Shown here in pieces: positions 1 through 64,000 of a stretch of 64,000 nucleotides of DNA. The stretch comes from Pseudochelatococcus lubricantis. GTDB taxonomy: Bacteria > Pseudomonadota > Alphaproteobacteria > Rhizobiales > Beijerinckiaceae. Under the pieces are notes generated by a model. The model saw only the letters and a list, made by a program, of their open reading frames with translations, was not told the DNA's origin and searched no databases. The stretch's first letter is position 1, and every line of letters begins with the position of its first letter. The position numbers and the translations under genes are program-made. The stretch lies in contig NZ_JAASQI010000001.1 in assembly GCF_011762225.1 (NCBI RefSeq), positions 62,001-126,000 on the forward strand, read 5' to 3'.

Positions 1-1182
1 GCCGCCACAGTTCATCGGGATGAACGGCGCGCCCTCCGCGCTGCCAAGCATATGCAGCGCGCGGGCGAAAAGCTCCTTGCCGACGCCCGTCTCCCCTTCG
101 ATCAGCACCGGCGCGCGGCTCGCCGCCATGCGCCGGACACGCTCGAACGTCTCGCGCATGATCGCGCTTTCGCCCAGAATATCATCGAGAGCGACGGCTT
201 CGCCTGCCTGCGGCCGCGCCACCACCGGGCGGGGCCTGCGCCGGGAGGGAAATGTCAGCACGGCGCCGATCTGGCCGTCCCCTGCGTCATCGCGTTGCGC
301 CTGCCGCCGCGCGGCATCGATGATCTCGACCTCGGCGCTGGGCAGGCTTCCCCGCACCAGAGGCCGCCACAGGTCGAGGGGCACGCCGCGCAGGGGCTCG
401 ATCGACCGGCCGACGACCATGCCCGGATGATCGCGGGAGAGCGCCGCGAGCGCGGCGTCCGTCGCATGGATGATGGCGCCGCGGTTGTCCAACACCACGA
501 TCTCGTCGTTCTGCCAGCGCGAGCGGCGCGACAGGAAAACCCGCAGCAGTTCCTCCCGTGTATCCTGCACGTTCTGCAGCAGGAGCGCCTCGATCTGCTG
601 GCTGACGGAAACGGCGAGCGCGAGGCTTTGCGGATTGAACGTCCTGGCCGGCCCGGAGATATCGATGATGCCGAGCATCTCCTGGTCTATGGGGTGCCTG
701 ACGGGGCTCGCCGCGCAGGTCCAGCGTTGCACATCCTCGCAATAATGCTCGGCGGCGTGGATCTGGACGGGGCGCTTCATCGCGATGGCGGTGCCGATGG
801 CGTTGGTGCCGATATCATCCTCCGCCCAGCGCCCACCGCGTTCGAGATGGACGTCGCGCCCTGAATCGATGACGCGCGGATCGCCCCTCGTCTCGATGAT
901 GAGGCCGCCGGGATCGGTGAGGATGATCATCGAATTCGCCTCGGCCAGAAAATCGGCCGTGCGCGCCAGCGCGCCGCGGGCGGCGTTCAGAAGGATGCGG
1001 TTCTCGTGCCTGCGGCGGTAAAGCTCCGGCTCCGGCAGCTTCGGGGCATTGCGACGGCGCGCGATGCTCGTATAGCCGCGCGAGCGAACCCAGGATGCCG
1101 CAATGTCTTGCCGGAAATCCGACGGCACCCGGCCATCGGCCACGAACGTCTCCCACGCCTGACGAATCTCGCGTTCGTTCAC
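1..1182 (-). CDS. acxR: Sigma-54-dependent activator of acetone carboxylase (AcxR/AcoR-like), 3' end cut by window edge
   Basis: The visible 394 codons are the N-terminal part of an enhancer-binding activator. They run from a GTG at 1182, preceded by GGGAAGGGAA, through a GAF-like sensor region (roughly residues 50-200) into the AAA+ domain. Walker A (GETGVGKE) and the start of the next conserved segment (FIPMNCGG) lie at the window edge, so the rest of the ATPase and the Fis-type DNA-binding helix are missing here. The family (AcoR, AcxR) senses a small ketone or diol and opens sigma-54 promoters by ATP hydrolysis. It is divergent from acxABC, whose promoter is a perfect -24/-12 element with upstream repeats, so this is very likely its activator. 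The effector (acetone or isopropanol) is inferred from the neighbours. Confidence 0.88.
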   Translation of the reverse strand, partial: MNEREIRQAWETFVADGRVPSDFRQDIAASWVRSRGYTSIARRRNAPKLPEPELYRRRHENRILLNAARGALARTADFLAEANSMIILTDPGGLIIETRGDPRVIDSGRDVHLERGGRWAEDDIGTNAIGTAIAMKRPVQIHAAEHYCEDVQRWTCAASPVRHPIDQEMLGIIDISGPARTFNPQSLALAVSVSQQIEALLLQNVQDTREELLRVFLSRRSRWQNDEIVVLDNRGAIIHATDAALAALSRDHPGMVVGRSIEPLRGVPLDLWRPLVRGSLPSAEVEIIDAARRQAQRDDAGDGQIGAVLTFPSRRRPRPVVARPQAGEAVALDDILGESAIMRETFERVRRMAASRAPVLIEGETGVGKELFARALHMLGSAEGAPFIPMNCGG

Positions 1183-1451
1183 AGCAGTTCCCTTCCCGTC
1201 GTGCCATGCCGCGTGTGAAGGAACGCCGCATCTGCAATGGCACAGGCATCAGGAGGAAAGGTGCAGACAGGCGTATCGGCCTGCCCGACGGTCGGCGCGA
1301 TGCCCCAGGTCTGTCAACCGTCCACGTTTCCCCATCCCGTTGCGCTTCTGTAAGGCCGGCGCAACTGGGTCACGTAGCATAACCGTGTTTGACGGCATTT
1401 GCCAATATGTCTTCCGCTGACGTTCTCACGCAACAATATATTGATTTACCC

Positions 1452-1521
1452 TGTTCGAAATCCGGACAGGCCATTGTCCGATAGCTGTCGGACACGACAC
1501 CGCCACGACAGCGGCCGGACA
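1452..1521 (+). promoter_or_regulatory. Upstream activating sequences: repeated TGTCCG/CGGACA half-sites
   Basis: CGGACA (1463-1468) and TGTCCG (1475-1480) form an inverted repeat with a 6-nt centre. TGTCCGA (1475-1481) and TCGGACA (1488-1494) form a second perfect inverted repeat sharing the middle half-site. A degenerate TGTTCG lies at 1452-1457 and a further CGGACA at 1516-1521. The cluster ends about 58 bp upstream of the -24 box, the usual range for an enhancer-binding protein. Binding by the divergent AcxR is inferred. Confidence 0.7.
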
Positions 1522-1578
1522 CGCGCCGTTTCCCGAATTACCGTGCAATGGCAAGGCATTTCGCCGCCAGGGCACCAC

Positions 1579-1594
1579 TGGCACGCCCCTTGCT
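1579..1594 (+). promoter_or_regulatory. Sigma-54 (-24/-12) promoter of acxABC
   Basis: TGGCACG-N4-TTGCT matches the RpoN consensus at every key position: GG at -24, GC at -12, correct spacing. It lies 71 bp upstream of the acxA start codon and downstream of the inverted repeats, so transcription should begin near 1605. Confidence 0.9.
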
Positions 1595-1665
1595 CCATCA
1601 CAGGCGGACCGGTCGACAAGCGGACCGGCTTCGCAAAAAACCACGGACCAAGGGGAGGTAACTTC

Positions 1666-3825
1666 ATGAATGTCCATAACAAGGACGTGCCAGCCCGTAA
1701 CGTGCAGGTGCTCGGCATCGACGCCGGCGGCACGATGACGGACACGTTCTTCGTCGACGCGGACGGCGACTTCGTCGTCGGCAAGGCGCAGAGCACGCCG
1801 CAGAACGAGGCCATAGGCCTCATCAACTCCAGCGTCGACGGCCTCGCGGCCTGGGGCATCTCCCTCGACGACGCGCTGAAGCAATTGCAGACCGGCGTCT
1901 ATTCCGGCACCGCCATGCTCAACCGCGTGGTGCAGCGCAAGGGCCTGAAATGCGGCCTCATCGTCAACCAGGGCCTTGAGGACTTTCACCGCATGGGCCG
2001 CGCCATCCAGGCCTATCTCGGCTATGCCTACGAGGACCGCATCCACCTCAACACGCACCGCTACGACCCGCCGCTGGTGCCGCGCCACCTCACGCGCGGC
2101 GTGGTGGAGCGCGTCGACATGTTCGGCACGGTGGTCATTCCGCTGCGCGAGGAGAGCGCGCTGAAAGCCGCGCAGGAGCTGATCGATCAGGATGTCGAGG
2201 GCATCGTCATCAGCCTGCTGCACAGCTATCGCAACCCGGCTCACGAACGGCGCGTGCGCGACATCGTGCTGGAAGCGGTGAAGAAGAGCGGCAAGAACAT
2301 CCCGGTGTTCGCCTCGGCCGATTACTATCCCGTGCGCAAGGAGACGCACCGCACCAACACCACCATTCTGGAGGGTTATGCGGCGGAGCCTTCGCGGCAA
2401 ACGCTGAAGAAAATATCCGACAGCTTCAAGGAGCACGGCACGAAGTTCGACTTCCGTGTGATGGCGACCCACGGCGGCACCATCTCGTGGAAGGCGAAGG
2501 AGCTGGCGCGCACCATCGTCTCCGGCCCCATCGGCGGCGTGATCGGCGCGAAGTATCTCGGCGAGGTGCTGGGCTACAAGAACATCGCCTGTTCGGACAT
2601 CGGCGGCACGTCCTTCGACGTGGCACTGATCACGCAGGGCGAACTCACCATCAAGAACGATCCGGACATGGCGCGCCTCGTGCTGTCGCTTCCCCTCGTC
2701 GCGATGGACTCGGTGGGCGCGGGCGCGGGCAGCTTCATCCGGCTCGACCCCTACACGAAGGCGATCAAGCTCGGCCCGGATTCGGCCGGCTACCGCGTCG
2801 GCGTCTGCTGGGCGGACAGCGGTATCGAGACGGTCAGCATCTCGGACTGCCACGTCGTGCTCGGCTATCTCAACCCGGACAACTTCCTGGGCGGCGCGAT
2901 CAAGCTCGACCGCGACCGGGCAGTGGCCGCCATCAAGGCGCAGGTCGCCGACCCGCTGGGGCTTTCCGTCGAGGACGCGGCGGCGGGCGTGATCGAACTG
3001 CTCGACTCCGACCTGCGGGATTACCTGCGCTCGATGATCTCCGGCAAGGGCTACAGCCCCGCAAGCTTCGTTTGCTTCTCCTACGGCGGCGCCGGGCCGG
3101 TGCATACCTACGGCTACACCGAGGGGCTCGGCTTCGAGGACGTGATCGTGCCGGCGTGGGCGGCAGGCTTCTCGGCCTTCGGCTGCGCGGCCGCCGACTT
3201 CGAGTACCGCTACGACAAGAGCCTCGACATCAACCTGCCGCCGGACGCGCCGGACAGCGACCGCGAGGCCGCGTCGAAAACCCTGCAGCAGGCGTGGGAG
3301 GAACTGCGCGAGAACGTGCTGGAGGAGTTCCGGCTCAACGGCTACGCCGCCGACCAGGTGACGCTGACGCCGGGCTTCCGCATGCAGTATCGCGGTCAGT
3401 TGAATGACCTTGAGATCGAGTCGCCGCTCCCCGCCGTCGCCACGACGGAGGACTGGAACCAGCTCGTCGATGCCTTCAACGACACCTACGGGCGCGTCTA
3501 CGCCGCCTCCGCCCGCTCGCCGGAGCTGGGATACTCGGTGACGGGCGCCATCATGCGCGGCTCGGTGCCGATTCCCAAGCCGAAGATTCCGAAGGAACCC
3601 GAGCACGGTCCGACGCCGCCGGAAGAGGCGTTCCTCGGTACGCGCAAGTTCTACCGCAAGAAGCGCTGGGTCGACGCACAGCTCTACCGGATGGAGGCGC
3701 TGTTGCCGGGCAACCGCATCACCGGTCCCGCGATCATCGAATCGGACGCGACCACCTTCGTCGTGCCCGACGGGTTCGAGACGTGGCTCGACGGCCATCG
3801 CCTCTTCCACCTCAAGGAAGTGTGA
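1666..3825 (+). CDS. acxA: Acetone carboxylase beta subunit (hydantoinase A/oxoprolinase family)
   Basis: The 719-residue protein has the ATPase-type signatures of the HyuA family: DAGGTMTD near residues 19-26, SDIGGTSFD near 310 and a GGAGP motif near 485. With AcxB and AcxC it forms the hexameric acetone carboxylase, which converts acetone plus bicarbonate to acetoacetate using ATP hydrolysed to AMP and phosphate; the beta subunit belongs to the phosphorylating half. Start: ATG 1666 follows a strong GGGGAGG at 1652-1658; the reading frame is open upstream, but that part overlaps the sigma-54 promoter. acxB begins 30 bp downstream. Acetophenone carboxylase or N-methylhydantoinase subunits are relatives, but the three-gene order with a small zinc-type third subunit and an AcxR neighbour favours acetone. 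Confidence 0.93.
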   Translation: MNVHNKDVPARNVQVLGIDAGGTMTDTFFVDADGDFVVGKAQSTPQNEAIGLINSSVDGLAAWGISLDDALKQLQTGVYSGTAMLNRVVQRKGLKCGLIVNQGLEDFHRMGRAIQAYLGYAYEDRIHLNTHRYDPPLVPRHLTRGVVERVDMFGTVVIPLREESALKAAQELIDQDVEGIVISLLHSYRNPAHERRVRDIVLEAVKKSGKNIPVFASADYYPVRKETHRTNTTILEGYAAEPSRQTLKKISDSFKEHGTKFDFRVMATHGGTISWKAKELARTIVSGPIGGVIGAKYLGEVLGYKNIACSDIGGTSFDVALITQGELTIKNDPDMARLVLSLPLVAMDSVGAGAGSFIRLDPYTKAIKLGPDSAGYRVGVCWADSGIETVSISDCHVVLGYLNPDNFLGGAIKLDRDRAVAAIKAQVADPLGLSVEDAAAGVIELLDSDLRDYLRSMISGKGYSPASFVCFSYGGAGPVHTYGYTEGLGFEDVIVPAWAAGFSAFGCAAADFEYRYDKSLDINLPPDAPDSDREAASKTLQQAWEELRENVLEEFRLNGYAADQVTLTPGFRMQYRGQLNDLEIESPLPAVATTEDWNQLVDAFNDTYGRVYAASARSPELGYSVTGAIMRGSVPIPKPKIPKEPEHGPTPPEEAFLGTRKFYRKKRWVDAQLYRMEALLPGNRITGPAIIESDATTFVVPDGFETWLDGHRLFHLKEV

Positions 3826-3855
3826 CCCCAACAATAAGTTCAGAGAGGAAACATC

Positions 3856-6183
3856 ATGAACGTCAATGTTCGCAAGGATGCCCTCGCCGGGGCGGCACGC
3901 GGCATCGTGCGCGGCGGCGAGACGCTGAAGCAGCACCGCGACCGGCTGATGGACGCGACGAAGAGCAGCGGCCACTATGCCGGCCTCAAGGGGCTCGAAC
4001 TGCGCGACACCCAGCCCATTCTGTACAACAAGCTGTTCTCCCGCCTGCGCGCCGGCGTCGTCGACGCGCGTGAGACGGCGAAGAAGATCGCCGCCTCCCC
4101 CATCGTGGAGCAGGAAGGCGAGCTGTGCTTCACGCTCTACAACGCGGCGGGCGACTCGATCCTGACCTCAACGGGCATCATCATCCACGTCGGCACCATG
4201 GGCGCGGCGATCAAGTACATGATCGAGAACGGCTGGGAGCAGAACCCCGGCGTCGCCGACAAGGATATCTTCTGTAACAACGATGCGCTGATCGGCAACG
4301 TGCATCCGTGCGACATCCATACCATCGTGCCGATCTTCTGGGAGGGCGAGCTGATCGGCTGGGTCGGCGGCGTCACCCACGTCATCGACACCGGCTCCGT
4401 CGGGCCGGGCTCGATGTCGACCGGGCAGGTGCAGCGCTTCGGCGACGGTTACTCCATCACCTGCCGCAAGATCGGCGCCAACGACACGCTGTTCCGCGAC
4501 TGGCTGCACGAGAGCCAGCGCATGGTGCGCACCACCCGCTACTGGGTGCTCGACGAGCGCACCCGCGTGGCCGGTTGCCACATGATCCGCAAGCTCGTCG
4601 AGGAAGTGATCGCCGAGGAAGGCATCGAAAACTACTGGAAATTCGCCTACGAGGCGGTGGAGCACGGCCGGCAGGGCCTGCAAAACCGCATCAAGGCGAT
4701 GACCATTCCCGGCAAGTACCGGCAGGTCGGTTTCGTCGACGTGCCCTACGATCACCCGGACGTGCGCGTGCCTTCCGACTTCGCGAAGGTCAACACCATC
4801 ATGCACACGCCCTCCGAGATCACCATCCGGGGCGACGGCACCTGGCGGCTGGACTTCGACGGCTCGTCGCGCTGGGGCTGGCATACCTATAACGCGCATG
4901 CGGTGAGCTTCACATCCGGCATCTGGGTGATGATGACGCAAACGCTGATTCCGTCCGAGATGATCAACGACGGCGCGGCCTACGGCACCGAGTTCCGCCT
5001 GCCCAAGGGCACCTGGATGAACCCGGACGACCGGCGCGTCGCCTTCTCCTACGCCTGGCACTTCCTCGTCTCGTCATGGACGTCGTTGTGGCGCGGTCTC
5101 AGCCGTTCCTACTTCGGGCGCGGGTATCTTGAGGAGGTCAACTCCGGCAACGCCAACACCTCCAACTGGCTGCAGGGCGGCGGTTTCAACCAGTACGACG
5201 AGATCCACGCCGTCAACTCGTTCGAGTCCGCCGCCGAAGGCACCGGCGCGAGCGCGGTGAAAGACGGCCTCGACCACGCCGCCGCCATCTGGAACCCGGA
5301 AGGCGACATGGGCGACATGGAAATCTGGGAACTGGCCGAGCCGCTCGTCTATCTGGGGCGCAAGATCAAGACGAACTCCGCCGGTTACGGCAAGTATCGC
5401 GGCGGCTGCGGCTTCGAGAGCCTGCGCATGGTCTGGAACGCCAAGGACTGGACCATGTTCTTCATGGGCAACGGCCACATCACCTCCGACTGGGGGCTGA
5501 TGGGCGGCTATCCCGCCGCCTCCGGCTATCGCTTCGCCGCGCACAAAACGAACATCAAGGCGCTCATCGAGGAGGGCAAGCCGCTGCCGCTGGGTGGCGA
5601 CACCGACCCGGAAAATCCTGAATGGGACGGCCTGTTGCCAGCAGCGCAGATCAAGCGCGACAAGCAGGCCATCACCACGGAGGAGATGTTCGCCGACTAC
5701 GACCTCTATCTCAACTACCTGCGTGGCGGCCCAGGCTTCGGCGATCCGCTCGACCGCGAGACGGCGCGCATCCAGGAGGATCTCGATGGCGGCTACCTGC
5801 TGCCCCGCTTCGCCGAGCGAGTCTACGGCGTCGTGCTGCAGCACGAAGGCGGCCGGCATGTCATCGACGAGGACGCGACCGTGGCACGCCGCCTCGAAAT
5901 CCGCAAGGAACGCCTCGCAAAGTCCGAACCGGTGTCCGACTGGCTGGCGCGGGAACGGGAGAAGATCGTCGCCAAGCAGGCGGAAACGCAGGTGCAGCAG
6001 ATGTTCGCCGCCTCCTTCAAGCTCAGCCCGAAGTTCCTTGGCGACTTCAAGACGTTCTGGAAGCTGCCGGCGGACTGGGATCTGCGCGAGGAGGACCTCG
6101 ATATCCCGAGCTACGGCGCGAACTACTCGATGGACGTGTCCGAATTGCCGGATGTCACCACGGTGAAATTCGTGGACGAATGA
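3856..6183 (+). CDS. acxB: Acetone carboxylase alpha subunit (hydantoinase B family)
   Basis: This 775-residue HyuB-family protein has the length expected for AcxB of Xanthobacter and Rhodobacter. The family alpha subunit binds the metal (Mn) and carries out carboxylation of the activated enol. Visible family signatures include the N-terminal FSRLRAGVVDARET segment, the NDALIGNVHPCDIHTIVPIFWEGE stretch with several candidate ligands (read around residues 145-170; the run is longer than can be quoted whole as a motif) and a glycine-rich GAGYGK-type region near 510. SD GAGAGGAAA precedes the ATG, and the AGGAAACATCATG context recurs before acxC. It is the middle gene of the operon. Confidence 0.92.
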   Translation: MNVNVRKDALAGAARGIVRGGETLKQHRDRLMDATKSSGHYAGLKGLELRDTQPILYNKLFSRLRAGVVDARETAKKIAASPIVEQEGELCFTLYNAAGDSILTSTGIIIHVGTMGAAIKYMIENGWEQNPGVADKDIFCNNDALIGNVHPCDIHTIVPIFWEGELIGWVGGVTHVIDTGSVGPGSMSTGQVQRFGDGYSITCRKIGANDTLFRDWLHESQRMVRTTRYWVLDERTRVAGCHMIRKLVEEVIAEEGIENYWKFAYEAVEHGRQGLQNRIKAMTIPGKYRQVGFVDVPYDHPDVRVPSDFAKVNTIMHTPSEITIRGDGTWRLDFDGSSRWGWHTYNAHAVSFTSGIWVMMTQTLIPSEMINDGAAYGTEFRLPKGTWMNPDDRRVAFSYAWHFLVSSWTSLWRGLSRSYFGRGYLEEVNSGNANTSNWLQGGGFNQYDEIHAVNSFESAAEGTGASAVKDGLDHAAAIWNPEGDMGDMEIWELAEPLVYLGRKIKTNSAGYGKYRGGCGFESLRMVWNAKDWTMFFMGNGHITSDWGLMGGYPAASGYRFAAHKTNIKALIEEGKPLPLGGDTDPENPEWDGLLPAAQIKRDKQAITTEEMFADYDLYLNYLRGGPGFGDPLDRETARIQEDLDGGYLLPRFAERVYGVVLQHEGGRHVIDEDATVARRLEIRKERLAKSEPVSDWLAREREKIVAKQAETQVQQMFAASFKLSPKFLGDFKTFWKLPADWDLREEDLDIPSYGANYSMDVSELPDVTTVKFVDE

Positions 6184-6193
6184 AACAACGCGG

Positions 6194-6212
6194 GGCGGCG
6201 TGAAGCGCCGCC
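6194..6212 (+). other. Intercistronic hairpin acxB-acxC
   Basis: GGCGGCG-TGAAG-CGCCGCC is a perfect 7-bp stem with a 5-nt loop in the 62-bp gap between acxB and acxC. It has no U-tract, so it is not a terminator. A role in mRNA stability or subunit stoichiometry is inference. Confidence 0.5.
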
Positions 6213-6245
6213 TCCTTCCCGCCAAGAAACACCGGAGGAAACATC

Positions 6246-6755
6246 ATGGCTTCTTACACCCGCACCAAGATCGCGGATCTGGTCGACGGCACCATCGACC
6301 ACGACACCCTGCACCAGATGCTCTCGACGCCGAAGGACCCGGACCGCTTCGTCACCTACATCGACATCCTGCAAGAGCGCGTGAAGTGGGACGACCGCAT
6401 CCTGCTGCCGCTCGGCCCGAAGCTCTACATCGTCCAGCGCAAGGATACGAAGCAGTGGGTGGTGCGCTGCGAATGCGGCCACGACTTCTGCGACGCCAGC
6501 GAGAACTGGAAGCTGCACGCGCGCGTGCGCGTGCGCGACACCCAGGCCGACCTTGAGGAAATCTATCCCCGGCTCATGGCGCCCACCGCCACCTGGCAGG
6601 TGCTGCGCGAGTACTACTGCCCGGATTGCGGCACGCTGCTCGACGTGGAGGCCCCGACGCCGTGGTATCCCGTCATCCACGACTTCGAGCCCGATATCGA
6701 GACTTTCTACCGCGACTGGCTGAACCTGCCGGTGCCGGAACGCGCACGCGCGTAA
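6246..6755 (+). CDS. acxC: Acetone carboxylase gamma subunit
   Basis: The 169-residue product matches the small third subunit unique to acetone carboxylases. Five cysteines stand out: Cys75, Cys77 and Cys82 in RCECGHDFC, and Cys125/Cys128 in YYCPDCG, a rubredoxin/zinc-knuckle-like pattern suggesting a structural metal site. SD GGAGGAAA lies 5-6 nt before the ATG. A Rho-independent terminator follows 33 bp after the stop, which closes the operon. The gamma subunit is required for the alpha2-beta2-gamma2 enzyme, but its exact role is less well understood than that of alpha and beta. Confidence 0.9.
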   Translation: MASYTRTKIADLVDGTIDHDTLHQMLSTPKDPDRFVTYIDILQERVKWDDRILLPLGPKLYIVQRKDTKQWVVRCECGHDFCDASENWKLHARVRVRDTQADLEEIYPRLMAPTATWQVLREYYCPDCGTLLDVEAPTPWYPVIHDFEPDIETFYRDWLNLPVPERARA

Positions 6756-6787
6756 CCCTTCACCACGGAAACCCGCCGTGCCAACTG

Positions 6788-6820
6788 GGGGAAGACGCTC
6801 TGGCGGCCTTCCCCTTTTTT
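6788..6820 (+). terminator. Rho-independent terminator of acxABC
   Basis: GGGGAAG (6788-6794) pairs with CTTCCCC (6808-6814) around a 13-nt loop and is followed directly by six T (6815-6820). Confidence 0.85.
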
Positions 6821-7110
6821 ATGACGATAGCCCGATTTGTGACGATAGCCCGAAAACGCGAAACGGTTTGAAATAATCGGATCATGCTCATCAATGCTTT
6901 GATTTCGAGCGAATCCTTATTGTCCGGATGATTCGACCGGAACGGAAAACGCTCCGCAAAGCCGTGTGACGCGCTCATCGTCCACTTTCCGGACAGTAAT
7001 ACCATCCGGCATCGAAACGCCACACGGCGCGACGCAAGTGACGCCGTGCTTGAAAAATATTGCGCATCAAGCAGAAAGTAACGGCCGGGTCGAAGCGATT
7101 CGGCGACACG
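6821..7110. repeat. Repeat-like spacer with short tandem duplication and rhizobial-type palindromic element
   Basis: No gene is visible. TGACGATAGCCCGA occurs twice (6822-6835 and 6840-6853), an 18-bp-period tandem duplication. The segment from about 6875 to 6955 (ATCATGCTC... GATTTCGAGCGAATC... TCCGGATGATTC... GGAAAACGCTC) resembles, from memory, the dispersed palindromic intergenic elements common in Hyphomicrobiales genomes. TGTCCGGA (6921-6928) and TCCGGACA (6988-6995) also resemble the acx half-sites. Family membership could not be tested here. Confidence 0.45.
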
Positions 7111-7256
7111 AAAGGAGGTGAGACGATTGAAATTCCGGCTTACGCTGACAATCAGGATCAGGACTTGGCGGTTCACCCTGACAGTCAGTCGCTAAGAGAA
7201 CGGGGGTCGGGCGAAAGCCCGGCTCCCACCGGAGGAAAGGTCGTCTCACCTCCCTT
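7111..7256 (+). ncRNA. Structured RNA element enclosing a peptide minigene
   Basis: Three nested or adjacent stems can be drawn. Closing stem: AAAGGAGGTGAGACGA (7111-7126) against TCGTCTCACCTCCCTT (7241-7256), 15 of 16 pairs, with the whole Shine-Dalgarno sequence in its 5' arm. Inner stem: 7145-7156 (CTGACAATCAGG) against 7177-7188 (CCTGACAGTCAG), ten pairs with a 2x2 internal loop, within the reading frame. Third stem: 7202-7212 against 7217-7227, eleven pairs including G-U, capped by a GAAA tetraloop. This degree of organisation around a 22-codon ORF is not expected by chance. I do not recognise an RNA family with certainty; it could also be a copy of a repeated element. Confidence 0.6.
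7127..7195 (+). CDS. 22-residue cationic peptide minigene (TTG start)
   Basis: A TTG codon at 7127 sits 7 nt after AAAGGAGGTGA, the best SD in the window, and opens 22 codons ending in TAA at 7193. The peptide begins MKFRLTLTIRIR and ends TWRFTLTVSR: six basic residues, no acidic ones, and alternating hydrophobic/polar positions that would form two beta strands with a turn near Arg12-Thr13. The SD and start-proximal region lie in the 5' arm of the closing stem of the surrounding RNA element, so translation should be self-inhibited unless the structure is opened. Function is unknown; a leader, toxin-like or membrane-active peptide are all possible. Reality of the gene rests on the SD and the structure only. 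Confidence 0.5.
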   Translation: MKFRLTLTIRIRTWRFTLTVSR

Positions 7257-7328
7257 GGGATCATACATACCATAAAGGCCACGGAACTCATAGCCTGGCG
7301 TGGTCCGCTGCTCCCGCCGCGTGAGGGA

Positions 7329-7895
7329 TCAGTGAGCGCGGTTCTTCTCGATCCATGCCGCGAAATCAGCGACGAACTTGCCGAGGAAGGTTCTCGTGCC
7401 CTCGTTCGTCAGCTTGCCGTCATCGTCGAGCAAATGGCCGACACCGCCGATGTAGGCTTCCGGCTGCTGCAGGGTCGGCACGTTGAGGAACACCAGCGAC
7501 TGGCGCAGATGATGGTTGGCGCCGAAGCCGCCGATGGCGCCGATGGAGACGCTCACCACCGCGCCGGGCTTGCCGCCCCACACGCTCTGCCCGTAGGGGC
7601 GCGAGCCGACGTCGAGCGCATTCTTCAGCACCGCCGGCACCGAGCGGTTGTATTCCGGCGTCACGAACAGCACGGCGTCGAACCCCTTCACCTTCTCGCG
7701 GAAGGCGGTCCAGGCCGCGGGCGGCGTGCCTTCGTCGTCGAGGTCCTGATTGTAGAGGGGAAGATCGCCGATCTCGACGATCTCAAGCTTGAGGCTGTCG
7801 GCGGCGATATCCGCGAGGATATGTGCGATCTTGCGGTTGAACGAGGCCTTGCGCAGGCTGCCGACGAAGACGGCAACGGTAGCGGGAATGCTCAT
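7329..7895 (-). CDS. NADPH-dependent FMN reductase family protein
   Basis: The 188-residue protein belongs to the flavodoxin-fold FMN reductase/quinone reductase family (ChrR/YieF-like). Visible signatures are the phosphate-binding loop GSLRKASFNRK near residues 11-21, the substrate/FMN segment FVTPEYNRSVPAVLKNALD near 78-96, and SIGAIGGFG near 115. Such enzymes reduce flavins, quinones, chromate or azo compounds with NAD(P)H in the cytoplasm. ATG 7895 (GAAAGG upstream) is preferred over an in-frame codon 27 residues earlier because the family begins just before the VGS loop. It stands alone: the minigene element lies downstream and a flavoprotein gene upstream, 139 bp away. Confidence 0.87.
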   Translation of the reverse strand: MSIPATVAVFVGSLRKASFNRKIAHILADIAADSLKLEIVEIGDLPLYNQDLDDEGTPPAAWTAFREKVKGFDAVLFVTPEYNRSVPAVLKNALDVGSRPYGQSVWGGKPGAVVSVSIGAIGGFGANHHLRQSLVFLNVPTLQQPEAYIGGVGHLLDDDGKLTNEGTRTFLGKFVADFAAWIEKNRAH

Positions 7896-8034
7896 GAACG
7901 ATGCCTTTCTGGGATATGGCCGGAGTGGCCGGACGCCGGGCAGTGTATAACGGATCAGGCGGCCCTGCCACCGCAACGCAGCATCGCGCGGCCGGCAACG
8001 AAGCCGCGACCGGCGCCGGAAACATCGCGCCCGG

Positions 8035-9255
8035 TCAGGCGGATCGCTCCCCGGCGATTGCCGTGCCCGCCGCCCGGCCCGACGACCACGCCCACTGGAA
8101 ATTGTAGCCGCCGAGCCAGCCTGTGACGTCGACCACCTCGCCGATGAAGTAAAGGCCCGGCACCGCCTTCGCCTCCATGGTCCGCGAGTTGAGCGCCGCC
8201 GTGTCGACGCCGCCCAGCGTCACCTCCGCCGTGCGGTAGCCCTCGCTGCCGGCGGGATGAAGCTCCCAGCCGTTGAGCGCCTGCGCCAGCGCCGACAACT
8301 TCCTGTCGCTCATGTCGCCGATGTTGCCGGCGAGGCCGAGCCGGTCCGCCATATGGAGCGCCAGCCGCTTCGGCAGCAGGTCGGCGAGCACGGAAGCGAT
8401 GGCCTTGCGGCCGTCCTGCCGCCGGCGCTCGCGCAGAACCTCGAACGGATCGGCCCCCGGCAGCAGCGCCACCGCAATCGGCATCTTCTCCCGCCAGTAG
8501 GACGAGATTTGCAGGATGGCCGGACCGGACAGGCCGCGATGCGTGAACAGCATCGCTTCCTCGAAGCGTGCCGCGCCGCACGTCACCGCGACATCGGCGG
8601 CGACGCCCGCGAGCGGGCGGAAATCCGCCATCACATCCTCCCCGAAGGTCAGCGGTACGAGCCCCGGCCGCGTTTCCGTCACGGCGAGCCCGAACTGCTC
8701 CGCGAGCCGGTAGCCGAAGCCGGTCGCGCCCATCTTGGGAATCGATTTGCCGCCCGTCGCCACCACGAGATTGCGGCAGGCGACGCCATAGGCTCCTTCC
8801 TGCCCGTCGAGATCGAGCGAGAAGCCGCCTTCCGTCTTTGCCACGCCGTCGATGCGGGTCTGCAGGCGCAGCTCGGCACCCGCCCGCGCCATTTCCGCGC
8901 ACAGCATATCCACGATCAGCCTGGCGCTGTCGTCGCAGAAAAGCTGGCCGCGCGTCTTTTCGTGATAGGCGATGCCGTAGCGTTCCACGAGCGCGATGAA
9001 ATCGTGCTGCGTATAGCGGCTCAACGCGGATTTGGCGAAGTGGGCATTGTCCGACAGAAAGCACTGCGGCTTCACATTGAGATTGGTGAAGTTGCAGCGC
9101 CCGCCGCCGGAGATGCGGATTTTCTCGCCCGGCGCGCGGGCATGGTCGACGACGAGCACCCGCCCGCCCGCAGCGCCTGCATGGGCGGCGCACATGAGGC
9201 CGGCCGCGCCTGCCCCGAGAATGACTGTTTCCACCTGAAGATGCTGACGCGCCAT
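8035..9255 (-). CDS. HI0933/YhiN-family flavoprotein (NAD(P)/FAD-dependent oxidoreductase)
   Basis: The 406-residue protein starts with a dinucleotide-binding motif, GAGAAGLMCA (residues 14-23), followed by the diagnostic GEKIRISGGGRCNFTN segment near 43-58. It ends with a second FAD contact, GEVVDVTGWLGGYNFQWA, typical of the HI0933 (TIGR00275, BaiN/YhiN) family. The family is related to fumarate reductase-type flavoproteins; most members have no assigned substrate, although BaiN acts on bile-acid intermediates in a gut clostridium, which is not relevant to this organism. It follows addA by 15 bp and may be cotranscribed with addBA. Confidence 0.87.
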   Translation of the reverse strand: MARQHLQVETVILGAGAAGLMCAAHAGAAGGRVLVVDHARAPGEKIRISGGGRCNFTNLNVKPQCFLSDNAHFAKSALSRYTQHDFIALVERYGIAYHEKTRGQLFCDDSARLIVDMLCAEMARAGAELRLQTRIDGVAKTEGGFSLDLDGQEGAYGVACRNLVVATGGKSIPKMGATGFGYRLAEQFGLAVTETRPGLVPLTFGEDVMADFRPLAGVAADVAVTCGAARFEEAMLFTHRGLSGPAILQISSYWREKMPIAVALLPGADPFEVLRERRRQDGRKAIASVLADLLPKRLALHMADRLGLAGNIGDMSDRKLSALAQALNGWELHPAGSEGYRTAEVTLGGVDTAALNSRTMEAKAVPGLYFIGEVVDVTGWLGGYNFQWAWSSGRAAGTAIAGERSA

Positions 9256-9270
9256 GCAATCGTGTCCCCG

Positions 9271-12200
9271 TCAGCCGCCCGCCAGCCCCGGCAGGCGCAG
9301 CGCCTCGTCGAGCCGGGCGGCCGGCACTTCCTGCACAGCAGGCCCGGCGGTGTAGATCAGGAAGGCGCGCACGGCCTTCCCCGGCAATATCTGCTGCAGC
9401 AGGGCGCGGTAGAGCGCAAGCTGCACCACATGAGACGGGCGCGTGTCGAGAGGGGGCGGCGTGCCCGTCTTGAAATCGGCAATGTGCACCTCGCCGCCCG
9501 CGACGGCGAGCCGATCGATGCGGCCGGAAATCGGCAGGACGCGCCGGCCGCCGGCAAGCTCCAGCGTGACGTTGCCCGCCAACGCCACTTCCGCGCGGCT
9601 CCCCGGCCCGAAGAGCACCGCGAGCGGCGGCGCGTTCAGCACATCGAGCGCGGCCGCGACAATCTGCTGCTGCTCGTGCACCGGCAAGCGCGCTGCGCGT
9701 GCCTTCACGAAGGCCGCCGCCGCGCCAGCCTGCGCCGCAACCGGAAGGCCGGGCAGACGTTCGATCAGCGCATGCACGAGCTGGCCGCGCAGGCGGGCGC
9801 GGGCGACGAACGGCGTCTCCGGCGCGCGGTGGGGCCGGTCCGCCGCCGAGAGCGCGCTTGACGGCCGCAACGGCGGCACGGCCTCCGTCTCGGCGCGCGC
9901 GGACGCGGTGAGCCAGTCCGGCATCGGCGGCGGCGGCGTCTTCGGCCCCCCCGGAGGCGGGACGGCGGGGGCCGGCTTGTCCGGCGTCAGCCAACGCAGC
10001 ACCTCGCCGCCATCGGCGTCGCGATCGCGCAGCAGCGTTCCCCGGCCGGCGAGCCGACCCGCGCCTTCCGCCGCTCGTTCGAGCCCGTTGATGACCATGC
10101 CGGTCCAGCTTTCCTCGGGCGGGCGCGGCTCGCCCTCGGCAGGCGGCGAGCGGTTGATGGCGGAGGCGACGATGAGGCGGTTTCTGGCCCGCGTCAGCGC
10201 GACGTAGAGCAGGCGGTTGTTCTCCTCGACTGCCTTGTGGCGCAGGACCGCGCGCGCTTCGGCGACCGGCTCCGGATCGAATTTCTCGCCCGGCGACCAC
10301 ACGGGCACCGCAACGGTTTTCCCGTCCAGCGCGACCTCGACCTCGATCAGCCGGGGATCGTGCCGGCCGTCGGGCTTTTCGCCGCCGTCGGCGAGAATGA
10401 CGACCGGCGCCTCAAGCCCCTTCGCGCCGTGCACCGTCATCACCCGCACCTCGTTGCGCGCGTCGTCCATGTCGCGTTTGATGTCGCCGGCCGTGCCCTC
10501 GAAGGCGTTGAGGAAGCCGGTCAGCGAGGGGGGAAAGCGCCTCTCGTGGTCGAGCGCCTGCGCGAGGAAGGCGTCGATGGCATCGCCAGCCTCGGCCCCC
10601 AGCCGTGACACCAGCGCGCGGCGCCCGCCGCGCGGCCCCAGCACGGTGGCGTAGAAGCCGAACGGCCCTTCCCGCGCCGCCAGTTCCCGCCATCCCGCGA
10701 GCGCCGCGAGCCCCTTCGCTGCCGCCGCATCGCCCGCCTCCGCCGCCGCGCGCAGCGCCTCCGCGAGCGGCGTACCGTCTTCGCGCGTTGCCGCGATGCG
10801 CATGAGATCGCCGTCGTCCCAGCCTGCGAGCGGCGATTTCAGCGCCGCCGCGAGCGTGAGGTCGTCGCGCGGCAGCAGCGCCGCGCGCCCCGCCGCGACG
10901 AGGTCGCGCACGCCGATGTGCTCGGCGACCGTCAACCGGTCCGCGCCGGCGACAGGCACACCCGCGTCCTTCAACGCGCGGATCACGGCCTCGAAGAAGG
11001 CGCCGCGCTTGCGTACCAGCACGAGCACGTCGCCGGGCGGGATCGCCGGGTCTTTTCCGTCGCCCTGCTCCATCCAGCGGCGGATGGTCGCCGCGATCTT
11101 GCGCGCGAGCCGCACGGCAGGCGCCGACCGTTCCGGCTCGTCGACGGGCAAAGCCCAGGCATCCGCGTCCGGCACCGGCGCCTTCCACTGCGTTTCCCAC
11201 ATCTCGACGATGCCCGGCGCCGCGGGGCGCGCGCTCTCGTGCACGGGCGCTCCCGCGCCGTCGTCGAACGACAGTCCCCGGCGGTGCTCCGGCACGTCGA
11301 ACACGGCATCGACCGCCGACAACACCTCCGGCGCGGAGCGGAACGAGACCGTCAGTTCCACGTCCTCGAAGCGCATGCCCGCGCCGCGCGTGCGGGTGCG
11401 GAAATAGCGCCCGCTCGCCTCGAACTCATGCGGCGCCGCGCCCTGAAACCCGTAGATCGACTGCTTGGGATCGCCCACCGCGAACAGCGTGCGCGGGCGT
11501 GGGAAGACACCCTCGCCGGCGGTGAACTCCGCCACCAGCGTCTTGAGGATGGCCCATTGCTCGGGCGATGTGTCCTGCGCCTCGTCGATCAGCACGTGGT
11601 CGATGCCGGCGTCGAGCTTGTAGAGGATCCAGGCCGCGTCGGCACGTTGCAGCAGCGCGACGGTGCGGGCGATGAGGTCGTCGAAATCGAGCGCGCCGCG
11701 CGCGTTCTTCAGCGCTTCCACACGGCCGAAGACGGCGTCCGCCAGCGCGAACAGCGCCTGCGTGCGTGCCACCGCCTCCGCCGCCCGGATGCGGCCGAGC
11801 AGGTCGACGATCCGGTCGCGCTCCTCGACCAGCCGCTCCGCCATCGCCGCATCGACGGACTGCGTCGCCATCCGGGCGACGGGCGTGCCGGTTTTCGTCA
11901 GGAAGATGTCGCGATAGAGCGCGAACCGCTCATCCTCGTCAGCGGCGGCGAAGGCGCGGCGGAAGCCGTCCGCACGCTCCTTGTCCGTCTTCTTGCCCGC
12001 CTCCAGCGCCTCGGCGACGATCGGCCATTCGTCAGGCCCGAGGCCGTCTTCCACGATGGCGCGGCACAGACGCTCCGGCGTCTCGCCGGGCGCGAGGCCG
12101 CACAGCACGCCGAACGCCGCGAGCGCCCGCGCAAGCCCGCCAGGTTCCCGCGCGTAGTCGCGCAGGAACGACTTGCAGCGCAGCGCCGCGCGCAGCACCC

Positions 12201-12786
12201 TGTTCACCGCCTCGTCACCGGCCTCGCGCGACATTAACGCCAGCGCGCCGGTGAGAGCCGGATCGCCGGCACGCGAGGCCGCGATCAGCACATCGCGCAC
12301 CGCCTGTTCGAGAATTTCCTGCGACTGCGTCTCGTCCAGCACCTCGAAGCGTGCCGGCACGTTGGCCTCGAAGGGGAAGAGATGCAGCAACCGTTCGCAG
12401 AAGGCGTGGATGGTCTCGATCTTCAGGCCGCCGGGCGTCTCCACGGCGCGGGCGAAGAGACGGCGCGCAGCCTCGATCTTGCCGGCTCCCGGCTCCCCGC
12501 CGACGAGTCTGGCGAGCCTTTGCCCCAGCGCCGCATCGTCCAGCGCGACCCACGCGCCGAGTTCGTCGAACACCCTGTTCGACATGTTCGCGGCCGCCGC
12601 CTTGGTGAAGGTGAGGCAGAGGATGCGCGCCGGATCGACGTCGGACAGCAACAGCCTCAGCACGCGGTCCGCCAGCACCTTCGTCTTGCCCGAGCCCGCG
12701 TTGGCCGACACCCAGGCGGATGCGGCCGGATCGGCGGCACGGCGCTGGTCTTGGCCGGTTTTCGGCGGAACGACGATGTCGCTCAT
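9271..12786 (-). CDS. addA: AddA helicase-nuclease (double-strand break repair)
   Basis: The 1,171-residue protein is a UvrD/Rep-type SF1 helicase fused to a RecB-family nuclease. Walker A ANAGSGKT is at residues 29-36, DEAQDTSPEQW (motif II) near 400, VMTVHGAKGLE (motif V region) near 790, and the nuclease motif IADFKTGTPP at about 1102-1111 with Asp1104 and Lys1106. AddAB resects double-strand ends to a recombination hotspot and loads RecA, replacing RecBCD. The ATG at 12786 overlaps the addB stop codon as ATGA, implying translational coupling. An alternative GTG-type start 11 codons upstream would lie inside addB and is less likely. This is the alphaproteobacterial AddA type. Confidence 0.95.
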   Translation of the reverse strand: MSDIVVPPKTGQDQRRAADPAASAWVSANAGSGKTKVLADRVLRLLLSDVDPARILCLTFTKAAAANMSNRVFDELGAWVALDDAALGQRLARLVGGEPGAGKIEAARRLFARAVETPGGLKIETIHAFCERLLHLFPFEANVPARFEVLDETQSQEILEQAVRDVLIAASRAGDPALTGALALMSREAGDEAVNRVLRAALRCKSFLRDYAREPGGLARALAAFGVLCGLAPGETPERLCRAIVEDGLGPDEWPIVAEALEAGKKTDKERADGFRRAFAAADEDERFALYRDIFLTKTGTPVARMATQSVDAAMAERLVEERDRIVDLLGRIRAAEAVARTQALFALADAVFGRVEALKNARGALDFDDLIARTVALLQRADAAWILYKLDAGIDHVLIDEAQDTSPEQWAILKTLVAEFTAGEGVFPRPRTLFAVGDPKQSIYGFQGAAPHEFEASGRYFRTRTRGAGMRFEDVELTVSFRSAPEVLSAVDAVFDVPEHRRGLSFDDGAGAPVHESARPAAPGIVEMWETQWKAPVPDADAWALPVDEPERSAPAVRLARKIAATIRRWMEQGDGKDPAIPPGDVLVLVRKRGAFFEAVIRALKDAGVPVAGADRLTVAEHIGVRDLVAAGRAALLPRDDLTLAAALKSPLAGWDDGDLMRIAATREDGTPLAEALRAAAEAGDAAAAKGLAALAGWRELAAREGPFGFYATVLGPRGGRRALVSRLGAEAGDAIDAFLAQALDHERRFPPSLTGFLNAFEGTAGDIKRDMDDARNEVRVMTVHGAKGLEAPVVILADGGEKPDGRHDPRLIEVEVALDGKTVAVPVWSPGEKFDPEPVAEARAVLRHKAVEENNRLLYVALTRARNRLIVASAINRSPPAEGEPRPPEESWTGMVINGLERAAEGAGRLAGRGTLLRDRDADGGEVLRWLTPDKPAPAVPPPGGPKTPPPPMPDWLTASARAETEAVPPLRPSSALSAADRPHRAPETPFVARARLRGQLVHALIERLPGLPVAAQAGAAAAFVKARAARLPVHEQQQIVAAALDVLNAPPLAVLFGPGSRAEVALAGNVTLELAGGRRVLPISGRIDRLAVAGGEVHIADFKTGTPPPLDTRPSHVVQLALYRALLQQILPGKAVRAFLIYTAGPAVQEVPAARLDEALRLPGLAGG

Positions 12787-15700
12787 GCGTCTTCCCCCTC
12801 TCCCGCCATCACCGACCATTCGCGCACCCGTGCCAGATGGTCATATGGTCCTTCGCGTCGCGCGAACTCCGCAAAGGGACGCGAGATAAAGCCGGAATTG
12901 CCGGCAAAATATCTTTCCAGCAACGCCCGCAAGCCGGCAAAGTGTTCCTCTGCGATCTGCTCCACGGTGCGTTCCTCGCCACGTGGCGGGTTGACCGGCC
13001 TGTCCAGCAGCGGCTCGCGCCCGCCGGTGGCATGCATGTAGAGCAGCGCCGGCGCATCGCAGGGTGCAACGCCGCGGAATGCACCGCGTTTCAGCATTGC
13101 GGCCTCCAGCGTCATCTGCGGCGCGAAGCCGGCGAACACCTGTTTGGTGGACGGTGGGGCGCCGGTCTTGAAATCCACGATCACGGCGCCGGCGTCAGTC
13201 TCCTCGATGCGGTCGGCACGGGCGGTGAGCACAAAGCTACCGCCGTCCGGCAGCGGGATGTCGAGCTTTCCCGATACTTCCGCGTGCACCTTGCGGATGG
13301 CGGCGCGGCGCGCCCTTTCCCAGCCGACATAAGCCTGCGCCAATCTCTCGAAACGCGGCCACCACAGCACGGCGATGTCGGGATAGACCGCCAGCGGCGC
13401 AAAGGCCGCGCGGCCGGCGGCGAGCACCTCGTCCAGCGGATCGTCCGGGAGCGACTGCGGCCAGCGTGCCGCGAAATCGCCGAGCGCCGCATGTACCAGC
13501 GTGCCCCGGTCCGCGGCGCCGGGCGGCACCGCGATACCGTCGAGCGGATCGAGCTTCAGGACATGGCGCGCATAGACCGCATAGGGATCGCGCACCAGCG
13601 TCTCGACGGCGGTGACGCTGAGGCGTCTCGGCAGCAGCGAGACAGGCGGCCGGGGCGCGGGCCGGCGGATGGGCGCCACCGCAACCGGCGCATCGAGCGC
13701 CTCCGCGAGCGCGACGAACCGGCGGCCGGCATCCGCCACCGCCTGCCACGACTGCGCCCCTGCAAGCGCCTTCATGCGCTGGAGAAACCGTGACGGCACG
13801 GTCGGCGCGCCGTCCCGCTTCACGGCGCGGGTCATCACCACCTCGCGCGCGCCGAGCGCCTCGGCGAAATCGTGCGCCGTCTGCCCGATGCGCCGCTCCG
13901 GCGAGGAGAGGCCGAGCATGGCGCGCATGGGCCGGTTGAGGAAGGCGTCGCTGCGCGTGCGCGGCGGCCAGACACCCTCGTCGAGCCCGCCGAGCACGAG
14001 CCTGTCCGCATGCAGCAGGCGCGCCTCCAGCAGGCCCCATATCTTGACGCGCGGATGGACGCTCGCGCCCGCATGCCTCTCCCGGCGGACGATGCGCATG
14101 TCCGCGAGCCCCTCGAACAGGGCGGGATAATCGGCGAAGCGCCCGCACACGCCGAGGCTTTCGGAAAACGCGAGTTCGTCGAACAGGTCCGCGAGTTCCT
14201 CGCCGCCTTCGCCCTCAGGCAACGTTTCCACGCCGTCGCGCGCGGCGATCCTGGCCAGCGCCGCCGCATGGCGCGGAGCGAGCGCGACGAGATCGAGACT
14301 GGCGGGATTGTCGCCCGCCTGCGGCAGAAACCCGGCGAACGCCTCCTGCAAGCGGTCCAGAAAACCTTCCGCCAGCGCCCAGTCGTCGGCGGAAAGCGCC
14401 GCGAGCGGGCGCAGCGCATGCGCTTCCCGCGCCGCGGCCCGGCGCACCGGCAGGATTGCCCGCAGCCCGTCAATGCCGGCGGGCGGCGCAGGCCCGCGCA
14501 GCAGGCCGATCTCGATCACGGCGGCCGCACGCTCCACCTCCGCCCGCGTCATGCCGAAGACTGCCATCGGGTGCGCGAGCAGCGCGAGCAGCGGCTCGGG
14601 CGCGAAGTTCGACACCGCGACCTGCGCCGCGAGCCGCGCGAGCGTGCCGGCACGGCTGCGCGACAGCGGTCGCCCGGCAGAGTCCTCCGCCTCGATCCCC
14701 CAGCGGGCGAGTTCGGCGCTGACACGCTCCGCCAGCGCCCGGTCCGGCGTGATCAGCGCGGCTGTCTGCCCGTCCCGCTCCACCGCCTCGCGCAGCGCGA
14801 CAGCCGCGGCCAGCGCCTCGGTGCGCTCGTCCGCCGCCTCGATCAGCGCCACGCCGGCGAGCGCCGCTTCCGCCTGCGCGCCGGCGACATCCGCGCGGTT
14901 GATATGCCAGCGCTCCGTGGTCTCGGCCGGCCGCAGCGCCTCGCTCACGAAGCGGCGCCGCGCCTCCAGCCCCGGCGCGGCCGCGCCCAACGTCTCCACG
15001 TCCTCGCGCGAGACACCGATGGTGTCGAGCAGCCGGCGCAGGATCGCCTGCGGATGCGTCGCCTCGGGATGCGCCACGGGAGAGCCGCCGCGCCTGCCGC
15101 CGACGACCTCCCACGCCTCGTCGTCGAGCCTGTCGTCAAGGCCGGGCAGCACCACGGCCCCCAGCGGCAGGCGGGCGATGGCCGCGATGAGCTGCGCCGT
15201 CGCCGGGATGGAACCGGTGGAGCCCGCGACGATCATCGGATCGGCCGGCGGCGCCTGCCGCAGATGCGCGGCCTGCGCCAGGATCAGCCGGTGGTTGCGC
15301 GCCACCGGGTCGCTCGCGCCGCGCTCCTCCAGAATCTGCGGCCACTGCTCCGCCGCGATCTTCAGGAAGGCGAGCGTGATGGCGAAATACTGCGAGTGCC
15401 GCTCCTCCACCAGCGCCGCCAGTGCGCTCCACGGCACGTCCTCGGTGGTGAGCGAATCCATCAGCCGCGCGAGATCGCCCGCCAGCGCCAGCGCGTCGGC
15501 GGGCGAGGCCGGCACCAGCAACGGTTCACGCTCGTCGAGCCGCAGCAAGGCGCGGTCCACTGCCCGCGCCCATGCCAGCACGAGGCGGGTGAGAATCAGC
15601 CGGCGCTCGGTGTCCCCGAGGGCCGGCGCGAGCGACGCCGACAGCGCGGCGCCGAGAGCGACATCGATATCACCTTCGTCCAATGCTGCCGAGGCGGCCA

Positions 15701-16022
15701 GCGACAGTTCCGCGTCGTCGACATCGCCCAGCGGCACGAGGCGCGGCAGCAGCACCGGCGCCGGCGCGAAGCGCTCCGACAGCAGCGTCGCGAAGGCACG
15801 CGCCGCGCGGCGGGTCGGCAGGAAGATCGTCGCCCGCGACAGCGACAGCGGGTCGCCGCGATCCGGAAATCCCGGCACGACGCGCCCGTCGAGCAGTGCA
15901 TCCGCGAGCGTCGGCAGGAACGGCGCTCCGGTGGGGATGGCATGGACGCGCGCCGCGCGCCGCGCGAGACTCAGGTCGCGCCCGCCGTCCTGTGCCTGTC
16001 CGTCACCGGGCGCTCGCGGCAA
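12783..16022 (-). CDS. addB: AddB nuclease subunit, TTG start
   Basis: This is the second subunit of the AddAB enzyme, 1,079 residues from the chosen start. The N-terminal part resembles an inactivated helicase (FLPTRRAARAFATLL, then VAGSTGSIPATAQL), and the C-terminal nuclease motif VIVDFKTGAPPS lies near residue 948. The family start (VHAIPTGAPFLPTLADALL) has no ATG close by. TTG at 16022 is preceded by GGCGGAGGAA at ideal distance and overlaps the end of the nucleotidyltransferase gene by 20 bp. In-frame ATGs at 16049 and 16064 would give a longer overlap and lack a comparable SD. addA follows with an ATGA overlap. Confidence 0.93.
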   Translation of the reverse strand: MPRAPGDGQAQDGGRDLSLARRAARVHAIPTGAPFLPTLADALLDGRVVPGFPDRGDPLSLSRATIFLPTRRAARAFATLLSERFAPAPVLLPRLVPLGDVDDAELSLAASAALDEGDIDVALGAALSASLAPALGDTERRLILTRLVLAWARAVDRALLRLDEREPLLVPASPADALALAGDLARLMDSLTTEDVPWSALAALVEERHSQYFAITLAFLKIAAEQWPQILEERGASDPVARNHRLILAQAAHLRQAPPADPMIVAGSTGSIPATAQLIAAIARLPLGAVVLPGLDDRLDDEAWEVVGGRRGGSPVAHPEATHPQAILRRLLDTIGVSREDVETLGAAAPGLEARRRFVSEALRPAETTERWHINRADVAGAQAEAALAGVALIEAADERTEALAAAVALREAVERDGQTAALITPDRALAERVSAELARWGIEAEDSAGRPLSRSRAGTLARLAAQVAVSNFAPEPLLALLAHPMAVFGMTRAEVERAAAVIEIGLLRGPAPPAGIDGLRAILPVRRAAAREAHALRPLAALSADDWALAEGFLDRLQEAFAGFLPQAGDNPASLDLVALAPRHAAALARIAARDGVETLPEGEGGEELADLFDELAFSESLGVCGRFADYPALFEGLADMRIVRRERHAGASVHPRVKIWGLLEARLLHADRLVLGGLDEGVWPPRTRSDAFLNRPMRAMLGLSSPERRIGQTAHDFAEALGAREVVMTRAVKRDGAPTVPSRFLQRMKALAGAQSWQAVADAGRRFVALAEALDAPVAVAPIRRPAPRPPVSLLPRRLSVTAVETLVRDPYAVYARHVLKLDPLDGIAVPPGAADRGTLVHAALGDFAARWPQSLPDDPLDEVLAAGRAAFAPLAVYPDIAVLWWPRFERLAQAYVGWERARRAAIRKVHAEVSGKLDIPLPDGGSFVLTARADRIEETDAGAVIVDFKTGAPPSTKQVFAGFAPQMTLEAAMLKRGAFRGVAPCDAPALLYMHATGGREPLLDRPVNPPRGEERTVEQIAEEHFAGLRALLERYFAGNSGFISRPFAEFARREGPYDHLARVREWSVMAGEGEDA

Positions 16023-16737
16023 CGTATTCCTCCGCCTCAAGGATGGCATGCGGCGTGCCGACATGCAGCCACTCCCCGTCGAGGCGCAGGCCGAAGAGGC
16101 GTCCGGCGCTGATGGCGCGGTCGAACAGCAGGTTCATGGAGAACGGCCCGTCGGGCGTGTCCGCGAACAGCTCCGGCTTGACGAGCCCGACGCCGGCATA
16201 GATGAACGGCGCGACCAGCCGCTCCGGACGGCGGCTGAGACGCCCGTCCGGCTCCATGATGAAATCGCCGCTGCCCTCGTGCCCGATGCTGTTGGAAGAC
16301 GTGGCGAGCAGCAGCAGGATGTCCATTTCATCGGCATTCCAGCGCCGGATGAGCCGCGAGAGATTCGACGTCGGTCCCTCCAGCCACATGGCGTCCGTAT
16401 TGACGACCAGGAACGGATCCGGCCCCAGCCGGTCCAGCGCCTTCTTGGTGCCGCCGCCCGTCTCCAGCAGCTTGGCGCGCTCGTCGGAGATGACGATTTC
16501 AAGGCCGTCGAAGTGCTTCAGGTGCTGCTCGACAAGGTCCGGCAGGTAATGCACGTTGACGACCGCGCGCTGCACGCCGGCGGAGACCAGCCGGTCCAGC
16601 GCCCGGTCGAGCAGCGAGCGCCCGGCGATGCGCACGAGCGGCTTGGGCAGGGTCGTGGTGACGGGACGCATGCGCTTGCCAAGCCCTGCGGCAAGCACCA
16701 TGGCGGAGGTGGGCGTAAACGAAGGGCGCTCGGACAT
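16003..16737 (-). CDS. murU: MurNAc-1-phosphate uridylyltransferase-like nucleotidyltransferase (MurU)
   Basis: The 244-residue protein has the nucleotidyltransferase signature LAAGLGKRMRPVT (residues 15-27) with LPKPLV just after, and a metal-binding NTDAMWLEG near 110. MurU makes UDP-MurNAc from MurNAc-1-P in the recycling route that bypasses de novo synthesis and the fosfomycin target MurA. The assignment is strengthened by the gene upstream, which carries an AmgK-like sugar kinase domain, the partner that phosphorylates MurNAc at C1. Mannose- or glucose-1-P nucleotidyltransferases are close relatives, so context matters. A 303-bp spacer with palindromes separates it from that gene. Confidence 0.8.
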   Translation of the reverse strand: MSERPSFTPTSAMVLAAGLGKRMRPVTTTLPKPLVRIAGRSLLDRALDRLVSAGVQRAVVNVHYLPDLVEQHLKHFDGLEIVISDERAKLLETGGGTKKALDRLGPDPFLVVNTDAMWLEGPTSNLSRLIRRWNADEMDILLLLATSSNSIGHEGSGDFIMEPDGRLSRRPERLVAPFIYAGVGLVKPELFADTPDGPFSMNLLFDRAISAGRLFGLRLDGEWLHVGTPHAILEAEEYVAASAR

Positions 16738-17040
16738 GATCGATGTTGCTGATCTGGCTCTTGCGAGAGACTATACGGCCAAGGGAGATCGATGGAACCA
16801 TCTTTCCCGTACGGGATATTTTTCCGCCTTTTTAGAACCTGTACGCCATAAGGCAACCATTAGAGTGCTTCCGATGAAAACAGAAGCACTCCAGCATTTG
16901 CACCCGGCGGAAAAAGTTTCGCTTTTTCAATGCTCAAGCGCCACGCATCCCTGGACGTTTTTCAGCTTTTTTATTCAATCGGAATGCGAAAAGTCCTGAC
17001 CTGCACGAAACGCCCGCGCGTGCACCCCCTGCAGGCGGAA
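16738..17040. other. Palindrome-rich spacer between amgK and murU
   Basis: No gene is visible. It contains TCCCGTACGGGA, a perfect 12-bp palindrome at 16805-16816. It also holds two hairpins: GAGTGCTTC/GAAGCACTC (16863-16871 with 16883-16891) and GAAAAAG/CTTTTTC (16910-16916 with 16922-16928). The pair of hairpins resembles dispersed intergenic elements of Hyphomicrobiales. The murU promoter must also lie here if it is not cotranscribed; a TATAGT-like hexamer occurs on the minus strand near 16770. Confidence 0.5.
16863..16928. repeat. Double-hairpin intergenic palindromic element
   Basis: Two perfect inverted repeats lie 18 bp apart: a 9-bp stem with an 11-nt loop (CGATGAAAACA) and a 7-bp A/T-rich stem with loop TTTCG. 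On the minus strand the hairpins are not followed by a T tract, so they do not read as a simple terminator. The form recalls mosaic palindromic elements scattered in rhizobial genomes; copy number could not be checked. Confidence 0.5.
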
Positions 17041-18612
17041 TCAGGCCTCCGTCGCCAGTTGCGGCAGGTGCGTGGCAAACCAGTCACGCAACTCGTGCAA
17101 CGCGGGATGGGAGAGATTGCGGCGCAGATATTCGCCGATGCGCGGCAGGTGCGCCAGATAGGCGGGCTTGCCGTCGCGCCGGTCGAGTCGCACGAAGAGG
17201 CCGAACAGCTTCGTCGCGCGCTGTGCGCCGAGGATGGCATAGGCGCGCGTCAGCGCCTCGGCATCGAAGGCGGGATCCCGCGCGCGCCGCTCCCGTGCAT
17301 AGAGCGCGAGCAGCCGCAGTTCGAGTTCCGGCGAAACGGTGACGCGGGCATCCTGCAACAAAGAGGCGAGATCGTAGGCCGGGTGGCTCATCACTGCGTC
17401 CTGGAAGTCGATCAGCCCGACGCGCGCCACGCCCTGCCTGCTCTTCAGCCAGATCAGGTTCGGGGAGTGGAAGTCGCGCAGCGCCCAGGTGTGAGGGCCG
17501 GCGGTCACCTCGTTCAGCAGGCCGGTCCAGATGCGGCCGAAGGCCTCGCGCCCCGCATTCGGCACGAATCGCTCCGCCCGGTAGGGCAGATACCATTCGA
17601 GCAGCAGGCGCACCTCGATCGTCAGCGCGTCGAGATCGTAGGGCGGTATGGCATGGTCCACGCCCTCGACGACCGGCAGGACATCCGGCACCGGCGAGGC
17701 ATGCAGGCGGGCGAGCAGACGCACCGCCTCCGCGTAGCGCTCCGGAATGGGCCCCGCCGCGTCCGCCACGCCCTCGCCGCCGAAGTCCTCGACCAGCAGC
17801 AGGCCCGCGTCTAGGTCCTGCCCGTAGATGACCGGCGCGCTGAAGCCGAGCGCCCGCAGACCCCGGTCCACGGCGACGAAGGCATGCACGGATTCCGACA
17901 GGCGGGCGACCACGTGATAGGGCTTCTCCCGCCCCAGAGTGGGAACCTTCGGGCGCGGTGGCGAGAACATCAGGATCGCCGTCTCGCCGCCGGGTTTCGT
18001 CACCCGCTCGTAGCGCCTGCTCGACGCATCGCCGTAGATCGGCTTGCGCTCCCCGAGGCCCCATCCCGCGCGGTCGAGCACGGTGCGCACGGCCTTGAAA
18101 TCCGCGAGCCACGCCGCCCGGCTGCCCGTCGCCGTCAGTACCGCGACCCGCTCGCCCTCCAGCCCCGGCACCAGCCGCAGGTTCACGTCGAGCCGGTCGG
18201 CCGTCAGGTATTCTCCCGCGCGATCCGGCCATTCCACCAGCACGACGGCGTCCTCAATGGCCTCGTCCCAGCCCAGATTGTCGAGTTCCAGCGGGTCGGA
18301 GATGCGGTAGAGATCGGCGTGCACGACATTGCCGCGCGCTGTCTCGTAAAGCTGCATCAGCGTGAAGGTCGGACTCGGCACCTCAAGTCCGGGATCGCCG
18401 GCGAAGGCGCGCACGAAGGCGCGCGCGAAGGTCGTCTTTCCCGCGCCCAGATCGCCCGAGAGCGTGATGAGATCGCCGGGCTGCGATTCGTCCGCGAGCA
18501 CGCGGGCGAAATGTTCCGTCGCCGCCTCGTCGCCGAGGCGCACCGCCCAGGTCGTCATGGACGATGTCGCCGGCGTTCCGGCCGCGCCCGTGCTGGTTCC
18601 ATTATCCGTCAT
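17041..18612 (-). CDS. tsaE: TsaE ATPase fused to AmgK-like phosphotransferase
   Basis: The 523-residue protein has two parts. Residues ~20-170 are TsaE, the ATPase of the tRNA t6A37 threonylcarbamoyl transferase complex, with Walker A GDLGAGKTTFAR at 53-64 and FTLMQLYE / HADLYR signatures. Residues ~190-523 are an aminoglycoside-phosphotransferase-fold kinase with catalytic DFHSPNLIWL and metal-binding GLIDFQDAVMSHPAYDLAS, matching AmgK, the MurNAc/GlcNAc C1 kinase of wall recycling. The fusion is a known alphaproteobacterial arrangement. The ATG overlaps the divL stop as ATGA. Downstream lies the MurU-like uridylyltransferase, which would use the kinase product. Confidence 0.9.
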   Translation of the reverse strand: MTDNGTSTGAAGTPATSSMTTWAVRLGDEAATEHFARVLADESQPGDLITLSGDLGAGKTTFARAFVRAFAGDPGLEVPSPTFTLMQLYETARGNVVHADLYRISDPLELDNLGWDEAIEDAVVLVEWPDRAGEYLTADRLDVNLRLVPGLEGERVAVLTATGSRAAWLADFKAVRTVLDRAGWGLGERKPIYGDASSRRYERVTKPGGETAILMFSPPRPKVPTLGREKPYHVVARLSESVHAFVAVDRGLRALGFSAPVIYGQDLDAGLLLVEDFGGEGVADAAGPIPERYAEAVRLLARLHASPVPDVLPVVEGVDHAIPPYDLDALTIEVRLLLEWYLPYRAERFVPNAGREAFGRIWTGLLNEVTAGPHTWALRDFHSPNLIWLKSRQGVARVGLIDFQDAVMSHPAYDLASLLQDARVTVSPELELRLLALYARERRARDPAFDAEALTRAYAILGAQRATKLFGLFVRLDRRDGKPAYLAHLPRIGEYLRRNLSHPALHELRDWFATHLPQLATEA

Positions 18613-21152
18613 GCGGCGGCTTCTCCGGCTTCACCCGCCTTGTCCTGCGCACGCGCGAGCGGGAATATGCAGACGATCCGCGTGCCCTGCCCGGGGACCG
18701 ATTCCACCTCGACGCGCCCGCCGTGCAGTTCCACGAACGAGCCGACGAGCGACAGGCCGACACCCACCGAAAGCCGCATGCCCGTCGCGGCCTGCGCGCG
18801 CGAGAACAGCCGCTCCGCCTCGCCGGGAGCCATTCCCGGCCCGTCGTCCGCGACCGATATACGGATATCCTCGCCGCCGCGCACCGCGCCCACGACGATC
18901 GTCCCGCCTTCCGGCGAGGCATTGACCGCGTTGGACAGCAGATTGTAGAGCACCTGCCGCACCCGGCGGGCATCGCCGATGAAGACGCCGATATCCACCG
19001 GCACATCGACGCGCAGCCGCACGGCCTTTTCCGCCAGCCTGTCCTCGATGCCACGGATGGCGCCGGCGACCGCCTCGGCCACATCGACATCGCCCATGTT
19101 CATCTCGACGCCGCCGTTGTCGATGCTGGCGAGGTCCAGAATGTCGTTGATCAGCGCCAGCAGGCTTTCCGACGAGCGTGTAATGTGGTCCGCGTACTCG
19201 CGCTGCTTGGCATTGAGCGGCCCCACGGTCTCCTCCGCCAGCAGCTGGGCGAAGCCGATGGCGCTGGTGAGCGGGGAGCGCAGCTCATAGGAAACATGAT
19301 GCACGAAATCGTCGCGGATGCGCGACGCTTTTTCGAGCGCCTCGTTGCGCTCGGTCAGCGCCCGCTCGACATTGACGCTGGCTGTCATGTCCGTGACGGT
19401 GAGCAGGGTCGAGCCGTCCGGCAGGGGTGCCGTGGCGCAATCGAGCGTGGCGCCATCCTTGCGCACGACGCGGAACGTATGCGCGGTGCGGGCGTCGTGC
19501 AGGCCGGCGACCGCCATGCGGATGTCGCGCCAGACAGCGGCATCCGTGGAGCGCGCGGCGCAATGGCCGGCGATGGCGTCGACATGCGGGCGCGAGGCGA
19601 TCAGGCTGTCGTCGAGTTCCCAGAGTTCGGAGAAGGCAGGGTTCGACAGCGTCAGCCCGCCGTCCGAGCCGAACACGGCGACGCCCTCGCGCAGCGAATC
19701 GAGTGTCTCGCCCTGGATGCGCATCAGCGCGTTGTACCGCGATTCCAGCGTGAACCGCTCTGTCGCGTCGTCGAAGACGTAGGTCACGCCGCCCTGCGGG
19801 TTCGGTGTGATGGCGACGCGCAGCGTGCGTCCGTCCGGCAGATACCACCAGTGATCCTGCGGCGCGCTCGCGCCATACGCGGCGAACAGCTCGCGCTTCC
19901 AGGCGCGGAAGTCGGCCTGCTCCGGCAGCTTGCGCTCGCCGCGCAGCCGTTCGAGAATGTCGCCGTCGCCGGGCACGGTTTCCAGAAAGTCGGCGTCGAG
20001 CGCCCAGAGCCTGCGATAGGCAGCGTTGTGAAACACCAGCCGCTTGTCCGCGTCGAAGATCGCCACCGCCGTGGGCAGCTTGTCCAGCGTGCGGGCATGC
20101 GCCTCCCGCAGACGTTCGAGATCGGCGCGCGCCTCCTCCAGCGCCGTCACGTCGCTCGCCGTGCCGGCCGCGCCGCTGCCGCCGGGGCTCTCGACGATCT
20201 CCAGCGACAGCCGCGTTCCACCCGCCGCGGTCGTCACGCGGCCGGTGTAGATCGCCCCCTCCGCGATGCGCGTCCGAACGGCACGGCGCGCGTCCTCGTC
20301 GAGCAGCTCAACCTGCCGCGCCACGACCTCGGCACCGTCCGCCGCACCCACCGCCGCCGCGTAGGCGAGATTGGCCCAGATCAGCGCGCCTTCGCGGTCA
20401 CGCAGCCATATGGGCTGCGCCATGGCGTCGAGCATGGTGCGCAGCGCCGCGAGGTCGCCGCGCGCGGCTGTGAGCGAATCGCGGGCGCGGGCGAGTTCCT
20501 GCCTGTCCGTCGTCATCTCGCGCAGGCGAAAGACCGCCTGCCCGCTGATGGCCCGCCCGTCCGCCTCGAAATAGCGGCCGTCCAGCGCGCGCACGCCCAG
20601 GTGAAACCGTTCGCCGCCGTTCTTCAGCGCATCGAGCGCGGCGTCCAGCGCCTGCGCGTGCGAGGGCGCGAGCCAGGCGCCGAAGGCCAGCACGCGCCGC
20701 GCCGACTGCCCCGGCACCGCAATGCCGGCGTCGCCCTCGATGACGGGTTCGCTGTCCCGCCCCGGCCAGCTCACGATCACCTGCGGATCGCTGGCGATCA
20801 GGGTGACATGCCGGTCGTGCCGCGCGCGCAGATCGTTCAGCTCCCGCAGCAGGGCGGTCGTCGCCATGCGCCCGCGCGCGCGTTCGCGCGCCAGCGCAGC
20901 AGCCGCGAGCGCGAAGGCGACCGCGAGACCGGCGAAACCCGTGAGAACGATGGCGGATCGGGGTGTGTAGCGCAGTGCAAAACCGTCAACGGCGCCGTCT
21001 GCCTCGCCGCTGGTCGCGCCCACCGCGTCCGCAACGCCGCCGGCGGCAAGGAGTGTCGTGAGCAGGCCCGCGCACACGGCCGCGCGGCGGGCGCGCACCG
21101 ACAATGCAGCCCCGCACCGACGCCAATGCCTGCGCGCCATCGCCCTCATCAT
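18609..21152 (-). CDS. divL: DivL-like PAS-domain pseudokinase with Tyr in place of the phosphoacceptor His
   Basis: The 847-residue protein has an N-terminal signal or membrane segment, a second membrane span near residues 65-90, several PAS-like repeats (about 110-600) and a histidine-kinase core. In the H-box the normal SHELR reads SYELR (HVSYELRSPLT), putting Tyr622 where the phosphoacceptor His belongs, the hallmark of DivL. ATP-lid boxes are intact: NAVNASPEGG, DDGPGMAPGEA and GVGLSLV. In Caulobacter DivL controls CckA and thereby CtrA and cell-cycle progression at the pole. Position upstream of tsaE/amgK agrees with alphaproteobacterial gene order. The gene overlaps tsaE by 4 bp. An ATG four codons in is an equally possible start. 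Confidence 0.88.
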   Translation of the reverse strand: MMRAMARRHWRRCGAALSVRARRAAVCAGLLTTLLAAGGVADAVGATSGEADGAVDGFALRYTPRSAIVLTGFAGLAVAFALAAAALARERARGRMATTALLRELNDLRARHDRHVTLIASDPQVIVSWPGRDSEPVIEGDAGIAVPGQSARRVLAFGAWLAPSHAQALDAALDALKNGGERFHLGVRALDGRYFEADGRAISGQAVFRLREMTTDRQELARARDSLTAARGDLAALRTMLDAMAQPIWLRDREGALIWANLAYAAAVGAADGAEVVARQVELLDEDARRAVRTRIAEGAIYTGRVTTAAGGTRLSLEIVESPGGSGAAGTASDVTALEEARADLERLREAHARTLDKLPTAVAIFDADKRLVFHNAAYRRLWALDADFLETVPGDGDILERLRGERKLPEQADFRAWKRELFAAYGASAPQDHWWYLPDGRTLRVAITPNPQGGVTYVFDDATERFTLESRYNALMRIQGETLDSLREGVAVFGSDGGLTLSNPAFSELWELDDSLIASRPHVDAIAGHCAARSTDAAVWRDIRMAVAGLHDARTAHTFRVVRKDGATLDCATAPLPDGSTLLTVTDMTASVNVERALTERNEALEKASRIRDDFVHHVSYELRSPLTSAIGFAQLLAEETVGPLNAKQREYADHITRSSESLLALINDILDLASIDNGGVEMNMGDVDVAEAVAGAIRGIEDRLAEKAVRLRVDVPVDIGVFIGDARRVRQVLYNLLSNAVNASPEGGTIVVGAVRGGEDIRISVADDGPGMAPGEAERLFSRAQAATGMRLSVGVGLSLVGSFVELHGGRVEVESVPGQGTRIVCIFPLARAQDKAGEAGEAAA

Positions 21153-21392
21153 CCCCGCCCGAAGAGCCTGCCCGGAAAGTTTTGCCGATAATACCCGCCC
21201 GGCGAAAAACCGAGCCGCGAATCACCAGTACATTAACGTTTCGTGCAGCTCATCAGAAAGTGGTTAACGGGGAGGAAACGCAGCCTGCCCCCAGCTATCT
21301 GGACTTCCCGGACAGGGGGAATCGTCAAACGATTCAATATGTCGCAGCCGGACGTTCACAAGCGCCCGGCCGCGCCCGGCCAAGCTGCCGCC

Positions 21393-22790
21393 TCAGTAGC
21401 GGTAGTGGTCCGCCTTGAACGGCCCGTTCGCGGAGACGCCGATATAGGTCGCCTGCTCGTCCGTCAGCTTCGTCAGCGTGACGCCGATCTTGGCGAGGTG
21501 CAGCGACGCGACCTTTTCGTCGAGGTGCTTGGGCAGCGTGTAGACCTTCTTCTCATATTCGCCGCGCTTCGTGTGCAGCTCGATCTGCGCCAGCGTCTGG
21601 TTGGTGAAGGAGGCCGACATCACGAAGGAGGGATGGCCCGTGGCGTTGCCGAGGTTCACCAGACGGCCTTCCGACAGCAGGATGATGCGCTTGCCGTCGG
21701 GGAAGGTGATCTCGTCCACCTGCGGCTTGATGTTGTCCCACTGGAAGTTGCGCAGCGACCCGACCTGGATCTCGTTGTCGAAGTGGCCGATGTTGCAGAC
21801 GATGGCGCGGTCCTTCATCGCGCGCATGTGCTCAAGGGTGATGATGTCCTTGTTGCCGGTCGCCGTGACGAAGATGTCGGCGCGCGGCGCCGCCTGCTCC
21901 ATCGTCACCACCTCATAGCCTTCCATCGCCGCTTGCAGGGCGCAGATGGGGTCGATCTCGGAGACGAGCACGCGGCAGCCCGCGTTGCGCAGCGAGGCGG
22001 CGGAGCCCTTGCCCACATCGCCGAAGCCCGCCACCATGGCGACCTTGCCGGCCATCATCACGTCGGTGCCGCGGCGGATGCCGTCAACCAGCGACTCGCG
22101 GCAGCCGTAGAGGTTGTCGAACTTCGACTTGGTGACCGAGTCGTTGACGTTAATCGCCGGGAACAGCAGGTTGCCCTCCCGCTCCATGATGTAGAGACGG
22201 TGCACGCCCGTCGTCGTCTCCTCGGACACGCCCACGATGTTGGCCGCAAGTTCCGCGAACCAGCCGGGCTTTTCGGAAAGCGTGCGGCGGATGAGCGCGA
22301 ACAGCACCTCCTCCTCCTCGGAGGACGGCTTTTCGAGGAAGGCCGCGTCGCCCTGCTCGGCACGCAGGCCGAGATGAACCAGCAGCGTCGCGTCGCCGCC
22401 GTCGTCCAGGATGAGGTTCGGCGTGCCGCCGTCGCCCCATTCCAGAATCCGGCGCGTGTAGTTCCAGTATTCCTCCAGCGTCTCGCCCTTCACGGCGAAC
22501 ACCGGCACGCCCGCGGCCGCTATCGCCGCCGCCGCGTGGTCCTGCGTGGAATAGATGTTGCAGGAAGCCCAGCGCACGTCGGCGCCCAGCGCCTTCAGCG
22601 TCTCGATGAGCACCGCCGTCTGGATCGTCATGTGCAGGGAGCCGGCGATTCGCGCGCCCTTCAGCGGCTGCGACGGGCCAAATTCCTCGCGCACCGCGAT
22701 CAGGCCGGGCATCTCCGTTTCGGCGATGGAGATTTCCTTGCGGCCCCAGTCGGCCAGCGACAGATCCTTGACGACATAATCCTGCGACAT
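21393..22790 (-). CDS. ahcY: S-adenosylhomocysteine hydrolase
   Basis: This 465-residue NAD-dependent enzyme splits S-adenosylhomocysteine into adenosine and homocysteine, removing the product inhibitor of methyltransferases. Signatures seen: [13 protein letters not shown] near residues 54-66, the NAD fold [10 protein letters not shown] near 250, [13 protein letters not shown] with the active-site lysine near 220, and the C-terminal KADHYRY that closes the NAD site of the neighbouring subunit. ATG 22790 gives the family N-terminus ([13 protein letters not shown]). It is preceded by its own promoter and a 20-bp palindrome in the 130-bp gap after the HPr gene, so it is probably an independent transcription unit. 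Confidence 0.96.
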
Positions 22791-22850
22791 GAACAGCGTC
22801 CCATCCTGAAGTGCGGTTCCGGCGTGCGGGCACACGCCGTTCTGGTCCGC

Positions 22851-22879
22851 TCTATAGCAGCGTCAGGAAAGAACGGCAA
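22851..22879 (-). promoter_or_regulatory. Sigma-70-type promoter of ahcY
   Basis: On the minus strand TTGCCG (22879-22874) and TATAGA (22856-22851) are separated by exactly 17 bp, about 60 bp upstream of the ahcY start codon. Confidence 0.55.
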
Positions 22880-22884
22880 TAAGC

Positions 22885-22904
22885 ATATAAAGAAGTCTTT
22901 ATAT
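22885..22904. promoter_or_regulatory. Palindromic operator upstream of ahcY
   Basis: ATATAAAGA-AG-TCTTTATAT is a perfect 9-bp inverted repeat with a 2-bp centre, immediately upstream of the ahcY -35 box. It looks like the site of a dimeric winged-helix regulator; an ArsR-type SAH-responsive regulator (SahR) is a candidate for ahcY, but no such gene is in the window. Confidence 0.55.
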
Positions 22905-22920
22905 AGAAAACGCGCCAGAC

Positions 22921-23265
22921 CTACTCGTCCTCTCCGAAACGGTCGGCGAGCAGCGCCTCGATGGCGTCGAGCGCCTCGACGGCTTGCGGGCCGGAGGCGG
23001 CCACGACGATGGTGGTTCCCTTGGCGGCGGCGAGCGTCAGCAGGCCCATGATCGAGCGGCCGCCGACTGTTTCCCCGCAGCGGGTGACAGTGACCTCCGC
23101 ATCGAAGCGGTCAACCGTCTGGACGAACTTGGCGGAGGCGCGCGCGTGCAGTCCCTTGCGGTTGATGATCGGCAGCTCGCGCGGCGGCACGGCCGCGCCG
23201 TCTCCGGCATCCGGGGATGCGTTGTCGGTATGTCGGGGGGCGGCGCTGTCAACGGAGTCGGTCAA
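22921..23265 (-). CDS. ptsH: HPr-family phosphocarrier protein (regulatory PTS)
   Basis: The HPr core (RELPIINRKGLHARASAKFVQ) carries the phosphorylatable histidine, His40 from the chosen start, and a GRSIMGLLTLAA segment with Ser71, the HprK target position. No ATG precedes the core. TTG at 23265, with GAAGAG upstream, gives 114 residues including a 28-residue acidic/Pro-rich extension that is longer than usual; a downstream or further upstream non-ATG start cannot be excluded. With EIIA and HprK just upstream it forms the incomplete, permease-free PTS typical of alphaproteobacteria, which signals nitrogen and carbon status rather than importing sugar. Confidence 0.83.
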   Translation of the reverse strand: MTDSVDSAAPRHTDNASPDAGDGAAVPPRELPIINRKGLHARASAKFVQTVDRFDAEVTVTRCGETVGGRSIMGLLTLAAAKGTTIVVAASGPQAVEALDAIEALLADRFGEDE

Positions 23266-23412
23266 GGTCGGGCACTCTTCGCACGGCGCCTTACCCGGCG
23301 CAAAACAGTTCAGGCGCAACAGTCACAGGCGTGATCGCGGCCACACCGGCAGCATCCGCGCCGCGCACCTTTCAGGTAACCGCTTCAGCCGGCCTGTTCA
23401 ACACACAAACGT

Positions 23413-23432
23413 GCGCTCCTTCGGCGGAGCGC
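23413..23432 (-). other. Stable hairpin after the EIIA gene
   Basis: GCGCTCC (23413-23419) pairs perfectly with GGAGCGC (23426-23432) around a 6-nt loop, 8 bp downstream of the EIIA stop. It lacks a T tract, so partial termination or mRNA stabilisation ahead of the HPr gene is more likely than full termination. Confidence 0.4.
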
Positions 23433-23439
23433 CGCGACG

Positions 23440-23841
23440 TCACCGCCCCGTCAGGACGTGGCTGGCGACGTTGATGTACTTGCGGCCCGCCTCCTGGGCC
23501 TCGATCACCGCCTCGTCGAGCGGATGATCTTCCCTTACCGAGGCAAGCTTGATGAGCAGGGGCAGGTTGATCCCGGCGATCACCTCCACCTTGCTGCCGT
23601 TCATGCATGAAATGGCGAGGTTAGACGGCGTGCCGCCGAACATGTCGGTCAGCACGACCACGCCGTCCCCGGCATCTGCTCTGCATACGGCCGACAGGAT
23701 ATCCTGTCGACAGCCGTCCATATCGTCTTCCGGACCGATAGCGACGGTCTCCAGCTGTTTTTGCGGACCGACGACATGCTCCAGCGCGGCGCGAAATTCC
23801 GTCGCCAGAGAACCGTGAGTCACCAATACGAGACCGATCAT
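23440..23841 (-). CDS. PTS EIIA, mannose/fructose-type (regulatory)
   Basis: The 133-residue single-domain EIIA of the mannose family starts MIGLVLVTHGSLA, with His9 as phosphorylation site, and contains VVVLTDMFGGTPSNLA near residues 62-77. No IIB, IIC or IID partner is present. In rhizobia and related bacteria this EIIA (sometimes called ManX or EIIA-Man) works with HPr, EI-Ntr and HprK as a phosphorelay that affects the ChvG/ChvI pathway and carbon use. It lies 41 bp downstream of hprK in the same direction. Confidence 0.92.
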   Translation of the reverse strand: MIGLVLVTHGSLATEFRAALEHVVGPQKQLETVAIGPEDDMDGCRQDILSAVCRADAGDGVVVLTDMFGGTPSNLAISCMNGSKVEVIAGINLPLLIKLASVREDHPLDEAVIEAQEAGRKYINVASHVLTGR

Positions 23842-23882
23842 TCAGAACCCTGTATCACCGTCACGATCCATGACAGGAGCAA

Positions 23883-24416
23883 TCATTTTGTGCATTGCAC
23901 GGAAAAGTGCAAGGGTTCTAAGTTCATTTTGTCATCGTTCAGCCATAAACCGCGCCTGCCGCCGCTTTCTCGTTGCGCAACAAGGCAGTCGACCACGTCG
24001 GCTGCGTCGATGAGGCCGCCGATGGCGAGACGCGGGAGAACTATTTCCAACACTGTGGTCATTTTGTCGCACGACTCAGGTAACCGTGGAGGTGTCACGT
24101 CGACGTCGACGACCATCCCGATCACGGCGGCGGGCTCGTGGGGAACCCTCACGATTCCCACGCCGCGCACCTCCAGCAGGCCCGCGATGGGCGCCACGGT
24201 TTCCGCCAACAGCCTGCCGTGAATGGCCGTCAGCCGCACGCGGTCGTCGCTGACGAGGCGGGCGAAGCGCCCGCCGCGCGCCGCGCGGTCGATCAGCCGG
24301 CGGGCGAACGTCGACTTGCCCGTTCCCGAACGGCCGCGGATCAGCACCCCCGTTTCGCCGATGACGACCGCCGTGGCGTGCTGCGTTTGCGAGCGCGGCT
24401 GGGTGTCCTGCGCCAT
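23883..24416 (-). CDS. hprK: HPr kinase/phosphorylase, short alphaproteobacterial form
   Basis: At 177 residues this is the truncated HprK typical of alphaproteobacteria, lacking the N-terminal domain of Gram-positive enzymes. The P-loop GRSGTGKST is at residues 28-36, and a capping segment LLEVRGVGIVRVP near 84-96 holds the conserved E-V-R-G-V/I-G signature. It phosphorylates or dephosphorylates the serine of HPr. ATG 24416 has GAGGGCGAG just upstream and follows the chvG stop by 7 bp, so it is in the chvIG operon. Mutants in related genera link HprK to the ChvG/ChvI response, consistent with this layout. Confidence 0.92.
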   Translation of the reverse strand: MAQDTQPRSQTQHATAVVIGETGVLIRGRSGTGKSTFARRLIDRAARGGRFARLVSDDRVRLTAIHGRLLAETVAPIAGLLEVRGVGIVRVPHEPAAVIGMVVDVDVTPPRLPESCDKMTTVLEIVLPRLAIGGLIDAADVVDCLVAQRESGGRRGLWLNDDKMNLEPLHFSVQCTK

Positions 24417-24423
24417 CTCGCCC

Positions 24424-26223
24424 TCAGTCCTCCTGCACGAGGGCGGGCAGGCGCACAACGAAACGGGCGCCGGCGCGCCCTTCCGGCGCGCCCGGCTGCG
24501 GCGTGCAGTTGCCGGCCTCGATCCGCCCCCGGTGCGCCTCGACGATCTGGCGCGAGATCGACAGGCCGAGACCGGAGTTCTGGCCGAACTTCTGTTCCGG
24601 GCGATCCGTGTAGAAACGCTCGAACACGCGCTCCAGCGCATGCTCGGGAATGCCGGGCCCGTCATCCTCCACGGCCACGACCACGTCGCCGCCCTCCCGC
24701 GCGAGGGAGACGCGGATTTCGCCGTCCGGCGGCGAGAACGACAGTGCGTTGTCGACGAGGTTGTTCAGCACCTGTCCCAGCCGGCCGTCCTGGCCGAGCA
24801 CGAGGAAATCCCGGCCCGGATCGTCAACGGCCGCGACCGTCACGGTGATGGGATGGTCATGGACGCCCCGCGCCACGGCCGCGACCGCCTCCACGAGCTG
24901 CAGCACGTCGACGGGCTCCGCCTCGATGCGCGCCAGCTCGGCGTCGAGGCGCGAGGCGTCGGAAATGTCGCTGATCAGCCGGTCCAGCCGTTTCACGTCC
25001 TGCTGGATCACCGCCATCAGCCGCGCGCGCGCTTCATCGTTGCGCGCCAGCGGCAGGGTCTCGACGGCGCTGCGCAGGGAGGTCAGCGGATTCTTCAGCT
25101 CGTGCGCCACATCGGCGGCAAAGCTCTCGATGGCGTCGATCCGGCGGTAGAGTGCCTGCGTCATGTCGCGCAGCGCCCCCGACAGGTGGCCGATCTCGTC
25201 CGACCGGTCGGTAAAGTCGGGAATCTCCTGCCGGGACTTGATGCCCCGACGCACGCGCTCCGCCGCCTCGGCCAGCCGCCGCACCGGGCCGGCGATGGTG
25301 CCCGCGAGCAGCACGGACAGCACCGTCATCACCGCGGCGGCGACGGCGAACACCCGCAGCAGTGCCCAGCGCTCGCCGGCGATGATGGCGTCGATGTCGC
25401 CACCCTGCGTGGAAAGCAGCAGCGCGCCGCGCACCGTGCGCAGCCGTTGGATCGGCACCGACACATAGACGATTGTCTGGCCCTGCCCATTGACGCGGAC
25501 AGTGCTGGCGGCCGTGCCGGACAGGGCCTGCTTCACCTCGGCGAGATTGCGGCCGTTGGCCGTGCTTATCTCCTCCGAGAAGCCGGAACTGCCGCCGCCG
25601 AAAAGCCGGGTGAGCGGCGCGGTCCAGTCGCGCACCCGCTCCAGCGGGCCCGGCTGCTGGTCGATGGGCGGCAGGTCGTAGCGCAGGATGTCGCCGCGCG
25701 AATAGAAGTGCCGGGAGTCGAGCAGCAGCATCCCTTCCCGGTCGTAGATGCGGGCGCGGGTGCGCGTCGGCGTAACGAGGCGGCGCAGCACCGGCGCCAC
25801 CTGCTCCGGATTGATGGAGAAATCGAGCGGGGACAGGTCGTCGCCGAGCCCGAGGCTCTCGCCGGCCTGAAGCTGCAGCAGCCGGTCGGGATCGATGGTG
25901 ATGGTGTCCGTCTCGACCGTGGCGGAGGCAGCGATGGCGCCGGCGATGATCTCGCCCTGGATGAGCAAGCTCTGCGTGCGCGCCTCGATGAGGCCGGCAC
26001 GGAACTGATTGAGGTAGAGAAAGCCGAGCAGCAGCGCGACGAGGCCGGCGAGATTGAGCAGCACGATGCGCCGCGTCAGGCTGGAAAGGCCTCGCCGCAG
26101 CACGCCGCGCAGCATGCGCCGTCCCGCGCGCCGCCACCAGCGCCGCGCGCCGGCGCGGGGCGGGGTGGCGGGCGCCTCGGCGGAAGCCCGGGCAACGCCT
26201 GTGTCAGGATACTCGATCGTCAT
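24424..26223 (-). CDS. chvG: Sensor histidine kinase ChvG (ExoS/BvrS orthologue)
   Basis: The 599-residue inner-membrane kinase has one span near residues 52-70, a periplasmic sensor of about 220 residues, a second span near 290-310, a HAMP segment (AGPVRRLAEAAERV) and a HisKA core with VAHELKNPL (phosphoacceptor His374). The ATPase has NLVDNALSFSP, DDGPGIPEHA and GLGLSIS. In rhizobia, Agrobacterium and Brucella this kinase responds to acid or host signals and controls exopolysaccharide, motility and envelope genes through ChvI. chvI lies 53 bp upstream and hprK 7 bp downstream. Confidence 0.95.
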   Translation of the reverse strand: MTIEYPDTGVARASAEAPATPPRAGARRWWRRAGRRMLRGVLRRGLSSLTRRIVLLNLAGLVALLLGFLYLNQFRAGLIEARTQSLLIQGEIIAGAIAASATVETDTITIDPDRLLQLQAGESLGLGDDLSPLDFSINPEQVAPVLRRLVTPTRTRARIYDREGMLLLDSRHFYSRGDILRYDLPPIDQQPGPLERVRDWTAPLTRLFGGGSSGFSEEISTANGRNLAEVKQALSGTAASTVRVNGQGQTIVYVSVPIQRLRTVRGALLLSTQGGDIDAIIAGERWALLRVFAVAAAVMTVLSVLLAGTIAGPVRRLAEAAERVRRGIKSRQEIPDFTDRSDEIGHLSGALRDMTQALYRRIDAIESFAADVAHELKNPLTSLRSAVETLPLARNDEARARLMAVIQQDVKRLDRLISDISDASRLDAELARIEAEPVDVLQLVEAVAAVARGVHDHPITVTVAAVDDPGRDFLVLGQDGRLGQVLNNLVDNALSFSPPDGEIRVSLAREGGDVVVAVEDDGPGIPEHALERVFERFYTDRPEQKFGQNSGLGLSISRQIVEAHRGRIEAGNCTPQPGAPEGRAGARFVVRLPALVQED

Positions 26224-26276
26224 CGCCCATCAGCGTGTCATCGTGATCAGCCGGCCGGGCCGCCGCGCGGGTTCGG

Positions 26277-26981
26277 TCATGCTTCCTTGAAGCGATAGCC
26301 GACGCCGTATAGCGTCTCGATCATGTCGAACTCGTCGTCCACGGCCTTGAACTTCTTCCTCAGCCGCTTGATATGGCTATCGATCGTGCGGTCGTCGACA
26401 TAGACCTGGTCGTCATAGGCGGCGTCCATCAGCGCGTTACGGCTTTTCACCACGCCAGGCCGCTGGGCAAGCGCCTGCAGGATCAGGAACTCGGTCACGG
26501 TCAGCGTCACCGGCTGGTTGCGCCAGGTGCTCGTGTGGCGTTCCGGGTCCATCTTGAGGTGCCCGCGCTCCAGCACCCGCGCGGCGACGTCGGCGTCGCG
26601 CGGGGCGGACTGGTCGCGCGGCGCGGCGCGGCGCAGCACGGCCCGCACACGCTCCACCAGCAGGCGCTGCGAGAACGGTTTGCGGATGAAATCGTCCGCG
26701 CCCATCTTCAGGCCGAACAGTTCGTCGATCTCGTCGTCCTTGGAGGTGAGGAAGATCACCGGCAGATCGGACTTCTGCCGCAGGCGGCGCAGCAGCTCCA
26801 TGCCGTCCATCCGCGGCATCTTGATGTCGAAGATGGCCATGTCGGGCGGATCGCTGGCCAGGCCGTCGAGCGCGGTGGCGCCGTCGGTGTAGGTCTGGAT
26901 GCGGTAGCCCTCGGCCTCAAGCGCGATGGATACCGACGTCAGGATGTTGCGATCGTCATCTACAAGGGCGATGGTTGGCAT
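26277..26981 (-). CDS. chvI: Response regulator ChvI (ExoR-ExoS-ChvI pathway; BvrR orthologue)
   Basis: This is a 234-residue OmpR-family regulator. The receiver domain has acidic residues DDD at 8-10, the phosphorylation site Asp52 ([11 protein letters not shown]) and the conserved TSKDD and RKPFS segments. The C-terminal winged helix ends in [15 protein letters not shown]. The gene opens the leftward chvI-chvG-hprK operon and is divergent from pckA, the arrangement found across rhizobia, where ChvI influences pckA expression. SD-like GAGGAGAG lies a little far (about 11 nt) from the ATG. Confidence 0.95.
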
Positions 26982-27329
26982 ACGATGTCGCTCTCCTCGG
27001 CACTGGCTCCCCCGGAACCTGCCCCCCCTTTTGCACGGGCGAGCGGGGCCGAATTATGGCGCTTCCCTGTCCGAAGCCGCTGCGGCAACCGGTTTTCGCT
27101 CCGGCGGGCCAGCCACAATTCGGCAAACTACACTTTCCCCGCCCCCGATACAATCGGAGAACGCCCGCGTGCGGCGGCGCGGGCGCCGCCGGCGACGCCC
27201 GAATCGCCGAAAGATGTGTAATCCCGGATTGCATTGTTTCGTCACATTGGCATCTACTGTAACGAACCGGAACCGGATCGTGGACGGACATCGGAAGCGG
27301 TCAGCCGAAACAATCAGGGAGAGCGTACC
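26982..27329. promoter_or_regulatory. Divergent chvI / pckA regulatory region
   Basis: This 348-bp gene-free region must hold the promoters of both operons. GCCGAATTATGG (27048-27059) and CCACAATTCGGC (27113-27124) match as an inverted repeat at 11 of 12 positions with 53 bp between them, a plausible pair of regulator sites. A+T-richer DNA near 27225-27265 precedes pckA. I could not assign -10/-35 boxes with confidence. Confidence 0.5.
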
Positions 27330-28958
<1,629 letters not shown>

Positions 28959-28970
28959 CGGCGCGGCCCC

Positions 28971-30221
28971 TTACGGCGCCTCGCCCCGCAACAGCCGGGG
29001 CGGGCGGCCGGTGAGGCCGCCGGCCTCGCGCGCCAGAAGCCGCTTGAGGCCGGGCCACCTGTCAACAACGCCGAGCCCCAGGTCGCGCGCGAGCCGCAGG
29101 GGCAGGATATCGTTGGAGAACAGCCGATTCATGCCGTCCATGGCAAGGCCGGTGCTCACCACGTCGAAGCGGCGCGCGCGCTCGTAGGCTTCCAGCGCGT
29201 CGGGATGCGCCGGATCGAGCCCCAGCCGGACCGCGTCGGCGACCGCCTCGGCGAGCGCCGCCACGTCGCGCAGGCCGACGTTGAGCCCGAGCCCCGCCAG
29301 CGGATGCACGACATGCGCCGCATCGCCCACCAGCGTCAGCCGCTCACCGGTGAAGCGGCGGGCGATACCCACCGCGAGCGGGAAGGCGCGCGGCTTGTCC
29401 AGCAGTTCGAGGCGGCCGAGCGAGGCGCCGAATCGGCGCTCGACCTCGCGGACGACGTCCTCCGCGTCGAGGGCGGCGAACAGGCGCGCCTCCTCCTCCT
29501 GCTCCACCCACACGATGGACGAGCGGTTGCCGGTGAGCGGCAGCATGGCAAAAGTGCCCGCCGGCAGGAAGTGCTGCACGGCCACGCCCTCGTGCGGACG
29601 CTCGTGGCCGATGGTGGCGACGATGCCCGCCTGCCCGTAGGGCCGGCCGATCCATGAAATGCCGGCAGCGCGGCGCAGGGGCGAGTTCTTGCCGTCCGCC
29701 GCCACGACAAGCGCCGCCTCGCGGTCGCCCCCATCCGCCAGCTTCACGCGGACACGGTGGGCGAGGTCGTGGCGGGAGGCGGTGTCGAGCGCCTTCACCG
29801 CCACCGGTTCCAGCGCGATACCCGCCTCGCGGCTCGCCTGCCGCAGCGCCTCGACCAGCACGTCACCCTCGACGATCCAGGCGAGCGGGCCCTCCGCCTC
29901 CCCCGCCTCGCCAAAGGTCAGCAGCGGCTGGCGCACGGCGTCGCCCGCCCGGCTGTCCGTGATGCGCATGCGGGCGACCGGCTGGGCGGAATCCGCGATC
30001 CTGTCCCAGACGCCGAGCACCGCCAGCATCCGCTGCGAACCGCCCGCGAGCGCGTAGGCGCGGCCGGCTTCGTGGGCGGGATCGCGCGCCAGCGCCGGAT
30101 CGAGCACCGCGACCGGATGGCGCCCGCCGACCGCCCGGCCGAGCGCCAGCGCCGCCGCGAGGCCGGCAGCCCCGCCACCGGCCACCACGATGGCCCGCCC
30201 GTGAAACGCCGTTTCCGCCAT
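28971..30221 (-). CDS. UbiH/UbiF/COQ6-family FAD-dependent monooxygenase
   Basis: The 416-residue aromatic hydroxylase has an N-terminal GGGAAGLAAALALGR (residues 15-29), a middle DGKNSPLR motif near 173-180 and the C-terminal FAD motif GDAAHVVHPLAGLGLNVGLRD near 305-325. These are diagnostic of the ubiquinone-ring hydroxylases; which ring position it hydroxylates (UbiH, UbiF, UbiI or the broad UbiL/UbiM types) cannot be told by eye. SD GGAGGTGCGGC precedes the ATG. It is convergent with pckA, with only 12 bp between stops, and divergent from tesB. Confidence 0.88.
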   Translation of the reverse strand: MAETAFHGRAIVVAGGGAAGLAAALALGRAVGGRHPVAVLDPALARDPAHEAGRAYALAGGSQRMLAVLGVWDRIADSAQPVARMRITDSRAGDAVRQPLLTFGEAGEAEGPLAWIVEGDVLVEALRQASREAGIALEPVAVKALDTASRHDLAHRVRVKLADGGDREAALVVAADGKNSPLRRAAGISWIGRPYGQAGIVATIGHERPHEGVAVQHFLPAGTFAMLPLTGNRSSIVWVEQEEEARLFAALDAEDVVREVERRFGASLGRLELLDKPRAFPLAVGIARRFTGERLTLVGDAAHVVHPLAGLGLNVGLRDVAALAEAVADAVRLGLDPAHPDALEAYERARRFDVVSTGLAMDGMNRLFSNDILPLRLARDLGLGVVDRWPGLKRLLAREAGGLTGRPPRLLRGEAP

Positions 30222-30460
30222 TGCCGCACCTCCGCCTCGATCGGCGCGCACGTCGCGCCTGTCATCAACTCCATCTGAAAACATTCTATATACACTTGAC
30301 GCGCCGCAATGGAACATGCCCCATGGAGGCAGGCCGACCGGAAGGTGGTGCAGCCTGATCTGCACCGAAGCAGCAAAACAAGTGTTTGTTCAATCGGGAG
30401 GGCCGTGGGCCCGCCGGCATCCGTCTAGAGACACCCGCCCAGCGATAGGGGATTGCGTTC

Positions 30461-31333
30461 ATGAGTGCAGCCGTTGCCGCCCTGGTTTCCATCCTCGACC
30501 TCGAAGTGCTGGAGGACAACCTGTTTCGCGGCCGCAGCCCGCAGGTGGGCTGGCAGCGTGTCTTCGGCGGGCAGGTCATCGGGCAGGCGCTGGTGGCGGC
30601 CTCGCACACCGTGCCGCCCGAGCGCGGCGCCCATTCGCTGCATTGCTACTTCATCCATCCCGGCGATCCGGCCGCGCCGATCATTTATGTCGTGAAGCAC
30701 ATCCGCGACGGCCGCAGCTTCACCACGCGCTATGTCGAGGCCGTCCAGCACGGTCATGCGATCTTCACGCTGACGGCCTCCTTCCACAGGGAGGAGCCGG
30801 GCCTGCGCCACCAGCCGCCGATGCCGGTCGTGCCGCCGCCGGAGGAAACGGGCGCGGAAGAGCTGCGGGAGGCGTTCCTGCACCGCATGCCGCCCCACAT
30901 TCGCGCCTATTTCGAAGCCGAGCGGCCCATAGAGCTGCGGCCCGTGGACTACAACCGCTTCATCCCGGGCGTCGAGGGCGCGCGCAAGCCGACGTTCGAC
31001 ATCTGGATCCGCGCCACCGGCCCCCTCCCCGACGACCCGGCGATCCACCGCTGCGCGCTGGCCTATGCGTCGGACATGACGCTGCTCGACACGAGTCTCG
31101 CCGTTCACGGCCGCTCCGTCTTCGACGGCGATATCCAGGGCGCGAGCCTCGACCACGCGATGTGGTTCCACCAGCCGTTCAGGGCCGACGAATGGCTGCT
31201 CTACTCGCAGGAAAGCCCGTTCTCCGGCGGTGCGCGCGGCCTGTCGCGGGGGCTCGTCTTCACGCGGGACGGCCGGCACATCGCCACCGTCGCGCAGGAG
31301 GGCCTCATCCGCCCGCTGCGGAATCTCGCCTGA
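30461..31333 (+). CDS. tesB: Acyl-CoA thioesterase II (TesB)
   Basis: This 290-residue double-hotdog thioesterase hydrolyses medium and long acyl-CoAs. Family segments are LFRGRSPQVGWQRVFGGQVIGQAL near residues 23-46, the catalytic Asp in YASDMTLLDT near 205, the ASLDHAMWFH stretch with the catalytic hydroxyl position near 228-240, and the Gln in VAQEGLIR near the C-terminus. The length equals E. coli TesB. It is a single gene, divergent from the Ubi-type hydroxylase and followed by the glnK promoter region. Confidence 0.93.
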   Translation: MSAAVAALVSILDLEVLEDNLFRGRSPQVGWQRVFGGQVIGQALVAASHTVPPERGAHSLHCYFIHPGDPAAPIIYVVKHIRDGRSFTTRYVEAVQHGHAIFTLTASFHREEPGLRHQPPMPVVPPPEETGAEELREAFLHRMPPHIRAYFEAERPIELRPVDYNRFIPGVEGARKPTFDIWIRATGPLPDDPAIHRCALAYASDMTLLDTSLAVHGRSVFDGDIQGASLDHAMWFHQPFRADEWLLYSQESPFSGGARGLSRGLVFTRDGRHIATVAQEGLIRPLRNLA

Positions 31334-31501
31334 TTGTTGCACGAATTTTAATCACAGCCTGTTTTTTAGGCAGTGCCTCCTGCCGTCGAATGCATGCCGT
31401 TGCGAGCAATCGCAGCGTTTGATGCCGTTTGCGGCGTTTTTCGCCGTGCGCCCGCGTTTCCCCGCCTGCCGAAGGCGATTTTCGGGCGTTCCCTCCCCAT
31501 C

Positions 31502-31517
31502 TGGCACGAAGCTTGAT
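31502..31517 (+). promoter_or_regulatory. Sigma-54-like promoter of glnK-amtB
   Basis: TGGCACG-N4-TTGAT has a perfect -24 box and correct spacing; the -12 box is TTGAT rather than TTGCA. It sits 58 bp upstream of the glnK start, where nitrogen-regulated RpoN promoters are expected for glnK-amtB. Confidence 0.7.
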
Positions 31518-31520
31518 TGA

Positions 31521-31913
<393 letters not shown>

Positions 31914-31930
31914 CGGGAGGAATTCAATCG

Positions 31931-33445
31931 ATGAAGTTCTTTAATTCCAGGCTCCGGGGTTCCGCCTCGCCTTCCCTGTCGTCGGGCGCCCTTGTGCGCT
32001 CCGCGCTTCCGCTCGCGCTCGCCGCGGCCTGCCTCGCGACGCCGGCGATGGCGCAGGACGCGCCGGTCCCCGAGAAGGGCGACACCGCCTTCGTGCTCAT
32101 CAGCGCGGCGCTCGTGCTGTTCATGTCCCTGCCGGGCCTCGCGCTGTTCTACGGCGGGCTCGTCCGCTCCAAGAACATGCTTTCCGTCCTCTCGCAGGTG
32201 CTGGCCGTCGTCTGCCTCGCCGCGATCATCTGGGTCACCTACGGCTATTCGCTGGCCTTCACCAGCGGCGGCAGCCTCAACAGCTTCGTCGGCGGCTTCG
32301 ACAAGCTCTTCCTCGCCGGCGTCGATGCCTCGTCGACGGCCGCGACCTTCTCCAATGGCGTGGTCATTCCCGAATACGCCTATATTGCTTTCCAGGCAGC
32401 GTTCGCCTGCATCACACCGGCGCTGATCGTGGGTGCGTTCGCCGAGCGTACGCGCTTTTCCGCCGTGCTGCTGTTCACGGCGCTGTGGCTGACCTTCGTC
32501 TACTTCCCCATCGCGCACATGGTCTGGTACTGGGCCGGCCCCGATGCGCTGGCGGATGCGGCGCGTGCCGTTGCCGCCGCCACGGATGACGCTGCGCGCG
32601 CGGCTGCCGTTGCTAACCTCGAAGCCGTGCAGGCCGACGCCGGGCTCATCTACAAGTGGGGGGCGCTCGATTTCGCCGGCGGCACCGTGATCCACATCAA
32701 CGCCGGCGTCGCGGGCCTCGTGGGCGCGATCATCATCGGCAAGCGTATCGGCTACGGCAAGGAGGCGCTGCCGCCCCACTCGCTGACCATGACGATGATC
32801 GGCGCCTCGATCCTGTGGATCGGCTGGTTCGGCTTCAACGCGGGCTCCAATCTCGAAGCCACCGGCGGCGCGGCGCTCGCCTTCGTCAACACCCTGTTCG
32901 CGACCGCGGGCGGCGTGCTCGGCTGGCTGTTCGTGGAGTGGGGCGCGAAGGGCAAGCCCTCCCTGCTCGGCATGGTATCGGGCGCGATCGCGGGCCTCGT
33001 CGCCGTCACGCCCGCCGCCGGCTTCGCCGGGCCGGTTGGCGCGGCCTTCCTCGGCATCGTCGCGGCCGTGATCTGCTTCTACTTCTGCTCCGCCGTCAAG
33101 AACGCGCTCGGCTACGATGATTCGCTCGACGTCTTCGGCATCCACGGCGTGGGCGGCATCGTGGGCGCCATCGGCACGGGCATCCTCGTGGCGCCCTCGC
33201 TGGGCGGCGCCGGGTTGGTCGACTACGTGGCGAGCCCCGGTGAGGCAGTGGGCGCGGCCGTGTCGATCGGCTCGCAGGTCATCGCCCAGCTCAAGGGCGT
33301 GCTGCTGACCGTTGTCTGGACGGGCGTCGGGTCCGCCATCCTGTACAAGGTCGTCGACGTGCTCGTCGGGCTGCGCGTCAGCCCGGAAGTGGAGCGCGAG
33401 GGCCTCGACCTCGCCGAGCACGGCGAGCGGGCCTACAACCTCTGA
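31931..33445 (+). CDS. amtB: Ammonium transporter AmtB
   Basis: The 504-residue protein has an N-terminal extension and signal peptide ending in TPAMA-QDAPVP (cleavage near residue 42), then the Amt core starting DTAFVLISAALVLFMSLPGLALFYGGL. Typical segments include the HMVWYWAGPDAL region, GGTVIHINAGVAGLVGA with one pore His, and DVFGIHGVGGIVGA with the second pore His. An alanine-rich insertion near residues 205-225 is longer than in E. coli. It forms trimeric ammonium channels regulated by GlnK. The ATG 7 codons inside the open frame has GGGAGGAATTC just upstream. Confidence 0.96.
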   Translation: MKFFNSRLRGSASPSLSSGALVRSALPLALAAACLATPAMAQDAPVPEKGDTAFVLISAALVLFMSLPGLALFYGGLVRSKNMLSVLSQVLAVVCLAAIIWVTYGYSLAFTSGGSLNSFVGGFDKLFLAGVDASSTAATFSNGVVIPEYAYIAFQAAFACITPALIVGAFAERTRFSAVLLFTALWLTFVYFPIAHMVWYWAGPDALADAARAVAAATDDAARAAAVANLEAVQADAGLIYKWGALDFAGGTVIHINAGVAGLVGAIIIGKRIGYGKEALPPHSLTMTMIGASILWIGWFGFNAGSNLEATGGAALAFVNTLFATAGGVLGWLFVEWGAKGKPSLLGMVSGAIAGLVAVTPAAGFAGPVGAAFLGIVAAVICFYFCSAVKNALGYDDSLDVFGIHGVGGIVGAIGTGILVAPSLGGAGLVDYVASPGEAVGAAVSIGSQVIAQLKGVLLTVVWTGVGSAILYKVVDVLVGLRVSPEVEREGLDLAEHGERAYNL

Positions 33446-33484
33446 TTTCAACCGGCAAGATTACATAAGGGGAACGGTTGAAGC

Positions 33485-33510
33485 GGGGGCGGCCTTACGG
33501 GGCCGCCCCC
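33485..33510. terminator. Hairpin between convergent amtB and CNB-domain gene
   Basis: GGGGGCGGCC (33485-33494) pairs perfectly with GGCCGCCCCC (33501-33510). The stop codon of the leftward gene lies in the loop. Neither strand has a strong T tract; it probably acts as a shared, possibly Rho-assisted, terminator. Confidence 0.55.
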
Positions 33511-33989
33511 ATCGTTTCATCGCCGCCCGGTGCCGCCCCGTCGAGCGCGAGCAGGGACTGGCGCACGCGCTCCAGCTCGCCCGACAGCGCCGACACGCGG
33601 CCCGCGATCTCCACCTGAAACGCGGCTGCGGAAGCGGGAAACTCGCCCAGGATACGCCGCATGAGCGCACGCGACACGCGCATCACCGAGGCCGAGCGGC
33701 GTGCCGTCGCGGTTTCCCGCCATTCGATCTCGATCAGCAGCGCCAGTTCGCCCAGCATGTCGCCCGGCCGGGCCAGCGCGACGGTGTTGCCCGCCGCATC
33801 GACGAGCGCGATCTCGCCCGACATCACCACATAAGCGCCCTCCGCCGCCTCGCCGCGACGGTATAGCGTGTCCCCCGCGCGCAGGATGCGCGTCTGCACC
33901 GACAGGGCGATGCGCCGCAGGGCGCCCTGCTCGAAACCCCGCAATGCCGGCAGGGATGACAACACCGTGATTTCGTCATTCAACGCCAT
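33495..33989 (-). CDS. Cyclic nucleotide-binding domain protein without HTH
   Basis: This 164-residue protein has the CAP/CNB beta-roll: LPALRGFEQGALRRIAL at the start, ILRAGDTLYRRGEAAEGAYVVMSGEIALV near residues 36-64, and ARPGDMLGELALLIEIEWRETATA near 72-95, where the phosphate-binding cassette sits. The RxxS-type Arg appears as RETATA. No DNA-binding helix-turn-helix follows; the C-terminus is a short helix, so it is not a Crp/Fnr transcription factor but a small sensor or adaptor of unknown partner. ATG 33989 (GGAG upstream) was preferred over a GTG three codons earlier. It is convergent with amtB and lies downstream of cenR. Confidence 0.75.
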   Translation of the reverse strand: MALNDEITVLSSLPALRGFEQGALRRIALSVQTRILRAGDTLYRRGEAAEGAYVVMSGEIALVDAAGNTVALARPGDMLGELALLIEIEWRETATARRSASVMRVSRALMRRILGEFPASAAAFQVEIAGRVSALSGELERVRQSLLALDGAAPGGDETMGAAP

Positions 33990-34034
33990 GATCGGCACTC
34001 CGCTCCGGCGAGGGGTGGAAGGCTCCGGAAAACC

Positions 34035-34721
34035 TCACGGCACGAGCTTGTAGCCGCCCGGCTCCGTCACGAGAATGCGGGCGTTGGACGGATCTTCCTC
34101 GATCTTCTGCCGCAAGCGATAGATGTGCGTCTCCAGCGTGTGCGTGGTGACGTTGGCGTTATAGCCCCACACTTCCGCGAGCAGCGTCTCGCGCGTGACG
34201 ACCTGATCCTCGGCACGGTAGAGAAAGCGCAGGATCGCCGTTTCCTTCTCGGTCAGCTTGAGCCGCGATCCCTTGACGTCGACGAGCAGCTTCGCGCCGG
34301 GGCGGAACGTGTATTGCCCCACGGTCAGCACCGCGTCCTCGCTTGCCTCATGCTGGCGAAGCTGCGCGCGGATGCGCGCCAGCAGCACCGCGAAGCGGAA
34401 GGGCTTGACGACATAGTCGTTGGCGCCGGCCTCAAGCCCGTGGATGGTATCGGCGTCCTCGGCGTGGCCGGTGAGCATCAGGATGGGGGCGCGAAAACCG
34501 TTGCGGCGCATCTCCTTCACCGCCTCGCGGCCATCGATGTCCGGCAGGCCGATATCCATGATGACGATATCGAAACGGTCGTTGCGCACGGCCTCGATGG
34601 CGCCCGCGGCCGTATCGGCCGTCGAAACCTTGAAGTCCCCGGTCAGCTCAAGCTGCTCGGACAGGGTGTCGCGCAACTCCGCCTCATCGTCGACGATCAG
34701 CAGTTGGTAGGCGCTTGGCAT
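34035..34721 (-). CDS. cenR: OmpR-family response regulator, CenR/OtpR-like
   Basis: The 228-residue regulator has receiver residues DDE at 11-13, phosphorylation site Asp56 (VIMDIGLPDIDG), and TGHAEDADTIHGLEAGANDYVVKPF. The winged helix is RLTEKETAILRFLYR... HTLETHIYRLRQKIEEDPSNARILVTEPGGYKLVP (segments given separately). These C-terminal features match CenR of Caulobacter and OtpR of Brucella, an envelope-homeostasis regulator in alphaproteobacteria. As in those genomes no kinase gene is adjacent. It is divergent from the L,D-transpeptidase-like gene, a possible envelope-related target. Confidence 0.82.
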   Translation of the reverse strand: MPSAYQLLIVDDEAELRDTLSEQLELTGDFKVSTADTAAGAIEAVRNDRFDIVIMDIGLPDIDGREAVKEMRRNGFRAPILMLTGHAEDADTIHGLEAGANDYVVKPFRFAVLLARIRAQLRQHEASEDAVLTVGQYTFRPGAKLLVDVKGSRLKLTEKETAILRFLYRAEDQVVTRETLLAEVWGYNANVTTHTLETHIYRLRQKIEEDPSNARILVTEPGGYKLVP

Positions 34722-34849
34722 CCGTAGGTGTTCTCCGGAACGTGTAAGGCGGAACGGTGTCGAACCGTTAAGGCTGATTCAACCATCGTTGACTATCCTC
34801 CATAAACTGTCCCCAAATCTTGGGCAACGTCGGCGCTTTCGGACAGACG

Positions 34850-35428
34850 ATGAAGAAGTCCACCACCTTTTCACGGATTCGTGTGTTCGCCGGCGTCGGC
34901 GATCGCAGGCGCGGCCGCATCGTCGCGGGTCAGATGACGATCGCCTGCGCGCTCGGCAAAGGCGGCATCGCCGCTGTCAAACGCGAGGGCGACGGCGTCA
35001 CGCCCGCCGGCGTCCACCATGCCGTGCGCGGCTGGTATCGCGCCGACAGGCTGCGCAGGCCGGCGACCGCCGTGCCGCTCGCGCCCCTGCGCGCCGACGA
35101 CGGCTGGTGCGACGAGCCGGGCCACCGCCTCTACAACCGCCCGGTTCGCCTGCCGTTTCCGGCCCGGCACGAGCGCATGTGGCGCGACGACCGCCTCTAC
35201 GACATCGTGCTCGACCTCGGCTGGAACGCCCGACCGCGCGTCCAGGGGCGCGGCAGCGCCATCTTCCTGCACCTCGCGCGCGAGAACTTCGGCCCCACGG
35301 AAGGCTGTGTCGCCGTGCCGCGCGCCCGGGCGGCACGGCTGCTCGCCGTGCTGGGGCCGCGCACGACAATCGTCGTCGGCCACAATGCCCGGCCGGTCAG
35401 GCGTTCCCGGCCGAAAGCAGCGCGCTGA
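34850..35428 (+). CDS. L,D-transpeptidase (YkuD)-family protein
   Basis: The 192-residue product carries the YkuD catalytic signature: His141 in IFLHLA and Cys153 in PTEGCVAVPRA, spaced as in L,D-transpeptidases that make 3-3 peptidoglycan cross-links or attach lipoproteins. An unusual point is the lack of any recognisable signal peptide; the N-terminus is basic (MKKSTTFSRIRVFAG) and no hydrophobic segment follows. It may be exported by another route, mis-started, or act elsewhere. The 3' end overlaps the convergent ABC ATPase gene by 32 bp. A promoter presumably lies in the 128 bp shared with cenR. Confidence 0.8.
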   Translation: MKKSTTFSRIRVFAGVGDRRRGRIVAGQMTIACALGKGGIAAVKREGDGVTPAGVHHAVRGWYRADRLRRPATAVPLAPLRADDGWCDEPGHRLYNRPVRLPFPARHERMWRDDRLYDIVLDLGWNARPRVQGRGSAIFLHLARENFGPTEGCVAVPRARAARLLAVLGPRTTIVVGHNARPVRRSRPKAAR

Positions 35429-37004
35429 GATCGGGCGCGGAGGCGAGCAGCGCGCGCGTATAGGGATGCCGCGGCGCGCGCAGCACATCGGCGGAAGCCC
35501 CCTCCTCCACGACGCGCCCGTCGTGCATCACGAGCACCCGCGTGGAGACGGCCTCCGCGACGCGCAGATCGTGGGTGATGAACAGGTAGGCGAGCCCGTG
35601 CCGCGCGCGCAGATCGGCGAGCAGGGCGAGAATCTGCGCCCGGATCGACATGTCGAGCGACGACACCGCCTCATCCAGCACGATGAGACGCGGACGGGTA
35701 ATCAGCGCCCGCGCGAGCGCGATCCGCTGCCGCTGACCGCCGGAAAACGCATGCGGATATCTGTCGGCGTCGTCCGCTGACAGGCCCACCTCCTCAAGCG
35801 CCGCGGCGACGCGGGCGCGCACGTCCTCCCCCGCGTCCTGCGGGCCGTGCAGCGGCTCGGCCACGATCCAGCCCGCGCGCCGGCGCGGATCGAGCGAGCC
35901 GAACGGGTCCTGAAACACCGCCTGCACGTCCCGGCGCATGGCGCGCAGCGCCGTGGCGTCCGCGCAGGCAATGTCCCCGCCGCGATAGGTGACGGTGCCC
36001 GCGTCCGGCCTGTCGAGGCCGAGCAGCAGCCGCGCCAGCGTCGACTTGCCCGAGCCCGATTCGCCGATAAGCGCCACGCTTTCGCCAGCGTGAATGGCGA
36101 GACTGACATTGTCGAGCGCCAGCCGGAAGGGGCGGCGCGCGAAGGGATACGGGCGGGCGAGCAGATAGCGCCGCGTCAGCCCCTCCGCCGCCAGCAACGG
36201 CGGGCCTTCGGGCACCGGACCAGCGGGTGGCGCCTTCGGCATGGCTGCGGCCGCCGCGCACAAGGCCCTGGCGCGCGGATGCACGGCGCGCCGGAAGAAG
36301 CCCGGCGCACGCCCCGTCTCCACGATCTCGCCCCGGTGCAGCACGGCGATGCGGTCCGCCATCGCGCCGATCACGGCGAGATCGTGCGAGATCAGCAGCA
36401 GGCCGGGCCCATCCTCGCGCACGATCTCCTTCAGCAGCGCAAGAATCTGCGCCTGCACGGTGACGTCGAGCGCGGTCGTGGGCTCGTCGGCAATCAGAAG
36501 GTCCGGCCGCATGGCGATCGCCATGGCGATCACCACCCGCTGGCGCTGGCCGCCCGACAGCTCGTGCGGAAAACGGTCCGGCGCGATCTGCGCGGGATCG
36601 AGGCCGACGCGCGCCAGCACCGCTGCTGCCCGCTCCCGCGCCGCGCGCCGGCCGAGGGGCAGGTGCACGCGCAGGCCTTCCGCCACCTGATCGCCAATGC
36701 TCATCAGCGGGTCGAGCGCCGACATCGGCTCCTGAAACACCATGCCGATCCGCCCGCCGCGCACGGCGCACATCGCGGTCTCGTCCAGCGCGAGCAGGTC
36801 CTTCCCCGCCAGCCGCACATGCCCGCGCACCATGGCCGCATCGGGCAGCAGGCGCATCAGGGCCAGCGCCGTCATCGACTTGCCCGAGCCCGATTCGCCG
36901 ACGAGGCCGAGCGTCTCCCCCCGCGCGACGGAAAAGTCTATCCCGCGCAGGATGTCGCGCCCGCCGACGCCGACGTGCAGGTTCTCCACCGACAGCAGCG
37001 TCAT
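35397..37004 (-). CDS. Double-ATPase subunit of peptide/nickel-type ABC importer (DppD-DppF fusion)
   Basis: This 535-residue protein has two complete ABC domains of the oligopeptide class. Domain 1 has Walker A GESGSGKS near residues 36-43, LSGGQRQR near 160 and Walker B LLIADEPTTALD. Domain 2 has a second GESGSGKS near 320, FSGGQRQRIALARAL and LIVLDEAVSSLD near 445. It powers import through the two permeases immediately upstream. The start overlaps the permease stop (ATGA). Single-chain double ATPases of this type are common (YejF, GsiA). Its 3' end overlaps the convergent transpeptidase gene by 32 bp. Confidence 0.93.
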   Translation of the reverse strand: MTLLSVENLHVGVGGRDILRGIDFSVARGETLGLVGESGSGKSMTALALMRLLPDAAMVRGHVRLAGKDLLALDETAMCAVRGGRIGMVFQEPMSALDPLMSIGDQVAEGLRVHLPLGRRAARERAAAVLARVGLDPAQIAPDRFPHELSGGQRQRVVIAMAIAMRPDLLIADEPTTALDVTVQAQILALLKEIVREDGPGLLLISHDLAVIGAMADRIAVLHRGEIVETGRAPGFFRRAVHPRARALCAAAAAMPKAPPAGPVPEGPPLLAAEGLTRRYLLARPYPFARRPFRLALDNVSLAIHAGESVALIGESGSGKSTLARLLLGLDRPDAGTVTYRGGDIACADATALRAMRRDVQAVFQDPFGSLDPRRRAGWIVAEPLHGPQDAGEDVRARVAAALEEVGLSADDADRYPHAFSGGQRQRIALARALITRPRLIVLDEAVSSLDMSIRAQILALLADLRARHGLAYLFITHDLRVAEAVSTRVLVMHDGRVVEEGASADVLRAPRHPYTRALLASAPDLSALLSAGNA

Positions 37005-37810
37005 CGGCGCTCCTCCCGGCGCGGATCGAGCGCGCGGCGCAACCCCTCGCCCGTGAGGCTCAGGCCAAGCACCGCGACGGCGATGGCGAGGCCCGGCACG
37101 ACGGCGAGCCTCGGCGCGATGGCCATGAAGGTCTGCGCCTCGAACAGCATGCGCCCCCAGCTCGGCTGCGGCGGCTGCACGCCGAGCCCGACATAGGACA
37201 GCGATGCCTCCGCCAGCACGCCGAGCGAGAGCTGGATAGTGGCCTGCACGATGAGCGTGCTGGCGATGTTCGGCAGCACGTGGGCGCAGCCGATCCATAG
37301 CCCCCGCCGGCCAGCGACGCGCGCCGCCATCACGTAGCCGCTGCCCCACACGGGCAGCGCCGCGCCATAGGCCACGCGCGCGAACACCGGCACGTTGAAG
37401 AGGCCGATGGCGACGGCGGCGTTCGTCACGCCGGGGCCGAAGGTCTCGCGCAGCAGGATGGCGATGATGATGGCCGGAAAGGCGAACAGGAAATCGCTGA
37501 TCCGCATGACAACGTCGCCCGTCACGCCCCGCCGGCCCGCAGCCAGCACGCCGAGCGGCACGCCGGCCGTGACACCGAGCGTGACCGCGACGAACGAGAC
37601 GGCGACGGAGGCGAGCGCGCCGCGCATGATGAGCGAAAGAAGGTCGCGCCCGAGCTGATCCGTCCCTAGCCAGTGGGCGGCATCCGGCGGCGCCAGCTTG
37701 TTGGCGATGTCCAGTGCCAGCGGGTCATGCGGCGTCCACACGAGCGACAGCAGCGCGCAGAACCCGACGAACGACACGATGGCGAAGCCGCAAGCGAGGC
37801 GCCCGTTCAC
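37001..37810 (-). CDS. Peptide/nickel-type ABC importer permease (DppC-like)
   Basis: This 269-residue inner-membrane permease belongs to the OppC/DppC family: an N-terminal span (FAIVSFVGFCALLSLVW), the family segment HWLGTDQLGRDLLSLIMRGA near 48-67, and the EAA loop region EASLSYVGLGVQPPQPSWGRML near 210-231. The start is GTG at 37810, overlapping the dppB-like stop as GTGA; upstream in-frame codons fall inside dppB. Translational coupling in the order SBP-DppB-DppC-ATPase is evident. Confidence 0.92.
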   Translation of the reverse strand: MNGRLACGFAIVSFVGFCALLSLVWTPHDPLALDIANKLAPPDAAHWLGTDQLGRDLLSLIMRGALASVAVSFVAVTLGVTAGVPLGVLAAGRRGVTGDVVMRISDFLFAFPAIIIAILLRETFGPGVTNAAVAIGLFNVPVFARVAYGAALPVWGSGYVMAARVAGRRGLWIGCAHVLPNIASTLIVQATIQLSLGVLAEASLSYVGLGVQPPQPSWGRMLFEAQTFMAIAPRLAVVPGLAIAVAVLGLSLTGEGLRRALDPRREERR

Positions 37811-38754
37811 GCGCGCCCCCTGAGTCGCGGATCGACGATGGCATAGGCGAGGTTGACGAGAAAGTTGACGATGACCACGCTCGCCACCAACAGCATGACG
37901 ACGCTCTGCACCACCGCGAGATCGCGCTGGTTGATGGCCTGGAAGACGAGACGCCCGAGGCCCGGCAGGAAGAACACGTTCTCGATGATGATCGTGCCGG
38001 CGAGCAGGAAGGAGAATTGCAGGCCGACGACGGTCAGCACCGGGATAAGCGCGTTGCGCAGCGCGTGCCGCCGCAGCGCCTCGCCCCGCGTCAGCCCCTT
38101 GGCGCGGGCGGTGCGGATGAAGTCCTGATCGAGGGTATCGATCAGCGCGGAGCGCATCACCTGCGCGAGGATTGCGCCCTGCGGCAGCGCCAGCGCGACC
38201 GCCGGCAGCAGCAGCGCCGCCAACGCCGGCAGCACGCCGGCCTCCCAGCCCGGGAAGCCCCCCGGCGGCAGCCATCGCCAGGTGATGGCGAACAGCAGCA
38301 CCAGCAGCATGGCGAACCAGAAATTGGGCACGGCGATTCCAAGCTGCGTGACGAGCAGCACGCCGCGATCCGCGAGCCGGCCGCGCCGCGCCGCCGCGAG
38401 CATGCCGAGCGGCAAGGCTATGGCGACGGTGAGCGCCAGCGCCAGCAGCGCCAGCGGCAGGCTGACGGACAGCCGCTCCCTCACCAGTTCCATCACCGGC
38501 ACGGCATACGTGTTGCTCGTGCCGAGGTCGCCGGAGAAGAAGCCCGCCGCCCAGGCGGCGTAGCGCACGGGCAGGGGCTGGTCCAGTCCCAGTTGCGCTC
38601 GCAACGCCGCCAGCGTATCGGGACGCGCGTTCACGCCCAGCATCACCTCCGCCGGGTCGCCGGGCAGCACCTGCATGGCAGCGAACACCAGCACAGACGC
38701 ACACGCGAGCGTCAGCAGCAGCGACAGCACCGCCCGCAGGAGCACGCGGATCAT
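37807..38754 (-). CDS. Peptide/nickel-type ABC importer permease (DppB-like)
   Basis: The 315-residue permease starts with a membrane span (MIRVLLRAVLSLLLTLACAS), then the DppB hallmark LPGDPAEVML near 31-40, LGLDQPLPVRYAAWAAGFFSGDLG near 55-78, and the EAA-type loop TARAKGLTRGEALRRHALRNALIPVLT near 215. It pairs with the DppC-like subunit. The gap to the upstream substrate-binding protein gene is 34 bp. Confidence 0.93.
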   Translation of the reverse strand: MIRVLLRAVLSLLLTLACASVLVFAAMQVLPGDPAEVMLGVNARPDTLAALRAQLGLDQPLPVRYAAWAAGFFSGDLGTSNTYAVPVMELVRERLSVSLPLALLALALTVAIALPLGMLAAARRGRLADRGVLLVTQLGIAVPNFWFAMLLVLLFAITWRWLPPGGFPGWEAGVLPALAALLLPAVALALPQGAILAQVMRSALIDTLDQDFIRTARAKGLTRGEALRRHALRNALIPVLTVVGLQFSFLLAGTIIIENVFFLPGLGRLVFQAINQRDLAVVQSVVMLLVASVVIVNFLVNLAYAIVDPRLRGRA

Positions 38755-38788
38755 GGCGAGGGGCCGGCAGGCGCGGGACGGGAAAGGG

Positions 38789-40318
38789 CTAGTCCTGCCA
38801 CGAAACGCCGGTCAGATCGTTGGCGGGAATCGGCGCGTTCTCCCACAGGCCCTTCAGCTTGGCGTCCCAGATGCCGATCTTGGGCAGCAGGAAGAGGAAG
38901 CCGTTGACGGAATCGTCCGCAAGCTTCTCCTGAATCCGCTTCAGGATGTCGAGCCGCTTCGCATCGTCCGTCTCGGCCACGAGCGCGGCATAGAGTTCCT
39001 TGTATTCCGGGCTGTGGTAGTCGAAGTAATAGTCGTCGCGCGCGTAGATATCGAGGTCGTTCGGCTCGACGTGGGCGACGATGCTGAGATCGTAGCGCCT
39101 GTCGCGGAACACGTCGGAGAGCCACTGCGCCCATTCCACCGGCACGATTTCCGTCTCGATGCCCACGGCCCGCAGCTGCGCCGCGATGATCTCGCCGCCG
39201 CGGCGTGCGTAGGACGGCGGCGGCAGCACGAGTCGCAGGCGCAGCTCCGGCACGCCCGCTTCCTTCAGCAGCTCGCGCGCCTTGTCGGGATCGTAAGGAT
39301 AGCGGCCCGTAAGGTCGACATACCCCTTGTTCTGGGGCGCGTAGTGGGAGCCGATGGGCTGGGCGAGCCCGTCCATCGCGCCATCGATCAGCGCCTTGCG
39401 GTCGATGGCGTGCGCGATGGCGCGGCGCACGCGGATGTCGTCGAGCGGTTTCCGGCCGTTGTTGATGGCGAGCACCGTCTTGCCCTCGGTGTTGCCGACG
39501 ACGACGGTGAAGCGCGGGTCGGCCCGGAACTGGGGCACGTTCTCCGGCGCGGGAAAATTCGGGAAGGCGTCGATATCGCCCGCGAGCAGCGCGGCATAGG
39601 CGGCGGAGGGATCGCCGATGATGCGGAACGTGGCCCGCGCCAGTGCGGGCTTCGCGCCCCAGTAGCGCTCGTTGCGCTCCAGATCGATCCGGTCGCCCTT
39701 CACCCAGCGCGAAACGCGGAAGGGGCCGGTGCCGTTGGGGTTGGTGCGGTTCGTATCGGCGGTTTCCTTCGCCACGATGACGGCGGCGGGCAGGCCGAGC
39801 GTGAACGGGAACTGCGCGGTGGGCCGCCTGAGGACGATACGCACGGTGCGCGGATCGACGACCTCCACGCTTTCGATCGGCTCCAGCAGCGACTTCTGCG
39901 GGTTGACGCTGTCTGCCGCGACCGCGCGGTCGAGCGTGAACTTCACGTCGGCGGCGTCGAAGGAGCTGCCGTCGTGGAACTGCACGCCCTCGCGCAGGCG
40001 GAAGGTGTAGGTGCGCCCGTCGTCGGCGATGTCCCAGCTTTCGGCGAGCCCCGGCAGAACCTCGCCCTTGCCGTCGATTCGGGTCAGCCCCTCGAAGACG
40101 TTGGCATAGGTCACCTCGCCGATGGCGGCCGCCGCGCCGGCAGTGGGGTCTAGGTGCGGCGGCTCCAGCCGTACGCCGACCACGATCTGGCTGCGCGCGG
40201 CCATCGCGGACTGCACGCCGGACAGCAGGAACGCGCAGAGCGCCGCCATCGCGAGATAACCGATCAGCCGCCGGAATCCGCCCCGGGCTACAGGCGAAGT
40301 CATATGCAAAGCCACCAT
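38789..40318 (-). CDS. Family 5 extracellular solute-binding protein of peptide-type ABC importer
   Basis: The 509-residue protein has a Sec signal peptide (basic start, hydrophobic core GYLAMAALCAFLLSGV, cleavage after SAMA near residue 40). It then has the SBP_bac_5 pattern: VGVRLEPPHLDPTAG, GEVTYANVFEGLTRID, TYTFRLREGVQFHDGSSFDAADVKFTLDR. It captures the substrate in the periplasm and feeds the DppBC-like channel. Substrate class cannot be read from the sequence; no peptidase or opine gene adjoins. ATG 40318 has AGGAG 8 nt upstream; an ATG five codons in has none. First gene of the leftward operon, divergent from manC. Confidence 0.92.
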   Translation of the reverse strand: MVALHMTSPVARGGFRRLIGYLAMAALCAFLLSGVQSAMAARSQIVVGVRLEPPHLDPTAGAAAAIGEVTYANVFEGLTRIDGKGEVLPGLAESWDIADDGRTYTFRLREGVQFHDGSSFDAADVKFTLDRAVAADSVNPQKSLLEPIESVEVVDPRTVRIVLRRPTAQFPFTLGLPAAVIVAKETADTNRTNPNGTGPFRVSRWVKGDRIDLERNERYWGAKPALARATFRIIGDPSAAYAALLAGDIDAFPNFPAPENVPQFRADPRFTVVVGNTEGKTVLAINNGRKPLDDIRVRRAIAHAIDRKALIDGAMDGLAQPIGSHYAPQNKGYVDLTGRYPYDPDKARELLKEAGVPELRLRLVLPPPSYARRGGEIIAAQLRAVGIETEIVPVEWAQWLSDVFRDRRYDLSIVAHVEPNDLDIYARDDYYFDYHSPEYKELYAALVAETDDAKRLDILKRIQEKLADDSVNGFLFLLPKIGIWDAKLKGLWENAPIPANDLTGVSWQD

Positions 40319-40481
40319 CCCGCATCTCCTGAGCGTGCCGCGGAACCCGCGGTTCGGTTTCGCAGGTCAGGTTATCCGGGGAAAGACAGCCTGACGCAAG
40401 CAACTTTATGGAGGAAGCAGGATTGCCCAATCACGACGAAGCTGTGCTAAACAACCCGGCACGAGTGGCAATATAATAACG

Positions 40482-40503
40482 TGAGCGAGACATGAGCGAG
40501 ACA
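40482..40503 (+). repeat. 11-bp tandem duplication over the manC start
   Basis: TGAGCGAGACA occurs twice head to tail (40482-40492, 40493-40503), and the manC ATG is formed at the junction. The first copy, read from GTG 40481, gives a four-codon frame ending in TGA that overlaps the manC ATG. Confidence 0.6.
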
Positions 40504-41958
40504 GACAGGCAAGCCCCTTCCGGACGCATCACTCCCGTCATTCTTTCCGGCGGCACCGGCACGCGGCTGTGGCCGCTCTCGCGCGAGACCTTCCCCAAGC
40601 AGTTGCTGCCGCTTGCCGGCGAGCGCTCCATGCTGCAGGAAACGGTGCTGCGCGTCGCCGACCGCAAGCGCTTCAACGCCCCCATCGTGATCGCCAACGT
40701 CGAGCATCGATTCGTCATTGCCGAGCAGTTGCGCGCTCTCGGCATCGACGACGCCACCATCGTGCTGGAGCCCGTCGGGCGCAATACCACGGCCGCGGCC
40801 GCCATCGCGGCGCTGGTCGAGAGCCGGCGCGATCCGCAGGGGCTCATCCTGTTGCTCGCCGCCGACCATGTCGTCCAGGACACACCGGCCCTGCTCGACG
40901 CCGTCTTCAACAGCCTGCCGGCGGCGGTGGCCGGCCGCTTCGTCCTGTTCGGCGTGCAGCCGACCGCGCCCGCCACCGGTTACGGCTATATCCAGCGGGG
41001 CGCCGGGGAAACCGACGTGCCGGGCGTCTATCCGGTGCAGCGCTTTGTGGAGAAGCCCGACGCCACGACCGCCCAGACCTATCTCGATTCGGGCGACTAT
41101 CTGTGGAACAGCGCCATCTTCCTGCTTCCGGCGGCGGTGTTCCTGCAGGAGCTGGAACGGCTTGCGCCCGAGGTGCTGGCCGCGAGCCGCACGGCGCTCG
41201 ACGCCGCGCGCGCCGATCTCGACTTCGTCCGCCTCGACGAGGCCGCGTTCGCCGAAAGCCCCTCCATCGCCGTTGACTACGCGGTGATGGAGAAGACTGC
41301 GCTTGCCGTCGTCACGCCCACCGATTGCGGCTGGACGGATGTCGGAAGCTGGTCGGCGCTATGGGCGATCGGCAGCCGTGACGGCAGCGGCAACGTGCTC
41401 ATCGGCGACGTGGTGGCGGAGGACGTGCGCGGCAGCTACCTGCGCGGCGAGGGCCAGCTTGTCGCGGCGCTCGGCATCGACGACCTCGTGGTGGTCGCCA
41501 CGCCCGACGTCGTGCTGGTGACGCGCAAGGACCGGGACCAGGACGTGAAGAAACTGGTCGAGCGCCTGCGCCGGAACGGCCACGCCGCCGCCACGCAGAC
41601 CGTGCAGGTGCATCGCCCGTGGGGCTACTACCAGTCCATCCACACCGGCGAGCGGTTTCAGGTGAAGCGGATCACCGTCAATCCCGGGGCGAAGCTGTCG
41701 CTGCAGAAGCACTTCCACCGCGCCGAGCACTGGGTGGTCGTCAACGGCACGGCGCTCGTCACCCGCGACTCCGAACAGATTCTGCTGCGCGAGAACGAGT
41801 CCATCTTCCTGCCGCTCGGTTGCGTCCACCGGCTGGAAAATCCGGGCAAGCTGCCGCTCAACCTGATCGAGGTGCAGTCCGGACCCTATCTCGGCGAGGA
41901 TGACATCGTGCGCATCGAGGACATTTACGCCCGCACGGACGACACGCCCGCGAAGTGA
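40492..41958 (+). CDS. manC: Mannose-1-phosphate guanylyltransferase / mannose-6-phosphate isomerase
   Basis: The 488-residue bifunctional enzyme supplies GDP-mannose for surface polysaccharides. The N-terminal nucleotidyltransferase has ILSGGTGTRLWPLSRETFPKQ (residues 17-37), ILLLAADHVV near 121-130 and FVEKPDA near 184-190. The C-terminal type II isomerase is a cupin with HRPWGYYQSIHTGERFQVKRITV, HFHRAEHWVVVNGTA and FLPLGCVHRLENPG, containing the metal-binding histidines. The ATG is inside an 11-bp tandem duplication and has no strong SD. It neighbours a polysaccharide ABC exporter and a glycosyltransferase, so O-antigen, capsule or exopolysaccharide synthesis is the likely use. Confidence 0.94.
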   Translation: MSETDRQAPSGRITPVILSGGTGTRLWPLSRETFPKQLLPLAGERSMLQETVLRVADRKRFNAPIVIANVEHRFVIAEQLRALGIDDATIVLEPVGRNTTAAAAIAALVESRRDPQGLILLLAADHVVQDTPALLDAVFNSLPAAVAGRFVLFGVQPTAPATGYGYIQRGAGETDVPGVYPVQRFVEKPDATTAQTYLDSGDYLWNSAIFLLPAAVFLQELERLAPEVLAASRTALDAARADLDFVRLDEAAFAESPSIAVDYAVMEKTALAVVTPTDCGWTDVGSWSALWAIGSRDGSGNVLIGDVVAEDVRGSYLRGEGQLVAALGIDDLVVVATPDVVLVTRKDRDQDVKKLVERLRRNGHAAATQTVQVHRPWGYYQSIHTGERFQVKRITVNPGAKLSLQKHFHRAEHWVVVNGTALVTRDSEQILLRENESIFLPLGCVHRLENPGKLPLNLIEVQSGPYLGEDDIVRIEDIYARTDDTPAK

Positions 41959-41985
41959 CGGGCGCGGCGACCGGCGCCGGCGTTG

Positions 41986-42762
41986 CTACAGCACGCCGTC
42001 GCCATCGTCGCCGATGCCGTAAGCTTCCAGCACCTCCTCCACGGTGCCATCCGCCACGATGCGCCCCTCGGAGAGCATGACGGCGCGGCTGCAGTACTTG
42101 CGCAGCGTCTTGGCGTCATGGGAGGCGAGCACCAGGATGCTGGCGCGGTCCATCATGCGCTCGATGCGGTCGCGCGCCTTGTGGGCGAAGGAGCTGTCGC
42201 CGACGCTGATCAGCTCGTCCAGCAGCAGGATATCCGGCGTGCTGGCCGTCGAGATGGCGAAGGCGAGCCGCAGCGTCATGCCGCTGGAATAGGTACGCAT
42301 CGGCAGGTTGACGTAGTCCCCGAGTTCCGAGAACGCCGCCACCTCCGGAATGAAGCCGCGCGCCTCATCGATGGTCATGCCGGTGAAGACGCCGCGCAGG
42401 ATGATGTTCTCCGCGCCGGTCAGCTCGGGGTCCATGCCCATGGTGATGTCAAGGAGCGAGGCGACCTTGCCGACGATCTCGGCAGCGCCGCTCGACGGCT
42501 CGTATGCGCCGGAGAACACCCGCAGCAGGGTGGACTTGCCGGCGCCGTTGTGGCCGACGATCGCGAGCCTGTCGCCGTTGCGCAGCGACAGGGTGATGTC
42601 GCGCAGGGCCGTCACCGTCACCCCGTCGGCCTCGGTGCTCACCGCGCCCCCCACCCGCTGCAGCAGCGTGGAGCGGATCGAGCGGCCGCGCGCGTTGTAG
42701 ATCGGAAACTCGACGCTCGCGTTGACGAGTTCGATGGACGGCAAAACGTTACTCTTCGCCAT
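41986..42762 (-). CDS. Polysaccharide ABC exporter ATPase (KpsT/Wzt type, no C-terminal carbohydrate domain)
   Basis: The 258-residue ATPase has Walker A VGHNGAGKSTLLR near residues 70-82, the signature SSGMTLRLAFAIST near 165, Walker B PDILLLDELISVGD and the switch SHDA. Sequence around FSGAYEPSSGAAEIVGKVASLLDITMGMDPELTGAENI is typical of TagH/RfbE/KpsT exporters. It ends right after the ABC domain, so it lacks the carbohydrate-binding extension of Wzt proteins that recognise a capped chain end. It partners with the permease 6 bp upstream. Confidence 0.92.
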   Translation of the reverse strand: MAKSNVLPSIELVNASVEFPIYNARGRSIRSTLLQRVGGAVSTEADGVTVTALRDITLSLRNGDRLAIVGHNGAGKSTLLRVFSGAYEPSSGAAEIVGKVASLLDITMGMDPELTGAENIILRGVFTGMTIDEARGFIPEVAAFSELGDYVNLPMRTYSSGMTLRLAFAISTASTPDILLLDELISVGDSSFAHKARDRIERMMDRASILVLASHDAKTLRKYCSRAVMLSEGRIVADGTVEEVLEAYGIGDDGDGVL

Positions 42763-42768
42763 GATTCC

Positions 42769-43578
42769 TCACAGCCAGTAGACGATGCGGGCGCGGAAGC
42801 GGGCGAACAGCGGCCACGTGACCGCCGTGAGCACGGCGATGACCGTCAGCGCCGCGCCGTAGTCGTACAATTCCGGCACCTTGCCGTGAATCGGATCGGT
42901 GACGATGCGCAGGAACACCGCGAACGGGTTGAGGTGCGTCACATACCATCCCCGCCCGTCGAGCTGGCTCACGCGCCACATGATCGGAGTGATAAAGAAG
43001 GCGAGCTGCAGCAGGTTGGCGATGATCTGGGGCAGGTCGCGGAAGCGCGTGCACAGGATGCCGCACAGGAGCGTGACGAGAAACGACGCCACCAGCAGCA
43101 GCGCGAAGCCCGGGAGCATCAGGAAGATGCCCCAGTCCGGCACCACGCCGAACAGCAGGAACACCGGCGGCACGATCACGATGTTGTGCGCCAGCGCGAT
43201 GAGATTGCGCACGATGACGCGCATCACGAAAATCGTCTTTGGCAGGTTCTCCTGCCGCAGGAAGACCGTGCCCTGCACGAAGGCCGTGGTGCTGTCCGAC
43301 ACCACGCCGGACATGAAGGTCCAGATGATGTAGTTGACGGCCAGATACGGCACATACTCGGCGACCGACTGCTTGAACAGCAGCGAGAACACGACCCCGA
43401 TGCCGGCGACGAACACGGCCATCGACAGCGTGATCCAGAACTGGCCGAAGCGCGATCGCTTGTAACGTTGCCTGATGTCGCTGACGCCCATCAGGGTCCA
43501 GATTTGCCAGGACTTCATGCCGCGCAGAAAATCGTCGGCGGCAAGCCGCCAGTCTCTGGAAGTGGGATGAAGGGACAT
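42769..43578 (-). CDS. Polysaccharide ABC exporter permease (Wzm/KpsM type)
   Basis: The roughly 269-residue ABC-2 membrane protein has six hydrophobic stretches and the family opening WTLMGVSDIRQRYKRSRFGQFWITLSM near residues 28-54. It would move undecaprenyl-linked or lipid-linked polysaccharide across the inner membrane with the adjacent ATPase. Start choice is uncertain: ATG 43578 has no clear SD, and an in-frame GTG lies four codons upstream. manC and the glycosyltransferase flank the pair. Confidence 0.9.
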   Translation of the reverse strand: MSLHPTSRDWRLAADDFLRGMKSWQIWTLMGVSDIRQRYKRSRFGQFWITLSMAVFVAGIGVVFSLLFKQSVAEYVPYLAVNYIIWTFMSGVVSDSTTAFVQGTVFLRQENLPKTIFVMRVIVRNLIALAHNIVIVPPVFLLFGVVPDWGIFLMLPGFALLLVASFLVTLLCGILCTRFRDLPQIIANLLQLAFFITPIMWRVSQLDGRGWYVTHLNPFAVFLRIVTDPIHGKVPELYDYGAALTVIAVLTAVTWPLFARFRARIVYWL

Positions 43579-43914
43579 GCAGATGTTCACTCGACAACTG
43601 GTTGCAGCAACAGGTTGACCGCACGCGGACCCGAGGAATCAGGCCCGCGATGAGGCATCGAAGGGCGCCGCCTGCTCCCGGTCCCCTCGCAAGCATCCGC
43701 TCGGGAGCCGGCCGGGCAGCAACCGCATCACCCTTCGTAACCTGTCGCACAACTGGAGCAGGCTTGACCGCGCGTCCTGTCATTATCGGAGACGCCCCCC
43801 CGGGTCAACGTCCGTGCCGGGCAAACGGCACGATCCTCGTGGACCTTGCCGGATATCGCTGTTAAACGGTCCCGGGCGCAGGCGGCGGGAATGTCCGGCG
43901 CGGGCAGGGGCAAC
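43579..43914. other. Divergent region between exporter permease and glycosyltransferase
   Basis: 336 bp with no convincing gene on either strand. GTTGCTGCAAC (minus strand, 43602-43612) is a short palindrome close to the permease start, and TTGACC occurs twice on the plus strand without a matching -10 box. I could not place promoters. Confidence 0.45.
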
Positions 43915-44808
43915 ATGGAACGGATCGTCGCCGGCATCGTCACCTTCAATCCCGATTTCGCCGTGCTCGCGGATCTCGTCGCCACGGTCGCGCCCGAGAC
44001 GGCGGAGGTCGTCGTGGTCACCAACTCCCCCATGCCGGCGGAGGAGCGCGCGCGCCTGCTGGATATCGCCGGGGACACGCCCATCCACATCGACGATCCG
44101 GGCGGCAATGTCGGGCTGGGCGAGGCCTACGCCCGCATCATGGCCAGGGCCGAATCAGCCGTGGCCAGCCGCGTGATCCTGTTCGACCAGGATTCGAGCC
44201 CCCCGCCGGGCATGGTGACGGCACTTTCCCGCCGGCTGTCGGCACTCCTGGCGGCGGGCGAGCGCGCGGCGCTGGCCGGGCCCCTGCCCGTCTCCGCCTC
44301 GCCCGACCACAAGCCGCCGACCGTGCATCCCCATCCCGACGGGCGCGTCGTGGCGGAGGCGCGGGCCGTGTGGTTCGCGATTTCGTCGGGCAGCCTCATC
44401 GATATCGCGGCGTTTCGTGAAATCGGCCCGTTCCGCGGCGACTTCTTCATTGACGCCATCGACGTGGAGTGGTGCTTCCGCGCCTGGTCGAAGGGGTTTT
44501 CCTGCTGGCTGGCGGATGACATCCCGATGCCGCATCGCCTCGGCGGCGGGCAGCTTCGGGTGCCCGTCATCGGCTGGGAACTGCCGGTGCAGTCGCCCCT
44601 GCGGCTGGGCACCTACGCGCGCAACCAGGCGGCGCTGCTGGGCATGGGTCACGTTCCCCTGCGCTGGAAGACGCGCATCTGTCTCTACATCGCCGCGCAG
44701 ACGCTGGCCTACTGGCTGGCCGACGGCGGCAGGACGGCGCGGCCGCGCGCGATGGTAAAGGGATTCGCGGCCGGCCTCGCCGGGCGCCTCGGGCCGCCGC
44801 GCGCCTGA
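43915..44808 (+). CDS. Family 2 glycosyltransferase (rhamnosyltransferase-like)
   Basis: The protein of about 297 residues has a GT-A fold opening (RIVAGIVTFNPDFAVL), ILFDQDSSPPPGMV with the DxD-type metal motif near residues 86-89, ISSGSLIDIAAFREIGPF, and FFIDAIDVEWCFRAWSKGF, which matches rhamnosyl/rhamnan-type GT2 enzymes. Its acceptor is unknown; the neighbouring manC and ABC exporter imply surface polysaccharide. Start uncertain: ATG 43915 fits the family N-terminus; ATG 43891 or TTG 43846 are in frame upstream. Confidence 0.85.
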   Translation: MERIVAGIVTFNPDFAVLADLVATVAPETAEVVVVTNSPMPAEERARLLDIAGDTPIHIDDPGGNVGLGEAYARIMARAESAVASRVILFDQDSSPPPGMVTALSRRLSALLAAGERAALAGPLPVSASPDHKPPTVHPHPDGRVVAEARAVWFAISSGSLIDIAAFREIGPFRGDFFIDAIDVEWCFRAWSKGFSCWLADDIPMPHRLGGGQLRVPVIGWELPVQSPLRLGTYARNQAALLGMGHVPLRWKTRICLYIAAQTLAYWLADGGRTARPRAMVKGFAAGLAGRLGPPRA

Positions 44809-44837
44809 AGCGAACCGCCTGCATCGCCATGCAGGGA

Positions 44838-44872
44838 GGGCGCGTTTGACGCGCGCCCGGTGCCCTTTCCTT
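44838..44872 (+). terminator. Possible terminator after the glycosyltransferase gene
   Basis: GGGCGCG (44838-44844) pairs with CGCGCCC (44852-44858) around a 7-nt loop; a pyrimidine-rich stretch with a short T run follows (CCCTTTCCTTTT). The T tract is displaced, so the call is weak. Confidence 0.35.
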
Positions 44873-44958
44873 TTGCGGCAAAGGCAGCATAATCCGCCCG
44901 GGCCGCCAGCGCAGCGCGGCGAACGCACCAATGACTTCACCTGAGGGAACGACTTCAC

Positions 44959-46392
44959 ATGTATGCCAATGTCCAGCTCTTCATAAACGGCTCCTGGCGC
45001 GACAGCCTGTCGGGCAAAACCATCCCGGTCGTCAATCCCGCGACGGAGGAAGTCATCGGCACGGTTGCGCATGCCGAGATTCCCGATCTCGACCTCGCGC
45101 TCGCGGCGGCGGCGAGCGGCTTCGAGACCTGGCGCAGGACGTCTGCGTTCGCGCGCTCCAAGCTCATGCGCAAGGCGGCGGACCTGCTGCGCGAACGGGC
45201 AGAGCAGATCGCGTTGAAGATGACGCTCGAACAGGGCAAGCCGCTGGCCGAGGCCCGCATGGAGACGCTGGCCGCCGCCGATACCATCGACTGGTTCGCG
45301 GAAGAGGCTCGCCGCGCCTACGGGCGCGTGGTTCCCGCCCGCGCCGAGGGCGTCTACCAGCTCGTGATCAAGGAGCCCGTCGGCCCGGCCGCCGCCTTCA
45401 CGCCGTGGAATTTCCCCATCAACCAGGTGGTGCGCAAGCTCTCGGCCGCGCTCGCCGCCGGCTGCTCCATCATCGTCAAGGCACCCGAGGAAACGCCGGC
45501 CTCGCCCGCCGAACTCATCCGCGCGTTCATCGACGCCGGGGTGCCGGGTGACGTCATCAGCCTCGTCTACGGCGTGCCGGCGCAGATTTCGGAATACCTC
45601 ATCCCGCATCCGGTCATCCGCAAGATTTCCTTCACTGGCTCCACGCCCGTGGGCAAGCAGCTCGCGGCGCTTGCCGGCCTGCACATGAAGCGCGTCACGA
45701 TGGAACTCGGCGGCCATGCGCCCGCCATCGTCTTCGACGATGCGGACCTCGACGTCGCGGCGAAGATGCTTGCCGGCGCGAAGTTCCGCAACGCCGGGCA
45801 GGTCTGCGTTTCGCCGACGCGCTTCCTGGTGCAGGAAGGCGTTTACGACGACTTCGTCAACAAGTTCACGACGTTCGCGAAGGCCATCAAGGTCGGCGAC
45901 GGCACGGCGGAGGGCACCACCATGGGGCCGCTCGCGAACGAACGGCGCATCCCCGCCCTCGAAGGCCTCATCCAGGACGCCGTCCAGCACGGCGCGGAAC
46001 TCGTCACAGGCGGCAACCGCATCGGCAACAAGGGCTACTTCTTCGAGCCGACGGTGCTCGCCAACGTGCCCACCACCGCGCGGGCGATGAACGAGGAACC
46101 CTTCGGCCCGCTGGCGCTGATCGTGCCGTTCCGCGATTTCGACGACGCCGTGGCCGAGGCCAACCGCCTGCCCTTCGGCCTCGCCTCCTACGCCGTGACC
46201 CGCTCCGCTAAGACCGCCACCGCGCTGGCGCAGTCCATCGAAAGCGGCATGCTGACCATCAACCACCTCGGCCTCGCGCTCCCCGAAGTGCCCTTCGGCG
46301 GCATCAAGGATTCGGGCTACGGCTCCGAGGGCGGCCTTGAGGCGATCGAGGCTTATCTCAACACGAAGTTCGTCTCGCAGGGCAGCCTGTAA
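44959..46392 (+). CDS. NAD(P)-dependent aldehyde dehydrogenase (succinate-semialdehyde dehydrogenase-like)
   Basis: The 477-residue enzyme has the ALDH signatures: [22 protein letters not shown] near residues 148-170, the NAD fold [11 protein letters not shown] near 220-230, general base Glu249 in [11 protein letters not shown], and nucleophile Cys283 in [13 protein letters not shown]. The C-terminal [13 protein letters not shown] is typical of GabD-type and related dehydrogenases (including alpha-ketoglutaric semialdehyde dehydrogenases), so the exact aldehyde is open. It is monocistronic, with a clear terminator 31 bp downstream. Confidence 0.9.
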
Positions 46393-46422
46393 CCGCGACT
46401 GAAGCAGCCGCAACGCAGTGAG

Positions 46423-46455
46423 GCCGGCAAAGGGACATTCCCCTGCCGGCTTTTT
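46423..46455 (+). terminator. Rho-independent terminator after the aldehyde dehydrogenase gene
   Basis: GCCGGCA (46423-46429) pairs with TGCCGGC (46444-46450), extended by GGG/CCC inside, and is followed by TTTTT. Confidence 0.85.
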
Positions 46456-46504
46456 CACGCCCGCTCACCCCCGCCGCCGGCGCTTGCCCGGCGACGGCCC
46501 GGCA

Positions 46505-46627
46505 TCAGCCGACGTTCACGATGGCGACGAGCGCGATCAGGACGAGCGCGATCGCAACCCCGCCCACGAACAGGCTGAACGGCACCTCGGTCCCGACGCC
46601 GCCACCCTGCGCATTGTTTTCAGCCAT
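46505..46627 (-). CDS. 40-residue single-span membrane protein, unknown function
   Basis: A short frame reads MAENNAQGGGVGTEVPFSLF followed by a 20-residue hydrophobic helix (VGGVAIALVLIALVAIVNVG) to the stop. SD AGGAGG lies 6-7 nt before the ATG, which supports translation. The organisation (short polar N-terminus, one membrane span to the end) resembles small membrane-complex subunits or regulators; I do not recognise a family. It is convergent with the aldehyde dehydrogenase gene and divergent from the CoA-transferase gene. Confidence 0.6.
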   Translation of the reverse strand: MAENNAQGGGVGTEVPFSLFVGGVAIALVLIALVAIVNVG

Positions 46628-47030
46628 TGACGCCTCCTGCGATCTCCATCCCGGAGCCTATCCCCGTTACCCGGAGCATATACGGACCGGCGCCGATGCG
46701 CCACCGCCCGGCTGCCCCGTCTCCGGTTACCACGCCGTGGCGCGGCCTGACAAGCGGGCGGCGGGTTAGCGGCAATGCATTTCCATTTTTCCTTCCCATA
46801 CAACCAATTGCTAGGTTCCAAACCGCGCTCGCGCCGTTGATCGTATCGAATATCGCCACATATGCTGGCGGGTGAGTCGTGCGGCAACGAACGGCTCTCT
46901 CTGTCATGACGATGGACGGCCCCTTCCCGACGCCACGGGCGGGCCGTTCCCTGACGTTCATTTGCCACGTGGACAGGCATTGCCGGAAAGACGGCAACCG
47001 AAACCGCGCGCAGTTTTCGAGGACACGCTT
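46628..47030. other. Divergent spacer with hairpins upstream of the CoA-transferase gene
   Basis: 403 bp with no supported gene. An A+T-richer patch (about 46770-46815) is a likely promoter zone. Closer to the CoA-transferase gene, GGACGGCCC/GGGCCGTTCC-type pairing (46916-46951) and TGCCG/CGGCA (46980-46995) could form leader hairpins; no riboswitch family was recognised. Confidence 0.45.
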
Positions 47031-48524
47031 ATGCATCGCGAGAGAATCCGCCATCCCGGCCTCCAGTCCAAGGTTACGACGGCGCTGGAAGCATCGCGCC
47101 ACATCCGTGACGGCATGACTGTGGGCATGAGCGGCTTTACCCGCGCCGGCGAGGCCAAGGCCGTACCGCTGGCGCTCGCGGCCCGCGCGAAGGAGGAACC
47201 GCTGAAGATCACGCTGATCACCGGCGCCTCGCTCGGCAACGATCTCGACAAGACGCTGGCGGAAGCGCACGTGCTGGCGCGCCGCATGCCCTTCCAGTCC
47301 GATCCCGCGCTTCGCAAGCTCATCAACGAGGGCGAGGTGATGTTCGTCGACCAGCACCTGTCGGAAACGGTGGAGCTGCTGCGCACGCACCAGATCGGCC
47401 CGGTCGACGTCGCCGTGATCGAGGCCGTGGCCATCACGGAGAACGGCGGCATCGTGCCCACCACCTCGGTCGGCAATTCGGCCTCCTTCGCCATCCTCGC
47501 CGAGAAGGTCATCGTCGAGATCAACCTGGAGCAGTCCGACGTGCTGGAGGGGCTGCACGACATCTACATCCCCAAGCGCCGCCCCTACCGCGAGCCCATC
47601 CCGGTCGTCACGCCGGAAAGCCGCGTCGGCGTGCCGTATATCGATATCCCGCCGGAAAAGATCGTCGCCATCGTGGTGACGACGAAGCTCGACAGCTCCT
47701 CCACCGTGCTGCCGCCCGACGACGAGACCCGCGCCATCGCCAGCCATCTGTCGGACTTCCTGCAGAACGAGGTCGCGCGGGGCCGCCTCACCAACACCCT
47801 GCAGCCGCTGCAGGCGGGCATCGGCTCCATCGCCAACGCGGTGTTGCACGGCTTCATCGAGACGCCCTTCCACGACCTGACCATGTATTCCGAAGTGCTG
47901 CAGGACAGCACCTTCGATCTCTTCGACGCCGGCAAGCTCCGCTTCGCCTCCGGCTCGTCGATCACGCTGTCGCGCGAGTGCTACGGCCGGGTGCTGCCGC
48001 GCCTGGGCGATTACAAGTCGCGGCTCATCCTGCGCCCGCAGGAGGTCAGCAACCATCCGGAGATCATCCGCCGCCTCGGCATCATCGCCATCAACACGGC
48101 GCTGGAGGTCGACATCTACGGCAACATCAACTCGACCCACGTCGGCGGAACGCACATGATGAACGGCATCGGGGGCTCGGGAGACTTCGCCCGCAATGCC
48201 TATCTGTCGGTGTTCGTCACCAAGTCCATCGCCAAGGGCGGCGCCGTTTCGAGCGTGGTGCCGTTCGCGAGCCATGTCGACCACACGGAACACGACGTGG
48301 ACATCATCGTCACCGAGGCGGGTCTTGCCGATCTGCGCGGCCTGGCGCCGCGCGAGCGGGCGCGCGAGATCATCGACCACTGCGCCCACGCGAGCTACCG
48401 CGACGCCCTCGACGATTACTTCGACCGCGCCCTCAAGCGCGGCGGGCAGACGCCGCATGTCATCGAGGAAGCGCTGGGATGGCATGCCCGGCTGCGCGAA
48501 AAGGGCACCATGCTGGCCGGCTGA
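47031..48524 (+). CDS. Acetyl-CoA hydrolase/transferase family (succinate CoA-transferase type)
   Basis: The 497-residue class I CoA-transferase has the probable catalytic Glu288 in TMYSEVLQDSTFD, the glycine-rich CoA loop GGTHMMNGIGGSGDFARNAYLS near residues 370-392 and VTEAGLADLRGL near 425. Members (ScpC, Cat1, AarC) transfer CoA between acetate or propionate and succinate; the strongest resemblance by eye is to succinate CoA-transferases. It could help route acetyl or acetoacetyl units generated by acetone use, but the link is only inferred. The ATG at 47031 has CGAGGA upstream; upstream in-frame codons look non-coding. Confidence 0.88.
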   Translation: MHRERIRHPGLQSKVTTALEASRHIRDGMTVGMSGFTRAGEAKAVPLALAARAKEEPLKITLITGASLGNDLDKTLAEAHVLARRMPFQSDPALRKLINEGEVMFVDQHLSETVELLRTHQIGPVDVAVIEAVAITENGGIVPTTSVGNSASFAILAEKVIVEINLEQSDVLEGLHDIYIPKRRPYREPIPVVTPESRVGVPYIDIPPEKIVAIVVTTKLDSSSTVLPPDDETRAIASHLSDFLQNEVARGRLTNTLQPLQAGIGSIANAVLHGFIETPFHDLTMYSEVLQDSTFDLFDAGKLRFASGSSITLSRECYGRVLPRLGDYKSRLILRPQEVSNHPEIIRRLGIIAINTALEVDIYGNINSTHVGGTHMMNGIGGSGDFARNAYLSVFVTKSIAKGGAVSSVVPFASHVDHTEHDVDIIVTEAGLADLRGLAPRERAREIIDHCAHASYRDALDDYFDRALKRGGQTPHVIEEALGWHARLREKGTMLAG

Positions 48525-48600
48525 GGGCAGCGACACGGGAAAGCGGGCAAGGGGCGCGACGCAGGTCTGAAGGCCGCCGCGCCGCGTCCCTGCCGATGCG

Positions 48601-49122
48601 CTATTCGTCGGAAACCGGCGCCACCTCGTGCGGGCCGTGGCTGACGGATTCGCGGATGCGCTGGTGGCGCTGCTCCATCTCCTGCCGCAGGGCGCGGCGC
48701 TGGATGGCGGCCTCGTAGCGCTGGCGCTCCTCCGTGCCCTGCGGCACGCGAGGCGGCACGGGGATCGCCTTGCCGTTCTCGTCGACGGCGACCATGGTGA
48801 AGTAGCAGCTGTTGGTGTGACGCACGCTCCGGGCGCGCATGTCCTCGGTCACCACCTTGATGCCGATCTCCATCGAGGTGCGACCGGTATAGTTGACGGC
48901 GGCATAGAACGTCACCAGTTCGCCGACGTGGATGGGCTGGCGAAAGATCACCTGATCGACGGAGAGCGTCACAACATAGCTGCCCGCGTAGCGGCTGGCG
49001 CAGGCAAAGGCGACCTGATCGAGATACTTCAGGATGTGGCCGCCGTGAACATTGCCGGAAAAGTTGGCCATGTCGGGCGTCATCAGGATACTCATCGAAA
49101 GCTTGTGGCGCGCCTCTTCCAC
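48601..49122 (-). CDS. Acyl-CoA thioesterase, YciA/hotdog family
   Basis: This 173-residue single-hotdog thioesterase has the family motif MANFSGNVHGGHILKYLDQVAFACASRYAG near residues 18-47, with the active-site Asp, and VTLSVDQVIFRQPIHVGELVTF near 50-71. It has a charged C-terminal tail of about 45 residues, which may form a coiled coil (EERQRYEAAIQRRALRQEME). It would hydrolyse acyl-CoAs in the cytoplasm. It is convergent with the CoA-transferase gene (76 bp between stops). The family does not reveal chain-length preference by eye. Confidence 0.9.
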   Translation of the reverse strand: MEEARHKLSMSILMTPDMANFSGNVHGGHILKYLDQVAFACASRYAGSYVVTLSVDQVIFRQPIHVGELVTFYAAVNYTGRTSMEIGIKVVTEDMRARSVRHTNSCYFTMVAVDENGKAIPVPPRVPQGTEERQRYEAAIQRRALRQEMEQRHQRIRESVSHGPHEVAPVSDE

Positions 49123-49313
49123 GGCCTACCTCCCCATCCTGCGTCCCGCGACCGCCGGACATTGGAAAAGCTGTAAACCGGCACCGTGGCCTTGTCCATG
49201 GCGGGCAGGACGACGCGACTGAGACGAGGCCCGGAAGTCTCCGCGAGCGGCCGAGCGCCACGCGGAGACGGGGCTGCCGCGCGGCGAAAACATGCGGCGG
49301 GGAGCGGGACGGC

Positions 49314-50294
49314 TCAGGCGCTCTTGAGCTGCAGCTTGGCGCGCCGCCAGAGGGGGGAAACGCAATAGCTCATGATCGGAATCATGAGCCCGCCGAGAAC
49401 GAGGCCGAACGCACCCGAACCCGCAGCGCCGGCGAGCCAGCCGACAGCAGACCCCGCCGCGTGCTCCGCCGCCTCGGAGAAATCGTGCACCAGATGCGCG
49501 GCGCCGCCGAGGCCGAACTGCTCGAACCCGTGCAGGACGATGCCGCCGCCCACCCAGATCATGGCGGCGGTGCCGACGATTCCGAGGCCCTTCAGGAACC
49601 ACGGCATGCCCTGCACGATACCGCGCCCCAGCCCCCGGATCAGCTTGCCGGGCGTGGAAGGCGCCTTGTAGCGCGACAGCATCAGGCCGAAGTCGTCCGC
49701 CTTCACGATCAGCGCGACGGCGCCGTAGACGCCGATGGTGATGCCGACGCCGACCACGGCGAGGACGATCGCCTGCATGCCGAGCGAGGCGTTCGGCACC
49801 GCGCCGAGCGTGATGGCCATGATCTCGGCCGAGAGAATGAAGTCGGTCTTGATGGCGCTCGCGACCTTCTGATCCTCGAAGGTCCTGGCGTCGACGGCCA
49901 CCGTCTCCAGTTCCGCCTCGTGGCTGTGGGCCGCGTGCGGCAGGACGAGTTCGAACACCTTCTCGGCGCCCTCGTAGCATAGATAAAGACCGCCGATCAT
50001 CAGCAGCGGCGTGATGGCCTGCGGCAGCAGCAGGCTCAGGATGAGGGCCGCCGGCAGCAGGATCAGCAGCTTGTTGCGCAGGGAGCCAACGGCGATCTTG
50101 CCGATGATGGGCACCTCGCGCGCGGCGGCGAAGCCCACGACGTAGCGCGGAGTCACCGCCGCATCGTCGATAACCACGCCCGCCGCCTTGGTGCCCGCCT
50201 GTGCCGCCTGGCTGGCGACATCGTCGAGGGAAGCGGCGGCAACCTTGGCCAGCGCCGCGATATCGTCAAGAAGTGCTACCAGACCGACACTCAT
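49314..50294 (-). CDS. DUF808 (YedI-family) membrane protein
   Basis: This 326-residue inner-membrane protein matches the DUF808/YedI family: SVGLVALLDDIAALAKVAAASLDDVASQA at the start, KLLILLPAALILSLLLPQAITPLLMIGGLYLCYEGAEKV near residues 83-121, and several further spans to the C-terminus. The function of the family is unknown; it is widespread in proteobacteria. It lies between the thioesterase and the Na/Pi cotransporter, with 190 and 143 bp gaps, and is probably expressed alone. Confidence 0.88.
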   Translation of the reverse strand: MSVGLVALLDDIAALAKVAAASLDDVASQAAQAGTKAAGVVIDDAAVTPRYVVGFAAAREVPIIGKIAVGSLRNKLLILLPAALILSLLLPQAITPLLMIGGLYLCYEGAEKVFELVLPHAAHSHEAELETVAVDARTFEDQKVASAIKTDFILSAEIMAITLGAVPNASLGMQAIVLAVVGVGITIGVYGAVALIVKADDFGLMLSRYKAPSTPGKLIRGLGRGIVQGMPWFLKGLGIVGTAAMIWVGGGIVLHGFEQFGLGGAAHLVHDFSEAAEHAAGSAVGWLAGAAGSGAFGLVLGGLMIPIMSYCVSPLWRRAKLQLKSA

Positions 50295-50368
50295 CGAAGC
50301 CTCGCCCAGTTCGTTCCAATCGTCGTTGTGGCATCAAATCCTGCGGCAACAGGCGACTGCCGAAACTG

Positions 50369-50397
50369 TTCCCGCCGGAGTGCGCCCCCGGCGGGAA
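50369..50397 (-). terminator. Hairpin downstream of the Na/Pi cotransporter gene
   Basis: TTCCCGCCGG (50369-50378) and CCGGCGGGAA (50388-50397) form a perfect 10-bp stem with a 9-nt loop, 41 bp after the stop. The T tract on the minus strand is short (TTT after CAG), so it may be Rho-assisted. Confidence 0.5.
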
Positions 50398-50437
50398 AGA
50401 TCGTTACACGATGTTCCGGCGCAACCGGAAGCCCGTT

Positions 50438-52165
50438 TTACTCGGCCGGCACCGGTGCCAGCCCGCCCTCGTCCGCGCGGGGCGTCGGGGCCTGCTGCCG
50501 GGCCGCGCGCGCCAGCACGCTCTGCCGGTTCACGGACTTGCGTTCGGCGTCGATGCGGTGGATGAGCAGCTCCGCGCGCTCGATGGAGCCGAGCAGCGCG
50601 AGGATGGTGCCGCGTTCGCCCGCTCCGGCGTTGGGGCCGAGCGCCAGCGTGCGGGCACGCAATTCATCGACCCCGGGGAACGTGACGTGGCCTGCCGGCA
50701 TCTGCGGATCGGCGATGCCGTAGTCGGGCAGGATCTCGCGCAGCGAGTAGTCGAGCTTGTCGAGGGCGACGTCGACGATCGCCTGCGCCTTGTCCGAGAA
50801 CTTCTCACGCTTCACGCGGCGCGCCACCTGATGCATCGACTCGGTAAGGGCGGCGGTGAAGTCCGCCTCCTCGATCAGGCTGGCGATGAGGTCGAGCTGC
50901 TCGTAGGGCAGATCCTCCTTCATCAGCGCCGCCGTGTAGGCGCGGATGTCGCGGCTCAGGATATCCGTCGCGAGGTAGTGCTCGCCCGGATCGGACGGCG
51001 CGTTCTTCTTGCCGCGCGCGATGTCGAGGAACAGGGCACCGGCCTGCAGGTGGCGGGCGGTTTCCTGCTCCACCGCGGGAACGGCGCGGGCGAAGTCGTC
51101 AGCCACAGCGCGGTTGAGGAACTTCGGCGTGGAGTAATCCTCCACATCCTCGTCGTCCGTATGGCCGACACGCAGGAGAACACGTTCGAACACGCCCACG
51201 AAGGGGAAAAGCAGCAGCGTGTTGAAGATGTTGAACACCGTCGAGTACAGACCCACCGCGACCGGCACCAGCGGGAAGGTCTCCTTGCCGCCGACCAGAA
51301 CCGGAACCGCAGGATCGCCACCGAACCACTGCATGCCCCAGCGCAGCACCTCGATGGAGACGAAGAACAGCGGCACCGTGATACAGACGCCGATGAGATT
51401 GAAGGATATATGGGCGTAAGCGGCACGCTTGGCGTTCTTGGACAGGTTGATCGAGGCCATCCACGAAGTGATCGTGGTGCCGAGATCCGCGCCGAGCGAG
51501 AAGGCGACGGCCGTCTTCCAGTCCAGGATGCCGGCGGCGCCGAGGCCCATCACGATGCCGATGGTCGCCGACGAGGAGTGGATCAGCGCCGTGATACCGG
51601 CGGCGATCAACACGCACTTGATGAGGTTGATGTACGAGTCGGCCTGCAGCGTGGAAAGCAGCGCCATGACTTCCGGCATGTTGCGCAGGGGGCGCAGGCC
51701 GCCGGTCATCAGGTTGAGGCCGTAGAAGATCAGCGCGAAGCCCATGGCCGACAGCGCGATGTTACGCACTTTCTCGTTCTTCGAGAAGCAGTAGACGAGC
51801 GCGAAGAAGCCGGAGAAGACGAGCCCGAGCGGCCCGAGCGGCAGCGCGATGAGGCCGTTGCCGAGCGTGGTGCCGATGTTGGCGCCCATGATCACGCTGA
51901 TGGCGGGTCGCAGCGCGACGACGCCGGCGTTGACGAGACCGACCACCATCACCGTCATCGCCGTGGACGACTGGATGACGCCCGTGATCAGCGTACCCGC
52001 CATGACGCCCTTGATCGGCGTACCCGCGGCCTTGGCGAGGAACTCGCGCATCCGGTTGACGGAAAGGGCCTGAATGCCGTTCGACATGAATTCGAGGCCC
52101 AGCATGAACAGCCCGAGGCCGCCGATGACAGGGACAAGAATGTCCTTGAAGATATCAATATCCAT
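50438..52165 (-). CDS. Na+/phosphate cotransporter (NptA/PhoU-domain type)
   Basis: The 575-residue membrane protein has the two inverted NptA repeats, each with a QSS-like motif (GVIQSSTAMTVMVVGL near residues 60-75 and ALIHSSSATIGIVMGL near 210-225), about eight spans in the first 380 residues and a C-terminal PhoU-like helical domain. It imports phosphate, or in some bacteria exports it, coupled to sodium. It follows pstS by 29 bp in the same direction. ATG 52165 was chosen over an in-frame start eight codons upstream, because the family begins near IFKDILVPVIGGLGLF. Confidence 0.92.
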   Translation of the reverse strand: MDIDIFKDILVPVIGGLGLFMLGLEFMSNGIQALSVNRMREFLAKAAGTPIKGVMAGTLITGVIQSSTAMTVMVVGLVNAGVVALRPAISVIMGANIGTTLGNGLIALPLGPLGLVFSGFFALVYCFSKNEKVRNIALSAMGFALIFYGLNLMTGGLRPLRNMPEVMALLSTLQADSYINLIKCVLIAAGITALIHSSSATIGIVMGLGAAGILDWKTAVAFSLGADLGTTITSWMASINLSKNAKRAAYAHISFNLIGVCITVPLFFVSIEVLRWGMQWFGGDPAVPVLVGGKETFPLVPVAVGLYSTVFNIFNTLLLFPFVGVFERVLLRVGHTDDEDVEDYSTPKFLNRAVADDFARAVPAVEQETARHLQAGALFLDIARGKKNAPSDPGEHYLATDILSRDIRAYTAALMKEDLPYEQLDLIASLIEEADFTAALTESMHQVARRVKREKFSDKAQAIVDVALDKLDYSLREILPDYGIADPQMPAGHVTFPGVDELRARTLALGPNAGAGERGTILALLGSIERAELLIHRIDAERKSVNRQSVLARAARQQAPTPRADEGGLAPVPAE

Positions 52166-52194
52166 AGTTACGCCATCCCCAGAAGGCACCGCGA

Positions 52195-53289
52195 TCAGCT
52201 TCGCGTGCGCAGTTCCTCGACCCAGTATTGCTTGATCCGCTCCACGAGCGGCGCCGGAAGCGGTACGTAGCCAAGCGCGCGCGCATCCTCGCCGCCCTTG
52301 TCGAAGGCCAGGCGGAAGAAGTCATGCACGCGGCCATAGCGGCCCGCCGAACGCCGGGCGACCGGCACGATCGCGAAGGTCGCGGCCGTGATCGGATAGG
52401 CGTTCTCGCCGGTACGGTTGGTCAGCGCCGCGTAGAAGTCCCGCGTCTGCGACCAGTCGACGGAGTCGATGGCAGCCTGGAAGCCGTCGGGCCCGGGCGC
52501 GACGAAGCGGCCGGAAGCGTTCTCGATGGACGCGAAGGGCATGCTCGTACGCGCGACCTGCCCAAACTCGGCATAGGCGATGGCGCCCTTGGTCGCCTGC
52601 ACGCTGCGGATAAGGTCCTGCGTGCCTTCAGCGCCCTTGCCGGCCGGCCAGGCGATCAGCGTATCCGCGCCCAGGCGCTCGCGCCATTCCGGGCTGACCG
52701 CCGACAGGTATTCGGTGAAGGCGAAGGTCGAGCCCGAGCCGTCCTTGCGGTAAACGACGGTGATCGGCAGATCGGGCAGGCCGAGCCCCGGATTGGCCGC
52801 CGCGATGGCCGGGTTTTTCCACGTCGTCACCCGGCCCAGATAGATGTCCGCCAGCACCGGCCCAGGCAGGCGCAGCTCGCCCACCCTCACGCCGTCGAGG
52901 TTGACGACGACGGCGATGCCGCCCAGGACGAACGGAAACTGCTGGTGGCCGCGCCGCGCAAGCTCCTCGGGCTCGACGGGCACGTCGCTCGCGGCGAAAT
53001 CGAGTTCGGGCTGCTCAAGGCGCATGAGGCCCGCGAGCGACCCAACCAGTTCGTAATCGACCGTCCAGTCGGGAGAAACGAAGTCGCCGCCGTCAGCGCG
53101 CGCCTCGCTGTATGCCCGCGCCCAGCGGGCGATGACGGGCGCGGCGAAAGTCGACCCCGCGCCACGTATCGGCTCTGCACGGACCTCCCCGACAGCCAGA
53201 ACCGTCACGAAAGAAAACACAGAAAAGCATATCGCCGCCACGAGCCCGAATGCCCGGGCAGCGACGGCAGGCTTGGCATATCCAGCCAT
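52195..53289 (-). CDS. pstS: Phosphate-binding protein PstS
   Basis: The 364-residue periplasmic protein has a signal peptide (hydrophobic FGLVAAICFSVFSFVTVLAV, cleavage near VRAEP), then the PstS hallmark IRGAGSTFAAPVIARWARAY, a phosphate-loop segment DFAASDVPV, and VYRKDGSGSTFAFTEYLSAVS near residue 175. The pstCAB genes are not here; instead a Na/Pi cotransporter gene follows. The ATG at 53289 gives a proper signal peptide, whereas the open frame extends 26 codons upstream. No clear Pho box was found in the 240-bp upstream region, which does contain an A+T-rich palindrome-like TTATAGTTATTATAA. Confidence 0.93.
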   Translation of the reverse strand: MAGYAKPAVAARAFGLVAAICFSVFSFVTVLAVGEVRAEPIRGAGSTFAAPVIARWARAYSEARADGGDFVSPDWTVDYELVGSLAGLMRLEQPELDFAASDVPVEPEELARRGHQQFPFVLGGIAVVVNLDGVRVGELRLPGPVLADIYLGRVTTWKNPAIAAANPGLGLPDLPITVVYRKDGSGSTFAFTEYLSAVSPEWRERLGADTLIAWPAGKGAEGTQDLIRSVQATKGAIAYAEFGQVARTSMPFASIENASGRFVAPGPDGFQAAIDSVDWSQTRDFYAALTNRTGENAYPITAATFAIVPVARRSAGRYGRVHDFFRLAFDKGGEDARALGYVPLPAPLVERIKQYWVEELRTRS

Positions 53290-53529
53290 GATCCATCTCA
53301 CATTATGTGTTGCGCGCCCCGAATCCGGCGCGCCGCTTGTCGGCGCCCGGTTACGGCATACACACACCCGCAGACGGCCAGCTTATAGTTATTATAAACT
53401 GGCTGGCCGGACAGCCGGGCAGAGACGTCGTCTCGTTTATTCTCTTAAAACGGCGACTTAACAATTGTGTGTCAAGTCAACATGCTGCCGGCATAATTTT
53501 GCAGACGCAATAAAAGGCGGCACAAAACC

Positions 53530-55884
53530 TTATTTCGCGGCGATGGATACCGGTATCTCGTCGCCCTCTTCCTGCTGGCGCAGTTCCTGAAGCGTCCTGA
53601 TGACCAGTTCGTAGCCTTCTTTCTGGTTCGCGCGGATGCCCATGTCGGAGAAGTCGTAGTCGCGCGAGGACGGTTCGCCGGGCGTGCCGACGCGCAGGAA
53701 ACGGATGATCTTCATCGGCGCGCCGTCGCCCATGAGCTGGATGTAGTAGGGGCGCTGGCGGATGCGGGCGGCGGTTTCCTCCTCCACGTGGCTGAGCACG
53801 TGTTCGATGAGCCCGCGATAGGCGCTGACAACCTCACGGATGCGGATGTCGTTGCGCACCCGCTCCGAATAGATGATCTCGCTCAGGCGCGAGCGCACTT
53901 CCATCATGTTTTGCGGCAAGGGCTTGCTGGACGCGAACAGATCGACAGCGTAGACGCGCTTGCCGTCCGGGCCGCAGCGGTCGAGAACGATATCGAGCGG
54001 CGAATTGCTGATGATGCCGCCGTCCCAATACGCTTTTCCATCGATCTCCGTCCACGGAAAGCTCGGAGGCAGACTGCCGCTGGCGAGGATATGGTCCGGC
54101 GTCATGTCGTCCACGTAGCTGTCGAAGATTTCCAGCTCGGCGGTGTTGACGTTGACGGCGCTCACGAGCAGCCGCACCGGGCTGTCCTTCAGCGCGGAGA
54201 AATCCACATACTTGCGCAGCAGGGACTTCATCGGCGACGTGTCGTAGTAGCTCGTCCAGTTGAAGGGCAGCGTCATCGGGTCGTACACGGGCGGCAGCCA
54301 GCGCGGGCGGAAAAAGCTCGGCACGCCGAAAGCCAGAATCTGCAGCGACACCGCCGTGCGGCGCGCGTCGTCCGGCAGGAGGCGCGGCGCGTCCACGGTG
54401 AGATCCTTCCAGAACGCCTCCAGCGCGCGGGTCGGATCTTTCGGATTGCCGGCGATCACCGCGCCGTTGATCGCGCCGATGGACACGCCCGCCACGATAT
54501 CCGGATAGATGCCGTGCTCCTCAAGCCCCTTGATCACGCCCGTCTCGAATGCGCCGAGCGCGCCGCCTCCCTGCAGCACGAACACGTTCTGGGTGGGAAT
54601 GTCGTCGAGCGCGACGGAGGCGTCCGCGATGCGCTCCTTGCGGTCCGCGACGTTGACGCGATAGCGGATCAGCCCCTCGGCCGTGCGCGTCTCGCTCGCG
54701 GGGCGACCCATGGAGAAATAGCCCTGCACCACGCCGTTGCGGAGATAGAACAACGAGTAGGAGCGCGCATCGAGGCTTCCGCGCTCGATCCATTCGTCCG
54801 CCTCCTCCGAGACGCCGAGCGCGCTGAAGCTGAGTTCCCCAACCTCGCAGAAGAAGTACGACACCTGTTCGTAGCGCTGGCGCTTGCCCAGCATGTTGCG
54901 CGCCGCGATGCGCCCCTGCCGCATGGCGTTGTCGGCATGCTCGATGTGGCGCTTGGAGCGGAAAACGGGATCGTAGAAGGTGGTGACGTCGCCGGCGGAA
55001 TAGATGCCGGGGACGTTGGTCGCCATGAACTCGTTCACCAGCACGCGGCCGTTCTCCAACGCGATGTCGGTGCCGCGCAGGAAGGATGTCGCCGGGTCGA
55101 CGCCAATGCTGGCAATCACCATCTCAGCCGGAATGGTGCGGCCCTCGCGGGTAACCACCGACTGCACGTGCTCGTCGCCCTCGATGCTGACGACCTCGTC
55201 ATAGAAATGGAAGGTCAGCCCTTTCGACTCCGCGAAGGCGCGGAAGTAGGCCGACAATTGCGCCGATTCGAGGTGGGTCAGCACCTTGTCGCCGCGCTCC
55301 ACCACCGTGACCTTGAGGCCGAGGTGGTGAAGCGACATGGCGATTTCCATGCCGAGGAAGCTGCCGCCCATGACGACGGCGGTCTTCGCCTTCGCCGCCG
55401 CGCGACGGATGGCCTCGCCCTCGCTGCGCCGGCGCAGCCAGAAGACGCCCGCCCGCTCCCAGCCGGGGATGCGCAGCGGCTTCGGCTTCGCTCCCGTGGC
55501 GATCAGCAGCTTGTCATAGCCGATCACCTGCCCGGTATTCGTGACGATGAACTTGCCCGAAGCGTTGAGCGTCACCGCCGTGGTGTTCAGCGCCAGCAGG
55601 ATGTCCTGCTCCGCGTAGAACTTCTCGGGGAATATCTGCAGTTTCGAGGGATCCTGTTCCTGCACCAGATATTCCTTGGACAGGAACGGGCGATAGTAGG
55701 GCGAGATGCTTTCCTCGGAGAGGATCAGGATTTTTCCCTTGGCGCCTTCATGTCGAAGGGTCTCGGCGGCGGTTGCGCTGGCGAGGCCGCCCCCCAGCAG
55801 GAGATAATCCACTTGCGTTATCGCCATCTCTTCCGCCGCCTTGTCTTGAGGGATTTCCGGGAACGAGACGTCCCGAACGATCAA
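53530..55884 (-). CDS. Fusion of pyridine nucleotide-disulfide-type FAD oxidoreductase and patatin-like phospholipase
   Basis: The 784-residue protein joins two normally separate enzymes. Residues ~20-420 form a FAD/NAD oxidoreductase of the ferredoxin/rubredoxin reductase type: FAD motif YLLLGGGLASATAAETL near 27-43, NAD motif VVMGGSFLGMEIAMSL near 170-185, and GIYSAGDVTTF near 290. Residues ~455-784 form a patatin: oxyanion loop GGGALGAFETG, nucleophile Ser468 in GVSIG, catalytic Asp621 in YWDGGIISN. No signal peptide or membrane span is evident. An in-frame join without stop or frameshift suggests a real fusion, presumably coupling lipid hydrolysis with redox at the membrane. Start ATG 55884 has GAAGG in the arm of a palindrome upstream. 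Confidence 0.88.
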   Translation of the reverse strand: MIVRDVSFPEIPQDKAAEEMAITQVDYLLLGGGLASATAAETLRHEGAKGKILILSEESISPYYRPFLSKEYLVQEQDPSKLQIFPEKFYAEQDILLALNTTAVTLNASGKFIVTNTGQVIGYDKLLIATGAKPKPLRIPGWERAGVFWLRRRSEGEAIRRAAAKAKTAVVMGGSFLGMEIAMSLHHLGLKVTVVERGDKVLTHLESAQLSAYFRAFAESKGLTFHFYDEVVSIEGDEHVQSVVTREGRTIPAEMVIASIGVDPATSFLRGTDIALENGRVLVNEFMATNVPGIYSAGDVTTFYDPVFRSKRHIEHADNAMRQGRIAARNMLGKRQRYEQVSYFFCEVGELSFSALGVSEEADEWIERGSLDARSYSLFYLRNGVVQGYFSMGRPASETRTAEGLIRYRVNVADRKERIADASVALDDIPTQNVFVLQGGGALGAFETGVIKGLEEHGIYPDIVAGVSIGAINGAVIAGNPKDPTRALEAFWKDLTVDAPRLLPDDARRTAVSLQILAFGVPSFFRPRWLPPVYDPMTLPFNWTSYYDTSPMKSLLRKYVDFSALKDSPVRLLVSAVNVNTAELEIFDSYVDDMTPDHILASGSLPPSFPWTEIDGKAYWDGGIISNSPLDIVLDRCGPDGKRVYAVDLFASSKPLPQNMMEVRSRLSEIIYSERVRNDIRIREVVSAYRGLIEHVLSHVEEETAARIRQRPYYIQLMGDGAPMKIIRFLRVGTPGEPSSRDYDFSDMGIRANQKEGYELVIRTLQELRQQEEGDEIPVSIAAK

Positions 55885-55898
55885 TTCATTCTATAACA

Positions 55899-55913
55899 CC
55901 TTCACTGTGAAGG
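55899..55913 (-). promoter_or_regulatory. Palindrome covering the ribosome binding site of the FAD-patatin gene
   Basis: CCTTCAC-T-GTGAAGG is a perfect 7-bp inverted repeat with one central base. Its minus-strand 3' arm contains the GAAGG that serves as SD for the FAD-patatin ATG. It could be an operator or an RNA hairpin occluding the SD. Confidence 0.5.
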
Positions 55914-55918
55914 AATTA

Positions 55919-56242
55919 TTAGGGTTTTCGTGCAGACGCGGAACAGGTCGCCGCCGCCCCCGCCCGGATGCCGCGAACCGGACTGGTGAAGCCCAGCGTC
56001 TCGTCGGCAACCCTGCCAGAGGCATCGACCACGGCCCGCCAGACCCGGTTGCCAAAGCGCAGCGTCAGGCGAAATCGTCCCGCGTCCTCCCCCTGCCCCG
56101 CCTCGACCATGCTCGTGATATGGCCGAGCGCCATGTTGCGGCGGAAGTCCGCGACGGACAGGCGGAAGCGGGCGGCAAGCACCGCGGGGTCGAGGACGAA
56201 GTCCCCGCCCGCGTCCCTTTCGATCCTGAAGTCGCCGGTCAT
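55919..56242 (-). CDS. DUF6522-family small protein
   Basis: The 107-residue protein starts MTGDFRIERDAGGDFVLDPAVLAARF and continues with a FRLSVADFRRNMALGHITSMVEAGQGED segment and LTLRFGNRVWRAVVDASGRV, a pattern I associate with the DUF6522 family; its function is unknown. SD AGAGG lies before the ATG and only 2 bp separate it from the aminopeptidase stop, so it is translated with the aminopeptidase gene. An in-frame start nine codons earlier would overlap that gene. The last residues (AATCSASARKP) are poorly conserved-looking. Confidence 0.7.
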   Translation of the reverse strand: MTGDFRIERDAGGDFVLDPAVLAARFRLSVADFRRNMALGHITSMVEAGQGEDAGRFRLTLRFGNRVWRAVVDASGRVADETLGFTSPVRGIRAGAAATCSASARKP

Positions 56243-56244
56243 GG

Positions 56245-57516
56245 TCAGACCTCTTCCGGCCGGGCCCATTCGCCTTTCCGGAACACCGGCACGCGGCGGC
56301 CGTCGGCATGCACGCCGTCGATGTCGACCTCGTCCGAGCCGATCATCCAGTCAATGTGGATGAAGCTCTTGTTGCCGCCGCGCGCCGCGATCTCTTCCGG
56401 CGTCAGCTTCGCGCCATCGACGAAGCACTTGGCGTAGCACTGGCCGAGCGCAATGTGGCAGGAGGCGTTCTCGTCGAACAGCGTGTTGAAGAACAGGATG
56501 CCGCTCTTCGAGATCGGCGACGAATGCGGCACCAGCGCGACCTCCCCCAGCCGGCGCGCGCCCTCGTCGGTGTCCAGCACCCGGTTGAGCACCTCCTCGC
56601 CGCGCGAGGCCTTCGCTTCCACGATCCGGCCCGCCTCGAAGCGCACGCGGATGTTGTCGATCAGCGTGCCCTGATGCGAGAGCGGCTTGGTGCTCGCCAC
56701 GTATCCCTCCACGCGGGCGGCATGCGGCGTGGTGAACACCTCCTCGGTGGGGATGTTGGCGTTGCAGGTGATGCCGTTCTTCGCCGTCGAGGCGCCGCCA
56801 TGCCATTCGTGGCCGTCGGCGAGACCGATCGTCAGGTCCGTTCCCGGCCCGGTGAAGTGCAGCGCGTGGAAGCGCTGGGCGTTCAGCCACGCCGAGCGGC
56901 GGTGCAGCGCCGCGTTGTGGGCCGCCCATGCGCCCACCGGATCGTCGCCGTCGACGCGCGAGGCGGCGAAGATCGCATCCGACAGCTTCCGCACCGCGAC
57001 GTCCTGCGCGTCGTCCGGGAAGACCTGCCGCGCCCAGGAGAGCCCGGGATAAGCGACGATGTTCCAGTTGATGTCGAAACCCGCGATCTTCTCCAGCGCC
57101 GGCTGATAGGCGACCGAATTGGCCTTGCTGGCGCGCGCTACCTTCACGGGGTCCTCGTTAGAGAGCAGCATCGGGTCGTCGCCAACGATGGCGAGCCGGG
57201 CCGTGTTGGCCGAAAACGCCTTCGCCATGCCCTCATAGAGCCAGCCCGCCGCGCGGTCGAACCCGGGATCGGCGGCGAAGCGGTAGCGGGCAAGCGTCAG
57301 TTCCTCGTCGGAAAAGAACGGCGTCACCAGCCCGGCACCCGCCGAATAGGCATGGAAGGCGATGCGGCGCACGAGCGGCAGCGCCGCCACCGGTGCCGTC
57401 ACGAGCAGGTCCTGCCCTGCCTGCAGTTGCAGCCCGACCCGGATGGCAACCTCCGCCAGCCTGTCGAGCTTCACCGGATCGATCGAGGGGGAAAGGTCCT
57501 GCGGATGCGTCGTCAT
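56245..57516 (-). CDS. M29-family aminopeptidase (AmpS/aminopeptidase II type)
   Basis: This 423-residue cytosolic metallo-aminopeptidase has candidate metal ligands spread over the C-terminal half: NIPTEEVFTTPHA near residues 253-265 (Glu), FDENASCHIALGQCY near 350-364 (His), and SFIHIDWMIGSDEVDIDG near 385-402 (His, Asp). The N-terminal domain DRLAEVAIRVGLQLQAGQDLLVTAPV is typical of the thermophilic aminopeptidase (M29) family. It releases N-terminal amino acids from peptides. ATG 57516 is followed by MTTHPQDLS. The DUF6522 gene follows directly. Confidence 0.92.
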   Translation of the reverse strand: MTTHPQDLSPSIDPVKLDRLAEVAIRVGLQLQAGQDLLVTAPVAALPLVRRIAFHAYSAGAGLVTPFFSDEELTLARYRFAADPGFDRAAGWLYEGMAKAFSANTARLAIVGDDPMLLSNEDPVKVARASKANSVAYQPALEKIAGFDINWNIVAYPGLSWARQVFPDDAQDVAVRKLSDAIFAASRVDGDDPVGAWAAHNAALHRRSAWLNAQRFHALHFTGPGTDLTIGLADGHEWHGGASTAKNGITCNANIPTEEVFTTPHAARVEGYVASTKPLSHQGTLIDNIRVRFEAGRIVEAKASRGEEVLNRVLDTDEGARRLGEVALVPHSSPISKSGILFFNTLFDENASCHIALGQCYAKCFVDGAKLTPEEIAARGGNKSFIHIDWMIGSDEVDIDGVHADGRRVPVFRKGEWARPEEV

Positions 57517-57636
57517 GAATACCTGCCTGAATGGAGTTCCCGAAGCCCGGCACCCGGCCGGACCTCGCCTCCGTCGAGGAAAGTCCGCCCGCCAGCGCCT
57601 GTCAACAGAAACTCGCGCGTGAATTCACGCAGGAAT

Positions 57637-59097
57637 TCACGCATGGCCGTCGGAAACGGAAGCCTCCATGGCGCCGGTCCGCCCGCGGCTTACCTCCTCG
57701 CCGGCCCGCGGCGGAAGGCGCAGGAACGATATGGCGGAGGCCGCCGCAAGCAGCGCCAGCACGATGAAGCCGGCCCTGATGTCGACAATGGATATCGTCG
57801 CCGCGCCGCGCGCCGTCATGCTCGCCTGGATGGCAAGCGCCGCGATGCTGACGCCCATGCTGAATGCCACCTGCTGCAGCATGCTCGACAATGTGTTGGC
57901 GCTGCTCATGCGCTCCGGCGGGATATCGGCATAGACCAGCGCATTCACCCCCGTGAGCTGAAGGGAGCGGAACATGCCGCCGACAAACAGCACGATCATG
58001 ATGACGGATTGTGGCGTGAGCGGCGTCAGCGCCGCGCATGCGACGATCGTCAGCGCCACCATCACGGCGTTGGCGGTCAGCACCAGCCGGAAGCCGAAGC
58101 GCCGGAAAACCGGTGTGATCAGGATTTTGGCCATGATCGCCCCCGTCGCTCCGGTAAAGGTGATCATCCCCGCCGCGAACGGCGACATGCCCATCACGAC
58201 CTGCAGCAGCAGCGCCATCAGGAAGGGCGCCGCCCCCACATCGAACCGGCACAGATTGCCACCCACGATGGAGGCCCTGAACGTCCGTATCCGCATCAGC
58301 CCGAAGTCCACGACGGGGTGGAGCGTGCGGCGCGCGTGGTGGACATAAAGCAGCGCACACACCAGCCCTACCAGCAGCACGAGCGTGCTGAACTGCCACG
58401 AGATCGCGCCGTGGCCGAGCGTCTCGAAGCCGAGCACGAGACACGCCAGCGCCACGCCCGTCAGCACGAAGCCGCGCACGTCGAGCGGCGGCACGCCGTC
58501 CTCGCGCGTGTTCCTGATGAACGTCAGCGCCAGCACGACGCCGATCACGCCCACCGGCACGTTCATCAGGAATATCCACCGCCAGGAGCCGAAGGTGGTG
58601 ATGAAGCCGCCGACCGGCGGGCCGAGCACCGGGCCGAGCAGCGCGGGCAACGTGAGATAGGTCGTCGCCTGCATGAGATCGGCCTTGCTGACGGAGCGCA
58701 GCATGACGATGCGCCCCACCGGCACCATCATCGCCCCCGCCACGCCTTGCGCAAGCCGCGCGGCGACGAGTTCGCCGAGCGAGCCCGCAAGGCCGCAGAA
58801 GACGGAGCTGACCGTGAACAGCACGATCGCCGCGACGAACACGTTGCGCGCGCCGAACCTGTCCGCCACCCAGCCACTCACGGGAATGAACACCGACACG
58901 CTGAGCAGGTAGGACGTGATCGCGATATTGAGCCGCACGGGATCGGCGTTCAGCGACCGCGCCATGTCCGGCAGGGCCATCGCGATCACCGTCGAGTCGA
59001 GCATCTGCATGAACAGCGCGAAGCCCACGATATAGGGTACGATGAAGCGCGAGCGGGCGACCCGCTCGATCAGGCCAGGCTTTGCAGCGGAAGTCAT
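57637..59097 (-). CDS. MFS multidrug efflux transporter, DHA2 (14-span) family
   Basis: The 486-residue transporter has the DHA2 arrangement of about 14 helices: FMQMLDSTVIAMALP near residues 29-43 (motif D1), WVADRFGARNVF near 75-86 (motif A) and the drug-antiporter motif C LGPVLGPPVGGFI near 153-165. The EmrB/QacA type exports hydrophobic or cationic drugs with protons. It overlaps the upstream MarR-type gene by 4 bp (ATGA), so the repressor and the pump are one operon. The C-terminal codons lie in a local 12-bp tandem duplication around the stop. Confidence 0.93.
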   Translation of the reverse strand: MTSAAKPGLIERVARSRFIVPYIVGFALFMQMLDSTVIAMALPDMARSLNADPVRLNIAITSYLLSVSVFIPVSGWVADRFGARNVFVAAIVLFTVSSVFCGLAGSLGELVAARLAQGVAGAMMVPVGRIVMLRSVSKADLMQATTYLTLPALLGPVLGPPVGGFITTFGSWRWIFLMNVPVGVIGVVLALTFIRNTREDGVPPLDVRGFVLTGVALACLVLGFETLGHGAISWQFSTLVLLVGLVCALLYVHHARRTLHPVVDFGLMRIRTFRASIVGGNLCRFDVGAAPFLMALLLQVVMGMSPFAAGMITFTGATGAIMAKILITPVFRRFGFRLVLTANAVMVALTIVACAALTPLTPQSVIMIVLFVGGMFRSLQLTGVNALVYADIPPERMSSANTLSSMLQQVAFSMGVSIAALAIQASMTARGAATISIVDIRAGFIVLALLAAASAISFLRLPPRAGEEVSRGRTGAMEASVSDGHA

Positions 59098-59549
59098 GAT
59101 GGGGGCAACTCGCTCAGTCTGATCAGCGGCTCGATTGCCAGCTGGATGCGCTTGCGTTCCTGGTCCGTCAGTTGCGCGATGCGGGCAGCGAGCCAGGCGG
59201 TACGCAGGCGCTTGACCTCGTCGAGCACGCGCTCGCCTTCCCCGGTGATCGCAAGGCCCACCCGCCGGCGGTCGTCGTGCGCGCCCTCGATGCGCCGCAG
59301 CAGGCCCGCCGTTTCGAGCTGCTTTATATGCGCGCTCATGCTCGGCGGCGTGATGCGCTCGCGCGCCGCCAGCTCGTTGACGCCGATGCCGGGCTCACGC
59401 TGGAGCGTGCCCAGAAGCAGCGTCTGGAACGGCGACAGGCCCACCGCTCCCCGCGTCTCCCGGCGCAGGTCGCGGTTGAGCCGCAGGATGGCCGGGCGCA
59501 GCAGATCGGCGATGGCCGCCGCCTCGTCCTCAAGACGCTCGGATGGCAT
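59094..59549 (-). CDS. MarR-family repressor of the adjacent MFS pump
   Basis: The 151-residue winged-helix protein has the MarR core: LSPFQTLLLGTLQREPGIGVNELAARERITPPSMSAHIKQLETAGLLRR (N-terminal helices, recognition helix PPSMSAHIKQLE) and the wing DDRRRVGLAIT. It would bind as a dimer and release DNA on binding a phenolic or drug ligand. ATG 59549 is preferred; an in-frame GTG lies eight codons upstream. A perfect 15-bp palindrome 74 bp upstream is the probable operator, also placed to affect the divergent lepB. Confidence 0.92.
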   Translation of the reverse strand: MPSERLEDEAAAIADLLRPAILRLNRDLRRETRGAVGLSPFQTLLLGTLQREPGIGVNELAARERITPPSMSAHIKQLETAGLLRRIEGAHDDRRRVGLAITGEGERVLDEVKRLRTAWLAARIAQLTDQERKRIQLAIEPLIRLSELPPS

Positions 59550-59622
59550 GGTGGATATACTCTCGGGGTGCACGCCGCGACCGCAGCAAGACAGGAAAAC
59601 GTCTTTCGCCGCCTCATAATAT

Positions 59623-59637
59623 TAGTTAGACTAACTA
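59623..59637. promoter_or_regulatory. MarR operator palindrome
   Basis: TAGTTAG-A-CTAACTA is a perfect 7-bp inverted repeat with one central base, embedded in A+T-rich DNA between the MarR gene and lepB. Its size and symmetry are typical of MarR-family operators; autoregulation is inferred. Confidence 0.75.
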
Positions 59638-59777
59638 TATAAATGAGGCCATCGACCGTCAAGCTGCGTTTCGCGCACGGCAGCCTCGCGCGACCGGCAG
59701 GGAGCGTGACGCCCACAAAGCGCTTGCCCGCATCGGCATCCATCTCCTATTCAGGAGGCCCACGCACGGAGCATGTC

Positions 59778-60569
59778 ATGAACGCCTCATCCGACGACGG
59801 TACGCAGCAGCGGGACGACAGCAACGCACCGAAACGCGGAAAAGGCGGCATCGGCGACTCGGTCAAGGTGGTCGCCCAGGCGATACTGATCGCACTCGTG
59901 ATCCGCACCTTCCTGTTCCAGCCGTTCAGCATCCCCTCCGGGTCGCTCATCCCCACGCTTCTGATCGGCGACTATCTGTTCGTGTCGAAATATGCCTACG
60001 GCTATTCGCGCTATTCCTTCCCGTGGGGCATCGTCCCGTTCGAGGGGCGGATCTGGAGCGCGGAACCGCAGCGCGGCGATATCGCCGTCTTCGCCTCGCC
60101 GAAGAACGACGGCACCGATTATGTCAAGCGGGTGATCGGCCTGCCCGGCGACACCATCCAGATGGTCGACAACGTGCTCGTCATCAACGGCAAGCCGGTC
60201 GAACGCGAGCGGATCGGCACCTATCCCGACGCCGATCAGTGGGGCCGGCCGCTGAACGTGCCGCTCTACCGCGAAACGCTCCCCGGCGGCCGCAGCCACC
60301 TCATCATTGAGCGCGAGGGCGCGGCAAGCTACTGGGCGAACACCTTCGTCTACAAGGTGCCGGACGGGCACTATTTCATGATGGGCGACAACCGCGACAA
60401 CTCCAGCGATTCCCGCGACCTCGCGTCCATGGGCTATGTGCCGTTCGATCACTTCATCGGCCGGGCCGAGATCACATTCTTCTCGCTGGACGACGAAACG
60501 CCCGCGTGGCAGATATGGAATTGGCCGTCGGCGGTGCGCTGGGACCGCCTGTTCATGCGCATTCACTGA
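59778..60569 (+). CDS. lepB: Signal peptidase I
   Basis: This 263-residue inner-membrane serine protease removes Sec and Tat signal peptides. One span (VVAQAILIALVIRTFLF, residues 31-47) precedes the active site IPSGSLIPTLLIGDYL with nucleophile Ser56; the general base Lys117 is in DYVKRVIGLPGD, and box E is GDNRDNSSDSR near 220. The residue after Ser56 is Leu instead of the usual Met. The N-terminus is short and polar (MNASSDDGTQQ). ATG 59778 has CGGAG upstream. lepB is rightward, 137 bp before gdx. Confidence 0.95.
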   Translation: MNASSDDGTQQRDDSNAPKRGKGGIGDSVKVVAQAILIALVIRTFLFQPFSIPSGSLIPTLLIGDYLFVSKYAYGYSRYSFPWGIVPFEGRIWSAEPQRGDIAVFASPKNDGTDYVKRVIGLPGDTIQMVDNVLVINGKPVERERIGTYPDADQWGRPLNVPLYRETLPGGRSHLIIEREGAASYWANTFVYKVPDGHYFMMGDNRDNSSDSRDLASMGYVPFDHFIGRAEITFFSLDDETPAWQIWNWPSAVRWDRLFMRIH

Positions 60570-60616
60570 CAATCGCCTTCCGCCAGCTGCGGGAGGGCTC
60601 CGGCCGGTCACGGCGC

Positions 60617-60684
60617 GGCGGGGACGGCCCCGCCCTCGACGCCCGATGTCGACGCCTCCTCAATCCGGCGGGGACGACCCCGCC
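60617..60684 (+). promoter_or_regulatory. Guanidine-II (mini-ykkC) riboswitch
   Basis: Two near-identical hairpins carry the hallmark loops: GGCGGGG-ACGG-CCCCGCC (60617-60634) and GGCGGGG-ACGA-CCCCGCC (60667-60684), each a perfect 7-bp stem with an ACGR loop. They are 32 nt apart, and the second ends 12 nt before the SD (GGAGG, 60696-60700) of gdx. This is the mini-ykkC architecture, which binds guanidinium and frees the SD when both loops dimerise, so translation of the exporter rises with guanidine. Confidence 0.95.
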
Positions 60685-60706
60685 ACGAACTGACTGGAGG
60701 CCCTTC

Positions 60707-61042
60707 ATGGGACAATCCGGAATTGCGTGGCTCGCCCTCTTCGTCGCGGGCCTGTTCGAGACCGTCTGGGCGATCGGGCTCAAGTATACGGAAGGTTTCA
60801 CCCGCCTTGTGCCCTCGCTCCTCACGCTGGCGGCGATGGCGGTCAGCTTCGCGCTGCTGGCGTGGTCGCTGAAAGTTCTGCCCGTCGGCACCGCCTATGC
60901 GATCTGGACCGGAATCGGCGCGATCGGCACCGTCATTCTGGGCGTGGTGCTGTTCCACGAACCGATGACGACGATGCGGCTCGTCTGCGTCGGGCTGATT
61001 GTCTCCGGGATCGTCGGCCTGAAGATTTTCTCACCCGTATAG
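60707..61042 (+). CDS. gdx: Guanidinium exporter Gdx (SMR family, formerly SugE)
   Basis: This 111-residue four-helix small multidrug resistance protein has the conserved proton-coupling Glu18 in VAGLFETVWAIGLKYTEGF, the Gdx-type pattern that separates guanidinium exporters from EmrE-like pumps, and YAIWTGIGAIGTVILGVVLFHEP near residues 64-86. Family members work as dual-topology dimers that exchange guanidinium for protons. A guanidine-II riboswitch lies directly upstream, which is strong functional support. ATG 60707 is set by GGAGG seven nt before it. Single gene between lepB and a convergent AEC transporter. Confidence 0.95.
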   Translation: MGQSGIAWLALFVAGLFETVWAIGLKYTEGFTRLVPSLLTLAAMAVSFALLAWSLKVLPVGTAYAIWTGIGAIGTVILGVVLFHEPMTTMRLVCVGLIVSGIVGLKIFSPV

Positions 61043-61072
61043 CCCGAGTTCCGCGAAACATTCCCCAAGAAC

Positions 61073-61103
61073 AAAAAAATCCGGCGGCCAGAACGGCCGC
61101 CGG
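61073..61103 (-). terminator. Rho-independent terminator (leftward), after the AEC transporter gene
   Basis: CCGGCGGCC (61081-61089) and GGCCGCCGG (61095-61103) form a 9-bp stem with a 5-nt loop; on the minus strand it is followed by A and seven T (61079-61073). It lies about 200 bp after the AEC stop and 31 bp after the gdx stop, where it could also act as a barrier for gdx. Confidence 0.75.
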
Positions 61104-61309
61104 TCAGAGGGTCACACGATCGAAGGGTCGGGCGCGCCGTATTCTCGAATTCACATTCCCTTCCCGTCCCGATGCAGGGCCGGGATACGCACACTTCGCG
61201 CCCTCGCCACAACTTGAACGGAAGATGTAAAATAGTCGTTTCTCCCCGGCGCGGCGAACGACAAAAATCGACATATTCCCCGCGCGTTCCGGAAAGTCCG
61301 CAAGACCTC

Positions 61310-62248
61310 CTACACGGGCGCCGCGCCGATGAACCATAGCCAGAACGTTATAGTGACGACCGAAACGAGTGTTGTCAGCGAAATGGCGTTCGAGGCCAAC
61401 GCCTCGCCGGACCTGTAGCGGATCGCGACCAGATAGGCATTGATGCCGGTCGGCAACGCCGCGAAGGTCACCGCCACGGCGGCGAAAACCGGCGGCATCG
61501 CGAAGACGTGAAAGGCGAGAATCCAGGTTACGAACGGGTGCACGACCAGCTTGAACACAGTCATGACCGTTGTCGGGCCGAGATTGCCCCGCAGGCCGTA
61601 GCGCGCCACGGCCATACCCATCGCGACGAGCGTTACGGGCGCCGCGGCCACGGCGAGCTGCCCGACGATGTCCACGACAAGGCCCGGCAACGGGATATGC
61701 GCGACGCGCACGATGCCGCCGAGCACGATCGCGATGATGATCGGGTTCGTCGCCAGCGCCCGCAGCGTCGCCACGATGCCGAAGCCGCGCCCTTCCCCGT
61801 TGGCGCGGGAGAACATGATGGCCGCCGCCAGCATGATGATGGGCAGATGCACGGCGATCAGCAGGAACATCGGCAGCGCGCCGGGCTCGCCGAACACCAT
61901 CACGATCAGCGGCACACCCAGTTGCACGGTGTTCGACTGCGCGGCGGAGAAGCCGCATATCACGGTTTCGGTTCCGCTCGCCGCGAACAACCGGCGCGCC
62001 AGCGCCATCGCCAGCAGCCACACAATGGCAACGCCCAGGAAATACGCCGCCCAGTAGCTCCATGGGCTGGCCTCGGGAACGCTGCCCTCCGACAGGGTGC
62101 GGAAAATCAGCGCCGGAATGGCGAGTGTCGCGACGAAGTCCGACACGCCGACCGCCGTGCTTTCGGGCAGCAGCCGTGTTCTTGCGACGAACCAGCCAAG
62201 CCCGATGAGCCCGAAAACCGGCGCGACGAGGGTCAGTATCTGATTCAT
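61310..62248 (-). CDS. AEC (auxin efflux carrier) family transporter
   Basis: This 312-residue membrane protein of the AEC family has ten or so hydrophobic spans; the opening MNQILTLVAPVFGLIGLGWFVARTRLL, the central QSNTVQLGVPLIVMVFGEPG near residues 114-133, and TFAALPTGINAYLVAIRYRSGEALASNAI near 270-298 match the family (relatives of MdcF, malonate transporter). The substrate is unknown. ATG 62248 was chosen over an in-frame start 35 codons upstream that would lead into non-conserved sequence. No SD is obvious. A terminator follows. Confidence 0.88.
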   Translation of the reverse strand: MNQILTLVAPVFGLIGLGWFVARTRLLPESTAVGVSDFVATLAIPALIFRTLSEGSVPEASPWSYWAAYFLGVAIVWLLAMALARRLFAASGTETVICGFSAAQSNTVQLGVPLIVMVFGEPGALPMFLLIAVHLPIIMLAAAIMFSRANGEGRGFGIVATLRALATNPIIIAIVLGGIVRVAHIPLPGLVVDIVGQLAVAAAPVTLVAMGMAVARYGLRGNLGPTTVMTVFKLVVHPFVTWILAFHVFAMPPVFAAVAVTFAALPTGINAYLVAIRYRSGEALASNAISLTTLVSVVTITFWLWFIGAAPV

Positions 62249-62323
62249 CCGGTGAAGGCGGAGGGAAAGAAAGTGGGAGGGCGGAAGGCGCATCGACGCA
62301 CCGGCAAGCGCGCGGACCTCGAA

Positions 62324-62353
62324 AAAGTACGCACTCCCTCCGCCAGGCGTCAA
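62324..62353 (-). promoter_or_regulatory. Possible promoter of the AEC transporter gene
   Basis: On the minus strand TTGACG (62353-62348) and TACTTT (62329-62324) are 18 bp apart, about 75 bp upstream of the start codon. The -10 match is moderate. Confidence 0.35.
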
Positions 62354-62410
62354 TTGCGTGCAGCGCAGGACAGACTTGCGCTCCCGGTTTCCACCGCCCC
62401 GCCCGGAGGC

Positions 62411-63187
62411 TTACGCGGCCGGATAGACCTCGCTGAAGAACGCCAGCACGCCCTGCTTGTGCGCCTTGTCGCCAACCGCGAGATTGTGGTCACGGCCGGG
62501 AATCTCAAGAAAACGGCCGTGAGGCAGGAGCGCCGCCAGCGCCTCGCCGGAGCCGGCGATGGGATCGCGCGAGCCCACGGCGACGAGCACGGGCATGGCG
62601 ATCGCGGCGACCTCGGCGCGGGTCAGCGCCCCGCCGCGCGAGCCGCGAATGCAGGCCGCGAGCGCCCGCAGGTCACTGCCCGTCTGCTGTGCGAAGGCGC
62701 GGAACATGCGCTGGTTCGGGGCCGTCAGATCCTCCAGCGACGACGCCTCCATCGCCTCCGCGATAGCGGTCGGCAGGCCGTCGCCATCGACGAGGTGAAT
62801 GCCGAGCCCGCCGAGCACGGCCGCCGCCACCCTTTCGGGATGCAGCACGGTGAGCCGCGCCGTGTTGCGCGCGCCCATCGAATAGCCGATCACGGCGGCG
62901 CGCTCGATGTCCAGATGGTCGAGCAGGCGGCGCGCGTCCTCCGCCATGTTCGCGGTGGTATAGGCAGCCGGATCGTAGAGCTTCTCGCTCTGGCCATGCC
63001 CGCGGTTGTCGAGCGCGATGACGCGATAGCCGGCACGCCCCAGCGTCGTCGTCCACATCGTATTGACCCAGTTCACGGCATGATTCGAGGCGAAGCCATG
63101 AATGAGCAGCACCGGCCGGCCATCGCCGTCCCGTGCAGGAATATCGATGAAATTGATGCGAACGCCATCGGACGAGAACGCCTGCAC
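62411..63187 (-). CDS. Alpha/beta hydrolase fold protein
   Basis: The 258-residue protein has the oxyanion segment HGFASNH near residues 30-36, the nucleophile elbow GYSMGAR with Ser103, the acid Asp in GSRDPIAG near 210 and the catalytic His in GRDHN near 234, all in normal order. The RVIALDNRGHGQS segment is typical of esterases and enol-lactone hydrolases such as PcaD-like or haloalkane-type relatives; the substrate is not predictable. No signal peptide. It stands alone, upstream of the AEC gene by 162 bp and downstream of tRNA-Val. Confidence 0.9.
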   Translation of the reverse strand: MQAFSSDGVRINFIDIPARDGDGRPVLLIHGFASNHAVNWVNTMWTTTLGRAGYRVIALDNRGHGQSEKLYDPAAYTTANMAEDARRLLDHLDIERAAVIGYSMGARNTARLTVLHPERVAAAVLGGLGIHLVDGDGLPTAIAEAMEASSLEDLTAPNQRMFRAFAQQTGSDLRALAACIRGSRGGALTRAEVAAIAMPVLVAVGSRDPIAGSGEALAALLPHGRFLEIPGRDHNLAVGDKAHKQGVLAFFSEVYPAA

Positions 63188-63245
63188 GCTGCACTTCCTC
63201 CCTGCCGGTAACGGGCTGGTGCGCCGCGCGTGTCGCCCGGAAACA

Positions 63246-63322
63246 TGGTGGGCGGTGAGGGATTCGAACCCCCGACATCCACGGTGTAAACGTGGCGCTC
63301 TAACCAGCTGAGCTAACCGCCC
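63246..63322 (-). tRNA. tRNA-Val (UAC)
   Basis: On the minus strand GGGCGGT (5') and ACCGCCC (3') form the acceptor stem, with TAGCTCAGCTGGTTAGAGC as the D arm, CCACG-TTTACAC-CGTGG as the anticodon arm with anticodon TAC, and GGGGGTTCGAATCCC in the T arm. The discriminator A and an encoded CCA (63248-63246) complete it. Confidence 0.97.
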
Positions 63323-63558
63323 CCGACAACTTCAGGCTTGAAAACACGCCCGCGGGTCGACGAGGCGCAATCTTTTTCCGGCGACACCGGCACGCCCCCA
63401 TCGTCTAAGGGAACCTGCCGGGTGTTTCAAGATGCAAATCGATTCTTCCCCGGCCCGCCCGAAAGGGCCTGCAGCACCAAGTCTCCGAAGATATCGGGAG
63501 CTGATCCACATCCGGGCTTTTCCGTGCACAGGCGCCGTCGCGCGACCCGGGAGAAAGC

Positions 63559-63837
63559 TTACTTGTTGTTGACGGCATCCTTGAGGCCGGCGCCAGCCTT
63601 GAACTTCGGCGTGCGGGAAGCAGCGACCTCGATGGTCTCGCCGGTGCGAGGGTTGCGGGCCGTACCGGCCGGACGGTCTGCGACCACAAAGGTGCCGAAA
63701 CCAATCAGCTTGACTTCGTCGCCCTGGGCAAGCGCCGAGGTGATCACCTCGATAGCGGCGTCCAGCGCATCGCCCGCCTGGGCTTTGGTCAGACCGGCCT
63801 TGTCGGCGACGGCTGAAACGAGATCACCTTTATTCAT
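63559..63837 (-). CDS. HU-family histone-like DNA-binding protein
   Basis: The 92-residue protein has the HU/IHF fold: MNKGDLVSAVADKAGLTKAQAGDALDA (helical dimer body), GFGTFVVADRPAGTARNPRTGETIEV (beta arms with the intercalating Pro in RNPRTGE) and a basic end. Homodimeric HU condenses and bends DNA. Strong SD AGGAGG lies upstream of the ATG. In related bacteria lon sits just upstream; a terminator at the right edge of the window fits that. A TATAAT hexamer (63941-63936, minus strand) about 100 bp upstream may be its -10 box. Confidence 0.95.
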   Translation of the reverse strand: MNKGDLVSAVADKAGLTKAQAGDALDAAIEVITSALAQGDEVKLIGFGTFVVADRPAGTARNPRTGETIEVAASRTPKFKAGAGLKDAVNNK

Positions 63838-63974
63838 ATGGTCCTCCTGAACTCGTCAACCCGAGTTATGGTTTCGTATCATGCCGGCGTGGGCATCGTG
63901 TCCGATCATACGGCAAGTGCCACCGGATGCCGTAAATTATAAGCGAAAGCAATGCCTTCCCAGCATTTTTCGGC

Positions 63975-64000
63975 AAAAAAGCCCCCCGGATCCGCTCCGG
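63975..64000 (-). terminator. Rho-independent terminator of the gene beyond the right edge
   Basis: On the minus strand CCGGA-GCGGA-TCCGG is followed by GGGGC and six T (63980-63975). The stem probably extends into sequence beyond the window. It would end a leftward gene outside the window, plausibly lon. Confidence 0.6.

Follow-up and report, generated by a model that had tools for sequence, protein, structure and literature searches.

A flavin module fused to a patatin-DUF3734 hydrolase in Pseudochelatococcus lubricantis, with a possible role in PHB mobilisation

In the 64,000-nucleotide stretch of Pseudochelatococcus lubricantis DNA analysed here (the window), a single uninterrupted frame of 784 codons (53530-55884, minus strand) joins a FAD- and NAD(H)-binding module to a patatin-type serine hydrolase. 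The fusion is conserved in other proteobacteria, and genes of the polyhydroxybutyrate (PHB) cycle lie beside some of its homologues. We propose, with roughly even confidence, that the protein is a two-part PHB-mobilising enzyme, in which a patatin-DUF3734 hydrolase is combined with an AIF/BphA4-type NAD(H)-binding FAD module that oxidises or senses NADH. Features of the gene are as follows, with Pfam scores set against their cut-offs:

53530..55884, minus strand: fusion gene as listed, TTG start, 784 amino acids (open frame)
54913..55809, minus strand: Pyr_redox_2, the FAD/NAD(H)-binding half, residues 26-324 (PF07992, 199.4 bits against 26.1, E = 1.1e-58)
54601..54855, minus strand: Reductase_C, residues 344-428 (PF14759, 27.6 bits against 25)
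53986..54579, minus strand: Patatin domain, residues 436-633 (PF01734, 114.8 bits against 27.7, E = 7.3e-33)
53566..53877, minus strand: DUF3734, residues 670-773, also a domain of unfused adc/bdh-linked patatins (PF12536, 68.5 bits against 22, E = 7.1e-19)
54481-54483, minus strand: codon of Ser468, the serine of patatin GVSIG
54022-54024, minus strand: codon of Asp621, the aspartate of patatin DGG
55891..55913, minus strand: candidate promoter-like stretch CTTCAC-N10-TTATAG, read by sequence, overlapping a 15-base palindrome at 55899-55913

From N- to C-terminus the domains follow in the order Pyr_redox_2, Reductase_C, Patatin and DUF3734, all above their cut-offs. One open frame with four Pfam domains thus bears out the sequence-only reading, which had described a single-chain fusion of a FAD/NAD oxidoreductase with a patatin. 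Translation probably begins downstream of the listed TTG, at the ATG at 55827 (codon 20 of the listed frame), which would give 765 amino acids. This codon is preferred because both congeners carry an ATG at the equivalent site; it is followed there by MAxTxVxxLLLGGG, and the residues upstream of it differ. Several more distant fusions in an alignment of 11 also start near this position. A stretch similar to the candidate promoter, CTTCAC-N10-(T/C)TATAA, recurs 5' of the fusion in both congeners (L025, L026) despite different neighbouring genes.

Both halves had been credited with their catalytic signatures, and for the hydrolase this holds as stated: Ser468 (GVSIG) and Asp621 (DGG) are invariant in all 11 aligned fusions (15 are known), and the window's protein also has the Gly-rich oxyanion loop GGGALG. 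The two dinucleotide motifs of the flavin half, GGGLAS and GGSFLG, depart from the textbook GxGxxG; the serine at position 36 is common to 9 of the 11 sequences and that at 175 to 10. Nucleotide-binding glycines and Gly298-Asp299 are invariant in all 11. Lys70 and Trp317 correspond, as we understand BphA4 and AIF work, to the conserved lysine and tryptophan near flavin and nicotinamide. The window's protein has Lys70, and position 317 is Ala instead of Trp in its genus. Lys70 is missing in L018 and in three of four Legionella fusions, Trp317 in the window's genus and in Legionella; Legionella flavin halves also lack the IGV motif and have a four-residue gap. Judged from the alignment, the Legionella changes and Trp317Ala would weaken a purely catalytic redox reading and appear no harder to reconcile with sensing or docking than with catalysis. 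AlphaFold output (six sequences; mean pLDDT 53.9, pTM 0.38, long stretches of the patatin half below 50) was too poor to judge interdomain contacts.

Full-length fusions occupy 15 loci, the window included, in Alpha-, Beta- and Gammaproteobacteria. All three genomes examined of the window's genus, its own among them, carry one. The Roseovarius pacificus fusion is 56% identical to the window's protein and those of four Legionella/Fluoribacter genomes 45-46%. Five fusions are plasmid-borne: in Xanthobacter autotrophicus Py2, Sphingopyxis indica and Tardibacter (about 58% identity), Variovorax (44.5%) and Cupriavidus (46%). Two more come from a genome of the same class (G650) and one of the same phylum (G939). 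The fusion is rare: a search at E 1e-100 found it in 1 of 297 genomes of the order, and searches at E 1e-140 found it in 2 of 385 genomes at class level and in 2 of 398 at phylum level, all counts including the own genome. Given such strict thresholds and two to three candidates scored per genome, diverged fusions could be missed. With the flavin half as query, the top five matches in the plasmid collection are the five fusions (39.6-54.2% identity), and the next ones, among the best 40 of 620 records, reach at most 36.2%. The 29 loci examined around unfused flavin relatives lack any patatin match, and the 22 around unfused patatins lack any match to the flavin half. Scanning viral contigs yielded no confirmed relative, and the phage collection gave one partial match of 25% to the flavin half.

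Both halves are under purifying selection, the hydrolase half more tightly. Among the three congeners, NG86 estimates of dN/dS range from 0.149 to 0.203 for the flavin half and from 0.090 to 0.136 for the patatin half, the latter computed with the last 12 alignment columns omitted. The patatin half is also better conserved in the pairs compared; between the window and Legionella it is 52-55% identical, the flavin half 38-40%.

To estimate the history of the two halves, separate trees were constructed. In the flavin tree the 15 fused halves are united in one group, apart from the 30 other rows (support 100/99). The 15 fused patatin halves likewise form one group against 18 unfused ones in an unrooted tree (100/100), rebuilt after 4 of 22 unfused rows had been dropped: L031, L043 and L048 for long branches, and L042 as second copy of a row from the own genome (L029). 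In the first patatin tree, which held the very distant row L031, the fused group was supported by 75/95. Nearest among the sampled unfused flavin relatives are L083 and L102, which join the fused halves to the exclusion of the remaining 28 rows (99/97) and have Pyr_redox_2 with an N-terminal Rieske domain. The trees fit a single fusion event and later transfer between classes. Since the fused patatin halves are 34-40% identical to unfused DUF3734 patatins and form a separate group, their substrate may differ. The trees conflict mildly at one point: Variovorax L017 stands with L018 and L028 by its patatin half and with L027 by its flavin half. Forcing L017, L018 and L028 together on the flavin data gave p-AU 0.025 for a group chosen post hoc and with long branches. 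Because the tested group was defined from the trees and its branches are long, a domain swap at L017 is not claimed.

Gene neighbourhoods provide the main indication of function. In Sphingopyxis pMC4 and Tardibacter pHSL1 the gene order is acetoacetate decarboxylase (adc), fusion, 3-hydroxybutyrate dehydrogenase (bdh), and the frames of fusion and bdh overlap by 4 bases. An annotated phasin gene lies 1-3 kb upstream in both plasmids; the one tested (L015) had no Pfam or NCBIfam match. In Cupriavidus and G939 a PHB depolymerase gene stands back to back with the fusion (349.1 and 330.1 bits against the NCBIfam cut-off of 300.75). Of the 15 fusion loci, just 4, including two close relatives, thus have a clear adc/bdh or PhaZ neighbour, and 2 have adc/bdh specifically; no clear PHB gene adjoins the fusion in the Roseovarius, Xanthobacter, G650 or Legionella loci.

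Unfused DUF3734 patatins tend to share this context. Homologues of adc and bdh both adjoin them in all four plasmid loci opened (84 records were found). The class scan detected DUF3734 in 15 of 142 genomes, own genome included. Outside the own genome, an adc or bdh homologue lies within about 1.5 kb on either side in 10 of 15 unfused loci, and in three of these the bdh match reaches only 38-40% identity; L036, L039, L041, L048 and L046, which is at a contig end, have none there. In the two plasmids where it lies in the adc/bdh slot, the fusion therefore stands where a lone patatin stands elsewhere. L. steelei carries both the fusion (L010) and a separate bdhA-patatin-adc cluster (L104).

Several further features were observed around these genes. 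In Legionella sp. 515359 the sequence about 7.6 kb downstream of the fusion includes a PhaZ-like stretch (L013:17842-18240), 36% identical to Cupriavidus PhaZ and cut by the end of the locus. In Roseovarius pacificus (L009:10404-15825) the next frames on the fusion's strand encode FtsH, another patatin-like protein, one with DUF6781 and one resembling UbiB, the patatin-like and UbiB-like assignments being made by eye. A gene with a cytochrome b/b6 domain, another redox part, is inserted between adc and the bdh homologue in a Ponticoccus patatin cluster (L062:6041-8211). The Xanthobacter plasmid encodes a DUF3141 protein (L014:2205-4103; 673 bits) about 4.9 kb upstream of the fusion, and one congener hydrolase near the fusion gives a weak DUF3141 match. 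The congener hydrolases near the fusion were considered as PHB depolymerases, having passed Pfam PHB_depo_C with 33.6 and 31.1 against 27 bits. They were rejected and left out of the neighbour count because L025 falls far below the NCBIfam cut-offs (PhaZ, 59.8 against 300.75; PhaC, 108 against 365.3). A Variovorax neighbour tried as acetoacetate-CoA ligase scores as acetate-CoA ligase.

The window's own locus is different. A PstS-like protein of the PBP superfamily and a Na/Pi cotransporter are encoded next to the fusion, with DUF6522 and an M29 peptidase at its opposite flank, and no adc, bdh, phaZ or phasin homologue was found in the 64 kb at E 1e-8. Given this setting of genes for phosphate uptake, DUF6522 and peptidase, the PHB role of this copy would have to be transferred from the gene context of homologues. 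PHB depolymerase-family genes and bdhA score above cut-off elsewhere in the own genome, so the PHB pathway seems to be present. In the congeners the fusion lies at another locus (porin, coaD, gyrA; no phosphate genes beside it), and the genes that match those flanking it in the window are on other contigs; the gene has therefore moved within the genus. The window's stretch 50438-53367 also has a parallel on a Shinella plasmid (L061:123-6035), where the Na/Pi cotransporter (86% identical) and PstS (57%) lie beside a bdh-adc-patatin cluster, which may hint at a link between phosphate supply and PHB use.

From these data a working model can be drawn. BdhA oxidises released 3-hydroxybutyrate with production of NADH, and PHB breakdown thus feeds the NADH of the cell; AIF is a protein that forms stable NADH complexes. 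The patatin-DUF3734 half would be a serine hydrolase (Ser468/Asp621) of the kind accompanying adc and bdhA, and most likely would act at the granule, cleaving PHB or oligomers of 3-hydroxybutyrate, or else lipid of the granule surface. The flavin half would be an AIF/BphA4-type FAD module that binds NAD(H). Since BdhA makes NADH, this half would either reoxidise it, with a presumed acceptor taking the electrons, or hold it in a stable complex, as AIF does, and signal the NADH/NAD+ ratio to the hydrolase. Such coupling between the halves is our inference. More specifically, NADH made by BdhA might reduce or occupy the AIF-like half and so switch the patatin half on the same chain, with breakdown tuned by NADH/NAD+ and no separate regulator; we consider a redox-gated depolymerase of this kind a speculative version of the model, and a rather unlikely one.

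Published work on patatins is in line with the proposed substrate. A bdhA-patD mutant of L. pneumophila is reported as defective in PHB breakdown (PMC4549902), and Haloferax PhaZh1 is described as a patatin-like PHA depolymerase that acts on granules and is encoded near bdhA (PMC11205408); deletion of the Haloferax depolymerase gene is said there to have no significant effect in vivo (PMC11205408). In Synechocystis, the patatin-domain protein Slr0060 is reported to copurify with PHB granules and has been suggested to be a depolymerase (PMC7203880). PatD, PhaZh1 and Slr0060 are likened to the fusion here on the basis of such descriptions. By transfer from such bdhA-linked patatins reported in PHB breakdown, the patatin half of the fusion should act in PHB mobilisation.

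Redox chemistry coupled with phospholipid turnover was the role suggested by the sequence-only reading. The patatin half would then act on membranes, freeing fatty acids or lysophospholipids, while a lipid-bound product or a partner would be reduced by the flavin half. Patatin fold itself speaks for this, as do the closest solved sequence, PlpD (E 3.3e-13), which we take to be a phospholipase, an annotated phospholipase A gene near the fusion in Sphingopyxis, and the phosphate-uptake genes in the window, since phospholipid turnover under phosphate stress is plausible. Homologues nevertheless occupy the adc/bdh slot or adjoin PhaZ, and the congeners have no phosphate genes beside the fusion. 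The role in phospholipid turnover is thus not the best supported one, as neighbourhoods of fused and unfused homologues point to PHB mobilisation, and we regard it as improbable, though deserving some weight. We judge equally improbable a flavin half with a chiefly structural or NAD(H)-sensing role, its electron transfer lost or being lost, and a hydrolase half that alone is catalytic. The better conservation and lower dN/dS of the patatin half and the absence of Lys70 (L018, three of four Legionella) and Trp317 (window's genus, Legionella) agree with such a state, which is also compatible with the sensing branch of the PHB model. It is countered by the glycines and Gly298-Asp299 invariant in 11 of 11 fusions and by purifying selection on the flavin half.

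That the flavin half serves as ferredoxin reductase for a ring-hydroxylating dioxygenase, like BphA4, HcaD and AndAa, seems very unlikely. Top NCBIfam models are of this kind and dioxygenase genes lie 2-3 kb downstream in the two Sphingomonadaceae plasmids (of Sphingopyxis and Tardibacter), but all equivalog cut-offs among the models listed are missed (HcaD, 221 against 450 bits; AndAa, 199.8 against 650), and those plasmids carry a separate dioxygenase ferredoxin and reductase, the latter grouping elsewhere in the tree. An assembly or frameshift artefact joining two genes, for which no supporting point was found, deserves practically no belief. A stop between the halves, or homologues with the domains only in separate genes, had been named as grounds for doubt; instead, the whole fusion occurs at 14 other loci in other genomes and plasmids with no inner stop, and each half forms one group. 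The artefact is already refuted by these homologues.

The sequence-only reading knew no characterised enzyme of this type, and our open-literature searches agree with it, having found no paper on a flavoenzyme-patatin fusion, a patatin/FAD-oxidoreductase architecture or DUF3734. The combination of Pyr_redox_2 and patatin may already be listed in InterPro. Both parts of the fusion are known kinds, and it is the link of the PHB store to redox state through the fusion that seems unstudied; a direct molecular connection of a PHB hydrolase to the NADH level is not known to us. The fusion, which may tie this bioplastic store to the redox state of the cell, would give such a link in concrete and testable form. 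The same slot holds a lone patatin in many clusters and the flavin-patatin fusion in few, a natural comparison, and one purified protein suffices for a test. The analysis also reveals a hydrolase half in proteins that the records opened annotate merely as FAD-dependent or pyridine nucleotide-disulphide oxidoreductases.

Among known systems, unfused DUF3734 patatins of patatin/adc/bdh clusters are closest to the hydrolase half. They share Patatin and DUF3734 with the fusion, which holds their gene slot in two plasmids, but they have no flavin half and form a separate tree group. PatD of the L. pneumophila bdhA-patD operon, taken here as a DUF3734 patatin, is likened to them by description. The same applies to PhaZh1 of Haloferax mediterranei, patatin-like, located near bdhA and said in the cited passages to act on PHA granules; according to these passages it is unfused, unlike the window's protein.

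Rieske-FAD proteins L083 and L102 share the Pyr_redox_2 fold and group with the fused flavin halves. They contain a Rieske domain and no patatin, whereas the fusion contains a patatin and has no Rieske match in Pfam; we assume that they are AIFM3-like. The best solved relatives are ferredoxin reductases of the BphA4, HcaD and putidaredoxin-reductase type (3fg2, E 2e-51; 3lxd, E 5.6e-50). Reductase_C is common to them and the fusion, which differs by its fused hydrolase, by the missed equivalog cut-offs and, in the window's genus, by the replacement of Trp317 by Ala.
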